A stretch of DNA of 64,000 nt from Leptotrichia wadei (GTDB lineage: Bacteria > Fusobacteriota > Fusobacteriia > Fusobacteriales > Leptotrichiaceae). Below the pieces are notes generated by a model. It had not been told where the DNA came from, did no database searches, and saw only the letters and a list, made by a program, of their open reading frames with translations. Made by a program: the position numbers and the translations under genes. Shown piece by piece: positions 1 to 64,000 of this stretch (position 1 is the stretch's first letter; the number at the start of each line of letters is the position of its first letter). The stretch is from assembly GCF_007990445.1 (NCBI RefSeq), contig NZ_AP019841.1, positions 2,108,001 to 2,172,000 of the forward strand. Reading direction: 5' to 3'.

Positions 1-530
1 TTTGAAATCAAAATACCTGGCAATACCATCGCAATTCCAGTAAATATAAGCCTGAAAGTCGATTGCATTGTGGAAAGATTAAGCCTCTCCTCCTTATTTG
101 AAGCCAAGTCAGGAATTAAAGCGTTATACGGGGCTGCAACTAGAGTATAAGCTGTAAAATACAGCCCTCCAACGATTGACAAATAAATAAGTGTCGCCAG
201 CTGTGAACTTTTAACTGGATAAAAATACATAATCGTAAGAATCCCAAGCGGCAATCCTCCAATTAGCATAAATATTGACCTTTTTCCAAAACGAGATTTG
301 GAATTATCTGATAAAAATCCTACTACAGGATCTGAGATTGCATCAATAATCCTCGAAAAAATAAAGGCCAAAACCAAATATTGCGGCTTTAACAACGGAA
401 CTAGGTTTTTTTCCGTTTCAGGCGGTAAATAATAATACGACAGCCATTGATTATAGATCTGGTCAATCATAAAATATGAAACACCAAGCCCGTAAATTAT
501 ATAACTTTTCTTCGTTAATCTTGAATTCAT
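1..530 (-). CDS. GPH-family sugar/cation symporter, N-terminal part
   Basis: The frame begins with ATG at 530, preceded by an AGAAAGG ribosome binding site, and runs without a stop off the left edge, so only about 176 N-terminal residues are visible. They contain several hydrophobic segments and the MelB-like signature ISDPVVGFLSDNSKSRFGKR between the second and third membrane segments, which is typical of glycoside-pentoside-hexuronide:cation symporters of the major facilitator superfamily. Such proteins import sugars with Na+ or H+ across the inner membrane. The substrate cannot be told from this part. The hydrolase at 563-1522 lies just upstream in the same direction, 32 bases away, so the two may be co-transcribed. 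Confidence 0.85.
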   Translation of the reverse strand, partial: MNSRLTKKSYIIYGLGVSYFMIDQIYNQWLSYYYLPPETEKNLVPLLKPQYLVLAFIFSRIIDAISDPVVGFLSDNSKSRFGKRSIFMLIGGLPLGILTIMYFYPVKSSQLATLIYLSIVGGLYFTAYTLVAAPYNALIPDLASNKEERLNLSTMQSTFRLIFTGIAMVLPGILIS

Positions 531-562
531 TAATTTTTTTACCTTTCTACTTTTAATTTATA

Positions 563-1522
563 TTAATTTACCAAAAATTCCTTTACTGCCTTGGCATATT
601 CATCCTTACAATCAGGATCAGCATAAATTCTAGTATGTGAACCCTTTTCAAAAACTTTTAATCTAATATGTTCATTTTGCGCCAATTCATTATATTCTTC
701 CATAAGCATTCCGTAAGTTGTCGCTTTGTCATTTTTAGACTGAATAATTAAAGTCGGTATTCTTTTTAGCAAATACGACAGCTTCAATTTATCAAGATGG
801 CTTCCAACTCTAAAATTAAAGATTCTCACAATAACACTTACAATAAATTTTGGAACACGACGTTTTTTGGCATCTTCCTTGATTCTCTTTCTTATATTTG
901 AAATTGAACTGTCCAATATTAATTTCTCAATAACTATCCCTTTTTTTCTGAGTACCTTTACATACATTTTAGAAGCAATGGCAGATCCCATTCCCCCTTG
1001 TGAAAACCCATACAACGTAAAATTATTCTTTCCAAATCTTTCTTTTAACATTTCCATAGTATGAAAAATATCCTGCCCAAAACAATATCCCATCTTAGTT
1101 CTAGCCACATCAGACTTTCCAGAATTTCTCAAATCTGGAATAAAAAAATTATACTCCTTATCAAGCCCAATATCCTTAAACATCCCCAAATACTGCAATG
1201 CCGCCAGTCTATTCACACCACGCCCATGAGAAATAATCATAGTCTTCGTAGCATCCTTATTTTCAATAAGCCATCCATAAAGCTGAATTTTCCCCGATTT
1301 ATACTCAATTTCCTTAAAATTGTACCCGTAATCATAAGGATTTGCCTTATTATTCTCAATATTATACTTCTGTCTTAACTTTTTACTATTATACACCTCT
1401 TCAAATGTAATTCTCGGATACTTCTCAATTTGATTAATAAAATACCTTATTGACAAATACGCAATCACAAAGAAAAATATCATAAACAGCACATTAACTG
1501 CTATTAACAACTCCGTTCCCAT
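563..1522 (-). CDS. membrane-anchored alpha/beta hydrolase
   Basis: A 319-residue protein. It has one N-terminal membrane segment (about residues 6-28) followed by an alpha/beta-hydrolase domain. The nucleophile elbow GFSQGG puts the catalytic Ser near residue 174. The oxyanion region is ISHGRGVNR, the strand DLRNSGKS fits the fold, a likely acid lies in QSKNDKAT and the likely His is in GSHTRIY near the C-terminus. This matches the YqkD/FrsA-like family of lipases, esterases and peptidases of unknown substrate. The helix probably anchors the enzyme to the inner membrane. The gene lies just upstream of the symporter fragment in the same direction. Substrate is not inferable. Confidence 0.85.
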   Translation of the reverse strand: MGTELLIAVNVLFMIFFFVIAYLSIRYFINQIEKYPRITFEEVYNSKKLRQKYNIENNKANPYDYGYNFKEIEYKSGKIQLYGWLIENKDATKTMIISHGRGVNRLAALQYLGMFKDIGLDKEYNFFIPDLRNSGKSDVARTKMGYCFGQDIFHTMEMLKERFGKNNFTLYGFSQGGMGSAIASKMYVKVLRKKGIVIEKLILDSSISNIRKRIKEDAKKRRVPKFIVSVIVRIFNFRVGSHLDKLKLSYLLKRIPTLIIQSKNDKATTYGMLMEEYNELAQNEHIRLKVFEKGSHTRIYADPDCKDEYAKAVKEFLVN

Positions 1523-1697
1523 AATTCACTCCCATTCTACTTTAATTTTTAGATATTTATAAAAGTTTATAAAATCTCATCAAACAATATTTTTTCACTT
1601 TTTTATTAATTTTTAACAGGGAATCTTAACCCCTTACTGTTATAAATATTACTGTTGCTTAATTTTTAAAGATTTTACTTTTACAATTGACTATATT
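1523..1697. other. intergenic, possible degenerate palindromic repeat
   Basis: AT-rich spacer. Around 1618-1645 there is a weak copy of the GGGG...CCCC palindrome seen better at 20859-20983 and 45427-45498. The stretch TTACTTTTACAAT near 1676-1690 recurs with small changes near 27552-27570. No gene is seen. Confidence 0.35.
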
Positions 1698-3071
1698 TTA
1701 ATTATTTAAATAAACAATTGGATTTAATTTTTCTTTTTTCTCCAAAAATAATTCTTTTAACAGAAATCCATTTTTTTCAATTTTTATTTTTTCAAAAAAA
1801 TTTTCTTGAATTTTAAAATTTTTTATATTTTCTTTTTTTTCTATATTTTCTGAATTTCCCATATTTCCATTATTTTCAAAAAACTTTCCAAATTTTTCTA
1901 TATCTTTCCAATTTACAAAAATATTTTTTTTCTCAAAACCATTTTTTCCCTCAATATCTTCAAAATTATTATTTTCTCGAATTTCCCTCAAATATTCCTG
2001 TCCCTTTTTATCAAATCCCAAAATTCTGACATAATTTATCTCAAAATCCATCATTCCAGCCTTTATGTTTAACAAAATATTTAAAATAATCCGCTCCACA
2101 CGCCTGTTTGATAAGTTTCTTGACTTCGTATTTTCCAAAAATTCCCTATAATTTTTTGAAATTTCCGCTCCCTTATATATTCTAGCATAAATTTCACAAT
2201 TAATGTCATAAATTTCCATTATTTTTTCTTTTTTTTCAGTCAAAATCTTATATTTTACGATTTTAAAGATTTCTTCCTTTAGTTTTTGAAAATTAATTCC
2301 ATTTTTTATTTTAAATTCTAAATTTTCAAGAATTATTTCAAAAGATTTTTCTGGTACAAATTTCTGAATTTTTTCCAGTTTTTTCAAAATAAGTTTTTTT
2401 GATTTTAAATTTTTATCACCACAAAATTCTTCCAAAATTTTTTCCAGTTCATTCCGTAAAAACGAAGCACTGGCAAACTCTTTCCTCTCTTTTTCAACTT
2501 TTTCTTCATTATATTCTGAAATTTCCCTTTTTACAATAAACGGCTTTATTCCAAGATTACTTTTCTCAATCTCACGCATATATTCTAAAGCCAAAATATT
2601 ATTCGACTTCACAATTCCATCCAGTTCATATTCCTTCAATGCCAACCTTTGAGAAGTGCTGTAACTATTGCCTTTTTTCATATATCCCATAAGTTTGTCC
2701 TTGTAATCCTGCCTTTTCTGCAAATCAAGCACCTTTTGCAAAACCTCAATATTTTCCTCCTCCGCTCCAAAAACCTGAATATCCATTCCCAAATAATCCA
2801 AAATTCGTGTCGCCATCTTTGAAAAAATCTCAGCATTTTGAATCGAATAGTAAAGTGGAAGTTCTGCAACTAAATTAACACCACACTCTAAATTAACCTG
2901 CGTTTTTTCCCATTTATCAAAAAACGAAATTTCTCCCCGCTGAACAAAATCCCCACTTCCTACAACAGCAATAAAGACATCTTTACCAAATATTTCCCTA
3001 ATTTTCCTGATTTGATACAAATGACCGTTGTGAAATGGATTATATTCAGCAACAATTCCTATTTTTAACAA
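1698..3071 (-). CDS. tmcAL: tRNA(Met) cytidine acetate ligase TmcAL
   Basis: A 457-residue member of the TmcAL (YlbM, COG1323) nucleotidyltransferase family. In this family the enzyme uses acetate and ATP to form N4-acetylcytidine at the wobble position of elongator tRNA-Met. The N-terminus GIVAEYNPFHNGHLYQI carries the HxGH-type adenylylation motif (HNGH), followed by the conserved VVGSGDFVQRGE block. The Lys/Glu/Asn-rich C-terminal half makes it longer than the roughly 390-420 residues usual for the family. The coding DNA is extremely A/T-homopolymer-rich. It stands alone; the left end of the integrated element lies 400 bp upstream. Confidence 0.9.
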   Translation of the reverse strand: MLKIGIVAEYNPFHNGHLYQIRKIREIFGKDVFIAVVGSGDFVQRGEISFFDKWEKTQVNLECGVNLVAELPLYYSIQNAEIFSKMATRILDYLGMDIQVFGAEEENIEVLQKVLDLQKRQDYKDKLMGYMKKGNSYSTSQRLALKEYELDGIVKSNNILALEYMREIEKSNLGIKPFIVKREISEYNEEKVEKERKEFASASFLRNELEKILEEFCGDKNLKSKKLILKKLEKIQKFVPEKSFEIILENLEFKIKNGINFQKLKEEIFKIVKYKILTEKKEKIMEIYDINCEIYARIYKGAEISKNYREFLENTKSRNLSNRRVERIILNILLNIKAGMMDFEINYVRILGFDKKGQEYLREIRENNNFEDIEGKNGFEKKNIFVNWKDIEKFGKFFENNGNMGNSENIEKKENIKNFKIQENFFEKIKIEKNGFLLKELFLEKKEKLNPIVYLNN

Positions 3072-3477
3072 TTTTTTCTCCTAAAAACTTTTCTTATTGT
3101 TACACATATTATATCATATATCCAACTAATTTTTATAAGTTTTTTTAATTTCTTTAAAAAATTTCTTATTTAAATCACAAAGCAAGACAAAGCAAACTCA
3201 TTTAAATTTTTTACTGATAACGCTGCTTGTCACCGAAATTTCAGGCAGCTAAACAGGAGCAAAACAAATAATCCAGCAATGGAAAATTTTATTCAAGATA
3301 ATGCTCTTTTTAACGTTTAAAACTGTTCATAATAAGACTAGGTCATCGTGAATGCCATATAACGTAAGATAATGATTATTTTTACAAAATTTAGAATAAT
3401 AAAAATTAGTACTTATCAACTCTCATAAGAAAAATTATCTCAAAATACTGTATTATTTGGTCTCATGATAGATATGT
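3072..3477. other. intergenic flank of the integrated element
   Basis: About 400 bp with no open frame that I recognise. It includes GCAAGACAAAGC-type short repeats near 3180-3200. The 11-mer TACTGTATTAT at 3446-3456 also occurs at the same distance upstream of the right-hand att repeat (13505-13515). It is probably the host-side flank plus outer att sequence. Confidence 0.4.
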
Positions 3478-3530
3478 AAAAAAAATACGCCACCCTTGTG
3501 ATGACGTATTTAAAAAGGAGTTTTGAAGAA
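3478..3530. repeat. attL: 53-bp direct repeat, left end of integrated element
   Basis: This 53-bp sequence, starting AAAAAAAATACGCCACCC and ending GAGTTTTGAAGAA, recurs without a mismatch at 13536-13588, 10,058 bp away. It contains the imperfect stem AAATACG...CGTATTT. A tyrosine integrase gene ends about 180 bp inside the right copy. This is the arrangement of attL and attR of an integrated element. The upstream 11-mer TACTGTATTAT is also shared. Confidence 0.88.
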
Positions 3531-3582
3531 TCAACATCCTTTTTAAAGAAAACCTAGTAAAATAAGGGCTAAATTTAAAAAA

Positions 3583-3600
3583 TAGTCCAACGTTAGTCCA
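3583..3600. promoter_or_regulatory. candidate integrase arm-type site (left)
   Basis: TAGTCCAACGTTAGTCCA consists of one TAGTCCAACG unit and most of a second. The identical 18-mer lies inside the right end at 13396-13413. Short direct repeats just inside each att core are what the N-terminal arm-binding domain of Tn916/lambda-type integrases recognises. That function here is inference. Confidence 0.6.
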
Positions 3601-3718
3601 GTAAGAAATTTTAAGAAAAAATCTCTAATTTTATAAAAAAATTCGACATTATCTGTAAATTTTAAAAATAGAAAATCCAACTAGAAACAATATTAAATTT
3701 AGTTATTGTATCATTTTT

Positions 3719-3754
3719 TCTCACTATGTTAATTTAGATAGTGAGTTTTTTTCT
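3719..3754 (+). terminator. rho-independent terminator
   Basis: An 8-bp stem, CTCACTAT pairing with ATAGTGAG, is followed by seven T. No intact gene precedes it on this strand, so it may be left from a lost gene or end a short transcript from the att region. Confidence 0.6.
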
Positions 3755-3845
3755 TGTAAGAGCTGATTTAAGAGTTTATTTTTGTTATTCAAGGGAAATA
3801 TCAAAAATAAGTTTAAACGTTCTCTATGGGGCTTATACAGAGTTA
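3755..3845. repeat. about 90-bp direct repeat, copy 1 (left border of cargo)
   Basis: This shares long near-identical blocks with 9697-9788, including AGCTGATTTAAGAGTTTATT and AGTTTAAACGTTCTCTA, then GGGGCTTATAC. The two copies bracket the toxin-antitoxin, AbiE and membrane-protein cargo. Function is unknown; it could be a recombination scar or a replication or regulatory element. Confidence 0.8.
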
Positions 3846-3888
3846 TCCGAGATTGTATTTTTGACATAGTCTGTGAGATAAAGTTCCA

Positions 3889-3959
3889 GTATTTTGCAAA
3901 GCCATCCCTATAAGTATGGCACTATTTTCTTGATTCTAATTAGTGTGGCTTTGAAATAC
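3889..3959. repeat. long imperfect hairpin
   Basis: GTATTT-TG-CAAAGCCA on the left pairs with TGGCTTTGAAATAC on the right: a 14-bp stem with a two-base bulge around a 40-base loop. It has no T tail, so it is not an obvious terminator. It may be a structured RNA or the end of a small non-autonomous element. Confidence 0.5.
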
Positions 3960-4068
3960 AAATAATTTTTTTTGAGAAAATTAGCAACCATTAATTTAAT
4001 TTGTATAAATTGTTGTAAAAATTATGAAATAAAAAATCTTGACTTATTATTTTTTTATTAAATAATAA

Positions 4069-4111
4069 TTGATTTTCAAATATTTTAGATGTATAATATA
4101 CATATATTATA
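4069..4111 (+). promoter_or_regulatory. dinJ-yafQ promoter with palindromic operator
   Basis: TTGATT, a 17-base spacer and TATAAT (4092-4097) form a good sigma-A/70-type promoter. The -10 box is part of the perfect palindrome TATAATATA-CA-TATATTATA at 4092-4111, directly before the antitoxin ribosome binding site. This is the expected place for DinJ autorepression. Confidence 0.65.
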
Positions 4112-4131
4112 AATTTTAAGGAGTGATAAAA

Positions 4132-4410
4132 ATGAGTGCAACAACTATAAATATAGATGATAACACTAAAAAAGAAGCTCAAGAATTGTTAAAAGATATG
4201 GGAATGAATTTGAGTACAGCAGTAAATGTATTTTTAAAACAATTAGTAAAGGAGCAAAGAATACCTTTTGAGATTGGAAATCCACGTCCAAGTCAAGAAT
4301 TATTAGAAGCATTAAGGGAAGTAGAGAAAATGAAGAAAAATCCCAATATGGGCAAAAGATATTCTTCTTCAAAAGAAATGATAAAGGACATACTGGAAAA
4401 TGATGAATAA
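4132..4410 (+). CDS. dinJ: DinJ/RelB-family antitoxin
   Basis: A 92-residue protein with the ribbon-helix-helix start typical of RelB/DinJ antitoxins (SATTINIDDNTKKEAQELLK, then NLSTAVNVFLKQ). The family binds its operator DNA and neutralises the partner endoribonuclease. I chose ATG 4132, which lies eight bases after AAGGAG, over the in-frame GTG at 4123 that overlaps the ribosome binding site. The stop overlaps the toxin start. It lies at the left end of the mobile element's cargo, which fits a maintenance role. Confidence 0.93.
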   Translation: MSATTINIDDNTKKEAQELLKDMGMNLSTAVNVFLKQLVKEQRIPFEIGNPRPSQELLEALREVEKMKKNPNMGKRYSSSKEMIKDILENDE

Positions 4411-4696
4411 CGATAAAGTGATATACTCGATACGGGCAACAAAGCAATTTCGTAAGAGTTTGAAACGTGTAGAAAGACGTGGATATAATATAGATTTATT
4501 AGATGAAGTTGTGGATATGCTATCAAAAGGAAAAAAATTACCTGAAAAGAACAAAGACCATAAATTGCAAGGGAAATTTACTAACAGTAGAGAGTGCCAT
4601 ATCACTCCAGACTGGTTATTAATATACGAAATAGAAAATGATGAACTTTTGTTATATTTGACAGATACAGGAACTCACAGCGATTTATTTGGATAA
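4400..4696 (+). CDS. yafQ: YafQ-family mRNA interferase toxin
   Basis: A 98-residue RelE/YafQ-type toxin. The family cleaves mRNA in the ribosome A site. Visible family features are IRATKQFRKSLKR at the N-terminus, DHKLQG, the HITPDWLLIYEI strand with its His and Asp, and the C-terminal GTHSDLF with the catalytic-type His. It starts with overlapping ATGATG codons inside the end of the antitoxin (11-base overlap), so the genes are translationally coupled. A strong terminator follows at 4705-4736. It appears intact. Confidence 0.93.
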   Translation: MMNNDKVIYSIRATKQFRKSLKRVERRGYNIDLLDEVVDMLSKGKKLPEKNKDHKLQGKFTNSRECHITPDWLLIYEIENDELLLYLTDTGTHSDLFG

Positions 4697-4704
4697 ACTG
4701 ATTG

Positions 4705-4736
4705 AATCACGGCTATTAATTCAGCTGTGATTTTTT
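4705..4736 (+). terminator. terminator after yafQ
   Basis: AATCACGGC pairs with GCTGTGATT (one G-U pair), followed by a T run. It sits immediately after the toxin stop. Confidence 0.8.
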
Positions 4737-4779
4737 CTTAAAATTATTTTATACAAATTAAAAAAATTAAGTAGTATCG

Positions 4780-4876
4780 TTCTAGTAGACTTTTTCGTTT
4801 CAAGGCAAGGTATTCCAAAAAATTTTTTAACGAACGCTACAAGGCTGTTACACGGATATACGAGCGAATAACAAAA
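4780..4876. repeat. possible divergent copy of the cargo-border repeat
   Basis: The order of motifs (GTTTCAAGG, a run of A/T, TTTAACG, CTACAAGGCT, TACACGGA) resembles the 90-bp repeat at 3755 and 9697, where the matching blocks are TTCAAGGG, TTTAAACG, CTACGGGGCT and TACGGA. Similarity is patchy and judged by eye. Confidence 0.3.
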
Positions 4877-4901
4877 GGGCCTCACTCAAAAAAGAAGGCC
4901 C
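4877..4901 (-). terminator. terminator downstream of the XRE gene
   Basis: GGGCCT pairs with AGGCCC around a 13-base loop. On the minus strand it is followed by TTTT. It serves the regulator gene that ends at 4977. Confidence 0.6.
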
Positions 4902-4976
4902 AAATTTAAAATCTATTTTTATAAAATACATCACTATTTTCTTAATTTTATTTTATAGCTTTAAATGTAATAAATT

Positions 4977-5303
4977 TTATTTAAATTTTTCTTTAAAAAA
5001 TGCATTTTGAATCTTATTGAACAATTCCTCTTTTTCTTTAAAATCTATATTTTCATTATTAAAAAACGATAGAATGGATGATTCTAAATTATTGGAATCT
5101 TTATTTATACCGTATAATATGTATTCAGGCGAAACATTGTATAAATTTGATAGTCTAATCAAACTCTCACTATTTATTTTCCTCTCGTTATTTTCATATC
5201 GTGAAATAGCACCAGCAGATGATTTTATTTTTCTAGCCACTTCTTCCAAAGAAAATTTGTACTTTTCTCTCAAACTCTTTAATCTTTTTCCTACATTTTC
5301 CAT
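4977..5303 (-). CDS. XRE-family HTH regulator (repressor 1)
   Basis: A 108-residue protein. Residues 6-62 form a Cro/CI-type helix-turn-helix (LKSLREKYKFSLEEVARKI, then SAGAISRYENNERK). The C-terminal tail is short and has no peptidase domain. It is divergently transcribed from the AbiE operon. The intervening region holds the palindrome AAATTGATA-TTT-TATCAATTT (5340-5360), a likely operator. The same operator region is duplicated at 6572-6680 in front of the Cro-like gene at 6695, so this repressor probably controls both. ATG 5303 follows AAAGGAG. Confidence 0.85.
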   Translation of the reverse strand: MENVGKRLKSLREKYKFSLEEVARKIKSSAGAISRYENNERKINSESLIRLSNLYNVSPEYILYGINKDSNNLESSILSFFNNENIDFKEKEELFNKIQNAFFKEKFK

Positions 5304-5310
5304 AGTAATT

Positions 5311-5420
5311 CTCCTTTAAAATCAATAAATTTTACCATAAAATTGATATTTTATCAATTTAATTGAAATAATAATGATAAATTTTATTTTTATGGTACAA
5401 TTATTTTACTAATTACCAAA
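5311..5420. repeat. operator/promoter direct repeat, copy 1
   Basis: About 110 bp that recur at 6572-6680 with few changes. It contains the ribosome binding site of repressor 1 (read on the minus strand), the palindrome AAATTGATA-TTT-TATCAATTT at 5340-5360, and ATGGTACAATTATTTTAC. It lies between the divergent repressor and abiEi genes. Confidence 0.85.
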
Positions 5421-5510
5421 TAAATAAAAGATATAAAATTTGAACAAAATCTTGATAATTATTCTTTAAAATATTAAAATTAAAGTGTAATAGTAAAGGT
5501 AGTGATAATT

Positions 5511-6110
5511 ATGTTAAAAATTACAAATGATAAATTAAATAATTTTTTTGAAAATAATACTATAATAACAGTTAAAGAAGCAGAAAAAATCGGTATAAAA
5601 AGACAGATTCTTTCTAATTTATGTAAAAAAGGAATTTTAGAAAGAGTAAAGCAAGGAGTTTATCAGAAAAATGATACAATTACAGATGAATTTGTAAAAA
5701 TACAAAAAAATAATAATGTGATTTTTTCAAATACGACTGCTCTATATTTTCATAATTTAACAGATAGAGTACCAAATACAATTTCAATAACAGTTCCACA
5801 AGGTTATAATGTTTTGCATATTACAAAAAAATCTGAAAATTTGAAAATTCATTATGTGAAAAAGGAAATATTTGAAAGTGGGAAAATTGAAACTTTGAGT
5901 AAAATGGGGGCTAAAATTTATATCTATGATAAAGAGAGAACGATATGTGATATTATAAAAAATAAAGAAAAAATTGATGTGGATGTATTTTCAAAGGCAT
6001 TAAAATTATTTTTTAAAAATAAGGATATAAAAGTAAGAAAATTGATAAAATATAGTAAAGAATTGAAAATTGATAAAAAAGTAAGAGAATATTTGGAGGT
6101 TTTGATATGA
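5511..6110 (+). CDS. abiEi: AbiEi-type antitoxin / transcriptional regulator
   Basis: A 199-residue protein. It has an N-terminal winged-helix part (TVKEAEKIGIKRQILSNLCK, then LERVKQGVYQK), as in type IV AbiEi antitoxins. The middle part, ending YIYDKERTICDIIKNKEKID, is the family's conserved core. AbiEi represses the operon and counteracts the AbiEii nucleotidyltransferase in phage abortive infection. I chose ATG 5511 over the GTG at 5502 because AAAGGTAG lies well placed before it. It overlaps the next gene by four bases (ATGA). It looks intact although its partner is broken. Confidence 0.85.
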   Translation: MLKITNDKLNNFFENNTIITVKEAEKIGIKRQILSNLCKKGILERVKQGVYQKNDTITDEFVKIQKNNNVIFSNTTALYFHNLTDRVPNTISITVPQGYNVLHITKKSENLKIHYVKKEIFESGKIETLSKMGAKIYIYDKERTICDIIKNKEKIDVDVFSKALKLFFKNKDIKVRKLIKYSKELKIDKKVREYLEVLI

Positions 6111-6580
6111 CATCAGAAAAGTTAAAAGGGAAAATAAAAAGTTTTTCAGAAAAAAGTAATTTGAAAGCACAGGAAGTGTTGCAAATGTATTTTTTTGAAA
6201 GATTTTTGACTCGATTAGAAAAATCAAAATACAGAGCGAAATTTATAATAAAAGGTGGATTTTTAATTTCATCAATTATTGGTATACAAAATAGAACAAC
6301 GATGGATTATGATATTTATATGATTTTTAAATTGAAAAATGATAAAATAAATGTAAATAATTTGAAACAAGCAATTTTGGAAACGGCAAAAAATAGAAAT
6401 TCAATGGAAGAAATATTAGAAAGCAAGGAAATTTTAGAAGATATTAAAAATAATGAATATTTGAATAAACAATGGAATATTTATTAAAATGAAAATAAAT
6501 ATGTTGATAATATACAATTTTCTGAAATTTTGAAATTATTAAATAAAATATCAGATATTATACAAGTTGATCTCCTTTAA
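6107..6580 (+). pseudogene. abiEii: decayed AbiEii nucleotidyltransferase toxin
   Basis: The open frame (6107-6487, 126 residues) starts like AbiEii: KGGFLISSIIGIQNRTTMDY has the KGG and Asp-x-Asp nucleotidyltransferase elements. After about residue 80 the sequence jumps to what resembles the family's C-terminal tail (NNEYLNKQWNIY). A TAA at 6485-6487 then interrupts an otherwise continuous frame (NENKYVDNIQFSEILKLLNK) that runs to 6580. AbiEii is usually near 300 residues, so most of the middle is missing and a nonsense codon has followed. This indicates an inactive toxin. The last bases merge into the second operator repeat. Confidence 0.8.
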
Positions 6581-6680
6581 AATCAACAAACTTTACCACA
6601 AAATTGATACTTTATCAATTTAATTGAAGTTGTCTTGACAAACTTTTAATTTATGGTATAATTATTTTACCAATTAGCAA
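6572..6680. repeat. operator/promoter direct repeat, copy 2
   Basis: A second copy of 5311-5420. It still carries the minus-strand ribosome binding site block CTCCTTTAAAATC although no repressor gene is attached, and the palindrome AAATTGATA-CTT-TATCAATTT at 6601-6621. The AbiE pair therefore sits between two copies of the same switch region. Confidence 0.85.
6635..6662 (+). promoter_or_regulatory. strong promoter for the Cro-like gene and downstream operon
   Basis: Consensus TTGACA (6635-6640) and TATAAT (6657-6662) are separated by 16 bases, 14 bases downstream of the operator palindrome. Copy 1 at the equivalent place has a weaker TACAAT box. Confidence 0.75.
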
Positions 6681-6694
6681 AAAGGAGAATAGAG

Positions 6695-6898
6695 ATGAAA
6701 AAGAATCTTTTAAAATCAAAAATGAGTTTACACGAAGACAACAATAAAACACTTGCACATAAATTAAAAATAACTCCTTCAGCATTTTCAAGAAAAATAA
6801 ATGGAACTAGTAATTTTACTATTGAAGAAATGAAATTTATTAGGAAAGAATATGAATTGAGTGATGTTGAGTTTTTGGATATTTTTTTTGATAATTAA
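6695..6898 (+). CDS. Cro-like small DNA-binding protein (DUF739-like)
   Basis: A 67-residue phage-type helix-turn-helix protein. It has LAHKLKITPSAFSRKINGTS for the recognition region and the ending FLDIFF, as in DUF739/phage Cro-like proteins. ATG 6695 follows AAAAGGAG. It is paralogous to the 72-residue protein at 11988-12206 (NISESGLNKKMNGKNFFTQ, ending LVQIFF). It faces repressor 1 across the duplicated switch region, so the pair resembles a phage CI/Cro switch. The exact role (activation, excision control or anti-repression) is not shown. Confidence 0.75.
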   Translation: MKKNLLKSKMSLHEDNNKTLAHKLKITPSAFSRKINGTSNFTIEEMKFIRKEYELSDVEFLDIFFDN

Positions 6899-6995
6899 TT
6901 TGCTATTTGGTAAATTTTAAAAAAGGAGATGATAATTTAATCGAAACATATTTTTATATCAAATAGAAAATTAAATTAGAATAGGAGTGAAAAAA

Positions 6996-7355
6996 ATGGA
7001 TAAAAGAAAAATTTGGGAGCAATACTATAACGATAATGATGAGAATAATAAAAATAATGGAGAAGAAAATAGCACTCAATCAGATGTTAAAAGAAAAGAG
7101 ATATTAGAACAGTATTATGATAAAAATAAGGACTTAAGCGATGAGAATGTAGGGCTAAAATATATAGGATTAGTTTATGTTGATGTTATATTATTAAATA
7201 TTATGACTGCTCTTGGTTTTGGAATATTTGCGAGTCTAACTGGTTATGATAGTCATTGGTTTATTGCTATTATTTTGTGGGTAATTGATGTGTTTGTATT
7301 AGCATTATTTTTAAAAACTGTAAGTCAAACTATAAGATATTTAAAAAAAATATAA
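6996..7355 (+). CDS. unrecognised small membrane protein, cargo gene 1
   Basis: A 119-residue protein I do not recognise. The acidic Asn-rich N-terminus contains a duplicated motif: RKIWEQYYNDND at about residues 4-15 and RKEILEQYYDKNK at about 32-44. Two hydrophobic segments follow (about 60-85 and 90-112). A cytoplasmic tail with a repeated docking-like motif and a two-helix membrane hairpin is one reading. I chose ATG 6996, eight bases after TAGGAG, over the GTG at 6987. It starts a four-gene run of membrane proteins with short spacers, likely one transcript from the promoter at 6635. Confidence 0.7.
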   Translation: MDKRKIWEQYYNDNDENNKNNGEENSTQSDVKRKEILEQYYDKNKDLSDENVGLKYIGLVYVDVILLNIMTALGFGIFASLTGYDSHWFIAIILWVIDVFVLALFLKTVSQTIRYLKKI

Positions 7356-7388
7356 TTAAAAGGATAACTTTAAAGAAAGGAACTTTTT

Positions 7389-7853
7389 ATGGATCTGAAT
7401 TTAGATTTTTACTTTTTATTCACTATTGTATTTTTTATTGTTTGGTTTTTTATAATTAAAAAAATTGAAATGGAAAAAGAAAACAATCTTAATGAGTTAA
7501 ATAATTTTATTATGAAAAAGATGAGAGAAGTTAATAAAAGTAACTATTATGAATTAAAATATATCGAGGGATTAGAATTTCAAAAAGAAGAAAAAGTTTA
7601 TGCTAAAATTTTAAATAACAGATTAGAAATTGGAAATTCGGATAAAAAAGAATTTTTAGATTTTGATAAAATTAAAATGATTGATTTTAATATAAGAGAA
7701 GAAGAATATGAAGATGTCATTTCAAATACTCTTGTAAAACATATATTTTTATGGAGTGAATTGAAAATATCGTATTTAGACAATAATGAAAATATTCAAA
7801 AAATAATATTTGAAGACAGAAATTTTACAATTGAAAATTCTGAAAAATTATAG
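7389..7853 (+). CDS. unrecognised membrane-anchored protein, cargo gene 2
   Basis: A 154-residue protein not recognised. One N-terminal membrane helix (about residues 5-24) is followed by a soluble, charged domain rich in Glu, Lys and Asn with alternating strands (KVYAKILNNRLEIGNS, KKEFLDFDKIKMIDFNI). This resembles small PH-like or sensor domains in outline only. ATG 7389 follows AAAGGAAC. It is the second gene of the membrane-protein run, 33 bases after gene 1. Confidence 0.65.
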   Translation: MDLNLDFYFLFTIVFFIVWFFIIKKIEMEKENNLNELNNFIMKKMREVNKSNYYELKYIEGLEFQKEEKVYAKILNNRLEIGNSDKKEFLDFDKIKMIDFNIREEEYEDVISNTLVKHIFLWSELKISYLDNNENIQKIIFEDRNFTIENSEKL

Positions 7854-7958
7854 AAAAAAGTTTTTTCTATTGTGAATATTTAGAAAACTTTAAAAAAGAG
7901 GATTCCTCATTTGAAATAAAATTAATCAAAAAATTAATTATAAATTTAAGGAGAAATT

Positions 7959-8839
7959 ATGAAAAATGATTTTTTTATCAAATTGGCTAAAAAAGATGAG
8001 AAAATGACTTTATTGAAAATAGCAACACTTCTATGTTTTATTGTACATACGATGATGTTGGTAAATTCGGAATCTATTCATCTTGTTCATTATTATATCG
8101 GTGAATATGAAATTTTCTATTTAATGGATTATCCAATGTATTTTCTATCATATTTTTTAGTGTACTTTTTATTTGAAAACACATTAATAATCATCTATTT
8201 AAAATTTAAAGTGAATGGAGAAATAGATAAATTTTTTAAACTAAATTACATACTATTAATTCTAACAATGGGATTTTATTCATTAAGCACAATATTTATG
8301 GTTTCTTTTATCATAAGTATTTATAAATGTTTTGAATTTGCTAAAACATTTTCAAAAAATAAAGAAAACTTGTTATTTTCAATATTAGGTTTTTTTACTA
8401 TTTTCTTTACTTCAATGTTATTATCTAAGATTGATAACTCTTTTTTTAAAATTTTAGTTTTATTACTAGGAATTTTAGCAATATCAAGTATTTATCTATA
8501 TAGTAAAAAAATAAATAAAGTTCCAAGTTTAAATTATGTTTTTTACTTTTAACCGAAATATGCTTTTTAACTAAAATTTTAGATTATGAATATGAATTAG
8601 TTAGTTTTACAGGATTGTGTCTATTAATTATTACAATAATTGTGAATTTAAGAGTTATTTCCCCTAAAATAAAATCTTATACAGATTTTAGTAAAATTCA
8701 AAAAATCATAATAATTATAGGTATTTTATTTAGTTTGTTTTCTAAAGTATACACAATCAAAAAACAAGAACAAATTGAAACTATTTCAAAACAGGAATCT
8801 GATACTAACAATTCAAATGAAAATAATACTTCGGAATAA
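7959..8839 (+). pseudogene. multi-pass membrane protein, cargo gene 3, interrupted by a frameshift
   Basis: Two open frames, 7959-8552 (197 residues, about six hydrophobic segments) and 8615-8839, appear to be one gene. The second frame is open backwards without a stop to at least 8519. Adding one T to the six-T run in ...TATGTTTTTTACTTTTAACC (8538-8543) joins them as NYVFLLLTEICFLTKILDY. The rebuilt protein has about 293 residues, seven or eight membrane segments and an Asn/Ser/Glu-rich C-tail. No family is recognised. The shift lies in a homopolymer, so it may be a sequencing error, a phase-variable tract or true decay. Confidence 0.65.
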
Positions 8840-8865
8840 AAATATGGAGAAAAGGAATAAAAAAT

Positions 8866-9672
8866 ATGAATAATAAAACAAATATTCGTAATTTAATATT
8901 TGGAATTATAATGGGATTGATTGCTATATTTAATATTTTTGAGTGGACTAATTTTATAATTAAGTATAACAAGCAAAATCCAAAAGTTTCAAAAGTTAAA
9001 AACTTAAAAAATAAAACTAATAAGCATAATAACAATAATACAGAAAATGATATTGAATATGAAGTAAAATCAGGATATAAATACAAAAAATCTAATGGAG
9101 AAAGTTCAACCTTTACTCCGAGAAATCTTGGATATGCTGAAAGCCTACTTAATAATCAAGTTTCATACGACAGTTTAAGAGAAGAATACTGTAGAACAGT
9201 AAACGAAATTGTTAAGGTAGATAATGGAATAATGCCAGGTACAACTAAACCTTTTGAAGAAGTAACCTATACTCAAGTAGATGACGCTTATAGAGAACAT
9301 TTACAAAAAATAGCACAAATTAGACAAGTATTTAATACAATTTATGGAAATGATAATAATTTGGAAAATGGAGCAGGTTGTCATTATACTGGTACTCATT
9401 GGAATAATGCAAATTCACAGTATAAAGCAAAACAATTTTACGATCGTTCTATAATTAAATACCTTAATAATCACGGTTATGGTATAAAAAATAATGCTAG
9501 TTCCACTCTTAAAAGAAAAGAAAAAAATCTAAATAATGAAAGAGAAATTGAAATTGAAAGAACAATTGACGAAACAATAAATCAAATTGATGGAACAACA
9601 AATCAAATTGACCAAACTCAAAATAATAGTTCAACAAATTCAGATGAAAGCGATGATGAATATTCAGAATAG
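8866..9672 (+). CDS. unrecognised protein with N-terminal membrane helix, cargo gene 4
   Basis: A 268-residue protein not recognised. One N-terminal hydrophobic segment (about residues 9-32) is followed by an Asn/Lys linker (about 40-60). A mixed domain comes next (about 70-200) with conserved-looking Cys, His and aromatic residues (REEYCRTVNEIV, GAGCHYTGTHWNNANSQY). The tail is hydrophilic with a short duplication (ETINQIDGTTNQIDQTQ). With one exposed domain it could be the external or surface member of the set. It follows gene 3 by 26 bases and precedes the 90-bp repeat at 9697. Confidence 0.65.
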   Translation: MNNKTNIRNLIFGIIMGLIAIFNIFEWTNFIIKYNKQNPKVSKVKNLKNKTNKHNNNNTENDIEYEVKSGYKYKKSNGESSTFTPRNLGYAESLLNNQVSYDSLREEYCRTVNEIVKVDNGIMPGTTKPFEEVTYTQVDDAYREHLQKIAQIRQVFNTIYGNDNNLENGAGCHYTGTHWNNANSQYKAKQFYDRSIIKYLNNHGYGIKNNASSTLKRKEKNLNNEREIEIERTIDETINQIDGTTNQIDQTQNNSSTNSDESDDEYSE

Positions 9673-9696
9673 AAAACAAAAGAGAAAATTTTTTAT

Positions 9697-9788
9697 TGTA
9701 ACAGCTGATTTAAGAGTTTATTTTTGTTATTCAAGGGGGGAAAATCAAAAATGAGTTTAAACGTTCTCTACGGGGCTTATACGGAGTT
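9697..9788. repeat. about 90-bp direct repeat, copy 2 (right border of cargo)
   Basis: The partner of 3755-3845. The blocks AGCTGATTTAAGAGTTTATT and AGTTTAAACGTTCTCTA are identical, with a few changes between them. It lies directly after the last cargo gene and before the terminator shared with repressor 2. Confidence 0.8.
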
Positions 9789-9810
9789 AAAAGTGCATAT
9801 TTTAATCAAA

Positions 9811-9838
9811 CAGGGCCTCTAAAAAATGAAAGGCCCTG
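9811..9838 (-). terminator. terminator between cargo and repressor 2
   Basis: CAGGGCCT pairs perfectly with AGGCCCTG around a 12-base loop. It lies between the convergent cargo gene 4 and repressor 2. Short A/T tails on both sides suggest two-way use. It resembles the GGGCCT hairpin at 4877-4901 behind repressor 1. Confidence 0.7.
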
Positions 9839-9853
9839 TATTTTGTTGCAAAT

Positions 9854-10537
9854 TTATTTGTTTTTAGTTTTCTCATTCAATTTTTCAATAATTTCTTTAA
9901 AAATACTTGGTTTTTTCAAAGGTACTTTTTTAAATATTTTTTCCATTCTTTCTATTTCTTCATCATCATATCCTGTATCACTTCTATCTAAGTGATATAC
10001 TTCAAGATAATTTATAAAATCATTTATATTATTTTCTGAACGAAGACTTATAAATGAAAGAAAATCCTTGATTCCAATATAAAATATATATTTTTTATTT
10101 GGACTTCGCACAGCTATCACTTTAGGGTTTCTTATAGCGTCTTCTACATCTCCATAAATCAATCCGTTTTCTTCATCTATCGAATTTATCACATTGAATG
10201 AAAATCCTAAATTTTCTAAATAATCAATAAAACATATTATAGCTGTTATTCTCTTGTTTTCTTTAAATAAATTACTTAAAATTTCTCTTATTTCTGATTT
10301 TTCTTCTTTTTTAAAAAATTTTTCCAATTCATTTAAAGGTATCTCAAGTATTCTAAAAAAATCAAGCAAAGTATTAAATGGTATTGTTCTTTTCCCAACT
10401 TCATATTTTTGTATACTTAATTTTGTTATATCCATTTGCTTGGCAAGATTTTCCAAACTCAATCCTTTTCTTTTTCTATAATTTCTTATTATCTCTCCCA
10501 AAATTTTATTATTTAATTCTTTATTATTTTCTTCCAT
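9854..10537 (-). CDS. XRE-family repressor with C-terminal domain (repressor 2)
   Basis: A 227-residue regulator. Residues 10-70 form an XRE helix-turn-helix (IIRNYRKRKGLSLENLAKQM, then QKYEVGKRTIPFNTLL). The C-terminal domain of about 130 residues (KVIAVRSPNKKYIFYIGIKD) has no recognisable Ser-Lys peptidase pair, so LexA-type self-cleavage is not supported. It is divergent from the small Cys4 protein, Rep and integrase genes. The gap holds three copies of TCAAAAAGAT-type boxes around a TTGACA promoter. It is the likely master repressor of replication and excision functions. Confidence 0.85.
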   Translation of the reverse strand: MEENNKELNNKILGEIIRNYRKRKGLSLENLAKQMDITKLSIQKYEVGKRTIPFNTLLDFFRILEIPLNELEKFFKKEEKSEIREILSNLFKENKRITAIICFIDYLENLGFSFNVINSIDEENGLIYGDVEDAIRNPKVIAVRSPNKKYIFYIGIKDFLSFISLRSENNINDFINYLEVYHLDRSDTGYDDEEIERMEKIFKKVPLKKPSIFKEIIEKLNEKTKNK

Positions 10538-10608
10538 AATTTTTCTCCAATCTTTGTTAGTACCATAATTATATAATAAATTTTACAAAATTTCAATAAC
10601 TTTTTTAA

Positions 10609-10725
10609 TCAAAAAGATACATTTTTTAAAAAATATGTCAAAAAGATATTGACAAATTTAAAAAATAATGGTACAACTATATCGTAATACAAAAGTATAA
10701 TTTATTTTAAAATACATCTTTTTGA
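10609..10725 (+). promoter_or_regulatory. switch region: rep promoter and repressor boxes
   Basis: TTGACA (10649-10654), a 17-base spacer and TACAAC (10672-10677) direct transcription toward rep. The box TCAAAAAGATA occurs at 10609-10619 and 10638-10648, the second abutting the -35 box. An inverted version (ACATCTTTTTGA) lies at 10714-10725. The arrangement fits repression by the divergent XRE protein. Confidence 0.6.
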
Positions 10726-10853
10726 ATATAAATTTTATTCTTCTATTATTAATTAGTATTAAACAAAATAAAAAAAAATTATAAAAAAATAACAATAAAA
10801 AAATGTAGTTTATTCCAAAAGAAAAGGTAGAAATTTTAAAAGGAGTGAATTTT

Positions 10854-11006
10854 ATGAAAAATAAAAGTTTAGAAAAAGAGGCAATTGAAAAACATTGTCT
10901 TGAATGCTGGGATGATGATAAGGAAAAAGTTTTAAACTGTCCCTATAATAAATGTCCTTTGTGGAAATTTAGATTAAAAGAAGAGAAGAAAGGAGAAAAG
11001 AATTGA
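10854..11006 (+). CDS. small Cys4 phage-type protein
   Basis: A 50-residue protein. ATG 10854 follows AAAAGGAG with ideal spacing. HCLECWDDDKEKVLNCPYNK, then CPLWKFR, places four to five Cys as CxxC...CxxxxCPLW. Many phage and plasmid small proteins share this C-x-x-C...C....C-P-L-[WY]-x-[FY]-R pattern, which is presumably a zinc knuckle. Its stop overlaps the rep start (TGATG), so the two are translationally coupled and probably act together. Function is unknown. Confidence 0.75.
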   Translation: MKNKSLEKEAIEKHCLECWDDDKEKVLNCPYNKCPLWKFRLKEEKKGEKN

Positions 11007-11767
11007 TGAAAACAGATACAGAAAAAGTGATAGAAGAGAAGGAAAATTATTATTTAAAGGCTCTTGAATGGTATTCTGAATACGAAATAATATCAAAATC
11101 TGAATACAGCAGTATTAATACCTGTTTTAATAATTATATTGAATGCCACGAAAACTCAATGAAATTTACTAAAAATTTAAGATGTAAACGGAGAAGCTGT
11201 CCTATATGTGATGAAATAGACAGAAGTGCCAAATATTTTGAAATAATGAAGAAAATAGAAAATTTTAAAAATAGATATTTGATATTTATACTGACAATAA
11301 ATGGAAAAAATGTTGAAATTGATGATAAAAGTAGATTACAAAATGAATTAAATGTAGTAAGGACAAACTTTAATAAATTAGTCAAAAGTCCTTTTTTGAA
11401 AAAGACTGTAAAAGGATATTTAAGAGTAACGGAAATAGCTTATAATCCTGAAAGAAATTCTTTTCTTCCTCATTTACATATCCTGCTATTTACAATAAAA
11501 GGGATATACAAACATTTTAAAATGAAAGAATTAAAAGAAATGATACAGACTAAATGGAATATTCTAAATGGATTTAAAACCAATGTTCGTTTAGAAAAAT
11601 TAGGTACAGAAGAAAAAGTACAGAAAACAGTATCTTATTTAACTCATTCTAAAAAGAAAAGATTGAAAAATTTTTTTGATAATGATGAAAATAAGACAAT
11701 TCTTTCTATTTATTTAAATATTATAAAAAGGAAAAGAATATATTATTGGAGTAAATTTAAAGAATAA
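11006..11767 (+). CDS. rep: rolling-circle replication initiator (HUH, Rep_1-like)
   Basis: A 253-residue protein. A Cys cluster (RCKRRSCPIC, residues 59-68) is followed by the strand YLIFILTING, then YLRVTEIAYN. The HUH-type motif PHLHILLF has His156 and His158 for the metal site, and VSYLTHSKKK has Tyr211 as the likely nicking residue. This is the motif order of Rep_1 (pC194/pUB110-type) initiators, which nick the double-strand origin and attach covalently. I chose ATG 11006 in the TGATG overlap over the TTG at 11003. Together with the integrase it suggests an integrative element that replicates by rolling circle when excised. Confidence 0.85.
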   Translation: MKTDTEKVIEEKENYYLKALEWYSEYEIISKSEYSSINTCFNNYIECHENSMKFTKNLRCKRRSCPICDEIDRSAKYFEIMKKIENFKNRYLIFILTINGKNVEIDDKSRLQNELNVVRTNFNKLVKSPFLKKTVKGYLRVTEIAYNPERNSFLPHLHILLFTIKGIYKHFKMKELKEMIQTKWNILNGFKTNVRLEKLGTEEKVQKTVSYLTHSKKKRLKNFFDNDENKTILSIYLNIIKRKRIYYWSKFKE

Positions 11768-11987
11768 GAATATTTCCTGTCAGACTTATCCCCTTTGATT
11801 GATAATAACGAATCAAAAAAACAATTTTATGAAATAAATTTTTAAATTATTGAAAACTATAAACAGAAAATATATCTAAAATACAAGTTAAAAATCAAAA
11901 AATGTAATATATAAAAACTTGCAACTTATTTTAACTTATTTTATCTAAAAATATACTAATAAAAATAGAGAAAGTAGAGTGGTAAAT
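11768..11987. other. spacer between rep and the small HTH gene
   Basis: About 220 bp, very AT-rich, without a clear terminator or recognisable gene. It could hold an origin, but no nick-site motif stands out. Confidence 0.3.
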
Positions 11988-12206
11988 ATGAATTTAGAAG
12001 ATAAGAGACTAATATACTATACATTGAAAAGTAGAATTAGAAAAAAGAAATTGAACTATAAAGAAATATCAAAAAAAATGAATATATCAGAAAGTGGACT
12101 TAATAAAAAAATGAATGGAAAAAATTTTTTTACACAATCAGAAATATATGAATTAAAAGAATTGTTAGAATTGAGTAATGATGAATTGGTACAGATATTT
12201 TTTTAA
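11988..12206 (+). CDS. small HTH protein next to integrase (DUF739-like; possible excisionase or Cro)
   Basis: A 72-residue basic helix-turn-helix protein (LNYKEISKKMNISESGLNKK, then MNGKNFFTQSEIYELKELL). It is paralogous to 6695-6898. Its place directly upstream of the integrase is where recombination directionality factors are usually encoded, but the sequence itself looks Cro/DUF739-like. The start is uncertain: ATG 11988 or the GTG at 11979; neither has a strong ribosome binding site. Confidence 0.65.
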   Translation: MNLEDKRLIYYTLKSRIRKKKLNYKEISKKMNISESGLNKKMNGKNFFTQSEIYELKELLELSNDELVQIFF

Positions 12207-12292
12207 ATAAATATATTGCAATAAAAGAAAAATAATATTAAAATTATAAAGCAGATAATGCTTTTTAGTTGGATTTTCAGAATGGAGAAAAT

Positions 12293-13357
12293 ATGAAAAA
12301 GTATAAAAATGCAAACGGTACAGGGAGTATAACAAAAGTTAAAATAAATAGAACGAATCCTTTTAGAGTTAGAGTTACTAACCCTGTAACTAAAAAAAGA
12401 CATTCTTTGGGATATTTCAGCACTAAAAAGGAAGCAACAGAAGTATTAAACAAATATTTTAATAATCCTTACAATTTAGAAAATCATAGAATTAAATTTA
12501 AAGATTTGTTTGAGTTATTTAAAAACAGTAAAAAAGATATTGTTGCTAAAAATACTTTGAACAGTTACATCAATAGTTTTAAACGATGTAAAGAGTTACA
12601 TAATCTGGTTTTTAAAGATATTAGCACTCCAGTATTGCAAAATCTAATAAATGATTTAAATTGTAGTATTTCAACTAAAAGTATAACAAAAGGATTTTTA
12701 AAAATTTTTTGGGACTATGCGAGAGAAATAGACATATTGGAAAAAAATAGAGCAGAATTTATAAATTTACCAAAAGAAACTGAAATCAAAGAAAAAAAAC
12801 CTTTTAATTATGATGAAATAGAAAAATTATGGGAAAACACGGATATAATATGGGTAAAATATATTTTAATTATGATTTATACAGGTATGAGAATCGAAGA
12901 AACTGTAGAATTGAAAAAGGAAAATGTAGATTTACAGCAGGAATTTATACACGGTGGAAATAAAACTAGAAAAGGAAAAAATAGAAGCATACCTATTCAT
13001 AAAGATATAGTTGAAATTATAAAAGAGCTTTATGAAAACAGTCCAACAGATTATTTAATATACAATGATAAATGGATATTCAGTAAAAAAAAGAATGAGA
13101 ATAAGCCTTTAAGAAAAAATTATTTTCGTGAGAAATTTTATAAAACATTGGAAACTTTAAAAATTAATAAACATAAACCTCACGATTGTAGAAAAACACT
13201 AGCAACACTTATGAGTAATCAAAAAATAAATAATATTGTGATAACAGATATAATGGGACACGAAAATATTGCGACAACAAAACAATATTATATTCAGACA
13301 GATAAACAAAAACTAAAGTTATCAATGAATAGTTTAAATTTTAGAAAAACTTCATAG
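12293..13357 (+). CDS. int: tyrosine recombinase / integrase
   Basis: A 354-residue site-specific recombinase. The N-terminal part (NPFRVRVTNPVTKKRHSLGY) is an AP2-like arm-binding domain and the SAM-like core-binding domain follows (about 65-160). The catalytic domain shows Arg in YTGMRIEE (about 200), HDCRK (His297, Arg300), His323 in MGHENIATT, and Tyr332/333 in TKQYY. All are intact. I chose ATG 12293 after TGGAGA; an upstream TTG at 12269 is in frame but has no ribosome binding site. It lies 180 bp inside attR with a terminator behind it, the standard place for an element's own integrase. Confidence 0.95.
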   Translation: MKKYKNANGTGSITKVKINRTNPFRVRVTNPVTKKRHSLGYFSTKKEATEVLNKYFNNPYNLENHRIKFKDLFELFKNSKKDIVAKNTLNSYINSFKRCKELHNLVFKDISTPVLQNLINDLNCSISTKSITKGFLKIFWDYAREIDILEKNRAEFINLPKETEIKEKKPFNYDEIEKLWENTDIIWVKYILIMIYTGMRIEETVELKKENVDLQQEFIHGGNKTRKGKNRSIPIHKDIVEIIKELYENSPTDYLIYNDKWIFSKKKNENKPLRKNYFREKFYKTLETLKINKHKPHDCRKTLATLMSNQKINNIVITDIMGHENIATTKQYYIQTDKQKLKLSMNSLNFRKTS

Positions 13358-13381
13358 AAAGCCTTAATTATAGGCTTTTTT
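13358..13381 (+). terminator. terminator after int
   Basis: AAAGCCT pairs with AGGCTTT around TAATTAT, followed by a T run. It overlaps the integrase stop. Confidence 0.85.
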
Positions 13382-13395
13382 CTTGACATTAGTTT

Positions 13396-13415
13396 TAGTC
13401 CAACGTTAGTCCAAC
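13396..13415. promoter_or_regulatory. candidate integrase arm-type sites (right)
   Basis: Two tandem TAGTCCAAC units (TAGTCCAACGTTAGTCCAAC). The first 18 bases are identical to 3583-3600 at the other end of the element. They lie about 120 bp inside the right att core. Confidence 0.6.
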
Positions 13416-13504
13416 GGATAAGGTAAATGAGTACCTTTTTATGAAAAATTACAAATAAATAAAAAAACCAAAAAAATGAAAAAGATAACTGAATACCTTT
13501 TTGG

Positions 13505-13588
13505 TACTGTATTATCTTGTTTTGTAAGAAATGGCAAAAAAAATACGCCACCCTTGTGATGACGTATTTAAAAAGGAGTTTTGAAGAA
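13505..13588. repeat. attR: 53-bp direct repeat, right end of integrated element
   Basis: The core repeat is 13536-13588, identical to 3478-3530. The TACTGTATTAT at 13505-13515 matches 3446-3456, so the shared region extends outward with a divergent 20-base middle. Beyond 13588 the sequence differs from the left copy. Confidence 0.88.
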
Positions 13589-13701
13589 AAAAGTTTTCAC
13601 TTTTTCTATTGGTCAAGTATTATTATACAGGAATATTCTTATAATAAATTTTTTATTTTCTTTGTTTTTTGTTTGTAGAATAAAAATAATGAAAATCAAT
13701 T

Positions 13702-13748
13702 AAGCCCCATAAATACTAGAGTCATACGACTAAATATTACTGGAGCTT
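13702..13748 (-). terminator. long hairpin downstream of the feo operon
   Basis: On the minus strand AAGCTCCA pairs with TGGGGCTT (one G-U), and further inner pairs close on the palindrome AGTCGTATGACT. The T tail is weak, so it is a probable but not ideal terminator or mRNA 3' stabiliser. Confidence 0.45.
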
Positions 13749-13781
13749 GAAAAAAATTATAAAATTTTTTGAATTTTTTTA

Positions 13782-13952
13782 CTACTTAGCATGATTTTCT
13801 TTATGTGGACTGCAAGTTGAACCAGTTGAACAATGACAGCAGTCTGTTCCACAAAGATTTTTATTTTTTTTGTAGTCCTTGTATATTTTTCTAAATACTG
13901 CAAATACGATTGCAGCTGCAATTATAGCGATGATAACTGTTTTTATTATCAT
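13782..13952 (-). CDS. FeoB-associated Cys-rich membrane protein
   Basis: A 56-residue protein. One N-terminal membrane helix (MIIKTVIIAIIAAAIVFAV) is followed by a basic stretch and a Cys-rich tail, CGTDCCHCSTGSTC. This is the layout of the FeoB_associated family (PF12669), found after feoB in many anaerobes. Its role is thought to be assisting or regulating FeoB, possibly through metal or redox binding at the cysteines. It starts 34 bases after the feoB stop and is the third gene of the feoA-feoB operon. Confidence 0.9.
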   Translation of the reverse strand: MIIKTVIIAIIAAAIVFAVFRKIYKDYKKNKNLCGTDCCHCSTGSTCSPHKENHAK

Positions 13953-13986
13953 TTTCTGCACTTCCTTTCAAAATTTTATTTCATAT

Positions 13987-16182
13987 CTATATAAATAGCC
14001 TTGCGATATTGAAGAATAAGGTTGATACTACGTAAGGCAGAATTAACAGCATTGACACTTGAAATGCTAATAATTTCCATCCAAATTCTTGTTTTAAAGC
14101 TCCCATTGCTACGGCACATGGCACTACCAAAAGGACATACAGCATAAATGAGTATGCTCTTAGTTGACCATATTTGTCATTCCACAAGCTTCTAATTGCT
14201 GGAATGATGTTTCCACCTGCATCTTGGTCAAGCTCCTCCTGACTTTTCATTTCCAATGTCGTAATTTTGAAGGTTGCAATATGTCCTAATGATTTTACTG
14301 ACTCTACTGCTGCTCCTCCCAATCCAACTACTTGATCTTTTAAATCTGATACAAAATTATATTCTTTTTTCTCATCATCTCCTTGAGATAATAAAATTTG
14401 TCCTAAAAATCCAACTACTGTTTCTTTTGCAATGATACTTGGCACAATAGAAGCTACAGGTTCCCATCTATCACCAAAACCAGTTGGCTTGAATACAGGC
14501 TGAACAACTTTTGCTGCTTGACCTATATATGAACTTTCAGCATCTCCTTTATTTGGGAAATATTGGAAGAACCAGATAATTAACAGGATTCCTAAAACTA
14601 TTGTAGTTGCTTTTTTTATGTAAGAGAAAGTTCTTGATCTCATATTACTCCAGACAGCTTTTGCACCTGGAAGTCTATATGGCGGTAATTCTATAAGTAA
14701 TTCTGTGTTGTTTCCTTTAAAGTATTTAAATCTTTTTAATATAAAAGCTACTAAAAGGGCCATAAATACACCAAAAACATAGATTGAAACTACTACTAAA
14801 GCTGCATTTTTACTGAAAAACGCCGCTGCAAGTAATGAATAAACCGGCAGTCTTGCTCCACATGACATAAATGTTGCGATAACTCCTGTCAATCTTCTTG
14901 TTTTTTCATCTTCCAATGTTCTTGTTGAATAAATTGCTGGAACTGTACATCCAAATCCGATTAGCATTGGGATGAATGCTTTTCCTGAAAGTCCAACTTT
15001 TGTCATCATTTTATTTAAAATAAATGCAACACGAGCCATATATCCGCTTTCTTCAAGAATTGCCATGAAGAAGTAAATAAAGAACATAAGTGGAACGAAT
15101 GTCAATACTGAACCTACACCAGCCAAAATTCCATCAAGTATAAAACTGCTTAACCAATCTGGCACCCCTTCAATGGCGTGACCCACATATTTTATGACAA
15201 AGTTACTAAAGAACCCATCAATCCAGTCGATAAACGGCGAACTTCCATCAAATACGATTACGAAAACAGCATAAATTATAGCAAGAAATGCTATTCCACC
15301 AAAAAACTTATTCAAAAGAACTTTGTCAATTTTATCAGTTAATGCAAATTTATCTCCAGTACCTCTTTTTAGGTTCATCGAGATAATTCCACGAACGATT
15401 CCATATCTCTCTCTTGCCAAAGCATCTTGAGGTTCGATTCCGTAACGATTTTCAATATTTTTCTTTTCAGTTTCTCCGATATTTGAAACACTTACTCCAA
15501 ATTCAGTTTTTACTCTTGCCGCTACATTGGTATCATCTTCCAAAATTTTAATTGCTAGCCATTCTACTGGATATTTTTCTAAAACTTTTTCATATGATTT
15601 ATCATTTTCCAATTTATCCTTCAAACTTTTAATATTATCTTCGATTTCCTTTTCAAATGGCAATCTATGCTGTATTTTTTTATCTGAAGAATTTTTTTTG
15701 TAAAGTTCTACAGCTTTTTCCATAAGTTTGTCTACTCCAGCTCCAGATCTTCCACTTGTGAACATAACTGGAACTCCCAATTGCTTTTCAAATTTTTCTA
15801 TATCCAATTGATAGCCAATTCTTTTAAATTCATCCTCAAAGTTAAGTGCCATCACAACTGGAATATCAAGTTCCTTTAATAAAGCAGTCAAATAAATATT
15901 TTTTTCAAGCGATGTCGAATCTAGCACATTAATTATCACATCAACTTTTTCATCCAGCAAAAAATCTCGTGAAACTCTTTCTTCTGCCGTACTCATTGAT
16001 AAATTGTAAATTCCTGGCAAATCAATTAATTTTACATCTTCATCTCCGACCTTAAAAAATACTTCTTTTTTTTCAATTGTTACCCCTGGCCAGTTCCCCA
16101 TTTTTAAACTTGCATGTGAAATTTGATTAATTAAAGCGGTTTTCCCAACATTAGGATTTCCGACAAATGCCACATTTATCAT
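13987..16182 (-). CDS. feoB: ferrous iron transporter FeoB
   Basis: A 731-residue Fe2+ transporter. The N-terminal G domain has G1 GNPNVGKT (about residues 8-15), G3 DLPGIYNL, and NFED in the G4 position. A helical spacer follows to about 270. The membrane part starts near residue 285 and includes the two gate motifs SCGARLPVYSLLAA and PSIIAKETVVG. It takes up ferrous iron across the inner membrane with GTP hydrolysis control. The start overlaps the feoA stop by four bases. It appears complete. Confidence 0.97.
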   Translation of the reverse strand: MINVAFVGNPNVGKTALINQISHASLKMGNWPGVTIEKKEVFFKVGDEDVKLIDLPGIYNLSMSTAEERVSRDFLLDEKVDVIINVLDSTSLEKNIYLTALLKELDIPVVMALNFEDEFKRIGYQLDIEKFEKQLGVPVMFTSGRSGAGVDKLMEKAVELYKKNSSDKKIQHRLPFEKEIEDNIKSLKDKLENDKSYEKVLEKYPVEWLAIKILEDDTNVAARVKTEFGVSVSNIGETEKKNIENRYGIEPQDALARERYGIVRGIISMNLKRGTGDKFALTDKIDKVLLNKFFGGIAFLAIIYAVFVIVFDGSSPFIDWIDGFFSNFVIKYVGHAIEGVPDWLSSFILDGILAGVGSVLTFVPLMFFIYFFMAILEESGYMARVAFILNKMMTKVGLSGKAFIPMLIGFGCTVPAIYSTRTLEDEKTRRLTGVIATFMSCGARLPVYSLLAAAFFSKNAALVVVSIYVFGVFMALLVAFILKRFKYFKGNNTELLIELPPYRLPGAKAVWSNMRSRTFSYIKKATTIVLGILLIIWFFQYFPNKGDAESSYIGQAAKVVQPVFKPTGFGDRWEPVASIVPSIIAKETVVGFLGQILLSQGDDEKKEYNFVSDLKDQVVGLGGAAVESVKSLGHIATFKITTLEMKSQEELDQDAGGNIIPAIRSLWNDKYGQLRAYSFMLYVLLVVPCAVAMGALKQEFGWKLLAFQVSMLLILPYVVSTLFFNIARLFI

Positions 16183-16397
16183 TTTACCACCTCAATTTGA
16201 ATGTGATTTGCTAAATTTGTACTAATGACAATTTTAGTTTCAACTGTCTTTATAAGGACATTTCCATTTGCAATATTTTCAATTGTGCATGCATCTCCTC
16301 TACAAACTCCTAGACTTAACAACCGTGTGTCTAATTTTTTTTGATCAATGTCCTTTAACAAAAACTTGTCTCCGACTTTTCCTTCTACTAACGTCAT
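16179..16397 (-). CDS. feoA: FeoA iron transport accessory protein
   Basis: A 72-residue SH3-like FeoA domain (LLSLGVCRGDACTIENIANG, ending IQIEVV). In the family it helps FeoB-mediated Fe2+ uptake on the cytoplasmic side. First gene of the operon; the ribosome binding site GGGAGGAG lies ten bases before ATG 16397. The upstream 100 bp have no Fur box I can support. Confidence 0.93.
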   Translation of the reverse strand: MTLVEGKVGDKFLLKDIDQKKLDTRLLSLGVCRGDACTIENIANGNVLIKTVETKIVISTNLANHIQIEVVK

Positions 16398-16618
16398 GTC
16401 AGATCATCTCCTCCCATTATTTAATATTTATTAATTTCGATTCACAAATAACACTTATACATTCAAACTAATAAGAAAACTTCCTGTATAATAAAGTACT
16501 TTATAATGATTTCAAAACTGAAACAAATGCTGTGAAAATCGAACATTTTAATTACCAAACTAATTTTATACCTTTTTAGAAAATAATGCAAGTTTTTTTT
16601 CTAAATAAAAAATTAATC
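16398..16618. other. feo promoter region
   Basis: AT-rich upstream region. On the minus strand TTGAAATCATTATAAAG and TATTATACA look promoter-like, but no spacing is ideal. No regulator box is assigned. Confidence 0.3.
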
Positions 16619-16742
16619 CTAGACTCCGTTTAAAAATAAAAGTTATATTTTCCTATTATTTACTAATAAAAAGTTTTGACCTCTTGCAAAGAAATTTATA
16701 ACCAGTCTGCTTTTTAAATAAAAAATAGCATGAAAATTTTTA
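16619..16742. repeat. interspersed 125-bp repeat, copy 1
   Basis: Collinear with 20859-20983 over its whole length. Shared blocks include GTTTTGACC and CTTGCAAAGAAATTTATAAC, and both end near AAAATAG. It has no open frame. It belongs to a family with a central GGGG...CCCC palindrome, which is degenerate in this copy. Confidence 0.75.
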
Positions 16743-16763
16743 ATTTGTTTTTTTTTAAAAATA

Positions 16764-16801
16764 AAAAAAGAAACCCTTGAATTAAAGCAGTTTCTTTTTT
16801 A
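16764..16801 (-). terminator. terminator after the M29/chorismate mutase unit
   Basis: AAAGAAAC pairs with GTTTCTTT around a 15-base loop, with T runs on both strands. It lies just after the chorismate mutase remnant stop. Confidence 0.75.
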
Positions 16802-16805
16802 TTAA

Positions 16806-17065
16806 CTATTCATTTTTTTCAAAAGTTTTCATTTCTTCACCAATAATCAATTCCACAACATCTGGACTGCAACCATAAATTTTAGCCTTTTCCCTGACCT
16901 TTTTTATTATTTTCTCAACTCTATCAGCTGCTTTTACATCTGTTTTTGACTTTTTAAAATATGCTGCCTGTCTTACATAATCTGAACGCTCTGCAATTAA
17001 TTTTATAATTTTATCATCATACTATCGATATTTTCTCTTACTTCTTCCAAACTATTGCATTTCAT
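16806..17065 (-). pseudogene. chorismate mutase type II domain, frameshifted
   Basis: ATG 17065 follows GGAGATAATATT. It gives MKCNSLEEVRENIDS, then hits a stop. One missing base near 17021 would restore IDDKIIKLIAERSDYVRQAA, then RVEKIIKKVREKAKIYGCSP, and an end at 16806. This is the AroQ-type chorismate mutase helix pattern (IDxIDxxIIKLIAERxxxV). At 260 bases it is one base short of 87 codons. A stand-alone AroQ fold of about 86 residues would convert chorismate to prephenate, or be a relative of unknown use. The cause is either true decay or a sequencing error. It is 25 bases after the aminopeptidase and likely in its operon. Confidence 0.75.
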
Positions 17066-17090
17066 AATATTATCTCCAAAATTTTAAAAT

Positions 17091-18326
17091 TTAAAACGCC
17101 CAATTTCCTTTTCTAAATACAGGAATTTTCGTTCCATCTTCCAAAATTCCGTCAATATCCATTTCAGCATCACCAATCATAAAATCAACATGTGAAATTG
17201 ATTGATTAATATGAGCTTTTATTAATTCTTCTTCTGTCATTTTTGTTCCATTTTTTACATTAGTCGGGTATGCAGCACCTAATGCTAAGTGGTTTGAGGC
17301 ATTTTCGTCAAATAATGTTTGATAATAAAGAAGTCCTGAATTTGAAATAGGCGAATCATTTGGCACAAGAGCAACTTCTCCTATTCTTTTCGAACCTTCA
17401 TCAGTGTCAAGCAACTGTTTCAAAATGTCATAACCTTCTTCTGCTTCAAAATCTACAACTTTTCCATCTTTAAAAGTCAATTTGAATTTGTCAATAATAT
17501 TTCCTTGATACGAAAGTGGTTTTTTATTAGAAACATAACCATCTACACGATCTCGGTCTCCAGCTGTAAACACTTCCTCTGTCGGCATATTAGGCAAGAA
17601 ATCAGCTCCTTTCGCATTAACACTTCCAGCTGCCACCCAAATATGATTTTTAGGAAGCCCAACTGTCAAATCAGTTCCTTTAGAAGTATAGTGAAGTGCC
17701 ACGAAATTTTTGCTATTCAAAAATTCAGCTTTTTCATTCAAATTCTTTCTATGTTCTTCCCAAGCCTTAACTGGATCATCTTTGTCAACTCTTACAGTTT
17801 TCAATATTGCATCAAGCAATTTTTCCTGTGCAATATCGGTATTTGTTTCGTTTGGGAACACAAGTTTTGCCCAATCTGCTGAAGGATAACTTGCAATCGT
17901 CCATGAATTTACATCCGTCATAATACATGTTCTGTAATGTTTATAGGCTTCCCCCGCATTTTTTGCCAATGCTCCTAATTTTTCTGGATCAATTCCTGCA
18001 AATAAATTTGGAGAACTGCTTAAAATGTGGATAAACACTACATTATTGTCAAGATAATCATTTCTCTCGTCAATCGCCCATTGAGGAATGTGAGAATAAT
18101 CTTCTTTTGACTGGTATTCAGCATGAAGTCTTGACAATTTATCATCTGTCAATTTAACATGAACATCACTTGCCCCCTCTTTATAAGCTAATTCTGTAAC
18201 TTTGTAAACCAATGGCAACGCATCAGTCGTACAATTTACCCAAACTTTCTGACCTTTTTGCACATTTGCTCCAATTTTTACGATTACTTCTGCATATTTA
18301 TTTAATTTTTCTTCAAAGTTGTTCAT
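17091..18326 (-). CDS. M29-family metalloaminopeptidase (AmpS/PepS-like)
   Basis: A 411-residue protein matching the M29 thermophilic aminopeptidase family. It has LNKYAEVIVKIGANVQKGQK at the N-terminus, the mid-protein Trp/His-containing block LHYTSKGTDLTVGLPKNHIW, the Glu in NMPTEEVFTAGDRDRVDGYV, and the C-terminal HVDFMIGDAEMDIDG with metal-ligand His and Asp. These cytoplasmic enzymes remove N-terminal residues from peptides with two metal ions. I chose ATG 18326 after GAAAGGAC. A longer frame to 18380 would overlap the upstream barrel gene and lacks similarity. No signal peptide. Confidence 0.92.
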   Translation of the reverse strand: MNNFEEKLNKYAEVIVKIGANVQKGQKVWVNCTTDALPLVYKVTELAYKEGASDVHVKLTDDKLSRLHAEYQSKEDYSHIPQWAIDERNDYLDNNVVFIHILSSSPNLFAGIDPEKLGALAKNAGEAYKHYRTCIMTDVNSWTIASYPSADWAKLVFPNETNTDIAQEKLLDAILKTVRVDKDDPVKAWEEHRKNLNEKAEFLNSKNFVALHYTSKGTDLTVGLPKNHIWVAAGSVNAKGADFLPNMPTEEVFTAGDRDRVDGYVSNKKPLSYQGNIIDKFKLTFKDGKVVDFEAEEGYDILKQLLDTDEGSKRIGEVALVPNDSPISNSGLLYYQTLFDENASNHLALGAAYPTNVKNGTKMTEEELIKAHINQSISHVDFMIGDAEMDIDGILEDGTKIPVFRKGNWAF

Positions 18327-18351
18327 TTTTTGTCCTTTCAAATTAAAATTT

Positions 18352-18954
18352 TTAATCTTTATAATTAGGTTGATATCCAAATTCTAGTGAAACTACACTA
18401 TCTGAAAATTTATCATTATATCTTTTAGTAGAACTAGAATATTGTCTTTTAAGTCTTGGTGTTACAATACCATTTATTCCAAATGAAAATCTGTTTTTTT
18501 GAACTCCGATACCAATGGCTCCATATCCATTTAACGGCATAGCTTTTATTTTCCCGCTACCACCATTTTTATCAGTCCATTTTACACTCCCATTTGCAAC
18601 TGAAAAACCAAATGAGAATTTAGTATAGATTCCATTATCTGTTCCTGTTCCTACCGTAAGATAAATTGGAATTGAAATTAAACTTCCTGAATTACTGTTT
18701 ATATCTTTCCCTTTAACTTTTAGAGAATTGTACATCAACCCCATTCCAAGCCCCATTACAACATCACTATCGACTCCGCTTTTTCCTTCAAGTGAAATTT
18801 TAATTCCGCTTCCTGTAACACCTTTGACAGGAGCATTTTTATCATTATTGTTTTTTTGCTTACCATAAATAGGGCTTATGATAATTTCATTTCTTTCTCC
18901 ATATGCCATAGTGAATGGTGTTAGCAACATAAACATTAAAAATAATTTTTTCAT
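18352..18954 (-). CDS. outer-membrane beta-barrel protein, tandem copy B
   Basis: A 200-residue protein with a signal peptide (MKKLFLMFMLLTPFTMAYG) and alternating hydrophobic strands with many Gly and Ser. It ends in an aromatic-rich strand (VVSLEFGYQPNY). It is collinear with the next gene upstream (19019-19621): shared blocks are GIYTKFSFGFSVANGSVKWT, LNGYGAIGIGVQKNRFSFGI and a conserved NSLKVKG. No named family is recognised; it resembles small eight-stranded barrels. Tandem duplication followed by divergence is evident. ATG 18954 follows AAGGAG. Confidence 0.75.
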   Translation of the reverse strand: MKKLFLMFMLLTPFTMAYGERNEIIISPIYGKQKNNNDKNAPVKGVTGSGIKISLEGKSGVDSDVVMGLGMGLMYNSLKVKGKDINSNSGSLISIPIYLTVGTGTDNGIYTKFSFGFSVANGSVKWTDKNGGSGKIKAMPLNGYGAIGIGVQKNRFSFGINGIVTPRLKRQYSSSTKRYNDKFSDSVVSLEFGYQPNYKD

Positions 18955-19018
18955 TTTAAATTCTCCTTATTGTATAAATATTTAGTTTTTGAAAATTCCT
19001 AATTTTATAATTTTTTTA

Positions 19019-19621
19019 TTATTCGTATTTAAGAGCATATCCAAAATCTAGCGATATTGCAGCACCACTTAGCATAATGTTATCTCTGTAATGTTTAGTA
19101 GGGCTGGAGTATGTTCTTTTTGCTTTTGTTGATGTGCTGGCACTTACTCCAATTGAAAATCTGTCTTTTCTGACTCCGATACCAAAAGCGGCATATCCAG
19201 TTAGCGGTCTAGCCTTTATTTCCCCATAACCTCCACTATTGTCAGTCCATTTTACACTTCCGTTTCTAACGGCAAGACCGGCTGAAATTTTTGTGTATAT
19301 TCCATTATCTGTTCCTATTCCAAATATCAAATAAAGTGGAACTGAAACTAAATTTCCTGAATCACTCTTTACGCCATTTCCTTTAACTTTCAAAGAATTA
19401 TATGAAATTCCTATTCCTGCCCCTATTACAGTATTACTTCCATCACCAAATGAAGCTATTTCTTCTTTTGAAACTTTAACACCACTTCCAAGTGCATATT
19501 TCCCAACTTTAGAGCCATTCTCCTTTTTTTGGGTAACGTAAGTTGGACTTACAACAATTTCCGATCTATCTCCATATGTTAATGGTGTTAATAACATAAA
19601 TACTAAAAATAATTTTTTCAT
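19019..19621 (-). CDS. outer-membrane beta-barrel protein, tandem copy A
   Basis: A 200-residue paralogue of 18352-18954 with signal peptide MKKLFLVFMLLTPLTYGD and matching strands (GIYTKISAGLAVRNGSVKWT, FGIGVRKDRFSIGV). It ends AISLDFGYALKYE. The mature proteins are clearly alike but differ in the loop segments, as expected for surface-exposed loops. The 64-base spacer and shared direction suggest one transcript. ATG 19621 is preceded by AAAGGAG. Confidence 0.75.
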   Translation of the reverse strand: MKKLFLVFMLLTPLTYGDRSEIVVSPTYVTQKKENGSKVGKYALGSGVKVSKEEIASFGDGSNTVIGAGIGISYNSLKVKGNGVKSDSGNLVSVPLYLIFGIGTDNGIYTKISAGLAVRNGSVKWTDNSGGYGEIKARPLTGYAAFGIGVRKDRFSIGVSASTSTKAKRTYSSPTKHYRDNIMLSGAAISLDFGYALKYE

Positions 19622-19764
19622 AAAATACTCCTTTAATAAACTTTTTATACAATATATATTTTAACTAAAAGTTGAAATTCTTTATTTTATATTACACCTA
19701 AACCCTATAAAAGTCAAATTAAGTAAGCTCTAAACCCAAATAATATCAAACAAGTGTATTATTT

Positions 19765-20790
19765 TTAATCCTTAAATCCATTTGGATTTTTCTTTTGCCA
19801 ATTCCAAGAATCACGGCACATATCTTCAATTGTATATTTTGCTTCCCAATTTAATAATTTTTTAGCTTTTGAAGCATCTGCATAACAAACTGCAATATCT
19901 CCAGCTCTTCTGCCATCAATTACATAAGGAATTTCTTTTCCAACAGCTTTTTCAAAATTACTTAAAATTTCAAGAACGCTGTAACCTTTTTCGCTTCCTA
20001 AATTTATCGCATCAAAACCAAGATTTTCATTATTAAATAAATAATTTAATGCTGCTGAATGTCCTGCCGCCAAATCATTTACATGAATGAAATCTCTTAT
20101 ACAAGTTCCATCTGGAGTATCATAATCATTTCCAAAAATATGTAATTTTTCCAATTTTCCAACTGCAACTTGAGTTATATAAGGTGAAAGATTATTTGGA
20201 ATTCCGTTTGGATCTTCTCCAATTCTTCCGCTTTCATGAGCACCTAATGGATTGAAATATCTAAGAGCAATTATATTCCAAGTATTGTCAGATTTTGCCA
20301 AATCCATTAAAATATGTTCGATTATTACTTTTGTACGTCCATAAGGATTTGTAACTTCTCCCATTGGATCAGTTTCTACAAAAGGTACTTTTTCAGAAAC
20401 ACCGTAAACAGTAGCTGATGAACTAAATACGATATTTTTTACATTAAATTCTTTCATTACTTCAAGTAAAGTAATCATTCCAAATAAATTGTTTTCATAA
20501 TACATAAGCGGTTTTTCCACAGATTCTCCCACCGCCTTAAATCCTGCAAAATTAATAACAGCGTCAATTTTATTTTCTCTAAAAATTTTTCTCAAACCTT
20601 CTTTATTCTTTATATCCATTTCATAAAAATTTATTTTTTCTCCAGAAAGTTCTTCTAAAATTGTAATAACTTTTTTGCTAGAATTACTAAAATCATCCAC
20701 TATAATAGGATTAAATCCTTTTTTAATCAAGTCTAAAACTGTGTGAGAACCGATATATCCTGCTCCCCCTGGAACTAAAATAGTTTTCAT
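19765..20790 (-). CDS. galE: UDP-glucose 4-epimerase
   Basis: A 341-residue extended short-chain dehydrogenase. It has the NAD-binding GGAGYIGSH at residues 8-16, SSSATVYG with the catalytic Ser region, and YGRTK with the catalytic Tyr and Lys. RYFNPLGAH and GDRA-like GRRAGDIA are also typical of GalE. It interconverts UDP-glucose and UDP-galactose, for galactose use and for surface glycans. It is flanked by the outer-membrane genes and thioredoxin but has its own spacing, so is probably transcribed alone. Full length. Confidence 0.96.
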   Translation of the reverse strand: MKTILVPGGAGYIGSHTVLDLIKKGFNPIIVDDFSNSSKKVITILEELSGEKINFYEMDIKNKEGLRKIFRENKIDAVINFAGFKAVGESVEKPLMYYENNLFGMITLLEVMKEFNVKNIVFSSSATVYGVSEKVPFVETDPMGEVTNPYGRTKVIIEHILMDLAKSDNTWNIIALRYFNPLGAHESGRIGEDPNGIPNNLSPYITQVAVGKLEKLHIFGNDYDTPDGTCIRDFIHVNDLAAGHSAALNYLFNNENLGFDAINLGSEKGYSVLEILSNFEKAVGKEIPYVIDGRRAGDIAVCYADASKAKKLLNWEAKYTIEDMCRDSWNWQKKNPNGFKD

Positions 20791-20858
20791 AAAAATATCC
20801 CTTCCTTCTAAAAATTTTTATTTCCATATACAAAAAAATTTAAAATACTACATTAATA

Positions 20859-20983
20859 CTAAACTCTATTTAAAAAATAAAAATTATATTTTATATTATT
20901 TGCCAACAAAGGGTTTTGACCCCTTGCAAAGAAATTTATAACTACTTTGCTGTTTAAATGTAAAATAGTATAAATTTTATAAA
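20859..20983. repeat. interspersed 125-bp repeat, copy 2
   Basis: Homologous to 16619-16742 over about 125 bp in the same orientation. The centre is the palindrome CAAAGGG-TTTTGAC-CCCTTG. It is in the galE upstream spacer and has no coding capacity. Confidence 0.75.
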
Positions 20984-21043
20984 AAATAATATCTTAATTT
21001 GTGACAAAGAGCCTTCCTTCTTAAAATAAAAACGAGTTTAAAA

Positions 21044-21361
21044 TTAACTATGTAAATTAATTTTTTCCATAATTTCATCAAAAGTCTGAAAACCATTCAA
21101 AGTTTCCACAATTTGTCCATCTTTAAAAAGTAAAAGCAAAGGCAGTCCTCTTATTTTAAACTTCGCTCCAAATTCTGGATAATCATCAACATCAACTTTG
21201 ACAATTTTACATTCCGAAGCATTAACCACTTCCGACAGAACCTTTTCCAACATTTGGCAAGGCCCGCACCAGATGGCAAAAAAGTCAACAAGTGTAAGCC
21301 CATTTTGCAAAACTATTTCATTATCAAAATCTTCTCCGGCATAATTTATGATTCTACTCAT
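21044..21361 (-). CDS. thioredoxin
   Basis: A 105-residue thioredoxin fold with the active site WCGPC at residues 31-35, the buried DVDDYPEFGAKFKIRGLPLL block (with the cis-proline in GLPLL) and no signal peptide. It is a cytoplasmic dithiol reductant for ribonucleotide reductase and other partners. It stands alone between galE and smpB. It is on the short side but complete. Confidence 0.93.
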   Translation of the reverse strand: MSRIINYAGEDFDNEIVLQNGLTLVDFFAIWCGPCQMLEKVLSEVVNASECKIVKVDVDDYPEFGAKFKIRGLPLLLLFKDGQIVETLNGFQTFDEIMEKINLHS

Positions 21362-21497
21362 AATTTCACTCCCTCTATAATTTATATTTTCTTTTATTTT
21401 ATATCTTTTGAAATATTCAAATTGTTTTGTTAAATTTTAAATTCAAATAGTTTTTGAATATGTCTATTATACTAATTCTAATCAATTTATGCAATTT

Positions 21498-21947
21498 TTA
21501 TCTTCCAAAATTTTTCTGTAATTTTTTCATATCTCTTTCAATATCTTTTCTTTTCAACGATTCTCTTTTATCATGCATTTTCTTTCCTTTTGCAAGTCCT
21601 ATTTCCATTTTTACAAGTCTTTGCTTTGTATAAATTGAAATTGGAACAATGGTATAACCTTGCTCTTTAATCTTTTCACTCCACTTTTTTATTTCACGTC
21701 TATTCAAAAGCAATTTTCTCACACGAGATTCTGCCACATTGTTAATATTCCCAAATTCATAAGGTGTAATATGCATATTCATCACAAAAATTTCATTTCG
21801 TATAATTCTTATAAAACTTTCTTTTATGCTGACTTTTCCAGCCTTTACCGACTTCACTTCCGTTCCCACAAGCTCAATCCCCGCTTCCAGCTTATCTTCT
21901 ATAAAGTAATCATGGAAAGCCTTTTTATTTCTAGCTAATACTGGCAT
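21498..21947 (-). CDS. smpB: SsrA-binding protein SmpB
   Basis: A 149-residue protein with AFHDYFIEDKLEAGIELVGT, EVKSVKAGKVSIKESF and the C-terminal KKMHDKRESLKRKD, all typical of SmpB. It delivers tmRNA to stalled ribosomes. I chose ATG 21947. A start at 21962 would place the AGGAGGG ribosome binding site inside the gene. It is followed downstream by nothing in operon; upstream is rnr, 24 bases away, its partner in trans-translation-linked mRNA decay. Confidence 0.96.
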   Translation of the reverse strand: MPVLARNKKAFHDYFIEDKLEAGIELVGTEVKSVKAGKVSIKESFIRIIRNEIFVMNMHITPYEFGNINNVAESRVRKLLLNRREIKKWSEKIKEQGYTIVPISIYTKQRLVKMEIGLAKGKKMHDKRESLKRKDIERDMKKLQKNFGR

Positions 21948-21971
21948 TTTCCCTCCTTCCAATGTTTTCTT

Positions 21972-24248
21972 TTATTCTTCTTCCATTTCCTCAATCTTTA
22001 CTTTTTCTTCTACATAAGGTATGACCTCAATTTCCATTTTAGCATAACTTGCACTTACAATGCTCACTTTCATTGTACTTCCCATAGTGTAGGATTCATT
22101 ATTTCTTTTATCCACAATTTTAAAGTTTTCCTCATCGTAAATGAAGTTATCACGTGCTGTTGTAACATTGTAGACCACTTCTACGTGATTTTCCAGCTCC
22201 ATAAATATTTTATTTTTATTCATTCCGCTAAGTCTGGCAACATAAACCTGTCCAATTTTATCCTGCATATACTCAATTAACTTGATTTTTACGCTATCTT
22301 CTTCCAGTTTGTCCGCCACTCGCTCAGTTCTTGAAATACTTGAGGCAATCGCTTCAAAATTAGCACCATATTTTGCCTTTTCCTTTTCGCTCATAAATTT
22401 TTCAATTGAACGTCCCAACATTCTGTGAACGATTAAATCAGAATATCTCCGAATTGGTGATGTAAAGTGCAAATAATATTTTGAAGCCAGTCCAAAATGC
22501 CCTAAATTCTTATTGGCATATCTTGCACGCTGCATTGCCCGTAAAATTAATTTATGAATTAGGTAGCCTTCTGGCAGTCCTGTCGTTCTTTCAATAATAT
22601 TCTGGAATTTTCCAGGATGAATTTCCTCCAATCCCTTCAGAGAATATCCAAATTTTATCAAAGTTTCATTCAATGCCTGAACTTTCGCCTTGTCAGGATC
22701 TTCGTGAACCCTGTAAATCGCAGGAATTTCCTCCCAGAAAAGTTTTTCCGCCACAGTTTCGTTTGCAATAACCATAAAGTCTTCAATGATTCTTTCTGCT
22801 TCCCCTCTGGAACGTAATACAATATCCTTCACGGCCTTATTTTCATCCAAGACTACCTTTATCTCAGGCAATTCAAAATCAATGCTCCCACGTCTTTTTT
22901 TATTGCTTCTGATGATTTTAGAAAGTTCCAGCATATTTTTTAACATTTCATCAATTTTTCTATATTTGTCGTAAAGATTTCTGTATTCTTCTGATTCTTC
23001 ATTTTTTTCCAAAATTATATTTACATTTTCGTAAGTCATTCTGTATTTTGATTTTATAACTGATTTATAAAAATCATTTTTTATAACTTTACCCCTTTTA
23101 TCCAAATCCATTTCCACAGTAAAAGTCAGCTTATCTTCATTTGGATTAAGCGAACATAAATTATTTGACAATTTTCTTGGCAGCATAGGAATTACCCTGT
23201 CTACAAGATAAATTGAATTTCCACGTTTTAATGCTTCTGTATCAAGTTCGGTATTTTCCTTTACATAACAGGAAACATCGGCAATGCTTACAAAAAGTTT
23301 ATATCCGTCTTCCGTTTTTTCCACATAAACTGCATCATCTAAATCCTTTGCATCAGAGCCGTCAATTGTGATAATGTCAAGATGCCGTAAATCCTTACGA
23401 TTTTCAAGTTCATCTGAAAAATCCTCATCTATTTTATCCAATTCCTGCAAAACTTCATTTGGAAATTTCTCCTCAATTCCCTCATTTAAAAGCAGTGATG
23501 AAATAAGTGCTTCTGTATCCTTAGGACTTCCTAAAATGCTCACAATCCCGCCTTCAGGCTTTCTTTCCTCATCTCCCCAGAAATCTACTTTTACAGCCAC
23601 TAAATCTCCAGTTTTAGCCCCTCTTATTAATTTTTTTGGAATATAGATATCCTTTGGAGAATTTCTTGGACGTACAAATCCAAAGCTCAAGTTATGTTCA
23701 AAAATTCCGACAATAACATCCCGATTTCTTTTTATGACTTTATAAACTTCACCTTCCCGCTTCTTATTATCTGAACTTTCCTTTAAAATACGAACTAAAA
23801 CAGTATCTCCATTCATAGCCGTATTTAAATAAGTTCCAGGAATAAAGACGCTAGCCTGCCCATTAATATCAAGAAATCCAAAATTCCCGCTGGAAATAGA
23901 AATTTCACCTTTTACAAATCCTTCCTTTTCAGGCAAAGTATATTTCCCATTTCTTTTCAAATAAATTTCTCCGCTTTCTTCCCAAGCATTTAAAAGCTGC
24001 TTATACATTTTCCGTTTTTTCTGGCTCCATTCCAAAAGCTGCAATATTTCCTGAAAAGTAAATTCATATTCTGACAGAACTTGCTTTAAATATTTCAATT
24101 CCCGTTCTTCTTTAAGTTCCATTTTGGGAGTTTTCTGATTTTCCTTTTTAGGATTATAATTTTTTTTGCCAAATCTTTTTTCCTTATGAAAATCTTTATC
24201 ACTATTTTCAATATTTCTATGTCTTTCTTTCTTTTTTTTATTTCCCAT
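21972..24248 (-). CDS. rnr: ribonuclease R
   Basis: A 758-residue RNase II/R family 3'-5' exoribonuclease. It has a Lys-rich N-terminal tail (residues 1-45), a winged-helix part (ELKYLKQVLSEYEFTFQEIL), two cold-shock domains (about 105-240), the RNB catalytic domain with TIDGSDAKDLDDAVYV and its Asp cluster, then SPIRRYSDLIVHR, and a C-terminal S1 domain. It degrades structured RNA and works with SmpB-tmRNA. The rnr-smpB gene order is a common pair. ATG 24248 follows AGAGGT. Confidence 0.97.
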   Translation of the reverse strand: MGNKKKKERHRNIENSDKDFHKEKRFGKKNYNPKKENQKTPKMELKEERELKYLKQVLSEYEFTFQEILQLLEWSQKKRKMYKQLLNAWEESGEIYLKRNGKYTLPEKEGFVKGEISISSGNFGFLDINGQASVFIPGTYLNTAMNGDTVLVRILKESSDNKKREGEVYKVIKRNRDVIVGIFEHNLSFGFVRPRNSPKDIYIPKKLIRGAKTGDLVAVKVDFWGDEERKPEGGIVSILGSPKDTEALISSLLLNEGIEEKFPNEVLQELDKIDEDFSDELENRKDLRHLDIITIDGSDAKDLDDAVYVEKTEDGYKLFVSIADVSCYVKENTELDTEALKRGNSIYLVDRVIPMLPRKLSNNLCSLNPNEDKLTFTVEMDLDKRGKVIKNDFYKSVIKSKYRMTYENVNIILEKNEESEEYRNLYDKYRKIDEMLKNMLELSKIIRSNKKRRGSIDFELPEIKVVLDENKAVKDIVLRSRGEAERIIEDFMVIANETVAEKLFWEEIPAIYRVHEDPDKAKVQALNETLIKFGYSLKGLEEIHPGKFQNIIERTTGLPEGYLIHKLILRAMQRARYANKNLGHFGLASKYYLHFTSPIRRYSDLIVHRMLGRSIEKFMSEKEKAKYGANFEAIASSISRTERVADKLEEDSVKIKLIEYMQDKIGQVYVARLSGMNKNKIFMELENHVEVVYNVTTARDNFIYDEENFKIVDKRNNESYTMGSTMKVSIVSASYAKMEIEVIPYVEEKVKIEEMEEE

Positions 24249-24270
24249 ATTTTACCTCTATTTTTTTATT

Positions 24271-24846
24271 CTAAATTTTATTAGCTATTATCGAATTTCT
24301 AAATTTTATAACATTTGGATGAATGATAGAATCCTTCGCAAGCAAATATTTTAATTTTTCCTCAATTTCAAATTTTATTGCCTCGTCTAAATCTGTTTTT
24401 GCCAATTCTCTAGCCTTTTCCACACCTTCCCAGCTTCTCTTTTCCTCTATCGCATCAGCAAGATAAATAATTTTCGCAAGTGTACTCATATTTTCACACC
24501 CAATAGTATGATATTTAATCCCATCCAGAATTTCCTCATCATCAACTCCAAACAAGTCATAATTTTGCCGTACAAATTCAGCCCCTGCAAATCCATGCAG
24601 CACAGCCGTAGATTGTGACATCTTATCCGCCACTTCAGGATATTTCCCTCTTGTCAAGTCAATCATAACCGACAAATTAAAAAATTTTGCCACATCGTGA
24701 AGCCAAGCTGAAGCTTCCACTTTTTCCACAGGAACTCCATAAATTCTTGCCAGTTCCACAGCACATTTTGCCACTCTTTTCACGTGTTCATATCTTTTTT
24801 CATCTAAAAAATTTCTTACATTTGCTTTAATTACTTCCATATTCAT
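24271..24846 (-). CDS. yqeK: HD-domain nucleotide phosphohydrolase YqeK
   Basis: A 191-residue HD-domain protein. It has YEHVKRVAKCAVELARIYGV, then ASAWLHDVAKFF with the HD pair, ...LHGFAGAEFVRQ... and ...IKYHTIGCENMSTLAKIIYLAD. This is the YqeK pattern. In several Firmicutes YqeK hydrolyses diadenosine tetraphosphate symmetrically to two ADP. It is usually next to nadD and rsfS; here it leads an rnr-smpB group instead, with 22 bases to rnr. I chose ATG 24846 behind GGGGA. Confidence 0.9.
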   Translation of the reverse strand: MNMEVIKANVRNFLDEKRYEHVKRVAKCAVELARIYGVPVEKVEASAWLHDVAKFFNLSVMIDLTRGKYPEVADKMSQSTAVLHGFAGAEFVRQNYDLFGVDDEEILDGIKYHTIGCENMSTLAKIIYLADAIEEKRSWEGVEKARELAKTDLDEAIKFEIEEKLKYLLAKDSIIHPNVIKFRNSIIANKI

Positions 24847-25091
24847 TTTAATTTCCCCTTTACATAAATAATATTTTCAAAAATTATACTTAAATCCAAA
24901 AATTATTCAATTTTCCAATTCGATTCAAATATATTATATTTTATATTTCATTTATATGTTACCACAAAAATAAAACCCAGACAACTTATTTTTCTTTAAA
25001 ATTTTTCTTGAAATCATAAATCAAAAATGATAATATATACAAAATATTTTATATACAAACTAAAAAAATTTAAAATAACAGAAGGTAAAAA
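24847..25091. promoter_or_regulatory. divergent promoter region of yqeK and crp-like gene
   Basis: 245 AT-rich bases between divergent genes. TATAAT-like boxes occur on both strands (for example ATGATAATATATAC near 25027). None has a convincing -35 partner. Confidence 0.3.
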
Positions 25092-25757
25092 ATGAAAATA
25101 GAAGATCTGTCACTTTTTTTGACAAAAGTTTCACTGTTTAAAGGATTAAACCCTGATAAAATCGCAAAATATCTAACAGAAGTTGACTTTAAAATAAAAG
25201 AATATAAAAAGAATGAAATTGTATTTTTTCGTGGAGATATTTTAAAAAAAATTATTATTATTGTAAAAGGCACAGCACGTGGAGAAATGCAGAAATTTAA
25301 CGGAGATACAATTGTTATAAATCAAATGAAGGCTGGTGAAGTGCTGGCTTCTGCATTTTTATTCGGAAAAAATAATGTTTTCCCTGTTGATTTGATAGCT
25401 TTGGAAAATTCTGAATTTCTTTTTTTGGATAAGGAAAAATATCTGGATCTAATCCAGTCAGATAAAAGGCTTTTACTTAACTTTATAAGGGAAATTTCAA
25501 ATAAAAGCCAATATTTGTCAAAACGTATCTGGTTTAATTTTACACATAAGACAATTGAAGAAAAGATTCTTAGCTATATAAAAGAAAATGCTCAAGATGA
25601 TAAAATAAAGTTTTTGCCCAGTATTTCAGCTCTAGCAAAAAAATTTGAAGTAACAAGGCCCGCCTTATCAAGGGAAATTTCAAGTTTATGCAAAAGAAAA
25701 ATTTTAAAAAAAATAGAAAATAACGTTTATCTTATAAATTTTTCCAACTTTTTTTAA
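25092..25757 (+). CDS. Crp/Fnr-family transcriptional regulator
   Basis: A 221-residue protein. Residues 10-130 form a cyclic-nucleotide-type beta-roll (FFRGDILKKIIIIVKGTARG, KAGEVLASAFLFG) and the dimer helix follows. The C-terminal winged HTH is at about 150-215 (LPSISALAKKFEVTRPALSR, EISSLCKRKIL). There is no N-terminal Cys cluster, so it is not an iron-sulphur Fnr. It lacks the full PRXXR cAMP pocket, so the ligand is unknown. It is monocistronic and divergent from yqeK; a perfect promoter starts right behind it. Confidence 0.9.
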   Translation: MKIEDLSLFLTKVSLFKGLNPDKIAKYLTEVDFKIKEYKKNEIVFFRGDILKKIIIIVKGTARGEMQKFNGDTIVINQMKAGEVLASAFLFGKNNVFPVDLIALENSEFLFLDKEKYLDLIQSDKRLLLNFIREISNKSQYLSKRIWFNFTHKTIEEKILSYIKENAQDDKIKFLPSISALAKKFEVTRPALSREISSLCKRKILKKIENNVYLINFSNFF

Positions 25758-25765
25758 AAGAATGT

Positions 25766-25794
25766 TTGACATTTTTTCGTATAACAGTTATAAT
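25766..25794 (+). promoter_or_regulatory. consensus promoter upstream of the 6S-like RNA
   Basis: TTGACA (25766-25771), exactly 17 bases, then TATAAT (25789-25794): a perfect sigma-70/A promoter with no open frame behind it. A second TATAAT lies at 25850-25855, seven to nine bases before the structured RNA, so the RNA may have two promoters, as E. coli 6S RNA does. Confidence 0.8.
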
Positions 25795-25858
25795 ATTGAA
25801 GAAGTGAAAAGCAATAAATATTTTTGCTTAAATAAGAAATTCAAATATGTATAATATT

Positions 25859-26058
25859 TCTGGTCTATACGCCACTAACACCGAATTTTTGGGCTTTACT
25901 CTTTTTTAATGGGGTTATCCCTTTATAAATTGTCTCAGGAAAATCACGACTACTTTAAGTTTTGTACGGATTCTGTACAATTTATAAATATGACTACCAC
26001 CTGTAACATTTTGCAGGCAACCAAAAATTAAGTTAGAACGGTAGATCGGATTTTTTTT
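25859..26058 (+). ncRNA. ssrS: rod-shaped structured RNA, probable 6S RNA
   Basis: About 200 nt that fold into one long rod. The ends pair over ten positions (TCTGGTCTAT at 25859-25868 with GTAGATCGGA at 26041-26050, including G-U pairs), followed by eight T. Inside, CTAAC pairs with GTTAG and AATTTTTGG pairs perfectly with CCAAAAATT. After a large central bubble, TTTATAAATTGT (25922-25933) pairs perfectly with ACAATTTATAAA (25977-25988) as the apical stem. The 3' side of the bubble has its own hairpin, CCTGTAA-CATT-TTGCAGG. Length, closing stem, central bubble and terminal T run match 6S RNA, which binds sigma-70-type RNA polymerase. The name rests on structure, not on sequence identity. Confidence 0.65.
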
Positions 26059-26154
26059 ATTTAAAATATTAAAGTTATTGCGAGCAAAATATCGGTTATT
26101 CTTTCTGCTCTTTCAAATTATTTCATAAAAATCTCTTTATTCCATATAAAATTT

Positions 26155-26193
26155 TAAAAAAATTGCAAGGTTTTTATCCCCTGCAGTTTTTTT
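26155..26193 (-). terminator. terminator between the RNA and tgt
   Basis: TGCAAGG pairs with CCCTGCA (imperfectly) at 26164-26185, with T runs on both strands. It ends tgt on the minus strand and can backstop the RNA gene. Confidence 0.7.
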
Positions 26194-26196
26194 ATT

Positions 26197-27793
<1,597 letters not shown>

Positions 27794-29461
27794 TTACAGC
27801 CCTATAATTTCCCAATTATTATGACTTTTCCCTTCTATTATGCCATTTTTCACATTTTTTATATAATCAATCATCATATTTTGAATAGTTCCATCAATTT
27901 CCCCAATTGCCTCCTTAGATGCCCATAACACTGGAATTTCCTGCCCATCAAAAATTCCGCCCTTTCTTGCCAGCTGCTCAAATCTGTAAGCATTCATTCC
28001 AACTTTAAGTTCCATTTCAGAAGTTATCTTTTTTCCATTTACAAGCATTAAATTGGTAATTTTTTTACCTTTCTCATTTCTCAAGTCAATTTTATACTTC
28101 ACTCCACCAAAAATATCAAAAGTCACATATTTTCTTCCAGCACGTTCATCATTATACCGATATTCCGTATCTCCAGGCTGTATCGTGTCAAAATAGTCAG
28201 CAGCCCATTCCATATAATCTTTCAGCTGCTTTCCTGTCATTTTATAAATTGTAACATCTCCGCCTGCATATCTGTAATTGTAAACTATGTCTTTTCTCCT
28301 AATTTCCCCCTTATTAAGCCTTACATTTTCATAATTATATGCAAATGAAACCACGTCTGCCCCACTGTAATAAAGTTCTACATCCGTTATAAACGAAGAC
28401 AGCCCAGTATCTTTGGCAAAAGCTGCCGACACACCGTGAAATTTCCCTTTTGGCACCATATCATTTAAAGTTTCTCCCACTTTTTCATTTGCAATTTTAC
28501 AAAGTCTGTTATGAAAAGGCTTGTAAATTTTTTCTATTTCTGGATCAGGCTCCTCATCTTTTACAGGAACAGTTGTCGAATCCTTGCTTATTAAACTGAT
28601 TTTTCCATTTTCAATTTCAAATTTTAAATCGACTTCTGAAACAAAAGTGCCGTATCTATGAGGCTCTGTAATTAAAACACCGTTAATTATTTCCTTTGGA
28701 ACATTCTGATGCATGTGCCCTGCAACAATTACATCTATTTCAGATACAGCATTTGCCAAATCCCTTACTCCAGTTTCTGGAATGTTATTTTCGTTTTCAA
28801 TTCCCATGTGAGCCACTACGACAATCGCATTTGCCCCTTCAGATTTTAATTTTTCTATTTGCCTTCTAGTTTCATTTATAGGCGATACAAAGTAAAAATC
28901 CTTCAAGTAGCCTGTATCTTCTTCAAACTGTGCCGACATTGGAGTTGACAATCCAATAACTCCTATTTTTATGCCATCTCTTTCAATGATTACAGAAGCA
29001 TTTAAATATCTTTTTTTATTTTTTGAAAAATTAGTGTCATTTTCGGCATTTTCATTGTAATATAAATTAGCTGCCAATTTATTAAATTTCATATCCCTTA
29101 AAATATTTGACAAAGTTGGCATTCCAAAGTTAAATTCGTGATTTCCAGGTACAAAGACATCATATCCCATGTAATTTAAAATTTGTGGTACAGGATGCTT
29201 TGGAACCATCGCAAATTTTTCTATCCAGTTATCCTGTATCGCATCCCCAACTTCCACTAAAATCACATTTTTATTTTCTTTCCTAATTTTTTTTACCAAT
29301 GTTGAAATCTGTGCATAAGAACCTGACCTGTCTTCCTCATCTGCTCCATAGTTCCAAGCCAACACTCTTCCATGCACATCACTCGTTCCAAGTATTTTTA
29401 TATTCACTTCCCTTTTATTTTCTTTTTTTCCTAAGCAAGCATCAATATTTTTCATTGACAT
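27794..29461 (-). CDS. leaderless 5'-nucleotidase / 2',3'-cyclic phosphodiesterase family enzyme
   Basis: A 555-residue two-domain protein. The N-terminal metallophosphatase has the metal motifs GTSDVHGR, EVGDAIQDN, GNHEFNFG, VVAHMGIEN and AGHMHQNVP. The C-terminal 5_nucleotid_C domain contains GADVVSFAYNYENVRLNKGE and the GGDVTIYKMTGKQLKDYMEW segment. Unlike most of the family it has no signal peptide, so it should act in the cytoplasm. It lies at the 3' end of the nad operon, five bases after the MazG-like gene, so nucleotide monophosphates such as NMN are plausible substrates (inference). Confidence 0.88.
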   Translation of the reverse strand: MSMKNIDACLGKKENKREVNIKILGTSDVHGRVLAWNYGADEEDRSGSYAQISTLVKKIRKENKNVILVEVGDAIQDNWIEKFAMVPKHPVPQILNYMGYDVFVPGNHEFNFGMPTLSNILRDMKFNKLAANLYYNENAENDTNFSKNKKRYLNASVIIERDGIKIGVIGLSTPMSAQFEEDTGYLKDFYFVSPINETRRQIEKLKSEGANAIVVVAHMGIENENNIPETGVRDLANAVSEIDVIVAGHMHQNVPKEIINGVLITEPHRYGTFVSEVDLKFEIENGKISLISKDSTTVPVKDEEPDPEIEKIYKPFHNRLCKIANEKVGETLNDMVPKGKFHGVSAAFAKDTGLSSFITDVELYYSGADVVSFAYNYENVRLNKGEIRRKDIVYNYRYAGGDVTIYKMTGKQLKDYMEWAADYFDTIQPGDTEYRYNDERAGRKYVTFDIFGGVKYKIDLRNEKGKKITNLMLVNGKKITSEMELKVGMNAYRFEQLARKGGIFDGQEIPVLWASKEAIGEIDGTIQNMMIDYIKNVKNGIIEGKSHNNWEIIGL

Positions 29462-29466
29462 AATTT

Positions 29467-29886
29467 TTATTTTCCCTCTTCTTTTTTATTTTTTTTATTT
29501 TCCATCATATTTTTCCATTTTTCCCGAGCTTCATAAATTGAAAATTCCCTTCCATATTTCACTTTATTCAATTCATCTTTTATGTAAAAGATTTTTTCCA
29601 AATCAATCCCATAGTCATTCGCAATCGCAATAACATAGTAAAAAACATCAAACACTTCCTCTTCAATTGTCCCTTTTATATTTTCCCCATCAAATCTCAC
29701 ATTTTTCCTAATATTTTCAGCCAGTTCCCCAAACTCTTCAATTAATTTTAAAACTAATCTTTGTCCATTTTCTCTTTTTTGCTGTAAATTTTCCTTATCC
29801 CTGCTTTCATCCAAAGTTCCTTTTTCTATTCTTTTAATCAGATACTGGACTTCCTTAAGCGTCATATCTTCAGCATTACGTTTCAT
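29467..29886 (-). CDS. MazG-like nucleotide pyrophosphohydrolase
   Basis: A 139-residue all-alpha NTP pyrophosphatase-type protein. The metal motif is IEEFGELAENI, with EEVFDVFYYVIAIANDYGID further on (ExxE and ExxxD). The family hydrolyses nucleoside triphosphates, or related compounds, to monophosphates and pyrophosphate. Its N-terminal 45 residues are basic and may be an extra helix. It lies between nadC (22 bases) and the nucleotidase (5 bases), suggesting nucleotide housekeeping in the nad operon. Confidence 0.82.
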   Translation of the reverse strand: MKRNAEDMTLKEVQYLIKRIEKGTLDESRDKENLQQKRENGQRLVLKLIEEFGELAENIRKNVRFDGENIKGTIEEEVFDVFYYVIAIANDYGIDLEKIFYIKDELNKVKYGREFSIYEAREKWKNMMENKKNKKEEGK

Positions 29887-29908
29887 AAAAATTTATCCCC
29901 TTTCTTTC

Positions 29909-30763
29909 TTATTCTATATACCTCAAATTTTTTAGACTTAAATCTAAAATTTTAGCTGAATGTGTTATAGCTCCACTTGAAACATAATCAATCTCCAATC
30001 CTTTAAAGCGATTTATATTATTAATGTCTATATTTCCAGAACATTCTATTATAGCTTTCTTTCCTATAACTTTTATGGCCTTTTTGATAGTTTCTATATC
30101 CATATTGTCAAGCATAATTATATCTGCTCCAGCTCTAACTGCCTCTTCTACCCCTTCTAAATCTTCAACTTCTATTTCAATTTTTTTAATAAAAGGAGAA
30201 TATTCTCTAGCAAGTTTTATAGCTTTTGTTATTGAACCAGCGGCACTTATATGATTGTCTTTTAACATTATCGCATCAGAAAGATTATATCTGTGGTTAT
30301 ACCCTCCACCAGCTACAACTGCGTACTTTTCAAATATTCTCATATTCGGAACAGTTTTTCTTGTATCTAGTAAATATATATTCTTATCGTCCAGTGCTTC
30401 TATCATTTTTTTTGTATAAGTTGCAATTCCACTCATTCTTTGCAAATAATTTAAAGCTACTCTTTCAGAAGAAAGCAATGCTTTTACATCATCTCTTATC
30501 TTTAGTATCAGATCTTTTTTAAAAACTTCATCCCCATCCTTTTTATATTCAGTAAAAACAGGAGAACCATTTAACTCAAAAACTCTTCTAAATACATCAA
30601 GTCCCGCCAAAATACCTTCTCCCTTGGAATATAAAGAAATTTCCGCCAGTCTATCATCCTTATAAATTGCATTTGTACTTACATCTTCTGAAGTAATATC
30701 CTCTTTTAATGCTAATTTGATTGAATTATCCATTTGAAATTTATCTATTTTTCTCAAACTCAT
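29909..30763 (-). CDS. nadC: nicotinate-nucleotide diphosphorylase (carboxylating)
   Basis: A 284-residue quinolinate phosphoribosyltransferase. It has ALNYLQRMSGIATYTKKM, the PRPP/quinolinate site DTRKTVPNMR, YAVVAGGGYNHRYNLSDAIM and LKDNHI. The end of the barrel has IEVEDLEGVEEA and VSSGAITHSA. It turns quinolinate and PRPP into nicotinate mononucleotide, CO2 and PPi. It overlaps the nadB end by 23 bases, so the two are tightly coupled. Confidence 0.97.
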   Translation of the reverse strand: MSLRKIDKFQMDNSIKLALKEDITSEDVSTNAIYKDDRLAEISLYSKGEGILAGLDVFRRVFELNGSPVFTEYKKDGDEVFKKDLILKIRDDVKALLSSERVALNYLQRMSGIATYTKKMIEALDDKNIYLLDTRKTVPNMRIFEKYAVVAGGGYNHRYNLSDAIMLKDNHISAAGSITKAIKLAREYSPFIKKIEIEVEDLEGVEEAVRAGADIIMLDNMDIETIKKAIKVIGKKAIIECSGNIDINNINRFKGLEIDYVSSGAITHSAKILDLSLKNLRYIE

Positions 30764-32042
30764 CTTCTTTTATCCTTTGCTCTATAATATTTTTATTTTC
30801 TTTTATTTTATTTTCTATTTCAAAAACTTCTTTTTCAATATTTTTAAATGCATTATCTACTGTCACATTATTATAATTAGAGACGTTATTTTCAACATTA
30901 ATCGAATGGGCTGCTCTTTTTCCAAACACAACACTTTCTAATAACGAGTTGCTTGCAAGCCTGTTTTGCCCATGAACACCCGTACAGGCAACTTCACCAA
31001 CAGCATACAAATTTTTCATTGAAGTTTTTGAATCCATATTAACCTTGATTCCTCCCATTGTATAATGCTGAGCAGGAACTACTGGAACTTTATCTTTCAA
31101 TACATTTATATCTTTTTTTATTAATTGTTTATAAATATTTGGAAATCTTTTTTCAATGTCTAATTTTATTGTGCTAAAATCCAACCATTCATATTCAGAT
31201 TTGTCTTTTTTCATTTCTTCCAGTATTGCTCTCGTAACTTCATCCCTAGGTTTTAACTCATCTGTAAATCTTTGCAATTTCTGATTTAAAAGTACCGCTC
31301 CTTCCCCTCTTACTGATTCCGAAATCAAAAATTTCCTTTCATTATCTTTTGTATAAAATGTCGTTGGATGTATTTGAACATATGAAATATCCTTTAATTC
31401 TATATTATGTCTGATAGCTGCCGCTATTCCATCTCCTCTTATATGAGAAAAATTTGTAGTATTCTTATATATTCCGCCTATCCCTCCTGTTGCTAAAACT
31501 GTGAATTTAGATCTTATGGAAAATATTTCTTTATTTTTGGCTACAATACCAAGACAAGTATTATTTTCTTCAACTATATCTAAAAATTCACAATTTTCTA
31601 TTGTTTTTATGTTCTTTTTTTCCAAAACTTTTTTTATAAGGCTTTCCATTATGTACTTACCAGTTCGATCTTCACAATATAAAATTCTAAATTTTCTATG
31701 TCCTCCTTCTCTTGTATAAAAAAGACCTTTTTTATCACCTGTAAATTTTACTCCCATTTCAATCAAAGTCTTTACAGCTTCTTCTGATTCATCAACTAAT
31801 ATTTCGACTGCTTTTCTGTCATTTTTATAATGACCTGCAATTAAAGTATCTTCAATATAGTCTTCTCTATCCTCTTTTCCCCTGCAAACAGATATTCCAC
31901 CCTGTGCAAGATAAGAATTGCTGTCTCTAAGTTTCTTTTTTGTTATTAAGCATATATTTATACTGTCATCTAATGTCAAAGCACAAATCAATGCTGCAAC
32001 TCCAGAACCAATTATAACTACATCGTAATTTTCAGCTTTCAT
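30741..32042 (-). CDS. nadB: L-aspartate oxidase
   Basis: A 433-residue flavoprotein. It has the FAD-binding VVIIGSGVAALICALTL, then SNSYLAQGGISV, GGHRKFRILYCED with the Arg of the active site, VLATGGIGGIYKNTT, and HYTMGGIKVN, LYAVGEVACTGVHGQNRLAS. It oxidises aspartate to iminoaspartate for NadA. It is shorter than the E. coli enzyme (about 540), with the C-terminal helical domain reduced. It is one base from nadA and overlaps nadC. Confidence 0.96.
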   Translation of the reverse strand: MKAENYDVVIIGSGVAALICALTLDDSINICLITKKKLRDSNSYLAQGGISVCRGKEDREDYIEDTLIAGHYKNDRKAVEILVDESEEAVKTLIEMGVKFTGDKKGLFYTREGGHRKFRILYCEDRTGKYIMESLIKKVLEKKNIKTIENCEFLDIVEENNTCLGIVAKNKEIFSIRSKFTVLATGGIGGIYKNTTNFSHIRGDGIAAAIRHNIELKDISYVQIHPTTFYTKDNERKFLISESVRGEGAVLLNQKLQRFTDELKPRDEVTRAILEEMKKDKSEYEWLDFSTIKLDIEKRFPNIYKQLIKKDINVLKDKVPVVPAQHYTMGGIKVNMDSKTSMKNLYAVGEVACTGVHGQNRLASNSLLESVVFGKRAAHSINVENNVSNYNNVTVDNAFKNIEKEVFEIENKIKENKNIIEQRIKEDEFEKNR

Positions 32043-32043
32043 T

Positions 32044-32940
32044 TCAATCCCCTGCCAATTCTAACATTCTTTCCAAAGGAATTAGAGCTTTTTTAGCTAT
32101 TTCATCATCAACTTTCAGTTCATCTCCACCTTCCGTCAAAATTTTTTCAATTTTCTCCAAGGTATTTTTCTTCATACTTCTGCATATCAAAGTATCTGCA
32201 AAATGCAATTTCTTATCAGGAGCTTTCTTATATATTTCAAATCTAATTCCTCTTTCAGTTACAATTATAAATTCATCTCCCTCTTTTAAAGCCTCGGCGA
32301 TTATTCCGCTTGTACTCCCGATATAGTCTGCTAATTTTAAAATTTCTTCCTTACATTCTGGATGAGCCAAAACTTTTGCATTGGGATATTCTTCTTTTAA
32401 TTTCTTTACATTTTCCAAATGCACTAAATTATGTACACAACAATAACCTTCATTTAAAATAATATTTTTATTTTTTACTTGTTTTGCAATATATGAGGCT
32501 AAATTTCCATCAGGAACTATGAAGATATTTTTTTCTTTTAATTTACTTACAATTTTAAGTGCATTGGATGAAGTTATACAGACATCACAATGTGCTTTAA
32601 TTTCAGCTGTTGAATTTATATAGCATACTACCGACAAATCGCTATACTTTTCTCTCATTTCTTTTATTTTTTTTATAGTTATCATATGTGCCATAGGACA
32701 GTCAGCATAAATATCAACCATATACACTGTTTTTTCTGGATTTAAAATTTTTATACTTTCACCCATAAAATATACTCCTGCCATTATTATTGTCTTATTT
32801 TTCAGCTTTGTCGCAGTCTTAGCTAAATAAAAAGAATCTCCAACATAGTCAGCAATCTCCTGTACATCTCCATCTACATAATAATGAGCTAAAATCGCCA
32901 CATCTTTTTCTTTTTGTAATTTTTTTATTCTCTCTTTCAT
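32044..32940 (-). CDS. nadA: quinolinate synthase A
   Basis: A 298-residue NadA. It has VAILAHYYVDGDVQEIADYV, VYFMGESIKILNPEKTV, and cysteines in VVCYINST, AHPECKEEI and LICRSMKKNT that match the [4Fe-4S] ligands, with GSTSGIIAEAL near the end. It condenses iminoaspartate and dihydroxyacetone phosphate to quinolinate. I chose ATG 32940; a frame from TTG 32955 adds five residues. Neither has a strong ribosome binding site, so the start is open. It heads nadA-nadB-nadC-mazG-like-nucleotidase. Confidence 0.95.
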   Translation of the reverse strand: MKERIKKLQKEKDVAILAHYYVDGDVQEIADYVGDSFYLAKTATKLKNKTIIMAGVYFMGESIKILNPEKTVYMVDIYADCPMAHMITIKKIKEMREKYSDLSVVCYINSTAEIKAHCDVCITSSNALKIVSKLKEKNIFIVPDGNLASYIAKQVKNKNIILNEGYCCVHNLVHLENVKKLKEEYPNAKVLAHPECKEEILKLADYIGSTSGIIAEALKEGDEFIIVTERGIRFEIYKKAPDKKLHFADTLICRSMKKNTLEKIEKILTEGGDELKVDDEIAKKALIPLERMLELAGD

Positions 32941-33251
32941 TGCTCTTGCTACCAAAAATGTGTCAAAATATAGTCAACACACTAGAATATTACTGCTTCA
33001 TCGAGCATACTTTTGATCAAAACATACTTTTTTGCTCTCCACAGTCGTAAATTCCCGACTAGCTATCGGTACATATAATATATTCTCTTTTGCTATTAAT
33101 CTATATAGTAGCATTTCTCCTTTTTTTATTTAGAATATATTATTTATGCTAAAACAGTATAATTTTTAAGATTAAAGCTCCTAAAATATTTCATAAAATT
33201 TTTTAATACTGTCAACCCCCTCTGCTTAAAAAGCTAAATTATTCAGAAGTT
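32941..33251 (-). promoter_or_regulatory. nad operon leader with possible operator
   Basis: The palindrome-like TGTGTCAAAATATAGTCAACACA at 32959-32981 (TGTGT...ACACA, with GTCAA repeated) lies directly before nadA and could be the site of a NAD or niacin repressor. The identity is not established. A 38-codon frame (32998-33114) begins two bases after AAAGGAG, which is too close for a normal start. TTGACA occurs at 33210-33215 on the minus strand without a good -10 box. Confidence 0.35.
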
Positions 33252-35042
33252 TTAATATTTAAAAATTACATTTGTAGATTTTGGTTTTCCAAGCTCTTTT
33301 TTCTCCTTCAAATAATCAATAAACATCTTTGTATCGCTTAAATGAGTATCGTTTCCTCTTTTTTGAGCCGTGATTTTTCCTAATGTTGTATATCCGTCTT
33401 TTCCTTTGGCAATATACGAATTTACGGCTAGCATATAAGTTTTTTTAGCATCAATTGGTATCCATTTATTTGCTTTAAAGTCAAATACTTCTATTTTTTT
33501 AACTCTTGTTCCAAGAGTCCCTTCCTTTGTTGCTTCATATCTAATTCCCGCACCATAAGGGAAAGCTCCTGTTGATCCGCCATTTAATACATAATCAATC
33601 GCATCTTCCAAAATTTGCTTTACTTCTGCACCTGTAACATCTGTTATAAATACTGTGTTTGAAGTAAACGGCAATAATGAATATGCCAAATCGTATGAAA
33701 AATCTCCAGGATTTAGCGTAATTCTTACATTTCCTGCATTTCCAATTACAAAATCAACATTTCCAGTCCCTGTATTTCTTAATTTATGCAAAACAGATTC
33801 TGCTACAAGAGTTGTTGCAAATGAACCGTCTTTATTATGTTCGCTTGGCACTCTGTTATCTGAACCTCCTGGAATTTCTTCAGTAATTTTACCAATTGTA
33901 CGTTTTCCAAGTTCTGTTTTTTCCTTTTGGTATCTTTCCAGAAGTTTTGACAAAGCTGGATCATTTTTTATGGCAACTATATTTTTATTATTTTTTATTG
34001 AATTTAAAATCTTGCTTTTTTCCTTTTCATCAAGCTGAACAGCTTTACCATCGGCATCCTTCACTTCAAAAAAGTCATCTCCAATTAGCAGTTTTGGTGC
34101 AGGGGTTAGTTCTGTAATCACTCCATTCTTATCAAATTTTGCCTTCATTTCACCAAGCAAATATGAATAATTCCACGCTTCTGCAATGTAGACAGGATTT
34201 CCATTAGGTGAATTTACTTTTTTCGGATAACTGTCAGCTTCAGGAACTAGTCCAAACTGCTCAAATTCCTTTCCTAGCAAGTAATGCGTATCTCCTGATA
34301 TAATCAAGTCAATTCCATCAACTTTTTGCCCAATTTCCACATTTTTTTCATATCCTGCGTGAGATAACAGCACTATTTTATTTATTCCCTTATCTTGAAG
34401 TTCCTTTGCATATTTTTTGGCTGTTTCAACTTCATCTAAAAATTTAATATCTTCTCCTGGACTAGAAGACTCCTTCGTTTTTTTCACAACATCTATCCCA
34501 ATAATTCCCACATTTTGTCCACCAATATTTTTTATAATATAAGGCTTCCATTTACCTTCCAGTATGCTTCCCTTATCAGGCACAACATTAGATGAAACTA
34601 CTGGTATTTTTAAAGCATCCAAAAATGATCTCAAAAATTTATTCCCATCATCAAATTCATGATTTCCCAAAGTATAGGCATCAAAATTAATCGCATTCAT
34701 AAGTTCGGCATCTGCTTTCCCCTCAAATAACGTATAATAGAGAGTTCCTGTCACAGCATCACCTGCATGAACCACAAGAGTATTTTTATTATTTTTCCTA
34801 AAATTCTTAATTTCCTGTCCTACTCTAGGTAATCCACCAATATGCACCGTAACTGTTTTTCCATCCAGCTTAATTGGCATTTTTTCTTCTTCCAGATGTG
34901 AGTGATGGTCATTAATATGAGCAACATTTAACTCAAATGTACTTTGAGAATTTTTCCCAGCTGCTTTTTTAATAGTTTTTGCCTCTAAATTTGCCGCTGG
35001 CAGTAATGCCAATACTAAACCTAATAAAAGTAACTTTTTCAT
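33252..35042 (-). CDS. exported 5'-nucleotidase / UDP-sugar hydrolase family enzyme
   Basis: A 596-residue protein with signal peptide MKKLLLLGLVLALLPAANLEA. The metallophosphatase motifs are VAHINDHHSH, HAGDAVTGTLYYT, GNHEFDDGN, LSHAGYEKN and SGDTHYLL. The C-terminal substrate domain has GNAGNVRITLNPGDFSYDLA and a GKDGYTTLG ending. It should dephosphorylate nucleotides, or split UDP-sugars, outside the cytoplasm for salvage. I chose ATG 35042 behind a perfect AGGAGGT; upstream in-frame starts add a leader without a ribosome binding site. It sits beside the nad operon. Confidence 0.93.
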   Translation of the reverse strand: MKKLLLLGLVLALLPAANLEAKTIKKAAGKNSQSTFELNVAHINDHHSHLEEEKMPIKLDGKTVTVHIGGLPRVGQEIKNFRKNNKNTLVVHAGDAVTGTLYYTLFEGKADAELMNAINFDAYTLGNHEFDDGNKFLRSFLDALKIPVVSSNVVPDKGSILEGKWKPYIIKNIGGQNVGIIGIDVVKKTKESSSPGEDIKFLDEVETAKKYAKELQDKGINKIVLLSHAGYEKNVEIGQKVDGIDLIISGDTHYLLGKEFEQFGLVPEADSYPKKVNSPNGNPVYIAEAWNYSYLLGEMKAKFDKNGVITELTPAPKLLIGDDFFEVKDADGKAVQLDEKEKSKILNSIKNNKNIVAIKNDPALSKLLERYQKEKTELGKRTIGKITEEIPGGSDNRVPSEHNKDGSFATTLVAESVLHKLRNTGTGNVDFVIGNAGNVRITLNPGDFSYDLAYSLLPFTSNTVFITDVTGAEVKQILEDAIDYVLNGGSTGAFPYGAGIRYEATKEGTLGTRVKKIEVFDFKANKWIPIDAKKTYMLAVNSYIAKGKDGYTTLGKITAQKRGNDTHLSDTKMFIDYLKEKKELGKPKSTNVIFKY

Positions 35043-35198
35043 AATTTTTACCTCCTGCATTATATAATTTCTATTTTTCAAATTTTATATTTCCAGTTTA
35101 ATTATAACTTGATTTTCAAAAAAAATCACTAAAAAAAATAATTTTTTTTAAACATAGATTTCAAATAAATTTGACAATATTTTTTAATAAACATGTGC

Positions 35199-35204
35199 TA
35201 TAAT
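35199..35204 (+). promoter_or_regulatory. extended -10 promoter of the basic peptide gene
   Basis: TGCTATAAT is an extended -10 box. TTGACA occurs at 35171-35176, but 22 bases away, so the extended box probably carries the recognition. Confidence 0.5.
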
Positions 35205-35262
35205 TCAAAAGACAATTTTTTCATTGTTAAAAAATAATTTTTAAAGAAGGGAAGATGATAAA

Positions 35263-35520
35263 ATGAACATCAGAAATCTTATTAAAAAAATGATTCTAAT
35301 TTTTGGAGTTATTGGAATCTCACTTACAGCTTTTGCTGCACCTAGAAGAAATAACAAAGTCGTATATGTAAAAAAAGAACCTACACGTAAAATCGTAAGA
35401 AGAAGATACATTTTCGTGAAAGTTCCTAAAAAGAAAAATTCAAAAGTAGTATATGTGAAAAAAGAACCTACACGTAGACAAAGAGCTGCCGCTAGAGCAA
35501 GAGCTGCCAGAAGAAGATAA
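35263..35520 (+). CDS. secreted, highly basic repeat peptide
   Basis: An 85-residue protein with a signal peptide (about residues 1-26, ending TAFAA). The mature part is almost entirely basic. It holds two copies of the unit KVVYVKKEPTR (about 31-41 and 61-71) and ends RRQRAAARARAARRR. The repeats also match at DNA level. No family is recognised. Such polycationic exported peptides could bind lipopolysaccharide, nucleic acid or the cell wall; this is inference. GAAGGGAAG precedes ATG 35263. It has its own promoter and terminator. Confidence 0.8.
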   Translation: MNIRNLIKKMILIFGVIGISLTAFAAPRRNNKVVYVKKEPTRKIVRRRYIFVKVPKKKNSKVVYVKKEPTRRQRAAARARAARRR

Positions 35521-35654
35521 TTTAATAACGTAAGATATTTTGAAAGCTGTTTTAGTAAACATTAAGCATAAATAATTATATAACAAAAATTTTATTTATT
35601 AATTGATTTATTTTTACAGCAAGATTCTTACTATAAGAAAAAATAATAATTTTA

Positions 35655-35690
35655 AATAATCGTTGTTGTAAAAGACAGCGGTTATTTTTT
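35655..35690 (+). terminator. terminator after the basic peptide gene
   Basis: AATAATCGTTG pairs with CAGCGGTTATT (with G-U pairs), then a T run. Confidence 0.7.
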
Positions 35691-35737
35691 ATTTCCAAAT
35701 TAAATTCATTATTTTTTTAAAAAATTAAAAAAGAAAA

Positions 35738-35766
35738 TTGAAAAATAACTATTAAAATGTTAAAAT
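35738..35766 (+). promoter_or_regulatory. promoter of adk-map
   Basis: TTGAAA, a 17-base spacer and TAAAAT. It lies 56 bases before the adk start. Confidence 0.65.
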
Positions 35767-35821
35767 TAAGTATAGATAAATAATTTAGAAAGGAGCGATA
35801 TTTTAAATATCGGATATAATT

Positions 35822-36451
35822 ATGAATATAGTATTATTTGGAGCACCTGGAGCAGGAAAAGGGACTCAAGCAAAAGAATTAATTAAAAAATATGAAATTC
35901 CTCAAATTTCAACTGGAGACATTTTAAGAGCGGCAATCGCTAATAAAACTCCACTTGGACTGGAAGCAAAAAAATTGATGGATGAAGGAAAATTGGTTTC
36001 AGACAACATCGTAAATGGACTTGTAGAAGCAAGACTTAAAGAAGATGACTGTAAAAAAGGGTTCATTTTGGATGGATTTCCAAGAACTGTGGCTCAGGCT
36101 GAAGAACTTGATAAAATTTTAGCAAAATCAAATAGAGAAATTGAAAAAGTAATTGCACTTGAAGTAAGTGATGAAGAAATAATCGAAAGAATTACAGGAA
36201 GAAGAGTTTCTAAAAAAACTGGTAAAATCTATCACATAAAATATAATCCGCCAGTTGACGAAAATCCAGAAGATTTGGAACAAAGAGCAGATGATAACGA
36301 AGAAACAGTTAAAAAAAGATTGGCAGTTTATAACGAACAAACAGCGCCAGTATTGGATTTTTACAAAAAGCAAAATAAAGTTTACAGCGTAGATGGTGCA
36401 AAAAAACTGGAAGAAATCACAAAAGATATAATTGATATTTTGGAAAAATAA
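35822..36451 (+). CDS. adk: adenylate kinase
   Basis: A 209-residue kinase with the P-loop GAPGAGKGTQ (residues 7-16), GDILRAAIANKT, the DGFPRTVAQAEEL motif and the LID segment GRRVSKKTGKIYHI. The LID lacks the four Cys of zinc-type Gram-positive enzymes. It keeps AMP, ADP and ATP in balance. It is usually found after secY; here it forms its own adk-map unit about 15 kb away from secY and on the opposite strand. Confidence 0.97.
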   Translation: MNIVLFGAPGAGKGTQAKELIKKYEIPQISTGDILRAAIANKTPLGLEAKKLMDEGKLVSDNIVNGLVEARLKEDDCKKGFILDGFPRTVAQAEELDKILAKSNREIEKVIALEVSDEEIIERITGRRVSKKTGKIYHIKYNPPVDENPEDLEQRADDNEETVKKRLAVYNEQTAPVLDFYKKQNKVYSVDGAKKLEEITKDIIDILEK

Positions 36452-36529
36452 GAAAAAATATTATTTAGTAAAATTAACTTTTAACAAATAAAAAAAGAAA
36501 AAGAAATTTAGAAAGAAGAAGAAGAAGAA

Positions 36530-37303
36530 ATGATAATTTACAAAACATTAGATGAAATAAAAAAAATAAAAAAAGCTAATGAAATAATCGCAAGACTTTT
36601 TGAAGATGTATTGCCGAAATATGTAAAGGCTGGAATAAGCACTTATGAACTTGATCAAATAGCAGAAGATTATATTAGAAGCCAAGGGGCAATCCCAGGA
36701 ACAAAGGGATATGACATAGGAAGTCCATATCCTCCATATCCAGCTGCAACTTGTATTTCTGTAAATGAAGTTGTGGTACACGGTATTCCTAGCAAAAAGC
36801 AAATTTTAAAAGAAGGGGATATTTTGACAATTGACACAGTAACAGTGCTTGATGGATATTTTGGAGATTCTGCAATTACTTATGCTGTTGGAGAAATTGA
36901 TGAAACTTCTAAAAAATTGATGGAAGTTACTGAAAAGGCAAGAGCTATTGGAATTGAAGCTGCACATGCTGGAAATAGAATTGGCGACATTGGGCATGCT
37001 ATTCAAGAATATGTGGAAAGTTTTGGATTCTCACTTGTAAGGGATTTTGCAGGACACGGAGTTGGAAAGGAAATGCACGAAGATCCAATTATTCCAAATT
37101 ATGGAAGAGCTGGAACTGGAGCTAAAATTGAAAACGGAATGGTAATTACAGTTGAGCCAATGGTAAACGTTGGAACTTATAAAGTGAAGATATTGCCTGA
37201 TATGTGGACTGCCGTTACAAAAGATGGAAAACGTTCAGCCCAATATGAACACAGTTTTGCCATTATTGATGGAAAGCCTGTAATTTTAAGTGTAAGAGAT
37301 TAA
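36530..37303 (+). CDS. map: methionine aminopeptidase type I
   Basis: A 257-residue enzyme with the metal ligands in TIDTVTVLDGYFGDSA (two Asp), GHGVGKEMHEDP (His), TVEPMV (Glu) and YEHSFAI (Glu). The substrate-binding His lies in VVHGIPS. It removes initiator Met. It follows adk by 78 bases in the same direction. It has no N-terminal zinc extension. Full length. Confidence 0.97.
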   Translation: MIIYKTLDEIKKIKKANEIIARLFEDVLPKYVKAGISTYELDQIAEDYIRSQGAIPGTKGYDIGSPYPPYPAATCISVNEVVVHGIPSKKQILKEGDILTIDTVTVLDGYFGDSAITYAVGEIDETSKKLMEVTEKARAIGIEAAHAGNRIGDIGHAIQEYVESFGFSLVRDFAGHGVGKEMHEDPIIPNYGRAGTGAKIENGMVITVEPMVNVGTYKVKILPDMWTAVTKDGKRSAQYEHSFAIIDGKPVILSVRD

Positions 37304-37333
37304 CAAAAAATATAATGAAGGGAGAGAATTAAA

Positions 37334-37711
37334 TTGAGCATACTGGCATTCATATTAATATTATTCGTGGCAATGGAGCATTATTACATATTAATTCTTG
37401 AAATGTACCTGAACGAAAGCAAATCCATCCAAAAAAACTTTGGATTGGAACTAGACTTTCTAAAAGATGAACGTGTAAAAAAAATGCTGGCAAATCAAGG
37501 GCTGTACAACGGTTTTCTTGCCTCAGGATTAATGTGGAGTTTAACCGAAAGCGGAGAATTTCAATTTCAAATTGCAATTTTCTTCCTGATTTGTATTATC
37601 TGTGCAGCAATCTACGGTTCTGTAACAGTTTCAAAAAAAATCTTTTTATTGCAGGGAATACCTGCATTAATGGCTTTTATTTTATTATTATTGCCATTGA
37701 TAATTTCATAA
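37334..37711 (+). CDS. DUF1304 family small membrane protein
   Basis: A 125-residue integral membrane protein with four hydrophobic segments. The sequence MEHYYILILEMYL, followed by NQGLYNGFLASGLMW, is characteristic of DUF1304. Function is unknown for the family. It starts with TTG at 37334 behind GGGAGAG, 30 bases after map, so it is likely the last gene of adk-map-DUF1304. A clear terminator follows. Confidence 0.85.
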   Translation: MSILAFILILFVAMEHYYILILEMYLNESKSIQKNFGLELDFLKDERVKKMLANQGLYNGFLASGLMWSLTESGEFQFQIAIFFLICIICAAIYGSVTVSKKIFLLQGIPALMAFILLLLPLIIS

Positions 37712-37719
37712 TTTTATAA

Positions 37720-37759
37720 ATGCACCTAAACTGAAGAAAAGTTTTAGGTGTATTTTTTT
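37720..37759 (+). terminator. terminator of the adk operon
   Basis: ATGCACCTAAACT pairs with AGTTTTAGGTGTAT (one G-U, one bulge), followed by seven T. Confidence 0.85.
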
Positions 37760-37770
37760 GCAAATAATAA

Positions 37771-37791
37771 CAAGGGGTTAATAACCCCCTG
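37771..37791. repeat. GGGG...CCCC palindromic repeat
   Basis: CAAGGGGTTAATAACCCCCTG. It is the core of the intergenic palindrome family also seen at 20859-20983 and 45427-45498. Confidence 0.5.
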
Positions 37792-37825
37792 CTACAAGTT
37801 TATTCACAAAATCTAATTTTAAAAA

Positions 37826-38995
37826 TTAACCTTTTATATGTTTTTTACTATTTTTATCAGGATTTTCAATTTTATCCTTCTCTTTTTTTCTTTCATTTTC
37901 CAAAACTTCATCTAAAAGTTTAATTACTCTTGTATTTTCAAATTCCTTTCTGTATTTGTTTATTACACTTTCATCAGCAGCTGCGAGCATTTGAGCAATA
38001 GACAGATAAAGTGCCAGTTCCGACTGCTCGTTAAAATATACATCTTCATAACTCACATCCTTTGTTGAAACGTTATCCAAATAATATTTTACTGCGCTTC
38101 CCACTCCATAATTCAACATATTTTTAGATATTTCTATTTCTGCAAATTTTAACTCAAATCCCCTTACATAGTCATCTGGAATACCAAATTCCTTTTGATT
38201 TTTATCAATTTTAAAATAATCTGCTATTCGTCGATATTTATCAGCTTCCTCCTTTTGACTTTTCAATGTTTCTTTTCCATCATCAAGGATTTCCTTTATG
38301 CTTTCAGAATAAGTCTGATTGTCCTCTTCATCATTTTCCGCTTCATCAGAATCATCATTTTCATCTTCATCTTTATTTTGTATGATCCCATTTTTTTCAT
38401 CGTATAAAAATCCATCTGGAAGATCATTCGCTTCATTATTAATATTGTTATCTTCTTCATTTAAATAATCTCCCAATGTATTAAGAAACGAAATCATCTC
38501 TAAATTATCATTTAATATTTCAACCAAATCCATAACTGGAGTTCCCTTATAACTTCTTTTCAAAAGGTTGTAATACTTTTTAGAATTTTTTTCATCGCCC
38601 TTTAGTTTATAATAACTCAATTCATTTGATAATCTGTCAAATTTTGACAAATATTTTGAAATTTTGTCCATATATTGTCTTGCTTTTTTAAAATCCTTCT
38701 GTTCCCCAACCATATACGCACCAGCAATAGTTGCTCCTAATGTTTCATTTCTCTCGTCTTTTTCATAAATTTCCTTCAGTTTTTGAAAATCATCACTTTC
38801 CTTCCCCTCTTCTGTAAAAAAATTTTTTTCATCTTTAATATCGTATTGAAATTTTATAGTTTCATCAATAATATCCTGTTTTATCCCAATTTTAGAAAGC
38901 CTATCCTGTATAAGCTCTGCCCGTGTATATGCCAGTGATTTTGAATTTAAACTAAAAAACAATGGCAATGACAATAATATAAACAATTTTTTCAT
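37826..38995 (-). CDS. exported helical protein, paralogue 1
   Basis: A 389-residue protein with signal peptide MKKLFILLSLPLFFSLNSKS. The mature N-terminus (ELIQDRLSKIGIKQDIIDET) matches that of the next gene (KIQETLSKLGVRQELIDET). Both continue with helical, tetratricopeptide-like stretches and a short conserved region near the end (VKYYLDNVSTKDVSYEDVYF; VAEYLDNVVNEDVSDEIRNY). This one has a very acidic Asp/Glu/Asn insertion (about residues 180-240). No named family is recognised; it is probably periplasmic. ATG 38995 follows AGGAGGAAA. Confidence 0.75.
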   Translation of the reverse strand: MKKLFILLSLPLFFSLNSKSLAYTRAELIQDRLSKIGIKQDIIDETIKFQYDIKDEKNFFTEEGKESDDFQKLKEIYEKDERNETLGATIAGAYMVGEQKDFKKARQYMDKISKYLSKFDRLSNELSYYKLKGDEKNSKKYYNLLKRSYKGTPVMDLVEILNDNLEMISFLNTLGDYLNEEDNNINNEANDLPDGFLYDEKNGIIQNKDEDENDDSDEAENDEEDNQTYSESIKEILDDGKETLKSQKEEADKYRRIADYFKIDKNQKEFGIPDDYVRGFELKFAEIEISKNMLNYGVGSAVKYYLDNVSTKDVSYEDVYFNEQSELALYLSIAQMLAAADESVINKYRKEFENTRVIKLLDEVLENERKKEKDKIENPDKNSKKHIKG

Positions 38996-39083
38996 AAATT
39001 TCCTCCTGTTTTTATATAAATTTTATTTAAATATATTTTGTTTATTTACTGGCAAGGAACTATTATTTCCTTATTAAGCAGTA

Positions 39084-39965
39084 TTAATTTACCATTTTTG
39101 CCAAGAAATCCTTATCTTTTTCAGTTTCCTCCTGAATCTTCCTAGCAATCCAAGTATCTTCCAATTTTGCCCCATTACTTATTTTAAGCATAACTTCCTG
39201 TATTCCCTCATTCATTATTACAACATTAAAATAAAGTATAACTTCAGCACGAAGATTATAATTCCGTATTTCATCGCTGACATCTTCATTTACAACATTA
39301 TCCAAATATTCTGCAACAGCCTGCTTCAATTCTCCACTATCAAATAACCCACGAATCTTATTTAAATAATAAGTCAATTTCATCATATGATATTCCTCAT
39401 CAGAAACTCCTATTTTTCTTCTTTCGCCTTCATCCTTTAACAATTTTAAAACCTTTTCTGTCAACATCTGCTTTTCATTAAAATCCTTTGCCACAAAAAT
39501 TTTTGACAATGCTATTATCGCAGGATCACTATATTTTTTAGGAATTTCATCCATGTATTTTTCAAATTCAGGCATATTTCCTTGTTCCAAGGCATACATC
39601 ATTTTTGAAAAAGTTTTTGTATATTCATAGGGTGTGTATTTTTCAAATAAATCCAGATATTTTTTATAGTCTCCACTTATTTTTGATTCAAAAATAGTGA
39701 TTAGCGCCTGTGCTGCAATATAATTTCTCTTATCCTTTTGAAGCAGTTTTTCCAGTTTTGCCACACGTTCTCGAATAATTTTCTCATCTTCCTCAAAATA
39801 TTGCGTATCACGTATTTCATAATCCAACGCAAGTGTTTCATCAATCAATTCCTGCCTAACTCCAAGTTTTGACAACGTTTCCTGAATCTTTTCCTTTTGT
39901 GTGAATCCATATATTTCAAAATTCATCATTAAAAATATCCCTAAAATCAAGAATAATTTTCTCAT
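39084..39965 (-). CDS. exported helical protein, paralogue 2
   Basis: A 293-residue protein starting MRKLFLILGIFLMMNFEIYG (signal peptide). It is homologous to 37826-38995 at both ends but lacks the acidic insertion. It is predicted all-helical with repeats of about 35 residues suggesting a solenoid. I chose ATG 39965 behind AAGGATGTGG over the upstream in-frame start at 40004. The two genes are adjacent, in one direction, and arose by duplication. Function is unknown. Confidence 0.75.
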   Translation of the reverse strand: MRKLFLILGIFLMMNFEIYGFTQKEKIQETLSKLGVRQELIDETLALDYEIRDTQYFEEDEKIIRERVAKLEKLLQKDKRNYIAAQALITIFESKISGDYKKYLDLFEKYTPYEYTKTFSKMMYALEQGNMPEFEKYMDEIPKKYSDPAIIALSKIFVAKDFNEKQMLTEKVLKLLKDEGERRKIGVSDEEYHMMKLTYYLNKIRGLFDSGELKQAVAEYLDNVVNEDVSDEIRNYNLRAEVILYFNVVIMNEGIQEVMLKISNGAKLEDTWIARKIQEETEKDKDFLAKMVN

Positions 39966-40078
39966 CTTTACCACATCCTTAAAATTTTGATAAAAACATC
40001 CCATTTAATATCCACTATATATTATAGTATATCCCACATTTTTAATTTTTAAAAATTTTTTCTTGATTTTTTTGAAAT

Positions 40079-40843
40079 TTAAAACATTAAATTTAACTGA
40101 ATCCCTGCTAACTTCAAAAAGAACTCCACAATCGCTATAAATCCATTCATTAAAGTTCTACTTCCAAAGTAAACTATTGCAAATATAATTAAAATTCCGT
40201 ATTTTTCGATTTTATTGTAAAATTTTCTCACTTTTTCACCAGAAAAAGAATAAATTATTCTTCCGCCATCCAAAGGTGTTATTGGTATTAAGTTAAACAT
40301 ACCAAGCAGTAAATTTATTAGATACGTATAAAGCAGAATTGTCATAAAGATATTTTCAATATCCAAATGTTTTCCAAGATATTTCAATAAAAGAAGTGAA
40401 ACTGCAGCAATAATAAAGTTTACAACTATCCCAGCTATCGCAACACAAAATAATCCAAGCCGATGCGGTCTTAGATTATCAAAATTTACTGGAACAGGCT
40501 TTGCCCAGCCTACCAAAAACTTAAATCCACTCAAAAGTATTAAAATAGGCAAAAGTATTCCCGTCAAGTCAATGTGCCTTAAAGGATTCAGAGTTATTCT
40601 CCCATTCATTTTTGCCGTATTATCCCCAAATTTATAAGCCACATATCCATGTGCCACCTCATGAAAAGTCATTGATATTACAAAAACAGCAAGTGAAATT
40701 ATCATATCCCTTGAAATTTCCACCACAAAAAAAATTCTTGCAATAAAATAAACAACAACTGCAACAATAATCCCCAATTTTATTCCCGAATACTGCGGAT
40801 TCAAATTCTTAAACCTGTCATAATAGTCTTTTAATTTTTTCAC
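40079..40843 (-). CDS. site-2 protease (M50) family membrane metalloprotease
   Basis: A 254-residue integral membrane protein with the zinc motif HEVAH at residues 61-65, GYVAYKFGD after it, and the third ligand region NLIPITPLDGGRI (about 190-205). This is the compact M50B/SpoIVFB-like YwhC type without PDZ or CBS domains. It would cut membrane-bound substrates, for example anti-sigma factors; the target is unknown. It stands alone left of the CRISPR array. Confidence 0.92.
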   Translation of the reverse strand: MKKLKDYYDRFKNLNPQYSGIKLGIIVAVVVYFIARIFFVVEISRDMIISLAVFVISMTFHEVAHGYVAYKFGDNTAKMNGRITLNPLRHIDLTGILLPILILLSGFKFLVGWAKPVPVNFDNLRPHRLGLFCVAIAGIVVNFIIAAVSLLLLKYLGKHLDIENIFMTILLYTYLINLLLGMFNLIPITPLDGGRIIYSFSGEKVRKFYNKIEKYGILIIFAIVYFGSRTLMNGFIAIVEFFLKLAGIQLNLMF

Positions 40844-41009
40844 AAAATTTCCTTTCCAAATTTGACTTTACATAATATTTTTTATTCATTACTCAAATTC
40901 ATCACCCAAAATCCAATTCCTATTGCATAAATTATATCAAATTTTCCCAAAAATAACAAAACATTTTAAAAATTTGATGGATTAAAGTATTTAAATCTTT
41001 TTTTACAAA

Positions 41010-41045
41010 TAAAAAAAACAACCTTATATAAAAGTTGTTGTTTTT
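41010..41045 (-). terminator. terminator of the CRISPR transcript
   Basis: AACAAC and GTTGTT form a stem. Read on the minus strand it is followed by a run of T, directly after the last (degenerate) repeat. Confidence 0.65.
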
Positions 41046-41052
41046 AACGAAT

Positions 41053-41611
41053 AATTTAACCCTTGTTTTGATGGATACTCTACTTTAACGAAATATAATA
41101 TAGATATTTCGGCATTTATAATTGAGTTTCAATCCTTATTTTAATGGATACTCTACTTTAACATTTAGAAAAAAATAATCCTCCGATTCATCAAGATGGG
41201 GTTTCAATCCTTATTTTAATGGATACTCTATTTTAACTATTCAAACAGAAAATTAGAAAGCGAATTAAGAGAATTGTTTCAATCCTTATTTTAATGGATA
41301 CTCTATTTTAACGGTTTTGAAATTTCTTTTTTCTTATTAGTAATGATTCGTTTTAATCCTTGTTTTAATGGATATTCTACTTTAACACTATTTCAAGAAA
41401 GTACAGAGAGATGCTAAAAGATGTTTCAATCCTTGTTTTAATGGATACTCTATTTTAACTTACGGTCTTCGATAGAATAATGGAGTTTGAGAATTAGTTT
41501 CAATCCTTATTTTAATGGATACTCTATTTTAACCGTCATTCTTTGTTCTTCACAATATCTCATATAACTTACAGGTTTCAATCCTTATTTTAATGGATAC
41601 TCTATTTTAAC
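41053..41611 (-). CRISPR. CRISPR array, 8 repeats of 37 bp, 7 spacers
   Basis: The repeats start at 41053, 41126, 41201, 41276, 41350, 41423, 41497 and 41575. Spacers are 36-41 bp and all different. On the transcribed (minus) strand the repeat begins GTTAAAATAGAGTATCC and ends AAGGATTGAAAC; the terminal ATTGAAAC is the usual 5' handle of type I-B and type III crRNAs. The repeat at 41053 has the most changes (five in its outer eight bases), as expected at the old, leader-distal end. Repeats at 41350 and 41423 also vary slightly. The newest end is thus 41611. No cas gene lies in the window. Confidence 0.97.
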
Positions 41612-41850
41612 TCCCGTATTTTTGAGAAAACCCTTTATTTATCGGTGTTACAGAGATTTTTTCAGATATTAAAATCGCATTTTTTGGCTTATTTTTTGTT
41701 ATTTTTTGCGGTTTTTTTGGCATTTTCCGTAACTCCTAGCCTGCATTTTTACTGGCTTTTAATAGATTTTTCCCTGATTTTTTTATTTTTGGTAGTGGTA
41801 GGAATTTTTACTGCAAACTTATTTTACCACATTTTTTTGATTTTTCAAAA
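41612..41850 (-). promoter_or_regulatory. CRISPR leader
   Basis: AT-rich non-coding stretch abutting the youngest repeat. On the minus strand it has TTGAAA (41843-41848), a 16-base spacer and TAAAAT (41821-41826), a suitable promoter for the array. An open frame on the plus strand here (41645-41860) has no ribosome binding site and is not considered a gene. Confidence 0.7.
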
Positions 41851-41856
41851 TTTTTT

Positions 41857-41888
41857 TTAAAAAATGGAGTACCAAAATTGATACTCCA
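41857..41888 (-). terminator. terminator of the amphipathic repeat protein gene
   Basis: TGGAGTA pairs with TACTCCA around a ten-base loop, with a T run on the minus strand. It insulates the CRISPR leader from the upstream gene. Confidence 0.8.
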
Positions 41889-41920
41889 AATAATTTCTTT
41901 TTGCTACATTTTTGTTTTAA

Positions 41921-42232
41921 CTATTTTTTAAACATTCCAGTAACTTTGCCAGCTAAATCCTTTGCTCCTTCTACAGTTTTATCTACTGCTTTTTCAGCAC
42001 CTTTTTCCACATCTTTAACAATTTTGTTATTTGCTGCTTTATTAGCCAAGTCTTTTGCACCTTCTACTGTTTTTTCAAAAACTTCTTCAGTTCCTTTTTT
42101 TATATTTTGAGCAACTTCGCTTCCTGCAATTTCCTTTGTTTTGTCAGCAGCTTTGTCAGCCAAGTCTTTTGCTCCATCTACAGTTTTTTTCAATGCATCT
42201 TCTGCACCTTTTTTTAAATCGTCGAATTTCAT
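41921..42232 (-). CDS. amphipathic-helix repeat protein (LEA/YtxH-like)
   Basis: A 103-residue protein made of repeated units of the type KTVDGAKDLADKAADK and KTVEGAKDLANKAANN (three copies, about 30-40 residues apart). It is rich in Lys, Ala, Asp and Glu, with no signal peptide or membrane segment. Such 11-residue-periodic amphipathic helices occur in LEA-like stress proteins and in YtxH/CsbD-type general stress proteins. A role in desiccation or membrane protection is possible but unproven. I chose ATG 42232 behind GGAGGAAA. Confidence 0.75.
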   Translation of the reverse strand: MKFDDLKKGAEDALKKTVDGAKDLADKAADKTKEIAGSEVAQNIKKGTEEVFEKTVEGAKDLANKAANNKIVKDVEKGAEKAVDKTVEGAKDLAGKVTGMFKK

Positions 42233-42281
42233 AATTTTTTCCTCCATTTTTTTATTTATAATTATTAGATAACTATCTTTT

Positions 42282-44111
42282 TTATTCTACAGTTACTGAT
42301 TTTGCCAAGTTTCTTGGTTTATCAACATCATTTCCCTTTAATTTTGATAAATAGTATGCCAATAACTGATGAATTACAATTGTAGGGAATCCTGCATAAT
42401 CATCTTCCACATTTGGAATATAGAATACTTCATCTGCCACTTCTTCCACAACTGTATTTCCTTCTTTTGCAATTGCAATGACATAAGCTCCCCTTGATGT
42501 AACTTCCTTTATGTTTGATACTGATTTTTCAAATAAGTCAGATTGTGTAGCATTTACAACAACTGGTACTCCATCTGTAATTAATGCTATAGTTCCGTGC
42601 TTCAATTCCCCTGAAGCAAAGGCTTCTGAATGAATATACGAGATTTCTTTAGATTTTAGGGCACCTTCCACAGCGATTACATAATCAAGTCCACGCCCAA
42701 GGTAGAACATGCTTTCGCTATCCTTGATTTTATCTGCAACATCTTTGATTTTTTCATCATATTCCAACATTCTTTGAATACTTTGTTCCACTTCATACAA
42801 TTTTTTTATATCTTCAGCTGCTTCATCTTTTGTAATTTTTCCAAATTTATATGCAAAATCAATTGCCATCAAATTTAAAATTACCATTTGAGTAGTGTAT
42901 GCCTTTGTAGAGGCAACGGCAATTTCAGGTCCTGCCCAAGTGTAAATAACATGATCTGCTTCTCTTGCTACCGAAGATCCTACCACATTTGTAATGGCAA
43001 CAACTCTTGCACCATGTCTTTTAGCTTCCTTCATAGCTTCAAGCGTATCCAAAGTTTCTCCAGACTGGCTTAACACTATAACCAGTGCCTTATCATCAAT
43101 TACAGGATTTCTATATCTAAATTCAGAAGCAATATCAACATCTACACGTATTCTCGTTTTTTTCTCAATAATATGCTTTCCAGCAAGTCCTGCATGATAA
43201 GCAGTTCCGCAAGCCACAATATAAATATCATTGATTCCACTCAAATATTCCTTTGTAAGCCCTGCATCATCAAAATTAATGTTATAATTCTCATCAACTC
43301 TGCTGTTTAATGTTTTCACAAGGACTTCTGGCTGTTCAAAAATCTCTTTTTCCATAAAGTACTCGTATCCACCTTTAGAAGCAGCTTCCAAATCCCATTC
43401 AATATGAGTTATATCTCTTTTTATCTCATTTCCATCTATATCCATAATTTTTACAGAATCTTTTTTTATTTCCACAATTTCATTATTTTCAATCAAATAA
43501 ACATCTCTTGTATATTTCAAAATAGCAGGAATATCAGATGCAATAAAGTTTTCTCCCTTTCCAATTCCAACTATTAACGGACTTTCCTTTCTAGCCGCAA
43601 TAATTCTATCAGGCTCCTTAACAGACATAATTCCAAGCGCATAGGCACCTTTTATAACTTTTAGCAATTTTTTTACTGTTTCAAGAATATCTCCTGTATA
43701 AAGTTCATCCAATAAATGTGCCACAACTTCTGTATCAGTTTCTGACTTAAACTCATACCCTTTTGCAATCAAATCTCTTTTTAACTCTAAATAATTTTCA
43801 ATAATTCCATTATGAACAACAACTAATGTTTTATCCTTATTAAAATGGGGATGCGAATTTTCATCAGATGGCTTTCCGTGAGTTGCCCATCTTGTATGCC
43901 CAATCGCAACTGTCCCTTTAAGTGGATGTTTTTCCAGTTCATCAGCCAAATTTTTCAATCTTCCCACTTTTTTCACAATCTCAAACTTTTCACTTCCAGT
44001 ATTAACAGCAATTCCAGCCGAATCATACCCTCTGTACTCTAACTTTTCCAACCCGTCAATAACAAAATCCTGAGCATTTTTTGCTCCAATGTAACCTACA
44101 ATTCCACACAT
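42282..44111 (-). CDS. glmS: glutamine-fructose-6-phosphate aminotransferase (isomerising)
   Basis: A 609-residue enzyme. The N-terminal glutaminase domain starts MCGIVGYIGAK with the nucleophile Cys2, and includes GHTRWATHGKP and SETDTEVVAHLL. Two SIS domains follow (CGTAYHAGLAG, LSQSGETLDTLEA, GRGLDYVIAVEGALKSKEIS), with the terminal KPRNLAKSVTVE. It makes glucosamine-6-phosphate, the first committed step to peptidoglycan and lipopolysaccharide amino sugars. Expression is controlled by the glmS ribozyme in its leader. Confidence 0.98.
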   Translation of the reverse strand: MCGIVGYIGAKNAQDFVIDGLEKLEYRGYDSAGIAVNTGSEKFEIVKKVGRLKNLADELEKHPLKGTVAIGHTRWATHGKPSDENSHPHFNKDKTLVVVHNGIIENYLELKRDLIAKGYEFKSETDTEVVAHLLDELYTGDILETVKKLLKVIKGAYALGIMSVKEPDRIIAARKESPLIVGIGKGENFIASDIPAILKYTRDVYLIENNEIVEIKKDSVKIMDIDGNEIKRDITHIEWDLEAASKGGYEYFMEKEIFEQPEVLVKTLNSRVDENYNINFDDAGLTKEYLSGINDIYIVACGTAYHAGLAGKHIIEKKTRIRVDVDIASEFRYRNPVIDDKALVIVLSQSGETLDTLEAMKEAKRHGARVVAITNVVGSSVAREADHVIYTWAGPEIAVASTKAYTTQMVILNLMAIDFAYKFGKITKDEAAEDIKKLYEVEQSIQRMLEYDEKIKDVADKIKDSESMFYLGRGLDYVIAVEGALKSKEISYIHSEAFASGELKHGTIALITDGVPVVVNATQSDLFEKSVSNIKEVTSRGAYVIAIAKEGNTVVEEVADEVFYIPNVEDDYAGFPTIVIHQLLAYYLSKLKGNDVDKPRNLAKSVTVE

Positions 44112-44197
44112 AATTTTTCTCCTTTAATAATATAAAATTACTAGAAAATGTTACTATAATAATTTTGTAATCCCAATTACTTGAAATTTTTGTATAT

Positions 44198-44312
44198 TAT
44201 TAAGGCTGTAACCACCTAAAGAGCATCCGCCGATTACTTCGATAACCCTTTTCCTCGTCTTCTTTAGCCATTAATTTATTTTTATAAATTATTTCTAAAG
44301 AGCTGGCGCTTT
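44198..44312 (-). ncRNA. glmS ribozyme (GlcN6P-activated self-cleaving riboswitch)
   Basis: Reading the minus strand: AAAGCGCCAGCTCTTT at the cleavage-site side, GACGAGGAAAAGGGTTATCG in the core, TCGGCGGATGCTC, then GGTGGTTACAGCC. These match, in order, the conserved core of the glmS ribozyme (AGCGCC; GACGAGG...GGTTATCGA; TCGGCGGATGCC). Cleavage is expected just before the GCGCC at about 44309. It lies 87 bases before the glmS start and behind a strong promoter. When glucosamine-6-phosphate is abundant the mRNA is cut and glmS expression falls. Confidence 0.95.
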
Positions 44313-44340
44313 TTTGTATCTTTATTTCCTAGTTTAAAAG

Positions 44341-44369
44341 ATTATAACAAATTTTTTATATTTTTTCAA
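44341..44369 (-). promoter_or_regulatory. glmS promoter
   Basis: On the minus strand TTGAAA, 17 bases, TATAAT. The -10 box ends 29 bases before the ribozyme. Confidence 0.8.
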
Positions 44370-44427
44370 TATATATACGAATTTTTTAATATAAATAAAA
44401 AAATTATTCTACTTTTACTTAATTAGT

Positions 44428-44456
44428 TTGAAATGTTTGTAATGTTGTGATATACT
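44428..44456 (+). promoter_or_regulatory. promoter of the parvulin lipoprotein gene
   Basis: TTGAAA, 17 bases, TATACT, about 54 bases before the start codon. It is divergent from the glmS promoter. Confidence 0.75.
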
Positions 44457-44509
44457 AAAACTATAAATTTAGAAATTTAAACAAAAAAAACAAATTGGAG
44501 GATTTTAAG

Positions 44510-45394
44510 ATGAATAATAAATTGAAAATGGGTATTTTAACAGCACTATGCTTATTTGCATTATCTTGTGGAAACGGAAATGGACAAAGCGGAAAAGTAT
44601 TATTTGAGTCATCAGATAAAAAAATAAAAGTATATGAAAATGAGGTTAACATCGAATTGGAAAAAAACTTATTTTCCAGCGGTATCTCACAAAAAGATCT
44701 TACACCTGACCAAATTAAGCAAATGAAACAATCTATTATTAAAAACATTGCTTTAAATAGAGCACTTGCAATTAAAGGTAAGGAAGAAAAACTTGACAAA
44801 GATAAAAAATATACTGAAAATCAAGATGTTATAAAAGAGCAATTATTGGCAAGCTTAACTTTAGTTAATGAAGTTAATGGTAAAGTTAATGTTACTGATG
44901 AAGAAGCAAAAAAATATTATGATGCAAACCCTGCTGCCTTCACTCTTCAGGAAGATACTGCAAAATTACAGATCATAGCTTTCAAAGCCACTGACTCTGC
45001 AACAGCAAGCCAAGTATTAAAGGATGTTCTTGCAAATCCTAATAATTTTACTACATATGCACGTAAATACAACGCAAATATTCCTGGAGTTCCTGAAAAT
45101 GGAGAAACTTCTGAAATTCCAGAAAGCCGTTTAGGTGCTTTAGGTACAGCCATTAAAAATGTAGCGGCTGGACAAATTGTAAATAGTGTAGTTAAAGTTG
45201 ACAATGCCCTATATATTGTAAGAGTATTGGAAAAGAATTCTAAAGGTGTAATTCCTTTTGAAAAAGTTAAGGAAACTATAAAGACTCAAATGAGAAATCA
45301 AAAAAGACAAATTGAACAACAAAATTATTTGAAATCTGTATCTGATGAATTTAAACTTTCAAATATGGATGATGCAATAAAAAATATTAAATAA
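44510..45394 (+). CDS. parvulin-like peptidyl-prolyl isomerase lipoprotein (SurA/PrsA-like)
   Basis: A 294-residue protein. Its N-terminus MNNKLKMGILTALCLFALSC is a lipoprotein signal with Cys20 as the lipid-attachment residue. A SurA-N-like helical segment (about 40-135) precedes a parvulin-type domain (about 140-250): VTDEEAKKYYDANPAAFTLQ, FTTYARKYN, and an LGTAIKNVAAGQIVNSV strand-helix. Several parvulin active-site residues are altered, so it may act mainly as a chaperone for exported proteins. I chose ATG 44510 after TTGGAGG. Confidence 0.85.
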   Translation: MNNKLKMGILTALCLFALSCGNGNGQSGKVLFESSDKKIKVYENEVNIELEKNLFSSGISQKDLTPDQIKQMKQSIIKNIALNRALAIKGKEEKLDKDKKYTENQDVIKEQLLASLTLVNEVNGKVNVTDEEAKKYYDANPAAFTLQEDTAKLQIIAFKATDSATASQVLKDVLANPNNFTTYARKYNANIPGVPENGETSEIPESRLGALGTAIKNVAAGQIVNSVVKVDNALYIVRVLEKNSKGVIPFEKVKETIKTQMRNQKRQIEQQNYLKSVSDEFKLSNMDDAIKNIK

Positions 45395-45426
45395 TATATA
45401 AAAATTAAAAGTTATAAAAATCCAGT

Positions 45427-45498
45427 AATAACAGCATTTCACAAAGCAAGGGGCTTTGTCCCCTTGTTAGAAAACATAAAATAATAAATGCTTTATTA
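45427..45498. repeat. cruciform repeat (nested palindromes)
   Basis: The inner stem CAAGGGG-CTTTGT-CCCCTTG lies within outer arms AATAACAGCATTT and AAATGCTTTATTAT, which are complementary with one bulge. There is no T tail. The inner core is shared with the other GGGG...CCCC intergenic repeats. Confidence 0.6.
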
Positions 45499-45556
45499 TC
45501 GTGATTTTATTTGCCTTTGTAAATGATAAAAAAATCACATTAAAAGGAGGGTTTTT

Positions 45557-47110
45557 GTGAAAATTTTAAAATACTTGCTAAGCGCTGTATTGCTAGTATT
45601 AGTCATATTTCTTTTTGGTATTATGTTTTCAAGCAATATTGTCTCATTTATGGCAAGATCTAAACATTCTGAATTTGAAAATGTAAAATATTCTGTAAAA
45701 AATAGCCAGATGGTTTTTGATAATTTTGCAGTTAATGGAAAAAATCTTGGAAAAGGACGTGCCACAGTTGGAATAGTACGAACTGGACTGTTTAAACTTG
45801 TGCCAAAATTGACAATTTCCAATCTAAAGCTGGAAGATGTAAATTTAGAAAGCATCTATAAAGAAAAAAATTCTCAAATTGATACTTTTACAGAAAAAAT
45901 AGATTCTCTCAGCGCTCAAGAAAAATCAGATAAAACAACTGCTGACTTTATTAAAGAAACAACAGATAAAGTTGCATCTTTAACAACTAATACTGATAAT
46001 CTTATTAACAGCAAATGGAGAGAAAATATTGAAAAGACCAATATTTTGAAAAAAAATTATGCAGAACTTACTGATTTGAAGAGCAAGGCTCAAAAAATTG
46101 TAGAATTAAATAATGAAATTAAGCCACTTGTGAAGTCTATAAATTCTGAAAAGGAAAATATTGAAAAAAATATTTCTGAAATTGAGCTGGAAAGGGATAT
46201 TGCCCTTGCAAATGTTTCTGACAATTTGACTAAACTTGAAAAGGAAATTTCATTAAACGACTTTAACAATAATTCCAGCAGCAGTGTTCAAAATATGAAT
46301 CTTTATATATTCCTAGATAAAGGGAAAGATTTAGAAACTTCATTAAATACAGCTTTAAAGGCTACTGCTCTTGTAAAGGAAATAAAAGATTTAAATATTA
46401 GAATTTCAGATGTGGATATTAACGAAGGAAAAATTGTGGCTAAAGGATTAAATGGAAATTTTTCGCAAGTAAGCGGAGAAATTTTATTGCAGAATAATTC
46501 AAAGGCTTTAATAAAAGGTCAAAATAATGGCTACGAAATTACTTATAACAAAGATAACTTTACTTCTAAAACTTTATTTGCAGCTAATAAAATAGGTTCA
46601 CTTATTGAATATTCCAAAAATGATCTAATCGCAGGAAAAACTGTAAAACTTTCTTCAGAACTTGTTATGGAAAATAATAATTTTAAAAACTTGAATCATA
46701 CTGTCTTGACTGATGAAGAAAAAACATTGCTAACTCAAAAAATTGAAAACTTGAGAAATAACAATTATCAGCAAATTATGACAAAATATGAGGAAGACAA
46801 TAAAAATATTGAAACATTAATTGATACTGTTTATGCTCAAAAGGACAAGCTTGACAAATTACAAAGGGATTTACTGTCACTTGGAACTATTATTGCAGTT
46901 GAACAGCCTGCTGTAACTAATAATGAAAACACTCCACAAAGTAACAATCAAAATAACAGTTCAGCAATCAATATTTTAAATAATAATGCAAGTTCCAGCA
47001 ATACTAACAATAGTAACAATGATAACAATAATACCAATAGCAGCAGTAATAATGCAGAGAAGCAAAATAACAACCAGAATACTAATAAAATTAATATTGG
47101 AAACAGATAA
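45557..47110 (+). CDS. AsmA/TIGR03545-like protein with Asn-rich tail
   Basis: A 517-residue protein. An N-terminal membrane anchor (about residues 5-28) precedes AsmA-like strand motifs: DNFAVNGKNLGKGRATVG and PKLTISNLKLEDVNLES. A long coiled-coil or helical centre follows (about 115-245). A second AsmA-like piece (DLNIRISDVDINEGKIVAKG) and a coiled coil come next, then about 60 residues almost entirely Asn and Ser. This layout recalls the TIGR03545 family, restricted to bacteria with outer membranes and linked to AsmA. A role in outer-membrane lipid or protein homeostasis is possible. GTG start at 45557 behind AAAGGAGG. Confidence 0.65.
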   Translation: MKILKYLLSAVLLVLVIFLFGIMFSSNIVSFMARSKHSEFENVKYSVKNSQMVFDNFAVNGKNLGKGRATVGIVRTGLFKLVPKLTISNLKLEDVNLESIYKEKNSQIDTFTEKIDSLSAQEKSDKTTADFIKETTDKVASLTTNTDNLINSKWRENIEKTNILKKNYAELTDLKSKAQKIVELNNEIKPLVKSINSEKENIEKNISEIELERDIALANVSDNLTKLEKEISLNDFNNNSSSSVQNMNLYIFLDKGKDLETSLNTALKATALVKEIKDLNIRISDVDINEGKIVAKGLNGNFSQVSGEILLQNNSKALIKGQNNGYEITYNKDNFTSKTLFAANKIGSLIEYSKNDLIAGKTVKLSSELVMENNNFKNLNHTVLTDEEKTLLTQKIENLRNNNYQQIMTKYEEDNKNIETLIDTVYAQKDKLDKLQRDLLSLGTIIAVEQPAVTNNENTPQSNNQNNSSAINILNNNASSSNTNNSNNDNNNTNSSSNNAEKQNNNQNTNKINIGNR

Positions 47111-47120
47111 ATTTTATAAT

Positions 47121-47152
47121 AGGCATACCGATACTGATATGCCTTATTTTTT
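47121..47152 (+). terminator. terminator after the AsmA-like gene
   Basis: AGGCATA pairs with TATGCCT around ten bases, followed by TATTTTTT. Confidence 0.85.
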
Positions 47153-47206
47153 AAAATATTATTTGTATAGTAAAACTAAACTTGAATTTTAGAAAGGAAT
47201 TTTTTT

Positions 47207-47956
47207 ATGTTATTAAGTGTAAAAAATATTTCAAAGGAATATAACAATGGAACAACTGCCTTAAAAAATGTCTCATTCGATGTGGAAAAGGGGGAGTTTA
47301 TTTCTATCATTGGACCATCGGGTTCTGGAAAATCGACATTGCTTAGAAGTATTAATAAAATGATTGATATTTCCCAAGGTTCGATTTTATTTGAAAATAG
47401 GAATATTGAAAAATTGAAGAAAAAAGAAATCGAGCTTGTAAGGCGTGAAATCGGTATGATTTTTCAAAACTATAATCTTGTGGAAAGACTGACTGTTATT
47501 GAAAATGTGCTTCATGGGCGGCTTGGATATAAGTCGGTATTTTCTGGAATACTGGGGATTTATTCAGAAGAGGAAAAAAAAGAGGCTTTTAAATTTTTAG
47601 AAAAGCTAAACATGACTAAATATGCCTATCAGAAATGTAACGAACTTTCAGGTGGGCAAAAACAGCGTGTGGGAATTGCAAGAGCGATAATGCAAAAGCC
47701 GAAACTGCTTCTCTGTGATGAGCCAATCGCTTCACTTGACCCCAAAACTGCCGAAAATATAATGGATTATTTGAAAAAAATTGTTACAGAACTAAAAATT
47801 ACATGCATTGTCAATCTTCACCAAGTTGATATTGCAAAAAAATATTCCAACAGGATTATCGCCTTAAATAAAGGTGAGAAAATTTTTGATGATAAGCCAG
47901 AATATCTTACAGATGATATAATTGAATTTATTTATAAAGATGAAGAATTGGATTAA
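47207..47956 (+). CDS. phnC: phosphonate-type ABC transporter ATP-binding protein
   Basis: A 249-residue ATPase. It has Walker A GPSGSGKST (about residues 36-44), Q-loop IGMIFQNYNLVERLTV, signature LSGGQKQRVGIARA, Walker B LLLCDEPIASLDP and the H-loop VNLHQVDIA. The sequence VLHGRLGY after the Q-loop is typical of PhnC. It powers uptake of phosphonate, phosphite or a related anion. It is the first gene of a three-gene operon with two PhnE permeases. Confidence 0.93.
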   Translation: MLLSVKNISKEYNNGTTALKNVSFDVEKGEFISIIGPSGSGKSTLLRSINKMIDISQGSILFENRNIEKLKKKEIELVRREIGMIFQNYNLVERLTVIENVLHGRLGYKSVFSGILGIYSEEEKKEAFKFLEKLNMTKYAYQKCNELSGGQKQRVGIARAIMQKPKLLLCDEPIASLDPKTAENIMDYLKKIVTELKITCIVNLHQVDIAKKYSNRIIALNKGEKIFDDKPEYLTDDIIEFIYKDEELD

Positions 47957-47968
47957 CAGGAGGATTTT

Positions 47969-48763
47969 ATGAATTTAAACGAAAAAGATATTTTTAAACA
48001 GAGATTTTATTCTAAAATTATATTTGTGCTAATAATTATTTTACTTTACATAATATCCTCCATTATTTCAGGATTTCAAAATGGAATGGCATTCTCCTCA
48101 ATTCCAGCTGGAATTTTTTGGCTAATACAAAAATTCATCCCTACACAAAATGCCCTCCAATATTTTCCAGAAATCATAAATTCTGCTTTGCAAACAGTTT
48201 TACTCGCCATAACTGCCACAACGATTTCAGCAATATTTGCCCTATTTCTCGCAATAATAGGCTCAAACTCAACTGGAATCAACATTTTTACAAAAATTAT
48301 AACAAAAGTAATCGCTTCATTTTTTAGAAATATGCCAATTGTAGCCTGGTCATTAATACTTGTATTTTCCTTTAAGCAAAGCCAATTTACAGGCTTTCTG
48401 GCATTATTTCTAATAACATTTGGATATTTGACACGTGCCTTTTCTGAAACAATAGACGACATTGCAGGTGATGTAATTGAAGCGTTAAAGTCAGTAGGCG
48501 CTTCATACTTTCAAATAATATTTTGCGGAGTCATTCCAAGCATCTCTTCCCAGCTTTTATCCTGGCTTCTATTTTTCATAGAAACTGGAGTTAGGGAATC
48601 AACATTAGTTGGAATTTTAACAGGAACTGGAATAGGATTTACATTTAGCCTATATTACAAAAGTTTCCGTTATGATGCCGCCGGACTTGTAATTTTAGTC
48701 GTTACAATTATCGTAGTTGGCGTAGAAATGCTTTCAAACAAACTTAGAAGTGAATTAATGTAA
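47969..48763 (+). CDS. phnE: phosphonate-type ABC transporter permease 1
   Basis: A 264-residue inner-membrane permease with six hydrophobic segments. The EAA-like loop is EALKSVGASYFQIIFCGVIP, followed by FIETGVRESTLVGILTGTGI, which are characteristic of PhnE. ATG 47969 follows AGGAGG, 12 bases after phnC. Homologous to the next gene. Confidence 0.92.
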   Translation: MNLNEKDIFKQRFYSKIIFVLIIILLYIISSIISGFQNGMAFSSIPAGIFWLIQKFIPTQNALQYFPEIINSALQTVLLAITATTISAIFALFLAIIGSNSTGINIFTKIITKVIASFFRNMPIVAWSLILVFSFKQSQFTGFLALFLITFGYLTRAFSETIDDIAGDVIEALKSVGASYFQIIFCGVIPSISSQLLSWLLFFIETGVRESTLVGILTGTGIGFTFSLYYKSFRYDAAGLVILVVTIIVVGVEMLSNKLRSELM

Positions 48764-48837
48764 AATATTTGAATAATTCTCTTTATTATAAAAATCAAAA
48801 AGAAATAAATAAAATAAAAAAGAAGGTGAATATTCTT

Positions 48838-49644
48838 TTGGAAAAAATAAAAATAAAAAAACTTACAAAATCAAGAATCTATTTATACACAACTTTATCC
48901 GTATTATTAATTATTACAGTTTATACTTTATCCACAATGGATTTTGGCGGTGTCAATATCATTGAAGCAACTAGACATTTTTTTAAAGACTTAAAAACAA
49001 TGTTTTTTTCTCCAAATTTATCTGACAGATACACTTATGCCCAAGTATTCCAAAGTCTTGCTGTAACAATTGCGCTAGCAGTCCTTACAACAATAATTGG
49101 CTCATTTATAGCATTATTTTTATCCTTTTTTGCAGCCCAAAATCTTTCCAGTAAACATTTATCAAAAACTATAAAATTAGGTTTATCCTTCATTCGAGCA
49201 ATCCCAACAATATTATGGGTTATGGTCTTTTCAGTCGTCGCAAATGTCGGAGTAGAAGCTGCAATTATAGGAATGACCTTCCACAGTATCGCCTATCTTG
49301 TAAAAGCCTATTCAGAAAGCATCGAAGAGATAGACAGCGGAATTATCGAAGCCTTGAGGGCAACAGGAGCTTCATTTTGGAAAATCATATTTCAAGGAGT
49401 TTTACCAAGCACTATAACTTCCATTTTATCCTGGACTTTTATCCGTTTTGAAATAAACTTTACAAATGCAGTTTTAGTTGGAGCTGCCGCTGGAGCTGGT
49501 GGAATTGGATACGATATGTTTATGTCTGGAACAATGTATTTTGATATACGTGAAATTGGAGTATTTGTATACTTAATATTTGGTGTAGCAATTATATTGG
49601 AATTTATTTCATATTTATTGAGAAAAAAATATTTGAAAAATTAA
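48838..49644 (+). CDS. phnE: phosphonate-type ABC transporter permease 2
   Basis: A second PhnE-type permease, 268 residues from the TTG at 48838. It has FIRAIPTILWVMVFSVV, the EAA loop EALRATGASFWKIIFQGVLP and RFEINFTNAVLVGAAAGAGG. The frame is open back to 48769, just after the preceding stop, but AAGGTG lies nine bases before TTG 48838, so I favour that start; GTG 48826 is another option. Two different permeases make the channel. No substrate-binding gene (phnD) follows. Confidence 0.88.
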   Translation: MEKIKIKKLTKSRIYLYTTLSVLLIITVYTLSTMDFGGVNIIEATRHFFKDLKTMFFSPNLSDRYTYAQVFQSLAVTIALAVLTTIIGSFIALFLSFFAAQNLSSKHLSKTIKLGLSFIRAIPTILWVMVFSVVANVGVEAAIIGMTFHSIAYLVKAYSESIEEIDSGIIEALRATGASFWKIIFQGVLPSTITSILSWTFIRFEINFTNAVLVGAAAGAGGIGYDMFMSGTMYFDIREIGVFVYLIFGVAIILEFISYLLRKKYLKN

Positions 49645-49667
49645 AATTTTTATTATATGAATAAATA

Positions 49668-49709
49668 AAAAAATCTCTAAAAAGAATTTTACCTAGTTAG
49701 AGATTTTTT
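49668..49709. terminator. bidirectional terminator between phn and spc operons
   Basis: AAAAAATCTCTAA pairs perfectly with TTAGAGATTTTTT. T runs lie on both strands. It ends the convergent phn and secY transcripts. Confidence 0.9.
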
Positions 49710-49736
49710 ATTTTATATAAATTCTAAATTTTAATA

Positions 49737-51053
49737 TTAACGATGTCTTCTATTTACAAAACTCTTCATGTGTTTAACTGCCAAGAATGAATCCATTTGC
49801 AATAATATTTCTACAGCAGTCCCAACTAGAATTAGTAAACTTGTTCCCCCAAGCATTACCGGAAGATTTAAGATATATCCAAACCATATATTTGGCATAA
49901 TACCTAATAATGATAAGAATATTGCACTTCCAAATGTTACTCTTGTTGCAACTTTTTCCAAATAGTCAGCAGTTTCCTTTCCAGCTCTTACTGTTGGGAT
50001 TGTTCCACCACTTTGCTTTAAGTCATCTGACACTTTGTCTGGATCAAAAGCAATTGTAAGTGTATAGAAAAACGAAAATACTGTAATTAATATTGCAAAT
50101 AGCAACAAGTAAAAAATTCCTTTTGGCTCAAATTGAGCTGCCAAGAAGTTTTTTAAACTTCCAGATTTCATCATTGAAACTAGAAACGGAGGCGCTGCCA
50201 TCAATACTGACGCAAAGATTATTGGCATTACTCCAGACATATTTATTTTTAATGGCAAGTATGTTCTCTTTCCAACTGTACTTTGTCCACCACCAAATCC
50301 AAGACTCCCTTTTCCAGCATATTGAATAGGAATTCTTCTTTCAGCCAGCTGTACAATTACCATTAACGCAATAAATACTATAAATACTATTACTGATAAT
50401 CCTAATAAAACTTTTCCCATTCCACTAGGCAATCCAGCATACATGTTACTGATAACTGATGGCAATCCTGCAACAATATTTAAGAAAATCAACATTGATG
50501 TCCCATTTCCAATACCTCTAATTGAAATTCTTTCAGAAATCCACATTAAAAATGAAGTTCCTCCTGTAATTAAAACTACTGTACTAAGTACAAATTTTGG
50601 ACCTGGTTCCAATACTAACCCTTGATTTTGCATTAATATTGCAATTCCGAAAGATTGAATTATTGCAAGTACAATTGTTACATATCTTGACCACTGAGTT
50701 ATTTTATCTCTTTCTTTTCCACCTTCCTTTTGCATTTCATCTATTTTAGGGAAAATTACTCCTAATAATTGAAATACAATGGAAGCATTAATGTAAGGGA
50801 CAATTCCCAACGCAAAAATTGAAGCTCTTTCAACAGCTCCACCCGAAAATAAATTTAAAAATTGAGCAATCGCATTTCCTTGCTGGAAATTTTTAAAAGC
50901 TTCTGTATTAATTCCAGGAACTGCTATGTGAATTCCAACTCTTGCAACCATTATCATAAGTAATGTAAACGTTACCCTTTTTTCTAACTCAGGTATATTA
51001 AAAATAGCTTTTACCCTACTTGATACTGCTTCAGCTAGAGTCAATTCTACCAC
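49737..51053 (-). CDS. secY: preprotein translocase subunit SecY
   Basis: A 438-residue translocon channel with ten hydrophobic segments. It has FNIPELEKRVTFTLLMIMVA at the start, the plug region with GINTEAF, GIVPYINASIVFQLL, and AERRIPIQYAG in the cytosolic loop. The C-terminus ends LLQMDSFLAVKHMKSFVNRR. It is the last gene of the spc operon here; adk and map, which usually follow, are instead at 35822-37303. Confidence 0.98.
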   Translation of the reverse strand: MVELTLAEAVSSRVKAIFNIPELEKRVTFTLLMIMVARVGIHIAVPGINTEAFKNFQQGNAIAQFLNLFSGGAVERASIFALGIVPYINASIVFQLLGVIFPKIDEMQKEGGKERDKITQWSRYVTIVLAIIQSFGIAILMQNQGLVLEPGPKFVLSTVVLITGGTSFLMWISERISIRGIGNGTSMLIFLNIVAGLPSVISNMYAGLPSGMGKVLLGLSVIVFIVFIALMVIVQLAERRIPIQYAGKGSLGFGGGQSTVGKRTYLPLKINMSGVMPIIFASVLMAAPPFLVSMMKSGSLKNFLAAQFEPKGIFYLLLFAILITVFSFFYTLTIAFDPDKVSDDLKQSGGTIPTVRAGKETADYLEKVATRVTFGSAIFLSLLGIMPNIWFGYILNLPVMLGGTSLLILVGTAVEILLQMDSFLAVKHMKSFVNRRHR

Positions 51054-51090
51054 TCCTTTAGTGTATGAAGAAAAAGCAAGATATTAAATC

Positions 51091-51705
51091 TTACTTATCT
51101 CCATCTTCTTTTTTATTATTTCCTGCTTTAGCTGAATATGATTTGATTTCTAATAATTCTACACTTCCTCCAGCTTTTTCGATTAATTCTTTAGCTGCTT
51201 TTGAGATTCTGTGCGCTTTTACAGTTAATTTTTTATTAACTTCTGTATTCCCTATAATTTTTAATAAGCTAGTAAGTTCTTTTTCTTTTACATAAGCCTC
51301 AATATTTGAGTTTAAGTATTCTTTTACAGCTCTTCTTCCTTTTACATTTCTTAATGCTTCATCAGAATATTTTTTAATAAATTTAGGGTTTTTAACTATT
51401 CCATTTTCAACTAATGTTTCTAAGCTAACTACATCTCCATCGTTAAATCTTTCAACAATATCAGCCAATGTAATTGCTATAATATCTTTTTTAAATGGTG
51501 CATTAGAAAATCCTCTTTTAGGGATTCTTCTAATAATAGGCATTTGTCCACCTTCAAATATTGGTGATACATAAGAACCTGATCTTTGTTTTTGTCCGTT
51601 ATGACCTTTACCAGCTGTTTTACCCCAACCAGTTCCGTGTCCTCTTCCTACTCTTCTTCTTTCTCTTTTCGATCCAGCAGCAGGTCTTAATTCATTAAGA
51701 TTCAT
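51091..51705 (-). CDS. rplO: ribosomal protein L15 with internal insertion
   Basis: A 204-residue L15, clearly longer than the usual 145-160. The N-terminal GSKRERRRVGRGHGTGWGKT and C-terminal LTVKAHRISKAAKELIEKAG parts are canonical. Between them, about residues 107-145 form an extra charged stretch (KKYSDEALRNVKGRRAVKEY, then LNSNIEAYVKEKEL), and the C-tail has a KKEDGDK extension. Part of the large subunit. It lies 37 bases upstream of secY. Confidence 0.97.
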   Translation of the reverse strand: MNLNELRPAAGSKRERRRVGRGHGTGWGKTAGKGHNGQKQRSGSYVSPIFEGGQMPIIRRIPKRGFSNAPFKKDIIAITLADIVERFNDGDVVSLETLVENGIVKNPKFIKKYSDEALRNVKGRRAVKEYLNSNIEAYVKEKELTSLLKIIGNTEVNKKLTVKAHRISKAAKELIEKAGGSVELLEIKSYSAKAGNNKKEDGDK

Positions 51706-51711
51706 TTATCT

Positions 51712-51891
51712 TTAAACCTCCTCTACTTTAAGTAAATAAGAAACTAATTTAATTTTTCCTTCTATATCTGCAGTTTTGTTATGAACTGCGCTTTGACTGA
51801 TTTTTCTTAATCCAAGTGATTTTACAGTCGCAACATGATTAGGCTTTCTTCCATTAATTCCTTTTACAAGCGTTACTTTTACTTTAGACAT
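51712..51891 (-). CDS. rpmD: ribosomal protein L30
   Basis: A 59-residue protein, MSKVKVTLVKGINGRKPNHV, then ATVKSLGLRKISQSAVHNKT: the L30 pattern. It occupies its standard place between rpsE and rplO. The start is ATG 51891 and the stop overlaps the rplO ribosome binding site (GAGGAGG). Confidence 0.97.
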   Translation of the reverse strand: MSKVKVTLVKGINGRKPNHVATVKSLGLRKISQSAVHNKTADIEGKIKLVSYLLKVEEV

Positions 51892-51911
51892 TAATTTTAC
51901 CTCCTAACCTA

Positions 51912-52421
51912 TTATCCTAAAATTTCTTCAACTGATTTTCCTCTAAGTCTTGCTACGTCTTCAAGAGAACGTAATTGTTTAAGACCTTCTAAAGTTGCTC
52001 TTGCAACGTTATCTTTAGTTTTTGAACCTCTAATTTTTGTAAGCACGTCAGTTACACCTGCTAACTCAAGCAATTCCCTAGTTGCTGAACCGGCAATAAC
52101 TCCTGTCCCTTTTGAAGCTGGTTTTAATAATACGCTAGTTGCATTATATTTACCAATTTGCTCATGTGGTAATGTTCCACCTTTTAATGAAACATTTACT
52201 AGGTTTTTCTTAGCGTTTGCAATGGCTTTTTTAATTGCATCAGGTACACCGTTAGCTTTTCCTAAACCGATACCTACTTTTCCTTTTTCGTCTCCAACAG
52301 CTGCCAATACTGAGAATGAAATTCTTCTTCCTCCTTTAACAGTTTTAGAAACTCTGCTTATTCTTAAAAGTCTTTCTTTATATTCACTTTCTCTTTCTCT
52401 GTTATCTCTATCTCTAGCCAA
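51912..52421 (-). CDS. rpsE: ribosomal protein S5
   Basis: A 169-residue S5 with the double-stranded-RNA-binding-like N-domain (KERLLRISRVSKTVKGGRRI, FSVLAAVGDEKGKVGIGLGK) and the C-domain RELLELAGVTDVLTKIRGS. It is part of the 30S decoding-fidelity region. Spacing to rpmD is 20 bases. Confidence 0.98.
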   Translation of the reverse strand: MARDRDNRERESEYKERLLRISRVSKTVKGGRRISFSVLAAVGDEKGKVGIGLGKANGVPDAIKKAIANAKKNLVNVSLKGGTLPHEQIGKYNATSVLLKPASKGTGVIAGSATRELLELAGVTDVLTKIRGSKTKDNVARATLEGLKQLRSLEDVARLRGKSVEEILG

Positions 52422-52439
52422 AATAAATCCTCCTTATCT

Positions 52440-52802
52440 TTAGAATTTTAATCCTGCTTCTCTAGCAGCATCTGCCACAGCTTTAATTCTTCCTGTGTAA
52501 ATATATCCACCTCTGTCGAATACAACAGCAGTAATTCCTTTATCTAATGCTTTTTTAGCAATTCTTTCTCCAACTTGTTTAGCTGCTTCAATGTTTGAAC
52601 CATTTTCAATTTTAGCACCTTTTTCAATAGTTGATGCAGAAACTAAAGTGTTTCCTGTTGTATCATCAATTACTTGAACGAAGATATTTTGTAAACTTCT
52701 GTACACAGCAAGTCTAGGTCTTTCAGCAGTTCCAACGATTTTTTTTCTAATACTTCTATGTTTTTTTTGTCTTAATTTATTTCTATCAAATTTTTTTACC
52801 AT
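52440..52802 (-). CDS. rplR: ribosomal protein L18
   Basis: A 120-residue L18 ([39 protein letters not shown], ending [11 protein letters not shown]). It binds 5S rRNA in the central protuberance. It is 18 bases from rpsE. Confidence 0.98.
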
Positions 52803-52815
52803 TAAAATCTACCTC

Positions 52816-53349
52816 CTATCCTTTCTTACCTTCTTTTCTTCTAATTACTTCGTCAGCGTATTTAACTCCTTTTCCTTTGTAAGGTTCAGGCGCTCTCTTA
52901 GCTCTGATGTTTGCAGCAACTTGTCCAACTAATTGCTTGTCAATTCCTTCAACAGAAATTTTAGTATTTCCTTCAACTTTAAAAGTAATTCCATCTACTG
53001 CTTCAATTTCAACTGGATGTGAATATCCTAAAGATAAAGTCAATCCTTTTCCACTAGCCTGTACTCTATATCCTACTCCGACTAATTCCAATCCTTTAGA
53101 AAATCCTTCACTTACTCCAACAATCATATTGTTTAAATTTGCTCTTGTAGTCCCATGAAGAGCTCTAATACTTGGTAAATCATTTGGTCTTTCAAATGTA
53201 ATTTCATTACCATCAATATTTACTTTAATTTCACTGCTTAATTCTCTTACTAATTGCCCTTTTGGCCCTTTTACAGTAAAAGTATGACCATCCTGCTTAA
53301 CTTCAACACCAGCAGGTATAGTTATAGGTTTGTTACCTATTCTTGACAT
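52816..53349 (-). CDS. rplF: ribosomal protein L6
   Basis: A 177-residue L6 with two homologous domains. [16 protein letters not shown] starts the first, and [20 protein letters not shown] lies in the second. Near the sarcin-ricin loop in the 50S subunit. Confidence 0.98.
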
Positions 53350-53381
53350 TGTTTATCCTCCTAATTTATAAAATGCGTAAA

Positions 53382-53777
53382 TTACCACACGTAGCAAAGA
53401 ACTTCTCCACCAACATTATGCTTTCTGCATTCCTTGTCTGTAATAACACCTTGTGGTGTTGAGACAATGGCAATTCCTAATCCACCTAATACTTTAGGTA
53501 AACTTTCTACAGATGTGTAAACTCTTCTTCCAGGTTTTGATATTCTTTTTAACCCTTTAATTACAGCTTCTCCATCTACAGTTTTTAAAGATACAACTAT
53601 ATTTTTTATAGCTCCTTCTTCTTTGATTTCGTAACCGTTTATATATCCTTCATTTTTTAATATATTTGCTATACTTTCTTTAATTTTTGAAAATGGTACT
53701 GCAACTTGTGCATGTTTAGCCATGTTTCCGTTTCTGATTCTAGTAAGCATATCAGCAATAGGATCTGTTAAATACAT
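53382..53777 (-). CDS. rpsH: ribosomal protein S8
   Basis: A 131-residue S8 ([18 protein letters not shown], ending GIVISTPQGV-type [14 protein letters not shown] and GGEVLCYVW). It binds 16S helix 21 and in many bacteria represses the spc operon. Confidence 0.98.
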
Positions 53778-53800
53778 TAATTCTTCCTCCTCTCAAAATA

Positions 53801-54088
53801 TTACCAACTTGATTTTTTTACTCCTGGGATAACTCCCTCTCCTGCTAATTGTCTGAACATAACTCTTGAAATACCAAATTCTCTCATGTAACCTCTTGGT
53901 CTTCCATTAATTTGACATCTGTTTCTAACTCTTGTAGGCGAAGCATTTCTAGGCAATTTAGATAATTCCAAAACTGCTTCTCTGTCACCTTTTTTAGCTC
54001 TTGCTTTTAATTCAGCTCTTTTAGCTGCATATTTATCAACTGTTTTTTCTCTTTTTAAGTTTCTTTCAACCATTGCTTTTTTAGCCAT
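53801..54088 (-). CDS. rpsN: ribosomal protein S14 (zinc-independent type)
   Basis: A 95-residue long-form S14 ([20 protein letters not shown], then [20 protein letters not shown]). It lacks the four-Cys zinc motif of the short form. Between rplE and rpsH. Confidence 0.98.
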
Positions 54089-54118
54089 TGATTAAATTAC
54101 ACCTCCTTCAAAATAATA

Positions 54119-54673
54119 CTATTTTGCAAACGGCATTCCGAATGCTTTTAATAAAGCTCTTCCTTGCTCATCATTTTCTGCTGTAGATACAATTGTGATT
54201 CCTAATCCAAAGATTTTATCTACTTTATCAATTTCGATTTCAGGGAATACGATTTGTTCTCTTAATCCCAATGTATAATTTCCTCTTCCATCAAATCCTT
54301 TAGGTGAAACACCTTCAAAATCTCTTACTCTTGGTAAAGTAATGCTGATTAATCTATCAAGAAATTCATACATTTTTTCTTTTCTTAATGTAACTTTTGC
54401 TCCGATTTTTTGTCCTTCTCTTAATTTAAATCCAGCTTCTGATTTTCTAGCTGCTCTTGCTACAGGCTGCTGCCCTGTAATTTGCGCCAATTCAACGATA
54501 GCCGCATCTATTAATTTAGGGTTGCTTGCTGCTTCTCCAATCCCCATATTAACTACTATTTTATCAAGTTTAGGTACTTGCATAATGTTAGATAGATTTA
54601 ATTCTTTCATTAATGACGAAACGATTTCATCTTTATATAATTTTTGTAATCTTGGAATATATTTTTCAGCCAT
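54119..54673 (-). CDS. rplE: ribosomal protein L5
   Basis: A 184-residue L5 ([25 protein letters not shown]-type [34 protein letters not shown]). It contacts 5S rRNA and P-site tRNA. Confidence 0.98.
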
Positions 54674-54698
54674 TTATTACATCCTCCTCTCTAAAATA

Positions 54699-55082
54699 TT
54701 ATATTTCATTACCAGATACAACTGATATTCTTACTTTTTTTCCATCTCTTATTTCTTTTCTTACTCTTGTAGGTTTTCCTGCCGCTTCATCCCAAAGCAT
54801 TACTTTAGATGAGAAAATTGGCATTTCTCTTTCTACAACTTCGCCTTGTGGGTTCATCGCATTAGGTTTAATATGTCTTTTTTTGATATTTACACCCTCA
54901 ACAATTATTTTTCCAGTTTTAGGGAAAACTTTTAATACTTTTCCAATTTTTCCTTTATCTCCAGTTTGTGTACTGTTTTCATTACGTAACAAATCTTTTG
55001 ATCTACCGCTAATTACAATAACTGTATCTCCAGTTTTAACATGTAATTTTCTAGGTACTGATTTTAAGTTTGGTTTAGCCAC
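54699..55082 (-). CDS. rplX: ribosomal protein L24
   Basis: A 127-residue L24 with a KOW motif (KTGDTVIVISGRSKD, GKIGKVLKVFPKTGKIIVEG, VNIKKRHIKP). A short insertion, LLRNENSTQTG, in the KOW loop makes it longer than the usual 102-115. It assists early 50S assembly. Confidence 0.97.
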   Translation of the reverse strand: MAKPNLKSVPRKLHVKTGDTVIVISGRSKDLLRNENSTQTGDKGKIGKVLKVFPKTGKIIVEGVNIKKRHIKPNAMNPQGEVVEREMPIFSSKVMLWDEAAGKPTRVRKEIRDGKKVRISVVSGNEI

Positions 55083-55098
55083 GTTTAAACTCTCCTTC

Positions 55099-55467
55099 CT
55101 ATAATACTTCTGGTGCTAGAGAAACTATTTTCATAAAGTTTTTAGCTCTTAATTCTCTTGCTACAGGTCCAAAGATTCTTGTCCCTCTTACTTCTAATGC
55201 AGTATTTAAAATAACTGCCGCATTATCATCAAATTTTATATATGAACCATCTGCTCTTTTCAATTCTTTTCTTGTTCTAACGATTACAGCTTTAACTACA
55301 TCACCTTTTTTAACGTTTCCGTTTGGTATAGCTTCTTTTACAGTTGCTACTACGATGTCTCCTATTTTACCGAATCTTCTTCTTGATCCACCTAATACTC
55401 TAATAACCATGATTTTTTTAGCTCCAGTGTTATCAGCGACATTAAGCATCGTTTGTTGTTGAACCAT
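55099..55467 (-). CDS. rplN: ribosomal protein L14
   Basis: A 122-residue L14 ([20 protein letters not shown], ending [20 protein letters not shown]). It lies at the subunit interface. A 97-base gap separates it from rpsQ; no promoter with good spacing was found there. Confidence 0.98.
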
Positions 55468-55564
55468 TTAAAATTTCCTCCTCTCAAATATTAACTCATG
55501 CTATTTGCTTTTTTTTAATATTGAAAATAAAATATTATTTTTTAATTTTATTGATAAAATAGAA

Positions 55565-55825
55565 CTATTTAGCTCTTTCTAAGATTGTAACAACTCTCCA
55601 TCTTTTATCTTTACTTAATGGTCTAGTTTCCATAATTTGCACTCTATCTCCGATTCCACATTCATTGTTTTCATCGTGTGCTTTATATTTTTTAGAAGTT
55701 TTTACTCTCTTTTTATAAAGTTTATGTAATTTCATTGTTTCTTCAAGAACAACTACAGTTTTATCCATTTTATTAGAAACAACGATTCCTTCTCTTACTT
55801 TTCTTTCGTTTCTTTTATTTTCCAC
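55565..55825 (-). CDS. rpsQ: ribosomal protein S17
   Basis: An 86-residue S17 ([40 protein letters not shown]). It binds 16S rRNA early in assembly. It is the last gene of the S10-type block. Confidence 0.98.
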
Positions 55826-55836
55826 TCTTGATCCTC

Positions 55837-56028
55837 CTATTTACCAGTTTTTTCAGTTACAACAGTTTTTAATCTTGCTATTGTTCTTTTAACATCTCGT
55901 ATTTTAGCAGTGTTTTGTAATTGTCCAAGAGTTTTTTGAAATTTTAAATTAAATAATTCTTGTTTCAATTCATTTACTTTAACTTCCAATTCTTCCAATG
56001 ATAATTCTCTAATTTCGTTAATTGTCAT
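55837..56028 (-). CDS. rpmC: ribosomal protein L29
   Basis: A 63-residue L29 ([40 protein letters not shown]). It is near the exit tunnel. The start overlaps the rplP stop by one base. Confidence 0.98.
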
Positions 56029-56453
56029 TACTTATCACCACCTACTTCTTCTTTTCTAACAAATTTAACTTTTATAGGTAGTTTATGTCCAGCTTTTCTT
56101 AATGCTTCTTTGGCTTTTTCTTCAGATACTCCGCCAACTTCAAACATTACTTTATCTTTTTTAACTACTGCTACCCAACCTTCTGTATTACCTTTACCTT
56201 TACCCATTCTTGTTCCTTCAGGTCTTTTAGTATAAGGTTTATCAGGGAATATTCTAATCCAAATTTTACCTTCTCTTTTAAACGTTCTGTTGATTGTTAC
56301 CCTACAAGCCTCAATTTGTCTTGAAGTAATCCAACCAAATTCTTTAGCGGCAAGTCCAAATTCACCAAAATCAACTTTGTTTCCTTTAGTTGCTACACCA
56401 CCCATTTTTCCTCTGAACTGTTTTCTATATTTCGTTCTTTTAGGTATTAACAT
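56028..56453 (-). CDS. rplP: ribosomal protein L16
   Basis: A 141-residue L16 ([39 protein letters not shown]). I chose ATG 56453, the conserved N-terminus. The longer frame to 56498 runs into rpsC and has no similarity. It overlaps the end region of rpsC by spacing of one base. Confidence 0.98.
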
Positions 56454-56454
56454 A

Positions 56455-57111
56455 TTATTCGTTTTCTCCTTCCTTTGTAGTAGAAAGAACTTCACCATTA
56501 AATATCCATACTTTTAATCCTAAAGCACCGTATGTAGTGTGTGCAGTAGCTGTTGCGTAATCAACATCTGCTCTTAAAGTATGTAGTGGTACTCTTCCTG
56601 AAAGTGTCCATTCACTTCTTGCAATTTCGGCACCATTCAATCTTCCCGATACCATAACTTTAATTCCTTTAATCCCAGCTTTTTCTGCTCTTTGAATAGC
56701 TTGCTGAACTGCTCTTTTATAAGCAACCCTTTTTTCAATTGCTGTTGCAATGCTTTCTGCTACCAATTGAGCATCTTTATTAGGATTTTTGATTTCTTGT
56801 ACTTTAATTTGAACTCTTTTACCAGTCAATTTTTCCAATTTTACTTTTAAAGCTTCGATTTCTTGACCTTTTCTACCAATTAAAATTCCAGCTTTTCCAG
56901 TTTCTATAATAACTGCTACTTCTGTAGGCGATGTTCTTTCTATTTGAATAGAAGAAATCCCTGCATGGTAATAGTTTTTCTTAATATATTTTTTTATTTT
57001 TAAATCTTCATGAAAATTATCTACGTATTCTTTCCCCTCAGCGAACCATTTTGAATCCCAAGTTCTTGTGATTCCTAATCTTATCCCCCTAGGATCTACT
57101 TTTTGTCCCAC
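56455..57111 (-). CDS. rpsC: ribosomal protein S3
   Basis: A 218-residue S3 ([22 protein letters not shown] domain [20 protein letters not shown], then [20 protein letters not shown]). At the mRNA entry site of the 30S subunit. Confidence 0.98.
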
Positions 57112-57136
57112 AGACTTACCTCCTTATTTGTCTAAA

Positions 57137-57475
57137 TTAATCTACTTTTTCATCAACTTCTACTGTGATGTGAGCTGTTGGTTTTCTAATGATATCAGCT
57201 CTTCCCATTGCTCTTGGGCTGATTCTCTTTAATACTGGTCCTTTGTCAATTAATATTTTTGAAATAAATAATTTATCAGGATCCATATTATTATTGTGTT
57301 CAGCATTTGCAATTGCCGATCTTAATGTTTTTTCTATGTATAATGCCGCTTTTTTATTTGTAAATCTTAAAATGTTCAATGCTTGCAATGCATTTTTCCC
57401 TCTTACAATATCAGCAACTAATCTTGCTTTTTGAGGGCTTAATCTTTGGTATTTCAATTTAGCTACAACTGCCAT
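57137..57475 (-). CDS. rplV: ribosomal protein L22
   Basis: A 112-residue L22 (LSPQKARLVADIVRGKNALQ, RADIIRKPTAHITVEV). Its loop lines the exit tunnel. In S10-operon order between rpsS and rpsC. Confidence 0.98.
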   Translation of the reverse strand: MAVVAKLKYQRLSPQKARLVADIVRGKNALQALNILRFTNKKAALYIEKTLRSAIANAEHNNNMDPDKLFISKILIDKGPVLKRISPRAMGRADIIRKPTAHITVEVDEKVD

Positions 57476-57540
57476 TCAAAGTCCTCTCCTTTCCAATGTA
57501 TATCTATTAATTCTTATCTTTTAACTCTTAATTTCTCTAA

Positions 57541-57810
57541 TTATTTAGCTTTTTTTGCATCTTTTCCATGTCCATAGAAAGTTCTAGTTGGTGCAAATTC
57601 ACCTAATTTGTGCCCAACCATTTCCTCAGTAACATATACAGGTATATGTTTTTTACCGTTATATACAGCAAAAGTATGTCCAATAAATTGAGGGAATATA
57701 GTTGATCTTCTAGACCATGTTTTAATAACTTGTTTTTTACCTCCTAATGCTTCTATTTTTTCTAATAAATATGCATCAACAAAAGGTCCTTTTTTTAATG
57801 AACGAGCCAT
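57541..57810 (-). CDS. rpsS: ribosomal protein S19
   Basis: An 89-residue S19 ([40 protein letters not shown]). A 30S head protein. A spacer of about 200 bases separates it from rplB, longer than usual. Confidence 0.98.
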
Positions 57811-58009
57811 TCTTTCCTCCTTATTTCATTTTTTAAATCGAGAAATGTTACTCAATACATTTCATTTATTTAATTCCATGTATCAAGCAATATTTTTATA
57901 TTCAGCCAAACTTCTATTCAGATATTTTGACTGGCACAGTCCATTTCTACGTTTTTCATTTAAAAATTTCATTAATATATTTTTGAATATTAAACTAATT
58001 TTTAAACAA
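57811..58009. other. long spacer between rplB and rpsS
   Basis: 199 AT-rich bases inside the ribosomal operon with no gene recognised. A short minus-strand frame that overlaps rplB (57883-58074) lacks a ribosome binding site. Confidence 0.4.
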
Positions 58010-58837
58010 TTATTTTTTTCTACCTCTAACAATGAATTTATCACTAGGTTTTTTACCTCTAGTTTTCTTACCAAGTGTAGGTTTACCCCAAGGTGTAACT
58101 GGTGATTTTCTACCTATTGGAGATCTTCCTTCTCCTCCTCCGTGTGGGTGATCCACAGGGTTCATTACAGATCCTCTAACGTGAGGTTTTCTTCCTAAGT
58201 GTCTATTTCTTCCAGCTTTTCCTAATGATACTAATGAATGTTCAGAATTTCCTACTGCTCCAACTGTTGCCATACATTCTTTGTGAATCAGTCTTAATTC
58301 TCCAGATGGTAATTCCACGTGGCAGTAAGTTCCTTCTTTCGCAACAAGTCTTGCAGCTGTTCCTGCAGATCTTGCTAACTGTCCACCTTTACCAGGCATA
58401 AGTTCTACATTGTGAATAACTGTCCCTACTGGCAAGTCTTTTAATTTCAATGCATTTCCAGGTTTAATGTCTGCACCTTCTCCTGCTAATACAACATCAC
58501 CTTTTTTAAGTCCATTTGGAGCCAAGATATATCTTTTTTCTCCATCAACATAATGTAATAATGCGATATTTGCAGTTCTGTTTGGATCATATTCAAGAGT
58601 TGCAACTTTTGCAGGCACTCCAATTTTATTTCTTTTCCAGTCTATTACTCTATATAATCTTTTGTGTCCTTTATGTCTGTTTCTACCTGTTCTATGTCCA
58701 TAGTTGTCAATTCCGTAAGATGAATTTAACGGTTCAACTAGAGATTTTTCAGGTCTTACTTTATCTAAGTCCTTATTAACTAATATCGACATATGCCGTG
58801 TCCCACTAGTTATCGGTTTTAATTTTTTTATTGGCAT
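58010..58837 (-). CDS. rplB: ribosomal protein L2
   Basis: A 275-residue L2. It has [37 protein letters not shown], and the universally conserved [20 protein letters not shown] with the key His. It is needed for subunit association and peptidyl transfer. It begins its own transcription unit behind a promoter at 58925-58953. Confidence 0.98.
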
Positions 58838-58924
58838 AACTTGCGTTCCCTCACTTCCTAATTTTAATATTTTATATTCTTAAAAATAATTATTATAAAT
58901 TTCTATATTTTACATAACTTGTTT

Positions 58925-58953
58925 ATTATAGCATTTTTATTAAATAATTTCCA
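58925..58953 (-). promoter_or_regulatory. internal promoter before rplB
   Basis: On the minus strand TGGAAA, 17 bases, TATAAT, in the 184-base gap between rplW and rplB. The following leader is about 80 bases with GGAAGTGAGG before the start codon. Confidence 0.6.
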
Positions 58954-59021
58954 CAAAAAAATTTATTTGTTTTACTTTTTTAAAATTAAATTTCAAAATC
59001 AAAATAAATTTTATGTATTAA

Positions 59022-59306
59022 TTATCCTTCGTAAGCTGTAATTGATTCTCCAGCCTTTAATTTAACAATTGCTTTTTTGATAGCAGATGTTTTATACATT
59101 GACATTCTGAATCTTTTGTTTTTTGGTTTGATGTTTAAAGTATTTACACCTTGAACTTTTACATTGAATAATTTTTCAACTGCTTCTTTAATTTGAAGTT
59201 TATTTGCTCTTTTATCTACGATAAAAACATATTCATTATTTTCTAGCAAAGTTCTAGCTTTTTCTGTATTAATTACAGGTTTTTTGATAATATCAGTAAT
59301 ATGCAT
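59022..59306 (-). CDS. rplW: ribosomal protein L23
   Basis: A 94-residue L23 (DIIKKPVINTEKARTLLENN, VDKRANKLQIKEAVEKLFNV). It is the docking site for trigger factor and SRP at the exit tunnel. The start overlaps the rplD stop by one base. Confidence 0.98.
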   Translation of the reverse strand: MHITDIIKKPVINTEKARTLLENNEYVFIVDKRANKLQIKEAVEKLFNVKVQGVNTLNIKPKNKRFRMSMYKTSAIKKAIVKLKAGESITAYEG

Positions 59307-59950
59307 TATGCCAACACCTCCTCGATAGTTGCAAGAGCTTCTTTAGTTAAGACTACTTTATCTTGTTTGATTAACCAGTAAACACTTAAATCTCTTGTAT
59401 TAATTGCTGCAACTTTTTCAATATTTCTAGTAGATAAGTATAAGAAGTAATCTCTATCTACAGTATCAGTATCGTCATTTGTTACATATAATTGTTTTAC
59501 ACCGTCAAAATTTAATGTTTTTGCAAAATCAATAAATGTTTTTGTTTTTGGTGTTTCCAAAGCAAAATCGTCTAATACGATTACATTTCCTTCGCTAATT
59601 TTTTGAGCTAAAGCTGATCTTAAAGCTAATCTTCTAACTTTTTTATTTACTTTTTTAGCATAATTTCTAGGTTTTGGTCCGTGAACAACTCCTCCACCTA
59701 CCATGTGTGGTGCTCTTGTAGAACCTTGTCTTGCTCTACCTGTTCCTTTTTGTCTAAAAGGTTTTCTTCCTCCACCTCTTACTTCTGCTCTTGTTTTTGT
59801 TGAAGCTGATCCTTGTCTTGCTTCAGCTAATTCTGCTACTAAAACTTCGTGCATTACGTGTTTATTTGGTTCAATTCCAAAAATTTCGTTATTTACTTCC
59901 ACAGTTCCTGCTTGTGAACCGTCTAATTTATATATATTTAAAACTGGCAT
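59306..59950 (-). CDS. rplD: ribosomal protein L4
   Basis: A 214-residue L4 ([40 protein letters not shown]). It lines the exit tunnel. In E. coli it also represses the S10 operon at its leader; see the hairpin at 61006-61036. Confidence 0.98.
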
Positions 59951-59971
59951 GTTATCCTCCTCTCTTTCCTA

Positions 59972-60598
59972 TTAATATTTTTTTACCGATTTTTTGATTA
60001 CTAAGAACCCGTTTTTTGGTCCTGGAACAGCACCTTTTACTAATAAAAGACTGTTTTCTACATCAAATTTAATAACTTGCAAGTTTTGAACTGTTACTTT
60101 TTCAGCTCCTAATCTTCCAGCCATTTTTTTACCTTTAGGTACGTTACTGTTTGATGCAGCTCCTCCTGCGTTAGAACCTCCAAGTCTATGGTTTCTTGAA
60201 ACCCCGTGTGAAGCTCTGTTTCCACCAAAGTTATGTCTTTTCATAACTCCTGCAGTTCCTTTACCTTTTGAAGTTCCAGAAATATCAACAAATTCGATAC
60301 CTTCTAATACGTCTACTTTAATTTCTTGTCCTAATGTAAAGTCAGCTGGATTAGCTACTTTAAATTCCTTAAGAAATCTTTTTGGAGTAACTCCTGCTTT
60401 TTTAAATACACCTAATAATGGTTTAGTAGTATTTTTTTCCTTTTTATCTCCATAAGCTAATGTGATAGCGTTATATCCTTCTTTTTCTTCTGTTTTAATT
60501 TGTGTAATGAAGTTAGTTCCTGCTTCGATTACTGTAACTGGAATTAATTTTTCATTTTCAAAAATTTGTGTCATTCCGATTTTTTTACCTAATATCAT
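59972..60598 (-). CDS. rplC: ribosomal protein L3
   Basis: A 208-residue L3 (ILGKKIGMTQIFENEKLIPV, GTSKGKGTAGVMKRHNFGGN, RLGAEKVTVQNLQV). It is near the peptidyl transferase centre and starts 50S assembly. In standard place after rpsJ. Confidence 0.98.
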   Translation of the reverse strand: MILGKKIGMTQIFENEKLIPVTVIEAGTNFITQIKTEEKEGYNAITLAYGDKKEKNTTKPLLGVFKKAGVTPKRFLKEFKVANPADFTLGQEIKVDVLEGIEFVDISGTSKGKGTAGVMKRHNFGGNRASHGVSRNHRLGGSNAGGAASNSNVPKGKKMAGRLGAEKVTVQNLQVIKFDVENSLLLVKGAVPGPKNGFLVIKKSVKKY

Positions 60599-60656
60599 TT
60601 TTTATTTTTCCTCCTTAATATATTGGTTGACAATCTTTGCCAACTTGTACTAAGCC

Positions 60657-60962
60657 TTACGATTGCTTAATTTCAACTCCCACACCTGATGGTAAGTTTA
60701 ATGATGCTAATGCATTTACGATTTGCTGATTAGAATTTTTAATTTCTACAAATCTTCTGTGAATTCTCATTTCAAATTGTTCTCTTGAATCTTTATTTAC
60801 GTGAACTGATCTTAAAACTGTATACTTTTTAATTTTTGTAGGTAATGGAAGTGGTCCTGCTAATTCTGAACCATTTTTCTTAGCTACTTCTGCAATTTTT
60901 TTAGCAGATTGATCCAACAGTTTGTGATCATAAGATTGTAAATATATTCTTATTTTATCCAA
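60657..60962 (-). CDS. rpsJ: ribosomal protein S10 (TTG start)
   Basis: A 101-residue S10 (KIRIYLQSYDHKLLDQSAKK, GPLPLPTKIKKYTVLRSVHV, KDSREQFEMRIHRRFVEI). It starts with TTG at 60962, seven bases after AGGAGG. There is no ATG at the conserved N-terminus, so a weak start codon is paired with a strong ribosome binding site. First gene of the S10 operon. Confidence 0.97.
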   Translation of the reverse strand: MDKIRIYLQSYDHKLLDQSAKKIAEVAKKNGSELAGPLPLPTKIKKYTVLRSVHVNKDSREQFEMRIHRRFVEIKNSNQQIVNALASLNLPSGVGVEIKQS

Positions 60963-61005
60963 AGTCTTTCCTCCTGTTTATTTTACCTTGTTTTTTTAAT
61001 AATCA

Positions 61006-61036
61006 GAGAAATTAGATTATCAAAATCTAATCTCTC
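61006..61036 (-). promoter_or_regulatory. S10 leader hairpin
   Basis: In the leader, GAGAGATTAGATT pairs with AATCTAATTTCTC (one mismatch) around a five-base loop. There is no T run on the transcribed strand, so it is more likely a regulatory leader structure than a terminator. Autoregulation by L4, as in E. coli, is only a guess. Confidence 0.45.
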
Positions 61037-61077
61037 CTTTTATTTAACTTGAACTATTTCCTATTACATTTCTAAAT

Positions 61078-61106
61078 ATTATAACAAATATTTTGATTAT
61101 CTGCAA
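61078..61106 (-). promoter_or_regulatory. S10 operon promoter
   Basis: On the minus strand TTGCAG, 17 bases, TATAAT, about 110 bases before rpsJ and just behind the tuf stop. Confidence 0.75.
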
Positions 61107-61144
61107 TATTTTTTTCCATATTTTAAAAAATTTACTGTTTAAAA

Positions 61145-62329
61145 CTATTTAGTAATAGTTGCAACTACTCCTGAAGCTACTGTTCTTCCACCTTCTCTAA
61201 TCGCAAATCTTAATCCTTCTTCCATTGCAATTGGGTGAATCAATTCTACTGTCATTTCAATGTTATCTCCAGGCATTACCATTTCTACACCTTCTGGTAA
61301 GTTTACTTCTCCTGTAATATCAGTTGTTCTGAAATAGAATTGTGGTTTGTATCCTGTAAAGAATGGAGTATGTCTTCCTCCTTCATCTTTTGTCAATACG
61401 TATACTTCTGATTTAAATCCTGTATGTGGAGTGATTGTTCCTGGTTTAGCAAGTACTTGTCCTCTTTCAACTTCTTCTTTCTTAGTTCCTCTTAACAATG
61501 CTCCTATATTATCTCCAGCTTGTCCTGAATCTAATAATTTTCTGAACATTTCTACTCCTGTTACTGTAGTTTTTGAAGTTGGTTTAATTCCTACGATTTC
61601 TACTTCTTCCCCAACTTTTACTACTCCTCTTTCTACTCTTCCTGTTACTACTGTTCCTCTTCCTGTAATTGTGAATACATCTTCAATTGGCATAAGGAAT
61701 GGTTGGTCAATTGGTCTTTCTGGTGTTGGAATATATTCATCCACTGCATCCATCAATTCTACAATTGCATCTATCCATTTTTGTTCTCCATTTAATGCTC
61801 CTAATGATGATCCTTTGATTACTGGTACGTCATCTCCTGGGAATCCGTACTCGTTTAATAATTCTCTTACTTCCATTTCTACTAATTCTAATAATTCTTC
61901 GTCGTCTACCATATCTACTTTATTCAAGTATACTACGATGTAAGGTACACCTACTTGTCTTGCCAACAAGATATGTTCTCTTGTTTGAGGCATTGGACCA
62001 TCTGCTGCTGATACTACTAAGATAGCTCCATCCATTTGAGCTGCTCCTGTAATCATATTTTTTACATAGTCAGCATGTCCTGGACAGTCTACGTGAGCGT
62101 AGTGTCTTTTTTCTGTTTCATACTCAATGTGAGCTGTGTTAATTGTAATTCCTCTTTCTCTTTCTTCAGGAGCTTGGTCAATGTTTTCAAAATCAACTTT
62201 TTCAGCCAGCCCTTTTTCAGCTAATACTTTTGAAATTGCTGCTGTTGTTGTTGTTTTACCGTGGTCAACGTGACCGATTGTTCCTATGTTTACGTGTGGT
62301 TTACTTCTCTCGAATTTAGCTTTTGCCAT
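61145..62329 (-). CDS. tuf: elongation factor Tu
   Basis: A 394-residue EF-Tu. It has [14 protein letters not shown] (P-loop), [15 protein letters not shown] (switch I), [12 protein letters not shown] (G3), NKVDMVDD (G4) and SSLGALNG (G5 region), then [20 protein letters not shown] in domain 3. It carries aminoacyl-tRNA to the ribosome. It is 63 bases from fusA, in the str-type order fusA-tuf-rpsJ. Confidence 0.99.
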
Positions 62330-62392
62330 TTTAATTTTTCCTCCATTATTTCTTTAATTTTAATTTTTTTAAGATTCTATTTTATTTTTTGG

Positions 62393-64000
62393 CTATTTTC
62401 CTTGTCTTTCATCAATTACTTGTTGAGCAATATTTTTTGGAACTTCTACATATTTTTCAAATTCCATTGAATAAGATGCTCTTCCTTGTGTTTTTGATCT
62501 CAAGTCAGTTGCATAACCGAACATTTGTGATAAAGGTACTTCTGCATCAATAATTTTTGCATTATTTCTGTCAGTCATTCCTGAAACTTGTCCTCTTCTT
62601 GAGTTCAAGTCACCAATAACATCTCCCATATATTCTTCTGGAGTAGTAACTTCTACTTTGAAGATTGGTTCCAATAATACTGGGTTAGCAGCTCTAAGTC
62701 CTTTTTTGATTGCCATAGATCCTGCAATTTTAAATGCCATTTCTGATGAATCGACTTCATGGTAAGATCCATCGTATAATGTAACTTTTATATCTTGAAC
62801 TGGGTATCCTGCAACAACCCCAGCTTCTAACGCTTCTTGGATTCCTTTATCTACTGCTGGAATATATTCTCTTGGAATAGCTCCTCCAGTAATTTCATTA
62901 ATAAATTCATATCCTTTTCCATGATTAGCTTCAACTTTCATCTTAACATGTCCATATTGTCCACGTCCTCCAGATTGTTTAGCATATTTTTCTTCAACAT
63001 CTGTTGCGCCATTAATTGTTTCTCTATATGCAACTTGTGGTTTACCTACATTTGCTTCCACTTTAAATTCACGTTTCATTCTATCTACGATGATTTCCAA
63101 ATGTAGTTCTCCCATTCCAGAAATCAATGTTTGACCAGTTTCTTGGTTAGTTGTAACCTTGAATGTTGGATCTTCTTCAGCAAGTTTTGAAAGCGCTGTT
63201 CCCATTTTTTCTTGGTCAGCTTTTGTTTTTGGTTCAACAGCTATTTGAATAACTGTATCAGGGAATTCCATTTTTTCTAGGATAATTGGCGCATTTTCAG
63301 CACACAATGTATCTCCTGTTGTAGTATCCTTTAATCCAACTGCAGCAGCTATATCTCCAGAATAAACTATATCAAGTTCTTCTCTCTTGTTAGCGTGCAT
63401 TTGAAGCAATCTTCCCATTCTTTCTTTTTTACCTTTAGTTGAGTTTAATACATAAGATCCTTTTTCCAATACTCCTGAATAAACTCTGAAGAATGATAAT
63501 CTTCCAACGAATGGATCTGTGATGATTTTAAATGCCAATGCTGAGAATGGTTCATCATCTGAGATTGCTCTTTGGATAGGTTCTTCAGTTTTAGGATCAG
63601 TTCCGTTTACTTTTCCTCCGTTAATATCCACTGGTGATGGCATGTAGGCAACTACTGCATCAAGTAATGGTTGAATCCCTTTGTTTTTAAATGCTGTTCC
63701 ACATAATACTGGTACAACAGTTCCAGCAATTGTAGCAACTCTTAATGCTTTTTTGATTTCTTCTTCAGTGATTTCTTCTCCACCAAAGTATTTTTCCATC
63801 AAATCATCGTCAGTTTCAACTACAGATTCAATCATATGTTCTCTAGCTGCTTGAGCTTCATCTGCTAATTCAGCTCTTATATCAACTATCTCATAGTCAG
63901 CTCCCATAGTTTCATCTTTAAATAAATACTCTTTCATTGTTACAAGATCGATAATTCCTTCAAAATTATCTTCTGCACCAATTGGTAATTGAATTGGTAC
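62393..64000 (-). CDS. fusA: elongation factor G, C-terminal part
   Basis: The frame stays open through the right edge, so the N-terminal GTPase motifs are out of the window. An ATG at 63937 is internal: the 21 codons before it ([20 protein letters not shown]) are canonical EF-G. Visible are domain II ([20 protein letters not shown]), domain III ([33 protein letters not shown]), domain IV ([15 protein letters not shown]) and domain V ([10 protein letters not shown], then [19 protein letters not shown]). It catalyses translocation. Confidence 0.98.

Follow-up and report, generated by a model that had tools for sequence, protein, structure and literature searches.

Judged from sequence comparison, four collinear genes in Leptotrichia wadei (6996-9672 of the window, i.e. 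of the whole 64,000-nt stretch of contig NZ_AP019841.1 analysed here) are one version of an exchangeable cassette that occupies a fixed slot in a family of integrative elements of this genus. We tentatively propose that the cassette serves as an exchangeable guard of the cell envelope, with the product of gene 4 at the cell wall and those of genes 1-3 as its membrane partners. The interpretation of the first-pass annotation, which had regarded the genes as element cargo of an unrecognised type with a possible exclusion or immunity function, was partly supported.

The element extends from approximately 3478 to 13588, adjoins feoB and is bounded by a perfect direct repeat of 53 nt, the two identical copies of which (3478-3530 and 13536-13588) were detected 10,058 bp apart in a repeat search. 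A degenerate form of this attachment site is present in 13 of 13 genomes of the genus, with two copies on one contig in six carriers (G000, G002, G003, G005, G008 and G012) and a single copy in G007 and G009, both of which are without a match to the Rep protein. With a tyrosine integrase gene next to the attachment repeat, a second copy of the repeat and an empty site elsewhere, the element of the window is a site-specific integrative element. The integrase (12269-13357, + strand; PF00589, E 3e-28; PHROG 1, E 6.8e-59) lies downstream of a rolling-circle Rep protein (Rep_1; 11003-11767, + strand; Pfam E 1.8e-16) and of an HTH_3 gene (9854-10537, - strand; Pfam E 1.3e-9) which is presumed from its position to encode the element repressor. 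The Rep protein matches 994 plasmid records, mostly of Staphylococcus and all at less than 60% identity; the genome search yielded 16 Rep matches in 13 genomes, the weak ones in G005:C4 and G020:C165 being left out.

The left part of the element contains a putative toxin-antitoxin pair (4123-4696, + strand; ORFs 4123-4410 and 4400-4696) that was named DinJ-like and YafQ-like in the first-pass annotation, both genes being found in 7 of the 13 elements compared and the DinJ half alone in G005. It is followed by a gene of 108 aa (4977-5303, - strand), labelled helix-turn-helix by eye, which is divergent from the slot operon and has relatives in sibling elements. The AbiE genes (5502-6487, + strand) comprise a full-length AbiEi (5502-6110) and an AbiEii pseudogene (6107-6487). 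The latter encodes only 126 aa as compared to 277 aa in G004, G006, G010 and G012 as a result of an internal deletion of 369 nt and an early stop. The full-length homologues of G006 match the PADLOC models for AbiEi and AbiEii. The assignment of the four genes to the cargo of a mobile element is supported by the attachment repeats. The AbiE system described as their neighbour is itself damaged. A repeat of approximately 100 nt at the end of the slot (9689-9789) has a partner copy near the left end of the element (3747-3845); the idea that it might be a known RNA was rejected, since Rfam gave no match up to an E of 0.5 and the folding z was -1.1.

The slot is defined as the interval between a small BetR-like helix-turn-helix regulator (6695-6898, + strand; Pfam BetR E 5e-4, 20.6 bits versus a cut-off of 21.6) and the element repressor, and the cassette was found in the same place in all four of its carriers. 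The BetR-like gene presumably heads the slot operon. A candidate slot promoter (6635-6662, + strand), predicted solely by its consensus match, agrees with TTGACA-16-TATAAT in 12 of 12 positions and has a TG before the -10 element; the region contains 73 promoter-like sites versus 50.4 +/- 6.4 in shuffled sequences. The 12/12 match recurs in eight of the nine elements with a located BetR start, including G019 from another genus, in which the spacer has diverged, and the ninth scores 11/12. In these elements the promoter sequence is located 32-35 nt upstream of the BetR start codon. A search of 5200-11000 for terminator-like sites was negative.

All four genes were confirmed as collinear ORFs of the + strand (119, 154, 197 and 268 aa). 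The full set was detected in 4 of the 40 genomes searched, own genome included, the others (G004, G006 and G011) likewise belonging to the genus. Since the genes are kept in these three further genomes with dN/dS values of 0.10-0.58 (17 of the 18 pairs of genes 1-4, i.e. those giving a ratio), they are considered to be more than chance ORFs. The values for genes 1 and 3 are fairly high (0.41-0.58).

According to hydropathy, gene 1 (6996-7355, + strand; 119 aa; the ORF lister places a GTG start three codons upstream of 6996) encodes a protein with a two-helix membrane hairpin, as had been suggested, whereas the two EQYY-type motifs lie in its N-terminal half and not in its tail. Gene 2 (7389-7853, + strand; 154 aa) is predicted to encode a single N-terminal membrane helix, which the hydropathy of the intact G006 homologue bears out, and a beta-rich, possibly PH-like soluble domain; the copy in the window is truncated, ending 23 aa short of the 177-aa homologues in G004 and G006. 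Gene 3 (7959-8839, + strand) appears to be a multi-pass membrane protein, as proposed earlier, with seven hydrophobic segments in the intact G006 homologue (hydropathy). It is not a single intact gene in the window, where an ORF of 197 aa (7959-8552) is continued by one of 74 aa (8615-8839), while the relatives have one ORF of 280-296 aa. Gene 4 (8866-9672, + strand; 268 aa) is intact and combines the expected single N-terminal membrane helix (hydropathy) with a two-cysteine domain (about 9058-9477).

Sequencing errors might in principle account for the single-base tract changes of genes 2 and 3, but not for the 369-nt deletion in AbiEii or for the losses of 2 nt and 9 nt. As a control outside the element feoB is full length, but as the sole shared gene in the flank examined it represents too small a sample. 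Since genes 2 and 3 are broken, the assembly is probably non-functional in the window strain, if it needs them. The G004, G006 and G011 copies of genes 1-3 all have their full length.

The exchange of cassettes becomes apparent in two complementary comparisons. The element of G006 shares with that of the window the 108-aa helix-turn-helix gene, AbiEi, BetR, genes 1-4 and the integrase at 96-100% identity and the Rep protein at only 41%. G011:C2 and G001, on the other hand, share Rep and integrase at 96-99% and have different slots. Homologues of gene 1 are found in G004, G006 and G011, and a stop-containing remnant of it heads a different cassette in G012. Sibling elements contain in their slots either LprI, SH3b and leader-bearing proteins or a defence candidate. 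The predicted products of the G010 cassette include one with an LprI domain (PF07007, E 2.5e-11), one with an SH3b domain (PF08239, E 3.1e-8) and one with the gene-4 domain. Gene 4 of G019 encodes a fusion, the additional domain of which has a gene of its own in G010 (75% identity across 143 aa). The slot of G001 encodes one small leader-like protein and a protein which we take to be of the DUF262 type, the PADLOC label itself being Orf5/HEC-06 (E 8.5e-120). This agrees with the earlier view of a cargo slot used by defence genes, and it means that the slot is not limited to gene-4 or envelope proteins; the gene-4 domain is absent from the slots of G001, G003 and G012. The C-terminal end of the gene 3 product aligns weakly with a slot protein of G019 (E 0.001). 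A homology of gene 2 to the 312-aa slot protein of G019 was rejected for lack of support by BLAST, and matches of genes 1 and 2 in G020 (E about 5e-5 to 7e-5) were attributed to chance, the gene-1 match lying over an ORF that appeared transporter-like by eye.

As stated in the first-pass annotation, the four proteins belong to no recognisable family. Searches of Pfam, PHROGs, PADLOC and NCBIfam yielded only weak matches, those in Pfam being under the cut-offs, such as DUF2207_C for gene 1 (E 0.0043), BRCT for the G006 homologue of gene 2 (E 0.0058) and PHROG 22405 for gene 4 (E 0.0014). No PADLOC 2.0.0 family was matched by genes 1-4 at E up to 0.1 (queried with the window copies of genes 1 and 4 and the G006 copies of genes 2 and 3). 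A sequence search against solved structures with genes 2 and 4 gave best E-values of 0.37 (a 14-3-3 protein, gene-4 profile) and 1.4 (gene 2 of G006). The model of gene 2, based on the G011 homologue, is too poor to interpret (pLDDT 45.9); the order of strands and helices in this model fits a PH fold (seven strands and a C-terminal helix), and tandem-PH structures were among the rows of best probability, none of them being significant, while no PH match was obtained in Pfam. For gene 4 the best of five models, calculated from six sequences, reached a pLDDT of 83.4 (others 64.8-77.7). Foldseek matched it to nothing in the PDB or among viral models with E up to 0.001, and in VIA the best Z of 4.7 was tied among unrelated helical proteins; the structural comparison thus returned no significant fold match. 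None of the literature titles retrieved concerned this element or its genes, subscription papers being mostly beyond the reach of the search. None of the homologues of genes 1-3 has a known role.

The strongest functional lead is the context of gene 4. Its domain was detected in 9 of 98 Fusobacteriota genomes, which belong to Leptotrichia and one neighbouring genus, and all 20 of the domains aligned retain both cysteines. Four further matches (in G029 and G002, and an extra one each in G001 and G000; E 6.9e-5 to 3.1e-4) were dropped because three of them span the tail only and the domain profile recovered none of the four. In G000 and G003, chromosomally encoded proteins of approximately 600 aa end in this domain, and their genes are clustered with those for Hsp70, a weakly GrpE-like protein and LprI; in the G000 protein, the one scanned, a single membrane helix precedes the domain. 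Elsewhere it occurs as chromosomal tandem membrane-anchored copies. The location of gene-4 domains beside LprI and SH3b proteins and in the Hsp70 cluster points to the cell wall or periplasm in general rather than to phage specifically.

Based on these relatives and on inspection by eye we infer that the gene-4 domain may be exported. All seven cysteine-bearing slot products taken as exported (gene 4, gene 4 of G019 and five products of G010) have two or four cysteines; the 312-aa protein of G019, which was not taken as exported, likewise has four, so even cysteine counts discriminate poorly. The lysine-rich stretch downstream of the gene-4 helix does not by itself argue for a C-terminus on the outside, and the G010 gene-4 protein has a leader-like N-terminus that was not flagged at the threshold of the hydropathy scan. 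The candidate assignment of gene 4 as a divergent LprI was rejected (hhalign probability 0.07% against a profile of three Leptotrichia LprI sequences), and no LprI match was found in the four proteins of the window (Pfam) or in the 20 gene-4 domains.

Since several sibling cassettes encode apparently wall-facing proteins, the four-gene cassette may protect the cell envelope. The four products would form an assembly in the inner membrane with gene 3 as its multi-pass core, genes 1 and 2 placing small domains on the membrane and the two-cysteine domain of gene 4 lying outside the cytoplasmic membrane towards the cell wall. Such an assembly might guard the envelope; most likely it would bind or restrain enzymes that act on peptidoglycan, or other attack on the wall by the host, rival bacteria or phage, and the element would repay its carriage through the protection of its host. 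A more specific version, according to which the interchangeable cassettes of an expression slot, formed by the conserved promoter and the BetR-like regulator, mobilise wall-facing guard domains otherwise encoded beside chromosomal Hsp70 and the four-gene cassette is a membrane complex neutralising muralytic attack, including the wall digestion during phage entry, appears improbable; if true, it would represent an undescribed periplasmic exclusion system.

Superinfection exclusion or abortive infection, in which the membrane assembly would block phage genome entry or trigger death on infection, is suggested by the neighbouring AbiE and DinJ-YafQ-like genes, the Orf5/HEC-06 match in the G001 slot, the prophage-like layout of regulator and repressor and a weak PADLOC match of the G010 LprI protein (PDC-M66B, E 0.0011). 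It also has a precedent in the T4 protein Sp, which according to the accessible part of PMC6832632 is thought to be periplasmic and to hinder lysis by the cell-wall-digesting protein of the virion. T4 Imm and Sp serve as a working analogy only, drawn without sequence comparison. Genes 1-4 are without a PADLOC match, genes 3 and 4, the two searched, gave no match in phage records, and genes 1, 2 and 4, the three searched, gave none in viral contigs. Furthermore, the gene-4 domain also occurs on chromosomes, both within the Hsp70 cluster and in tandem copies anchored in the membrane, which is not what we would expect of a dedicated exclusion system. This scenario is considered rather unlikely. 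AbiE and DUF262-type cargo occurs in the same element family, with AbiE beside the slot and the DUF262-type gene inside that of G001, but genes 1-4 match no defence model. Alternatively, the slot could hold reassorting lineage-specific surface or envelope genes picked up from the host and of little selective benefit. The truncated genes 2 and 3 and the AbiEii pseudogene would then indicate dispensability, in line with the dN/dS of genes 1 and 3, the gene-4 domains on the chromosomes of five genomes of the genus and the numerous LprI-type matches. We regard this as unlikely considering that dN/dS is still below 1, that gene order in four elements and the promoter sequence are conserved and that genes 1-3 are full length in the other three carriers.

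A role in element maintenance or transfer, be it in mobilisation, in barring sibling elements from entry or in a membrane attachment linked to replication, would account for the fixed place between regulator and repressor, and the Rep protein has relatives among the rolling-circle initiators, a class in which some families act as relaxases in streptococcal elements, as far as the accessible text of PMC5357655 reports. Like those integrative and mobilizable elements, the Leptotrichia element combines a tyrosine integrase, a Rep-type protein, att repeats and cargo, but Rep_1 is outside the relaxase families named in that part of the source, and the Leptotrichia Rep may act as a replication initiator or as a relaxase. 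Since other slot genes accompany near-identical Rep and integrase in G011:C2 and G001, genes 1-4 look unnecessary for element function, and such a role is considered distinctly unlikely. An inovirus-like element with genes 1-4 as structural or morphogenesis genes of the filamentous phage type might be suspected from the several small membrane proteins and from matches of Rep to 5 Inovirus records (43% coverage, less than 30% identity). It appears extremely improbable, as inspection of the ORFs of the element (Pfam on ten, PHROGs on eight of them), the largest two being the integrase and gene 4, revealed no Zot/pI-type ATPase, the whole set is replaced in sibling elements and no significant viral matches were obtained in viral contigs (genes 1, 2 and 4) or among viral structure models (gene 4).

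With respect to the proposed envelope guard, LprI-domain proteins (PF07007), such as Salmonella ScwA and M. tuberculosis LprI, are of interest for their occurrence in the G010 slot and in the gene-4 cluster of G000 and G003, while gene 4 itself has no recognisable LprI domain. The accessible part of PMC7933661 describes ScwA as a periplasmic, disulfide-stabilised LprI-domain protein with no role in lysozyme resistance, and that of PMC8375061 reports equal lysozyme sensitivity for Campylobacter with and without an LprI-domain gene. Because of these results, so far as those texts reach, LprI need not imply lysozyme inhibition.

If the envelope-guard reading is right, and bearing in mind that the cassette copy in the window strain is damaged, the Leptotrichia element would be a mobile element with a swappable cassette of envelope proteins under one conserved promoter, beside classical defence genes, and the gene-4 domain would be a defined candidate for wall protection or phage exclusion.

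Genes 1-4 (6996-7355, 7389-7853, 7959-8552 and 8866-9672; together 6996-9672, + strand) were found in the ORF listing of the window to be contained in an integrative element with attachment repeats, a perfect 53-nt direct repeat (3478-3530 and 13536-13588) detected by a repeat search, and with an adjoining gene which we take to be feoB. From the left, the element contains a DinJ/YafQ-like pair, the HTH gene HTH108 (4977-5303, - strand), AbiE, a BetR-like small regulator (6695-6898) and genes 1-4 in the cargo slot. Downstream of this slot follow a presumed HTH_3 repressor on the opposite strand (9854-10537), a Rep_1 rolling-circle protein (Rep), a further HTH gene and a tyrosine integrase (Int). 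The context given in the first-pass annotation is partly correct. AbiEii of the window lacks 369 nt and has acquired an early stop codon.

A degenerate pattern scan revealed attachment-site matches in all 13 Leptotrichia genomes (G-numbers). They are paired on one contig in G000, G002, G003, G005, G008 and G012, and lie on separate contigs in G010 and G011 (two matches each). One pattern match each was obtained for G001, G004 and G006; the left repeat is shorter (20-21 nt) in G004 and G006, and that of G001 was searched for without success. G007 and G009, the two genus genomes without a Rep match, have a single attachment-site match.

The left part of the element including the slot is furthermore bracketed by a repeat of approximately 100 nt (3747-3845 and 9689-9789, pieces 91-96% identical), which gave no Rfam match and of which ten strong matches were detected in six of the 13 genus genomes, all in loci with these elements. 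An operator/promoter-like region of 111 nt is duplicated (85%) around AbiE (5310-5420 and 6571-6681). This duplication, together with the direct adjacency of the HTH and BetR genes in G019, which belongs to another genus and lacks AbiE, suggests an insertion of AbiE between the two genes.

The comparison of 13 elements, including that of the window, showed the four-gene cassette in four of them (window, G004, G006 and contig C35 of G011). Another cassette with leader- or helix-anchored proteins occupies the slot in three (G010, G011:C2 and G012), the gene-4 domain being present in G010 and G011:C2 and absent from G012, where a stop-containing remnant of gene 1 heads the different cassette. Several short proteins of G012 (L034:9727-11810) have the same type of N-terminal membrane anchor as the LprI proteins; a profile of LprI plus anchor gave 2-13 matches per genome in all 13 genus genomes, some covering the anchor alone. 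The slot of G019 encodes proteins of 312 and 142 aa and a 373-aa homologue of gene 4. That of G001 encodes a small protein whose N-terminus is leader-like and a 685-aa protein (L033:8905-10962) matching PADLOC Orf5 (E 8.5e-120), a DUF262-type defence candidate; a second Rep-like gene is also present in this element. In G003 the BetR-like ORF runs into a membrane-anchored protein, and the elements of G002, G005 and G008 contain another gene set.

The element backbone is mosaic. Compared with the window, HTH108, AbiEi, BetR, genes 1-4 and Int of G006 are 96-100% identical and Rep only 41%. In G011:C2 and G001 Rep and Int are 96-99% identical to those of the window, and the slots hold other genes. 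Upstream of the BetR-like gene ten loci were scanned for promoters, the start codon being located in nine (not in G001). A consensus promoter was matched at 12/12 positions in eight of these nine and at 11/12 in the ninth, 32-35 nt before the start; in the window this candidate promoter, a consensus sequence match, lies at 6635-6662, and its conservation across the genus boundary is suggestive. Taken together, cassette exchange, mosaic backbone and conserved promoter sequence give the slot the appearance of an expression site with interchangeable cargo. The element itself does not seem to require genes 1-4.

The complete four-gene set was detected in four of 40 genomes searched (G000, G004, G006 and G011, own genome counted). 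Amino-acid identity to the window is 90-98% (G004, G006) and 51-55% (G011) for gene 1, and 95-97% and 84-85%, respectively, for gene 4. Nei-Gojobori dN/dS ranged from 0.10 to 0.58 in 17 of 18 pairs, the remaining gene-1 pair having no synonymous change and hence no ratio. Based on this conservation and dN/dS, genes 1-4 are real and moderately constrained. In the window gene 2 stops 23 residues early compared with G004 and G006, and gene 3 is split into ORFs of 197 and 74 aa; undamaged copies are present in relatives.

According to hydropathy scans gene 1, which has two EQYY-type motifs, contains a two-helix hairpin, and the G006 version of gene 3 seven hydrophobic segments. Gene 2 combines one helix with a beta-rich domain whose model is poor (pLDDT 45.9), so that a PH-like fold would be guesswork. 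In gene 4 a single N-terminal helix precedes a two-cysteine domain; both cysteines are invariant in an alignment of 20 sequences, to which no Pfam family corresponded. The best domain model (pLDDT 83.4, pTM 0.82; other four pLDDT 64.8-77.7) had no significant match among solved or viral folds.

The gene-4 domain occurs in nine of 98 Fusobacteriota genomes and two of 29 genera. Against phage and plasmid records gene 4 gave no match with an E-value of 0.01 or lower, and a scan of genome contigs, from which near relatives of the window are possibly absent, matched only a Leptotrichia oral taxon 879 strain. Three membrane-anchored copies stand in tandem in G001, G005 and G011. In the G010 cassette the gene-4-domain protein has as neighbours proteins with LprI (PF07007, E 2.5e-11) and SH3b (PF08239, E 3.1e-8) domains, and a free-standing gene of G010 corresponds to the domain fused to gene 4 in G019 (75% over 143 aa). 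Gene 4 itself has no recognisable relationship to LprI. In the G000 and G003 chromosomes the domain forms the C-terminal end of ~600-aa proteins clustered with Hsp70, an LprI protein and a gene that is weakly GrpE-like (in G000 L028:5321-12445, with a 549-aa Hsp70 and two ~600-aa proteins). For the Hsp70, matches to the DnaK models of NCBIfam stayed under the equivalog cut-off. The N-termini of the ~600-aa proteins look J-domain-like; in the one scanned, Pfam recognised no J-domain and hydropathy indicated one membrane helix ahead of the gene-4 domain.

If a cytoplasmic N-terminal part is followed by one membrane helix, the gene-4 domain would lie outside, which agrees with the leader-like N-termini noticed by eye in G010 and G011:C2 (that of G010 was missed by the hydropathy threshold). 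Gene 4 may thus face the cell wall, with genes 1-3 as putative membrane partners in an assembly that would guard the envelope. In Campylobacter, PMC8375061 describes no difference in lysozyme sensitivity between strains that possess an LprI-domain gene and strains that lack it, and a lower recovery from macrophages of mutants in this gene. The LprI-domain literature supports a wall role over lysozyme inhibition as such. A phage-exclusion version of the assembly would be plausible, because AbiE and the DUF262-type protein occur in the same element family and because a periplasmic precedent exists. This precedent is T4 Sp, as described in PMC6832632. Of the two reasonable readings, the exclusion or immunity function suggested in the first-pass annotation has the weaker support.

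The first-pass annotation was correct in taking genes 1-4 for an unrecognised cargo module, and the module is conserved. It is best filed as exchangeable cargo of integrative elements, a known kind, built on the lineage-specific gene-4 domain, which is described by no library searched.

Follow-up and report, generated by a model that had tools for sequence, protein, structure and literature searches.

6S RNA, well known from bacteria, shuts RNA polymerase down on nutrient exhaustion. Its Rfam family, RF00013, comprises the E. coli ssrS RNA and its relatives. In B. subtilis the 6S-1 gene, bsrA, sits between aspS and yrvM (PMC11077062), and the 6S gene of S. aureus is located behind aspS-hisS (PMC3386247).

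In the window analyzed here, that is, the whole 64-kb stretch of Leptotrichia wadei DNA, the segment 25854-26056 (+) matched RF00013 from position 1 to position 187 of the 187 in the model, with 51.5 bits vs. a gathering score of 46.4. The first-pass annotation had proposed a likely 6S RNA at this site and had called for this very search, whose outcome agrees with the proposal. The margin of just 5 bits over the gathering score fits a divergent, AT-rich lineage, and no finding argued against the 6S identity. A search of the whole genome returned a single 6S copy, while B. subtilis carries 6S-2 in addition to 6S-1. The Rfam match, the structure, the covariation and the phylogenetic distribution are concordant, and 25854-26056 is a 6S RNA. 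With a probability of about 0.96, the region as a whole is the Leptotrichia 6S RNA gene (ssrS type), in which a primary-sigma promoter would drive a transcript trimmed to a rod of approximately 200 nt that binds the polymerase holoenzyme as a mimic of the open promoter and is released by pRNA synthesis. The locus and its two neighbors are made up as follows:

25092-25757 (+), gene of a Crp/Fnr-type regulator with a cNMP-binding domain (PF00027, E = 9.9e-14), outside the 6S unit
25766-25794 (+), 6S promoter of the sigma-70/A type, TTGACA-N17-TATAAT, an exact consensus conserved in relatives
25801-25858 (+), putative precursor leader 5' of the 6S RNA, presumably removed by trimming, as judged from the position of the promoter
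25854-26056 (+), 6S RNA gene (RF00013), rod-shaped, ~200 nt, full-length Rfam match and sole copy in the genome
25859-25871/26039-26050 (+), closing stem of 12 bp with one bulge, predicted fold
25875-25879/26032-26036 (+), 5-bp helix, predicted fold
25884-25892/26021-26029 (+), perfect 9-bp inner stem (P2/downstream duplex), predicted fold
25893-25909 (+), central bubble with a 17-nt unpaired 5' strand, unpaired probability 0.91-1.00 in the fold
25910-25999 (+), apical arm of the rod, from fold and covariation (helices 3-6)
25910-25918/25990-25999 (+), apical-arm helix, predicted fold
25922-25933/25977-25988 (+), perfect 12-bp apical-arm stem, predicted fold
26000-26006/26011-26017 (+), 7-bp hairpin within the 3' bubble strand, pairing probability mostly >0.95 in the fold
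26021-26050 (+), 3' strands of the inner and closing stems, predicted fold
26051-26058 (+), T8 run directly 3' of the closing stem, probable 3' end
26197-27378 (-), tgt, convergent with the 6S gene

Compared to the RF00013 members, the Leptotrichia RNA has the same size, rod shape, central bubble, and closing and apical arms. It differs from the E. coli ssrS type in being very AT-rich and in its genomic neighbors. Further, the hairpin in the 3' strand of its bubble is preformed in the predicted free RNA, whereas the 3' bubble of E. coli 6S RNA is open until pRNA is made. A preformed 3'-bubble hairpin, an open 5' bubble strand and a downstream P2 helix are common to the Leptotrichia RNA and B. 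subtilis 6S-1, and the pRNA templates are similar as well (UAGUUUUGACCGAAC in 6S-1 and AAUUUUUGGGCUUUAC in Leptotrichia).

The segment 25850-26060 folded with a minimum free energy of -53.5 kcal/mol, compared to -33.6 +/- 3.9 in shuffled sequences (z = -5.16), and none of 200 shuffles folded as well. In line with what had been noticed from the letters, the fold contained both the perfect 9-bp inner stem (25884-25892/26021-26029) and the perfect 12-bp apical stem (25922-25933/25977-25988), along with the bubble hairpin (7 bp, 26000-26017) and the T-run end (T8, 26051-26058). The closing stem described before was also present; however, the 10 bp attributed to it represent the outer part of a stem that the fold extends to 12 bp with one bulge.

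Covariation was analyzed in a first alignment of 26 Fusobacteriota 6S sequences found by Rfam's model. This gave a 49-pair consensus in which 27 pairs showed compensatory change, and 118 double-changed cells were counted vs. 30.7 +/- 4.5 in shuffles, a value that none of 500 shuffles reached. The proportion of paired cells was 96.2%, compared to 33-38% with slid partners. At the level of single helices, the closing stem was paired in 100% of cells and showed double changes in 4 of its 12 pairs, a complementarity of 6-10 bp at the inner stem was observed in 26/26 relatives, and double changes affected three of the five consensus pairs of the 3'-bubble hairpin (26000-26017). In 45 further sequences outside model building, 322 double-changed cells were found vs. 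89 +/- 10 in shuffles (0/500 reaching the observed value), in an alignment fitted to the lineage model and thereby biased toward structure, whose slid controls gave 32-70 cells. Lack of covariation across related genomes had been named by the first-pass annotation as an argument against its proposal; both sequence sets covary strongly.

The perfect promoter pointed out in that annotation consists of TTGACA (25766-25771), a 17-nt spacer and TATAAT (25789-25794), and is the sole exact TTGACA-N17-TATAAT match in the 64-kb window, where 0.06 would be expected by chance. The DNA behind it is free of genes, as had also been stated, with no ORF of at least 60 aa between the end of the Crp-like gene (25757) and tgt (26197). 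TTGACA-N17 followed by TATAAT or TATACT was present in all 18 Leptotrichiaceae 6S loci without aspS linkage, 26-75 nt before the closing stem. At the 6S loci of Fusobacteriaceae, mostly TTGAAA plus TATAAT was found 11-20 nt before the model start; at loci such as L059 and L092-L101 the distance was mostly some 16-20 nt, and TG often preceded the -10 box. A second TATAAT at 25850-25855, adjoining the rod, was considered as a promoter and rejected: relatives retain 25766-25794 but not this TATAAT, which also lacks a good -35 box.

Transcription probably starts near 25801, approximately 58 nt before the rod, and the leader would therefore need trimming. Leader length varied from 20 to 69 nt among relatives; no conserved processing hairpin or other structure was found in the leader, which in most species folds no better than shuffles. 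At the other end, termination would take place at the T8 run (26051-26058), where GGATTTTTT is conserved in most Leptotrichiaceae.

By analogy with described 6S RNAs, we expect a transcript that is trimmed, bound by polymerase and used as a template for pRNA. The strong primary-sigma promoter would yield a 6S precursor to be trimmed to the ~200-nt rod, which would mimic an open promoter and engage the housekeeping sigma-RNA polymerase holoenzyme through its unpaired bubble. Bound 6S RNA would hold the polymerase back under nutrient scarcity. Once NTPs return, the polymerase would copy the 5' bubble strand into a short pRNA, with the start probably opposite C25899. This position, proposed by alignment with the B. 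subtilis 6S-1 pRNA (5'-GUUCGGUCAAAACUA), would give 5'-GUAAAGCCCAAAAAUU..., and the Rfam alignment places the pRNA start within 1 nt of it; the predicted pRNA begins GUAAAGCCC. pRNA synthesis would open the inner stem (25884-25892/26021-26029), as in B. subtilis 6S-1, and so free the enzyme. In folds with 9, 14 or 20 template nucleotides blocked, the inner stem opened, and this crude test predicted no counterpart of the B. subtilis collapse helix. Since this helix of 6S-1 is missing from the predictions, the Leptotrichia RNA was not filed as a 6S-1 sub-type.

Rfam's model detected 6S RNA in 26/98 Fusobacteriota genomes, in 21 of them above threshold. A lineage model (R1) built from these 26 sequences gave exactly one strong full-length match per genome in 95 of the 98. 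The weakest of the strong matches had E = 6.6e-17, a rough value from a short calibration, and the next candidates had E >= 0.2. When 20 of the R1 loci were searched with Rfam's 6S model at E <= 10, three sub-threshold 6S matches were obtained, which points to the curated model as the limiting factor. Given 95/98 with the lineage model vs. 26/98 with the curated one, an apparent absence of 6S RNA in Fusobacterium and relatives would be a search artefact; most Fusobacteriaceae copies (e.g., L059 and L092-L101) are missed by Rfam's 6S model. No 6S RNA was found behind aspS, with filters off, in two of the three genomes without an R1 match, and the third is 62% complete. In the literature searched, we found no account of 6S RNA from Leptotrichia or Fusobacterium; earlier reports may exist, and priority is not claimed.

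A DNA-pattern scan of all genomes recovered the expected Fusobacteriota, and its matches beyond them were apparently due to chance. Eight Elusimicrobia contigs (L149, L150, L165, L166, L179, L180, L195 and L198) matched the 6S-derived pattern, more than in other phyla. R1 did not support them as 6S RNA, giving one weak 15-bit match elsewhere on one contig, and Rfam assigned no family.

With regard to genomic context, 59 of the 95 Fusobacteriota 6S genes follow aspS in the same orientation at a distance of 17-152 nt. This was measured from the end of the aspS family HMM match and therefore overestimates the spacing from the stop codon. Most Fusobacteriota 6S genes are thus aspS-linked like B. 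subtilis bsrA, while the copy of the host genome lies instead behind the Crp-like gene, with aspS approximately 389 kb away and not adjacent to it. An aspS-6S order shared across two phyla supports orthology, and the linkage in 59/95 is model-independent evidence for 6S identity. The shared order also suggests, tentatively, that this arrangement is ancestral.

The place beside a Crp/Fnr-like gene and tgt had been highlighted in the first-pass annotation as a new context. The Crp-like gene is indeed a conserved neighbor in Leptotrichia and three related genera; however, tgt adjoins the 6S gene in just 4/13 Leptotrichia genomes. In the 64-kb window 103 nt separate the 6S RNA from the codirectional Crp-like gene upstream, and in 11 of 13 Leptotrichia (g1) genomes the 6S RNA is located 73-119 nt downstream of that gene. 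In the related genera (g3, g6 and g8) the 6S and Crp-like genes point toward each other, 250-669 nt apart, and in two Leptotrichia genomes (G080 and G069) the Crp-like gene is 6.8 and 54 kb away, with 6S and promoter intact. A functional unit of 6S RNA and the Crp-like gene was considered; as two genomes have lost the linkage while 6S is intact, we treat the linkage as neighborhood only. In one of them, the Crp-like gene (G080:C1:2093157-2093813), 6.8 kb from the intact 6S gene and promoter, contains an internal TGA. Elsewhere in the window, a CRISPR array of at least seven CRISPR-DR7 repeats (RF01320; 41126-41611, -) and a glmS ribozyme-riboswitch (RF00234; 44145-44321, -; 80.7 bits) were detected.

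Three other explanations were weighed against a 6S RNA gene. It is improbable that the segment encodes a new structured RNA resembling 6S in shape only, for instance one whose partner is a different form of RNA polymerase, as with the actinobacterial Ms1. Rod-shaped RNAs with other partners do exist, such as Ms1 (PMC9130861), and the Rfam score is close to the cut-off; against this, the 6S model was matched over its full length, bubble and hairpin are of the 6S-1 type, the pRNA template is similar to the one in B. subtilis 6S-1, and the orthologues share their aspS linkage with the 6S genes of Bacillus and Staphylococcus. The new structured RNA that the first-pass annotation had kept as an alternative is unnecessary.

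A cis-acting leader or terminator element, belonging to the Crp-like gene upstream or to tgt downstream, is less probable still. Read-through from the Crp-like gene, 103 nt away on the same strand, is possible, but a perfect promoter of its own precedes the RNA, tgt is convergent, and so is the Crp-like gene in g3, g6 and g8, while RNA and promoter are intact in G080 and G069, where that gene is 6.8 and 54 kb off. The least credible explanation, with next to no probability, is that inverted repeats arose by chance in AT-rich DNA between genes. An AT-rich genome has many short complementary stretches; however, none of the 200 shuffles folded as well, and the covariation refutes chance, with the compensatory changes of each of the two sequence sets exceeding those of every one of 500 shuffles. 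The Leptotrichia 6S gene is an ordinary 6S gene with a presumably ordinary function, and the 6S identity provides an annotation for 25854-26056 in Leptotrichia.

In the groups g9, g18, g5 and f4 (L021-L026, L011 and L056), the distance from the aspS stop codon to the start of 6S RNA is between a few and approximately 30 nt, and no near-consensus promoter was seen at these aspS-abutting loci. Here 6S RNA may be released by processing of aspS transcripts. A broader history, in which a near-universal Fusobacteriota 6S RNA lay ancestrally behind aspS and is cut from its message in g9, g5, g18 and f4, while in the Leptotrichia group the gene was relocated and gained a consensus promoter, is tentative, and we hold it to be somewhat less likely than its opposite. 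Two points lift the locus slightly above routine annotation and are of modest interest for annotation and locus history: 6S RNA is nearly universal in Fusobacteriota although the standard model detects it poorly, and the Leptotrichia group has left the aspS-linked locus. The aspS-6S order common to Fusobacteriota and Bacilli offers an easy means of locating and rooting 6S genes. If the proposed history were true, 6S supply would be tied to synthetase expression in some lineages and uncoupled from it in Leptotrichia.
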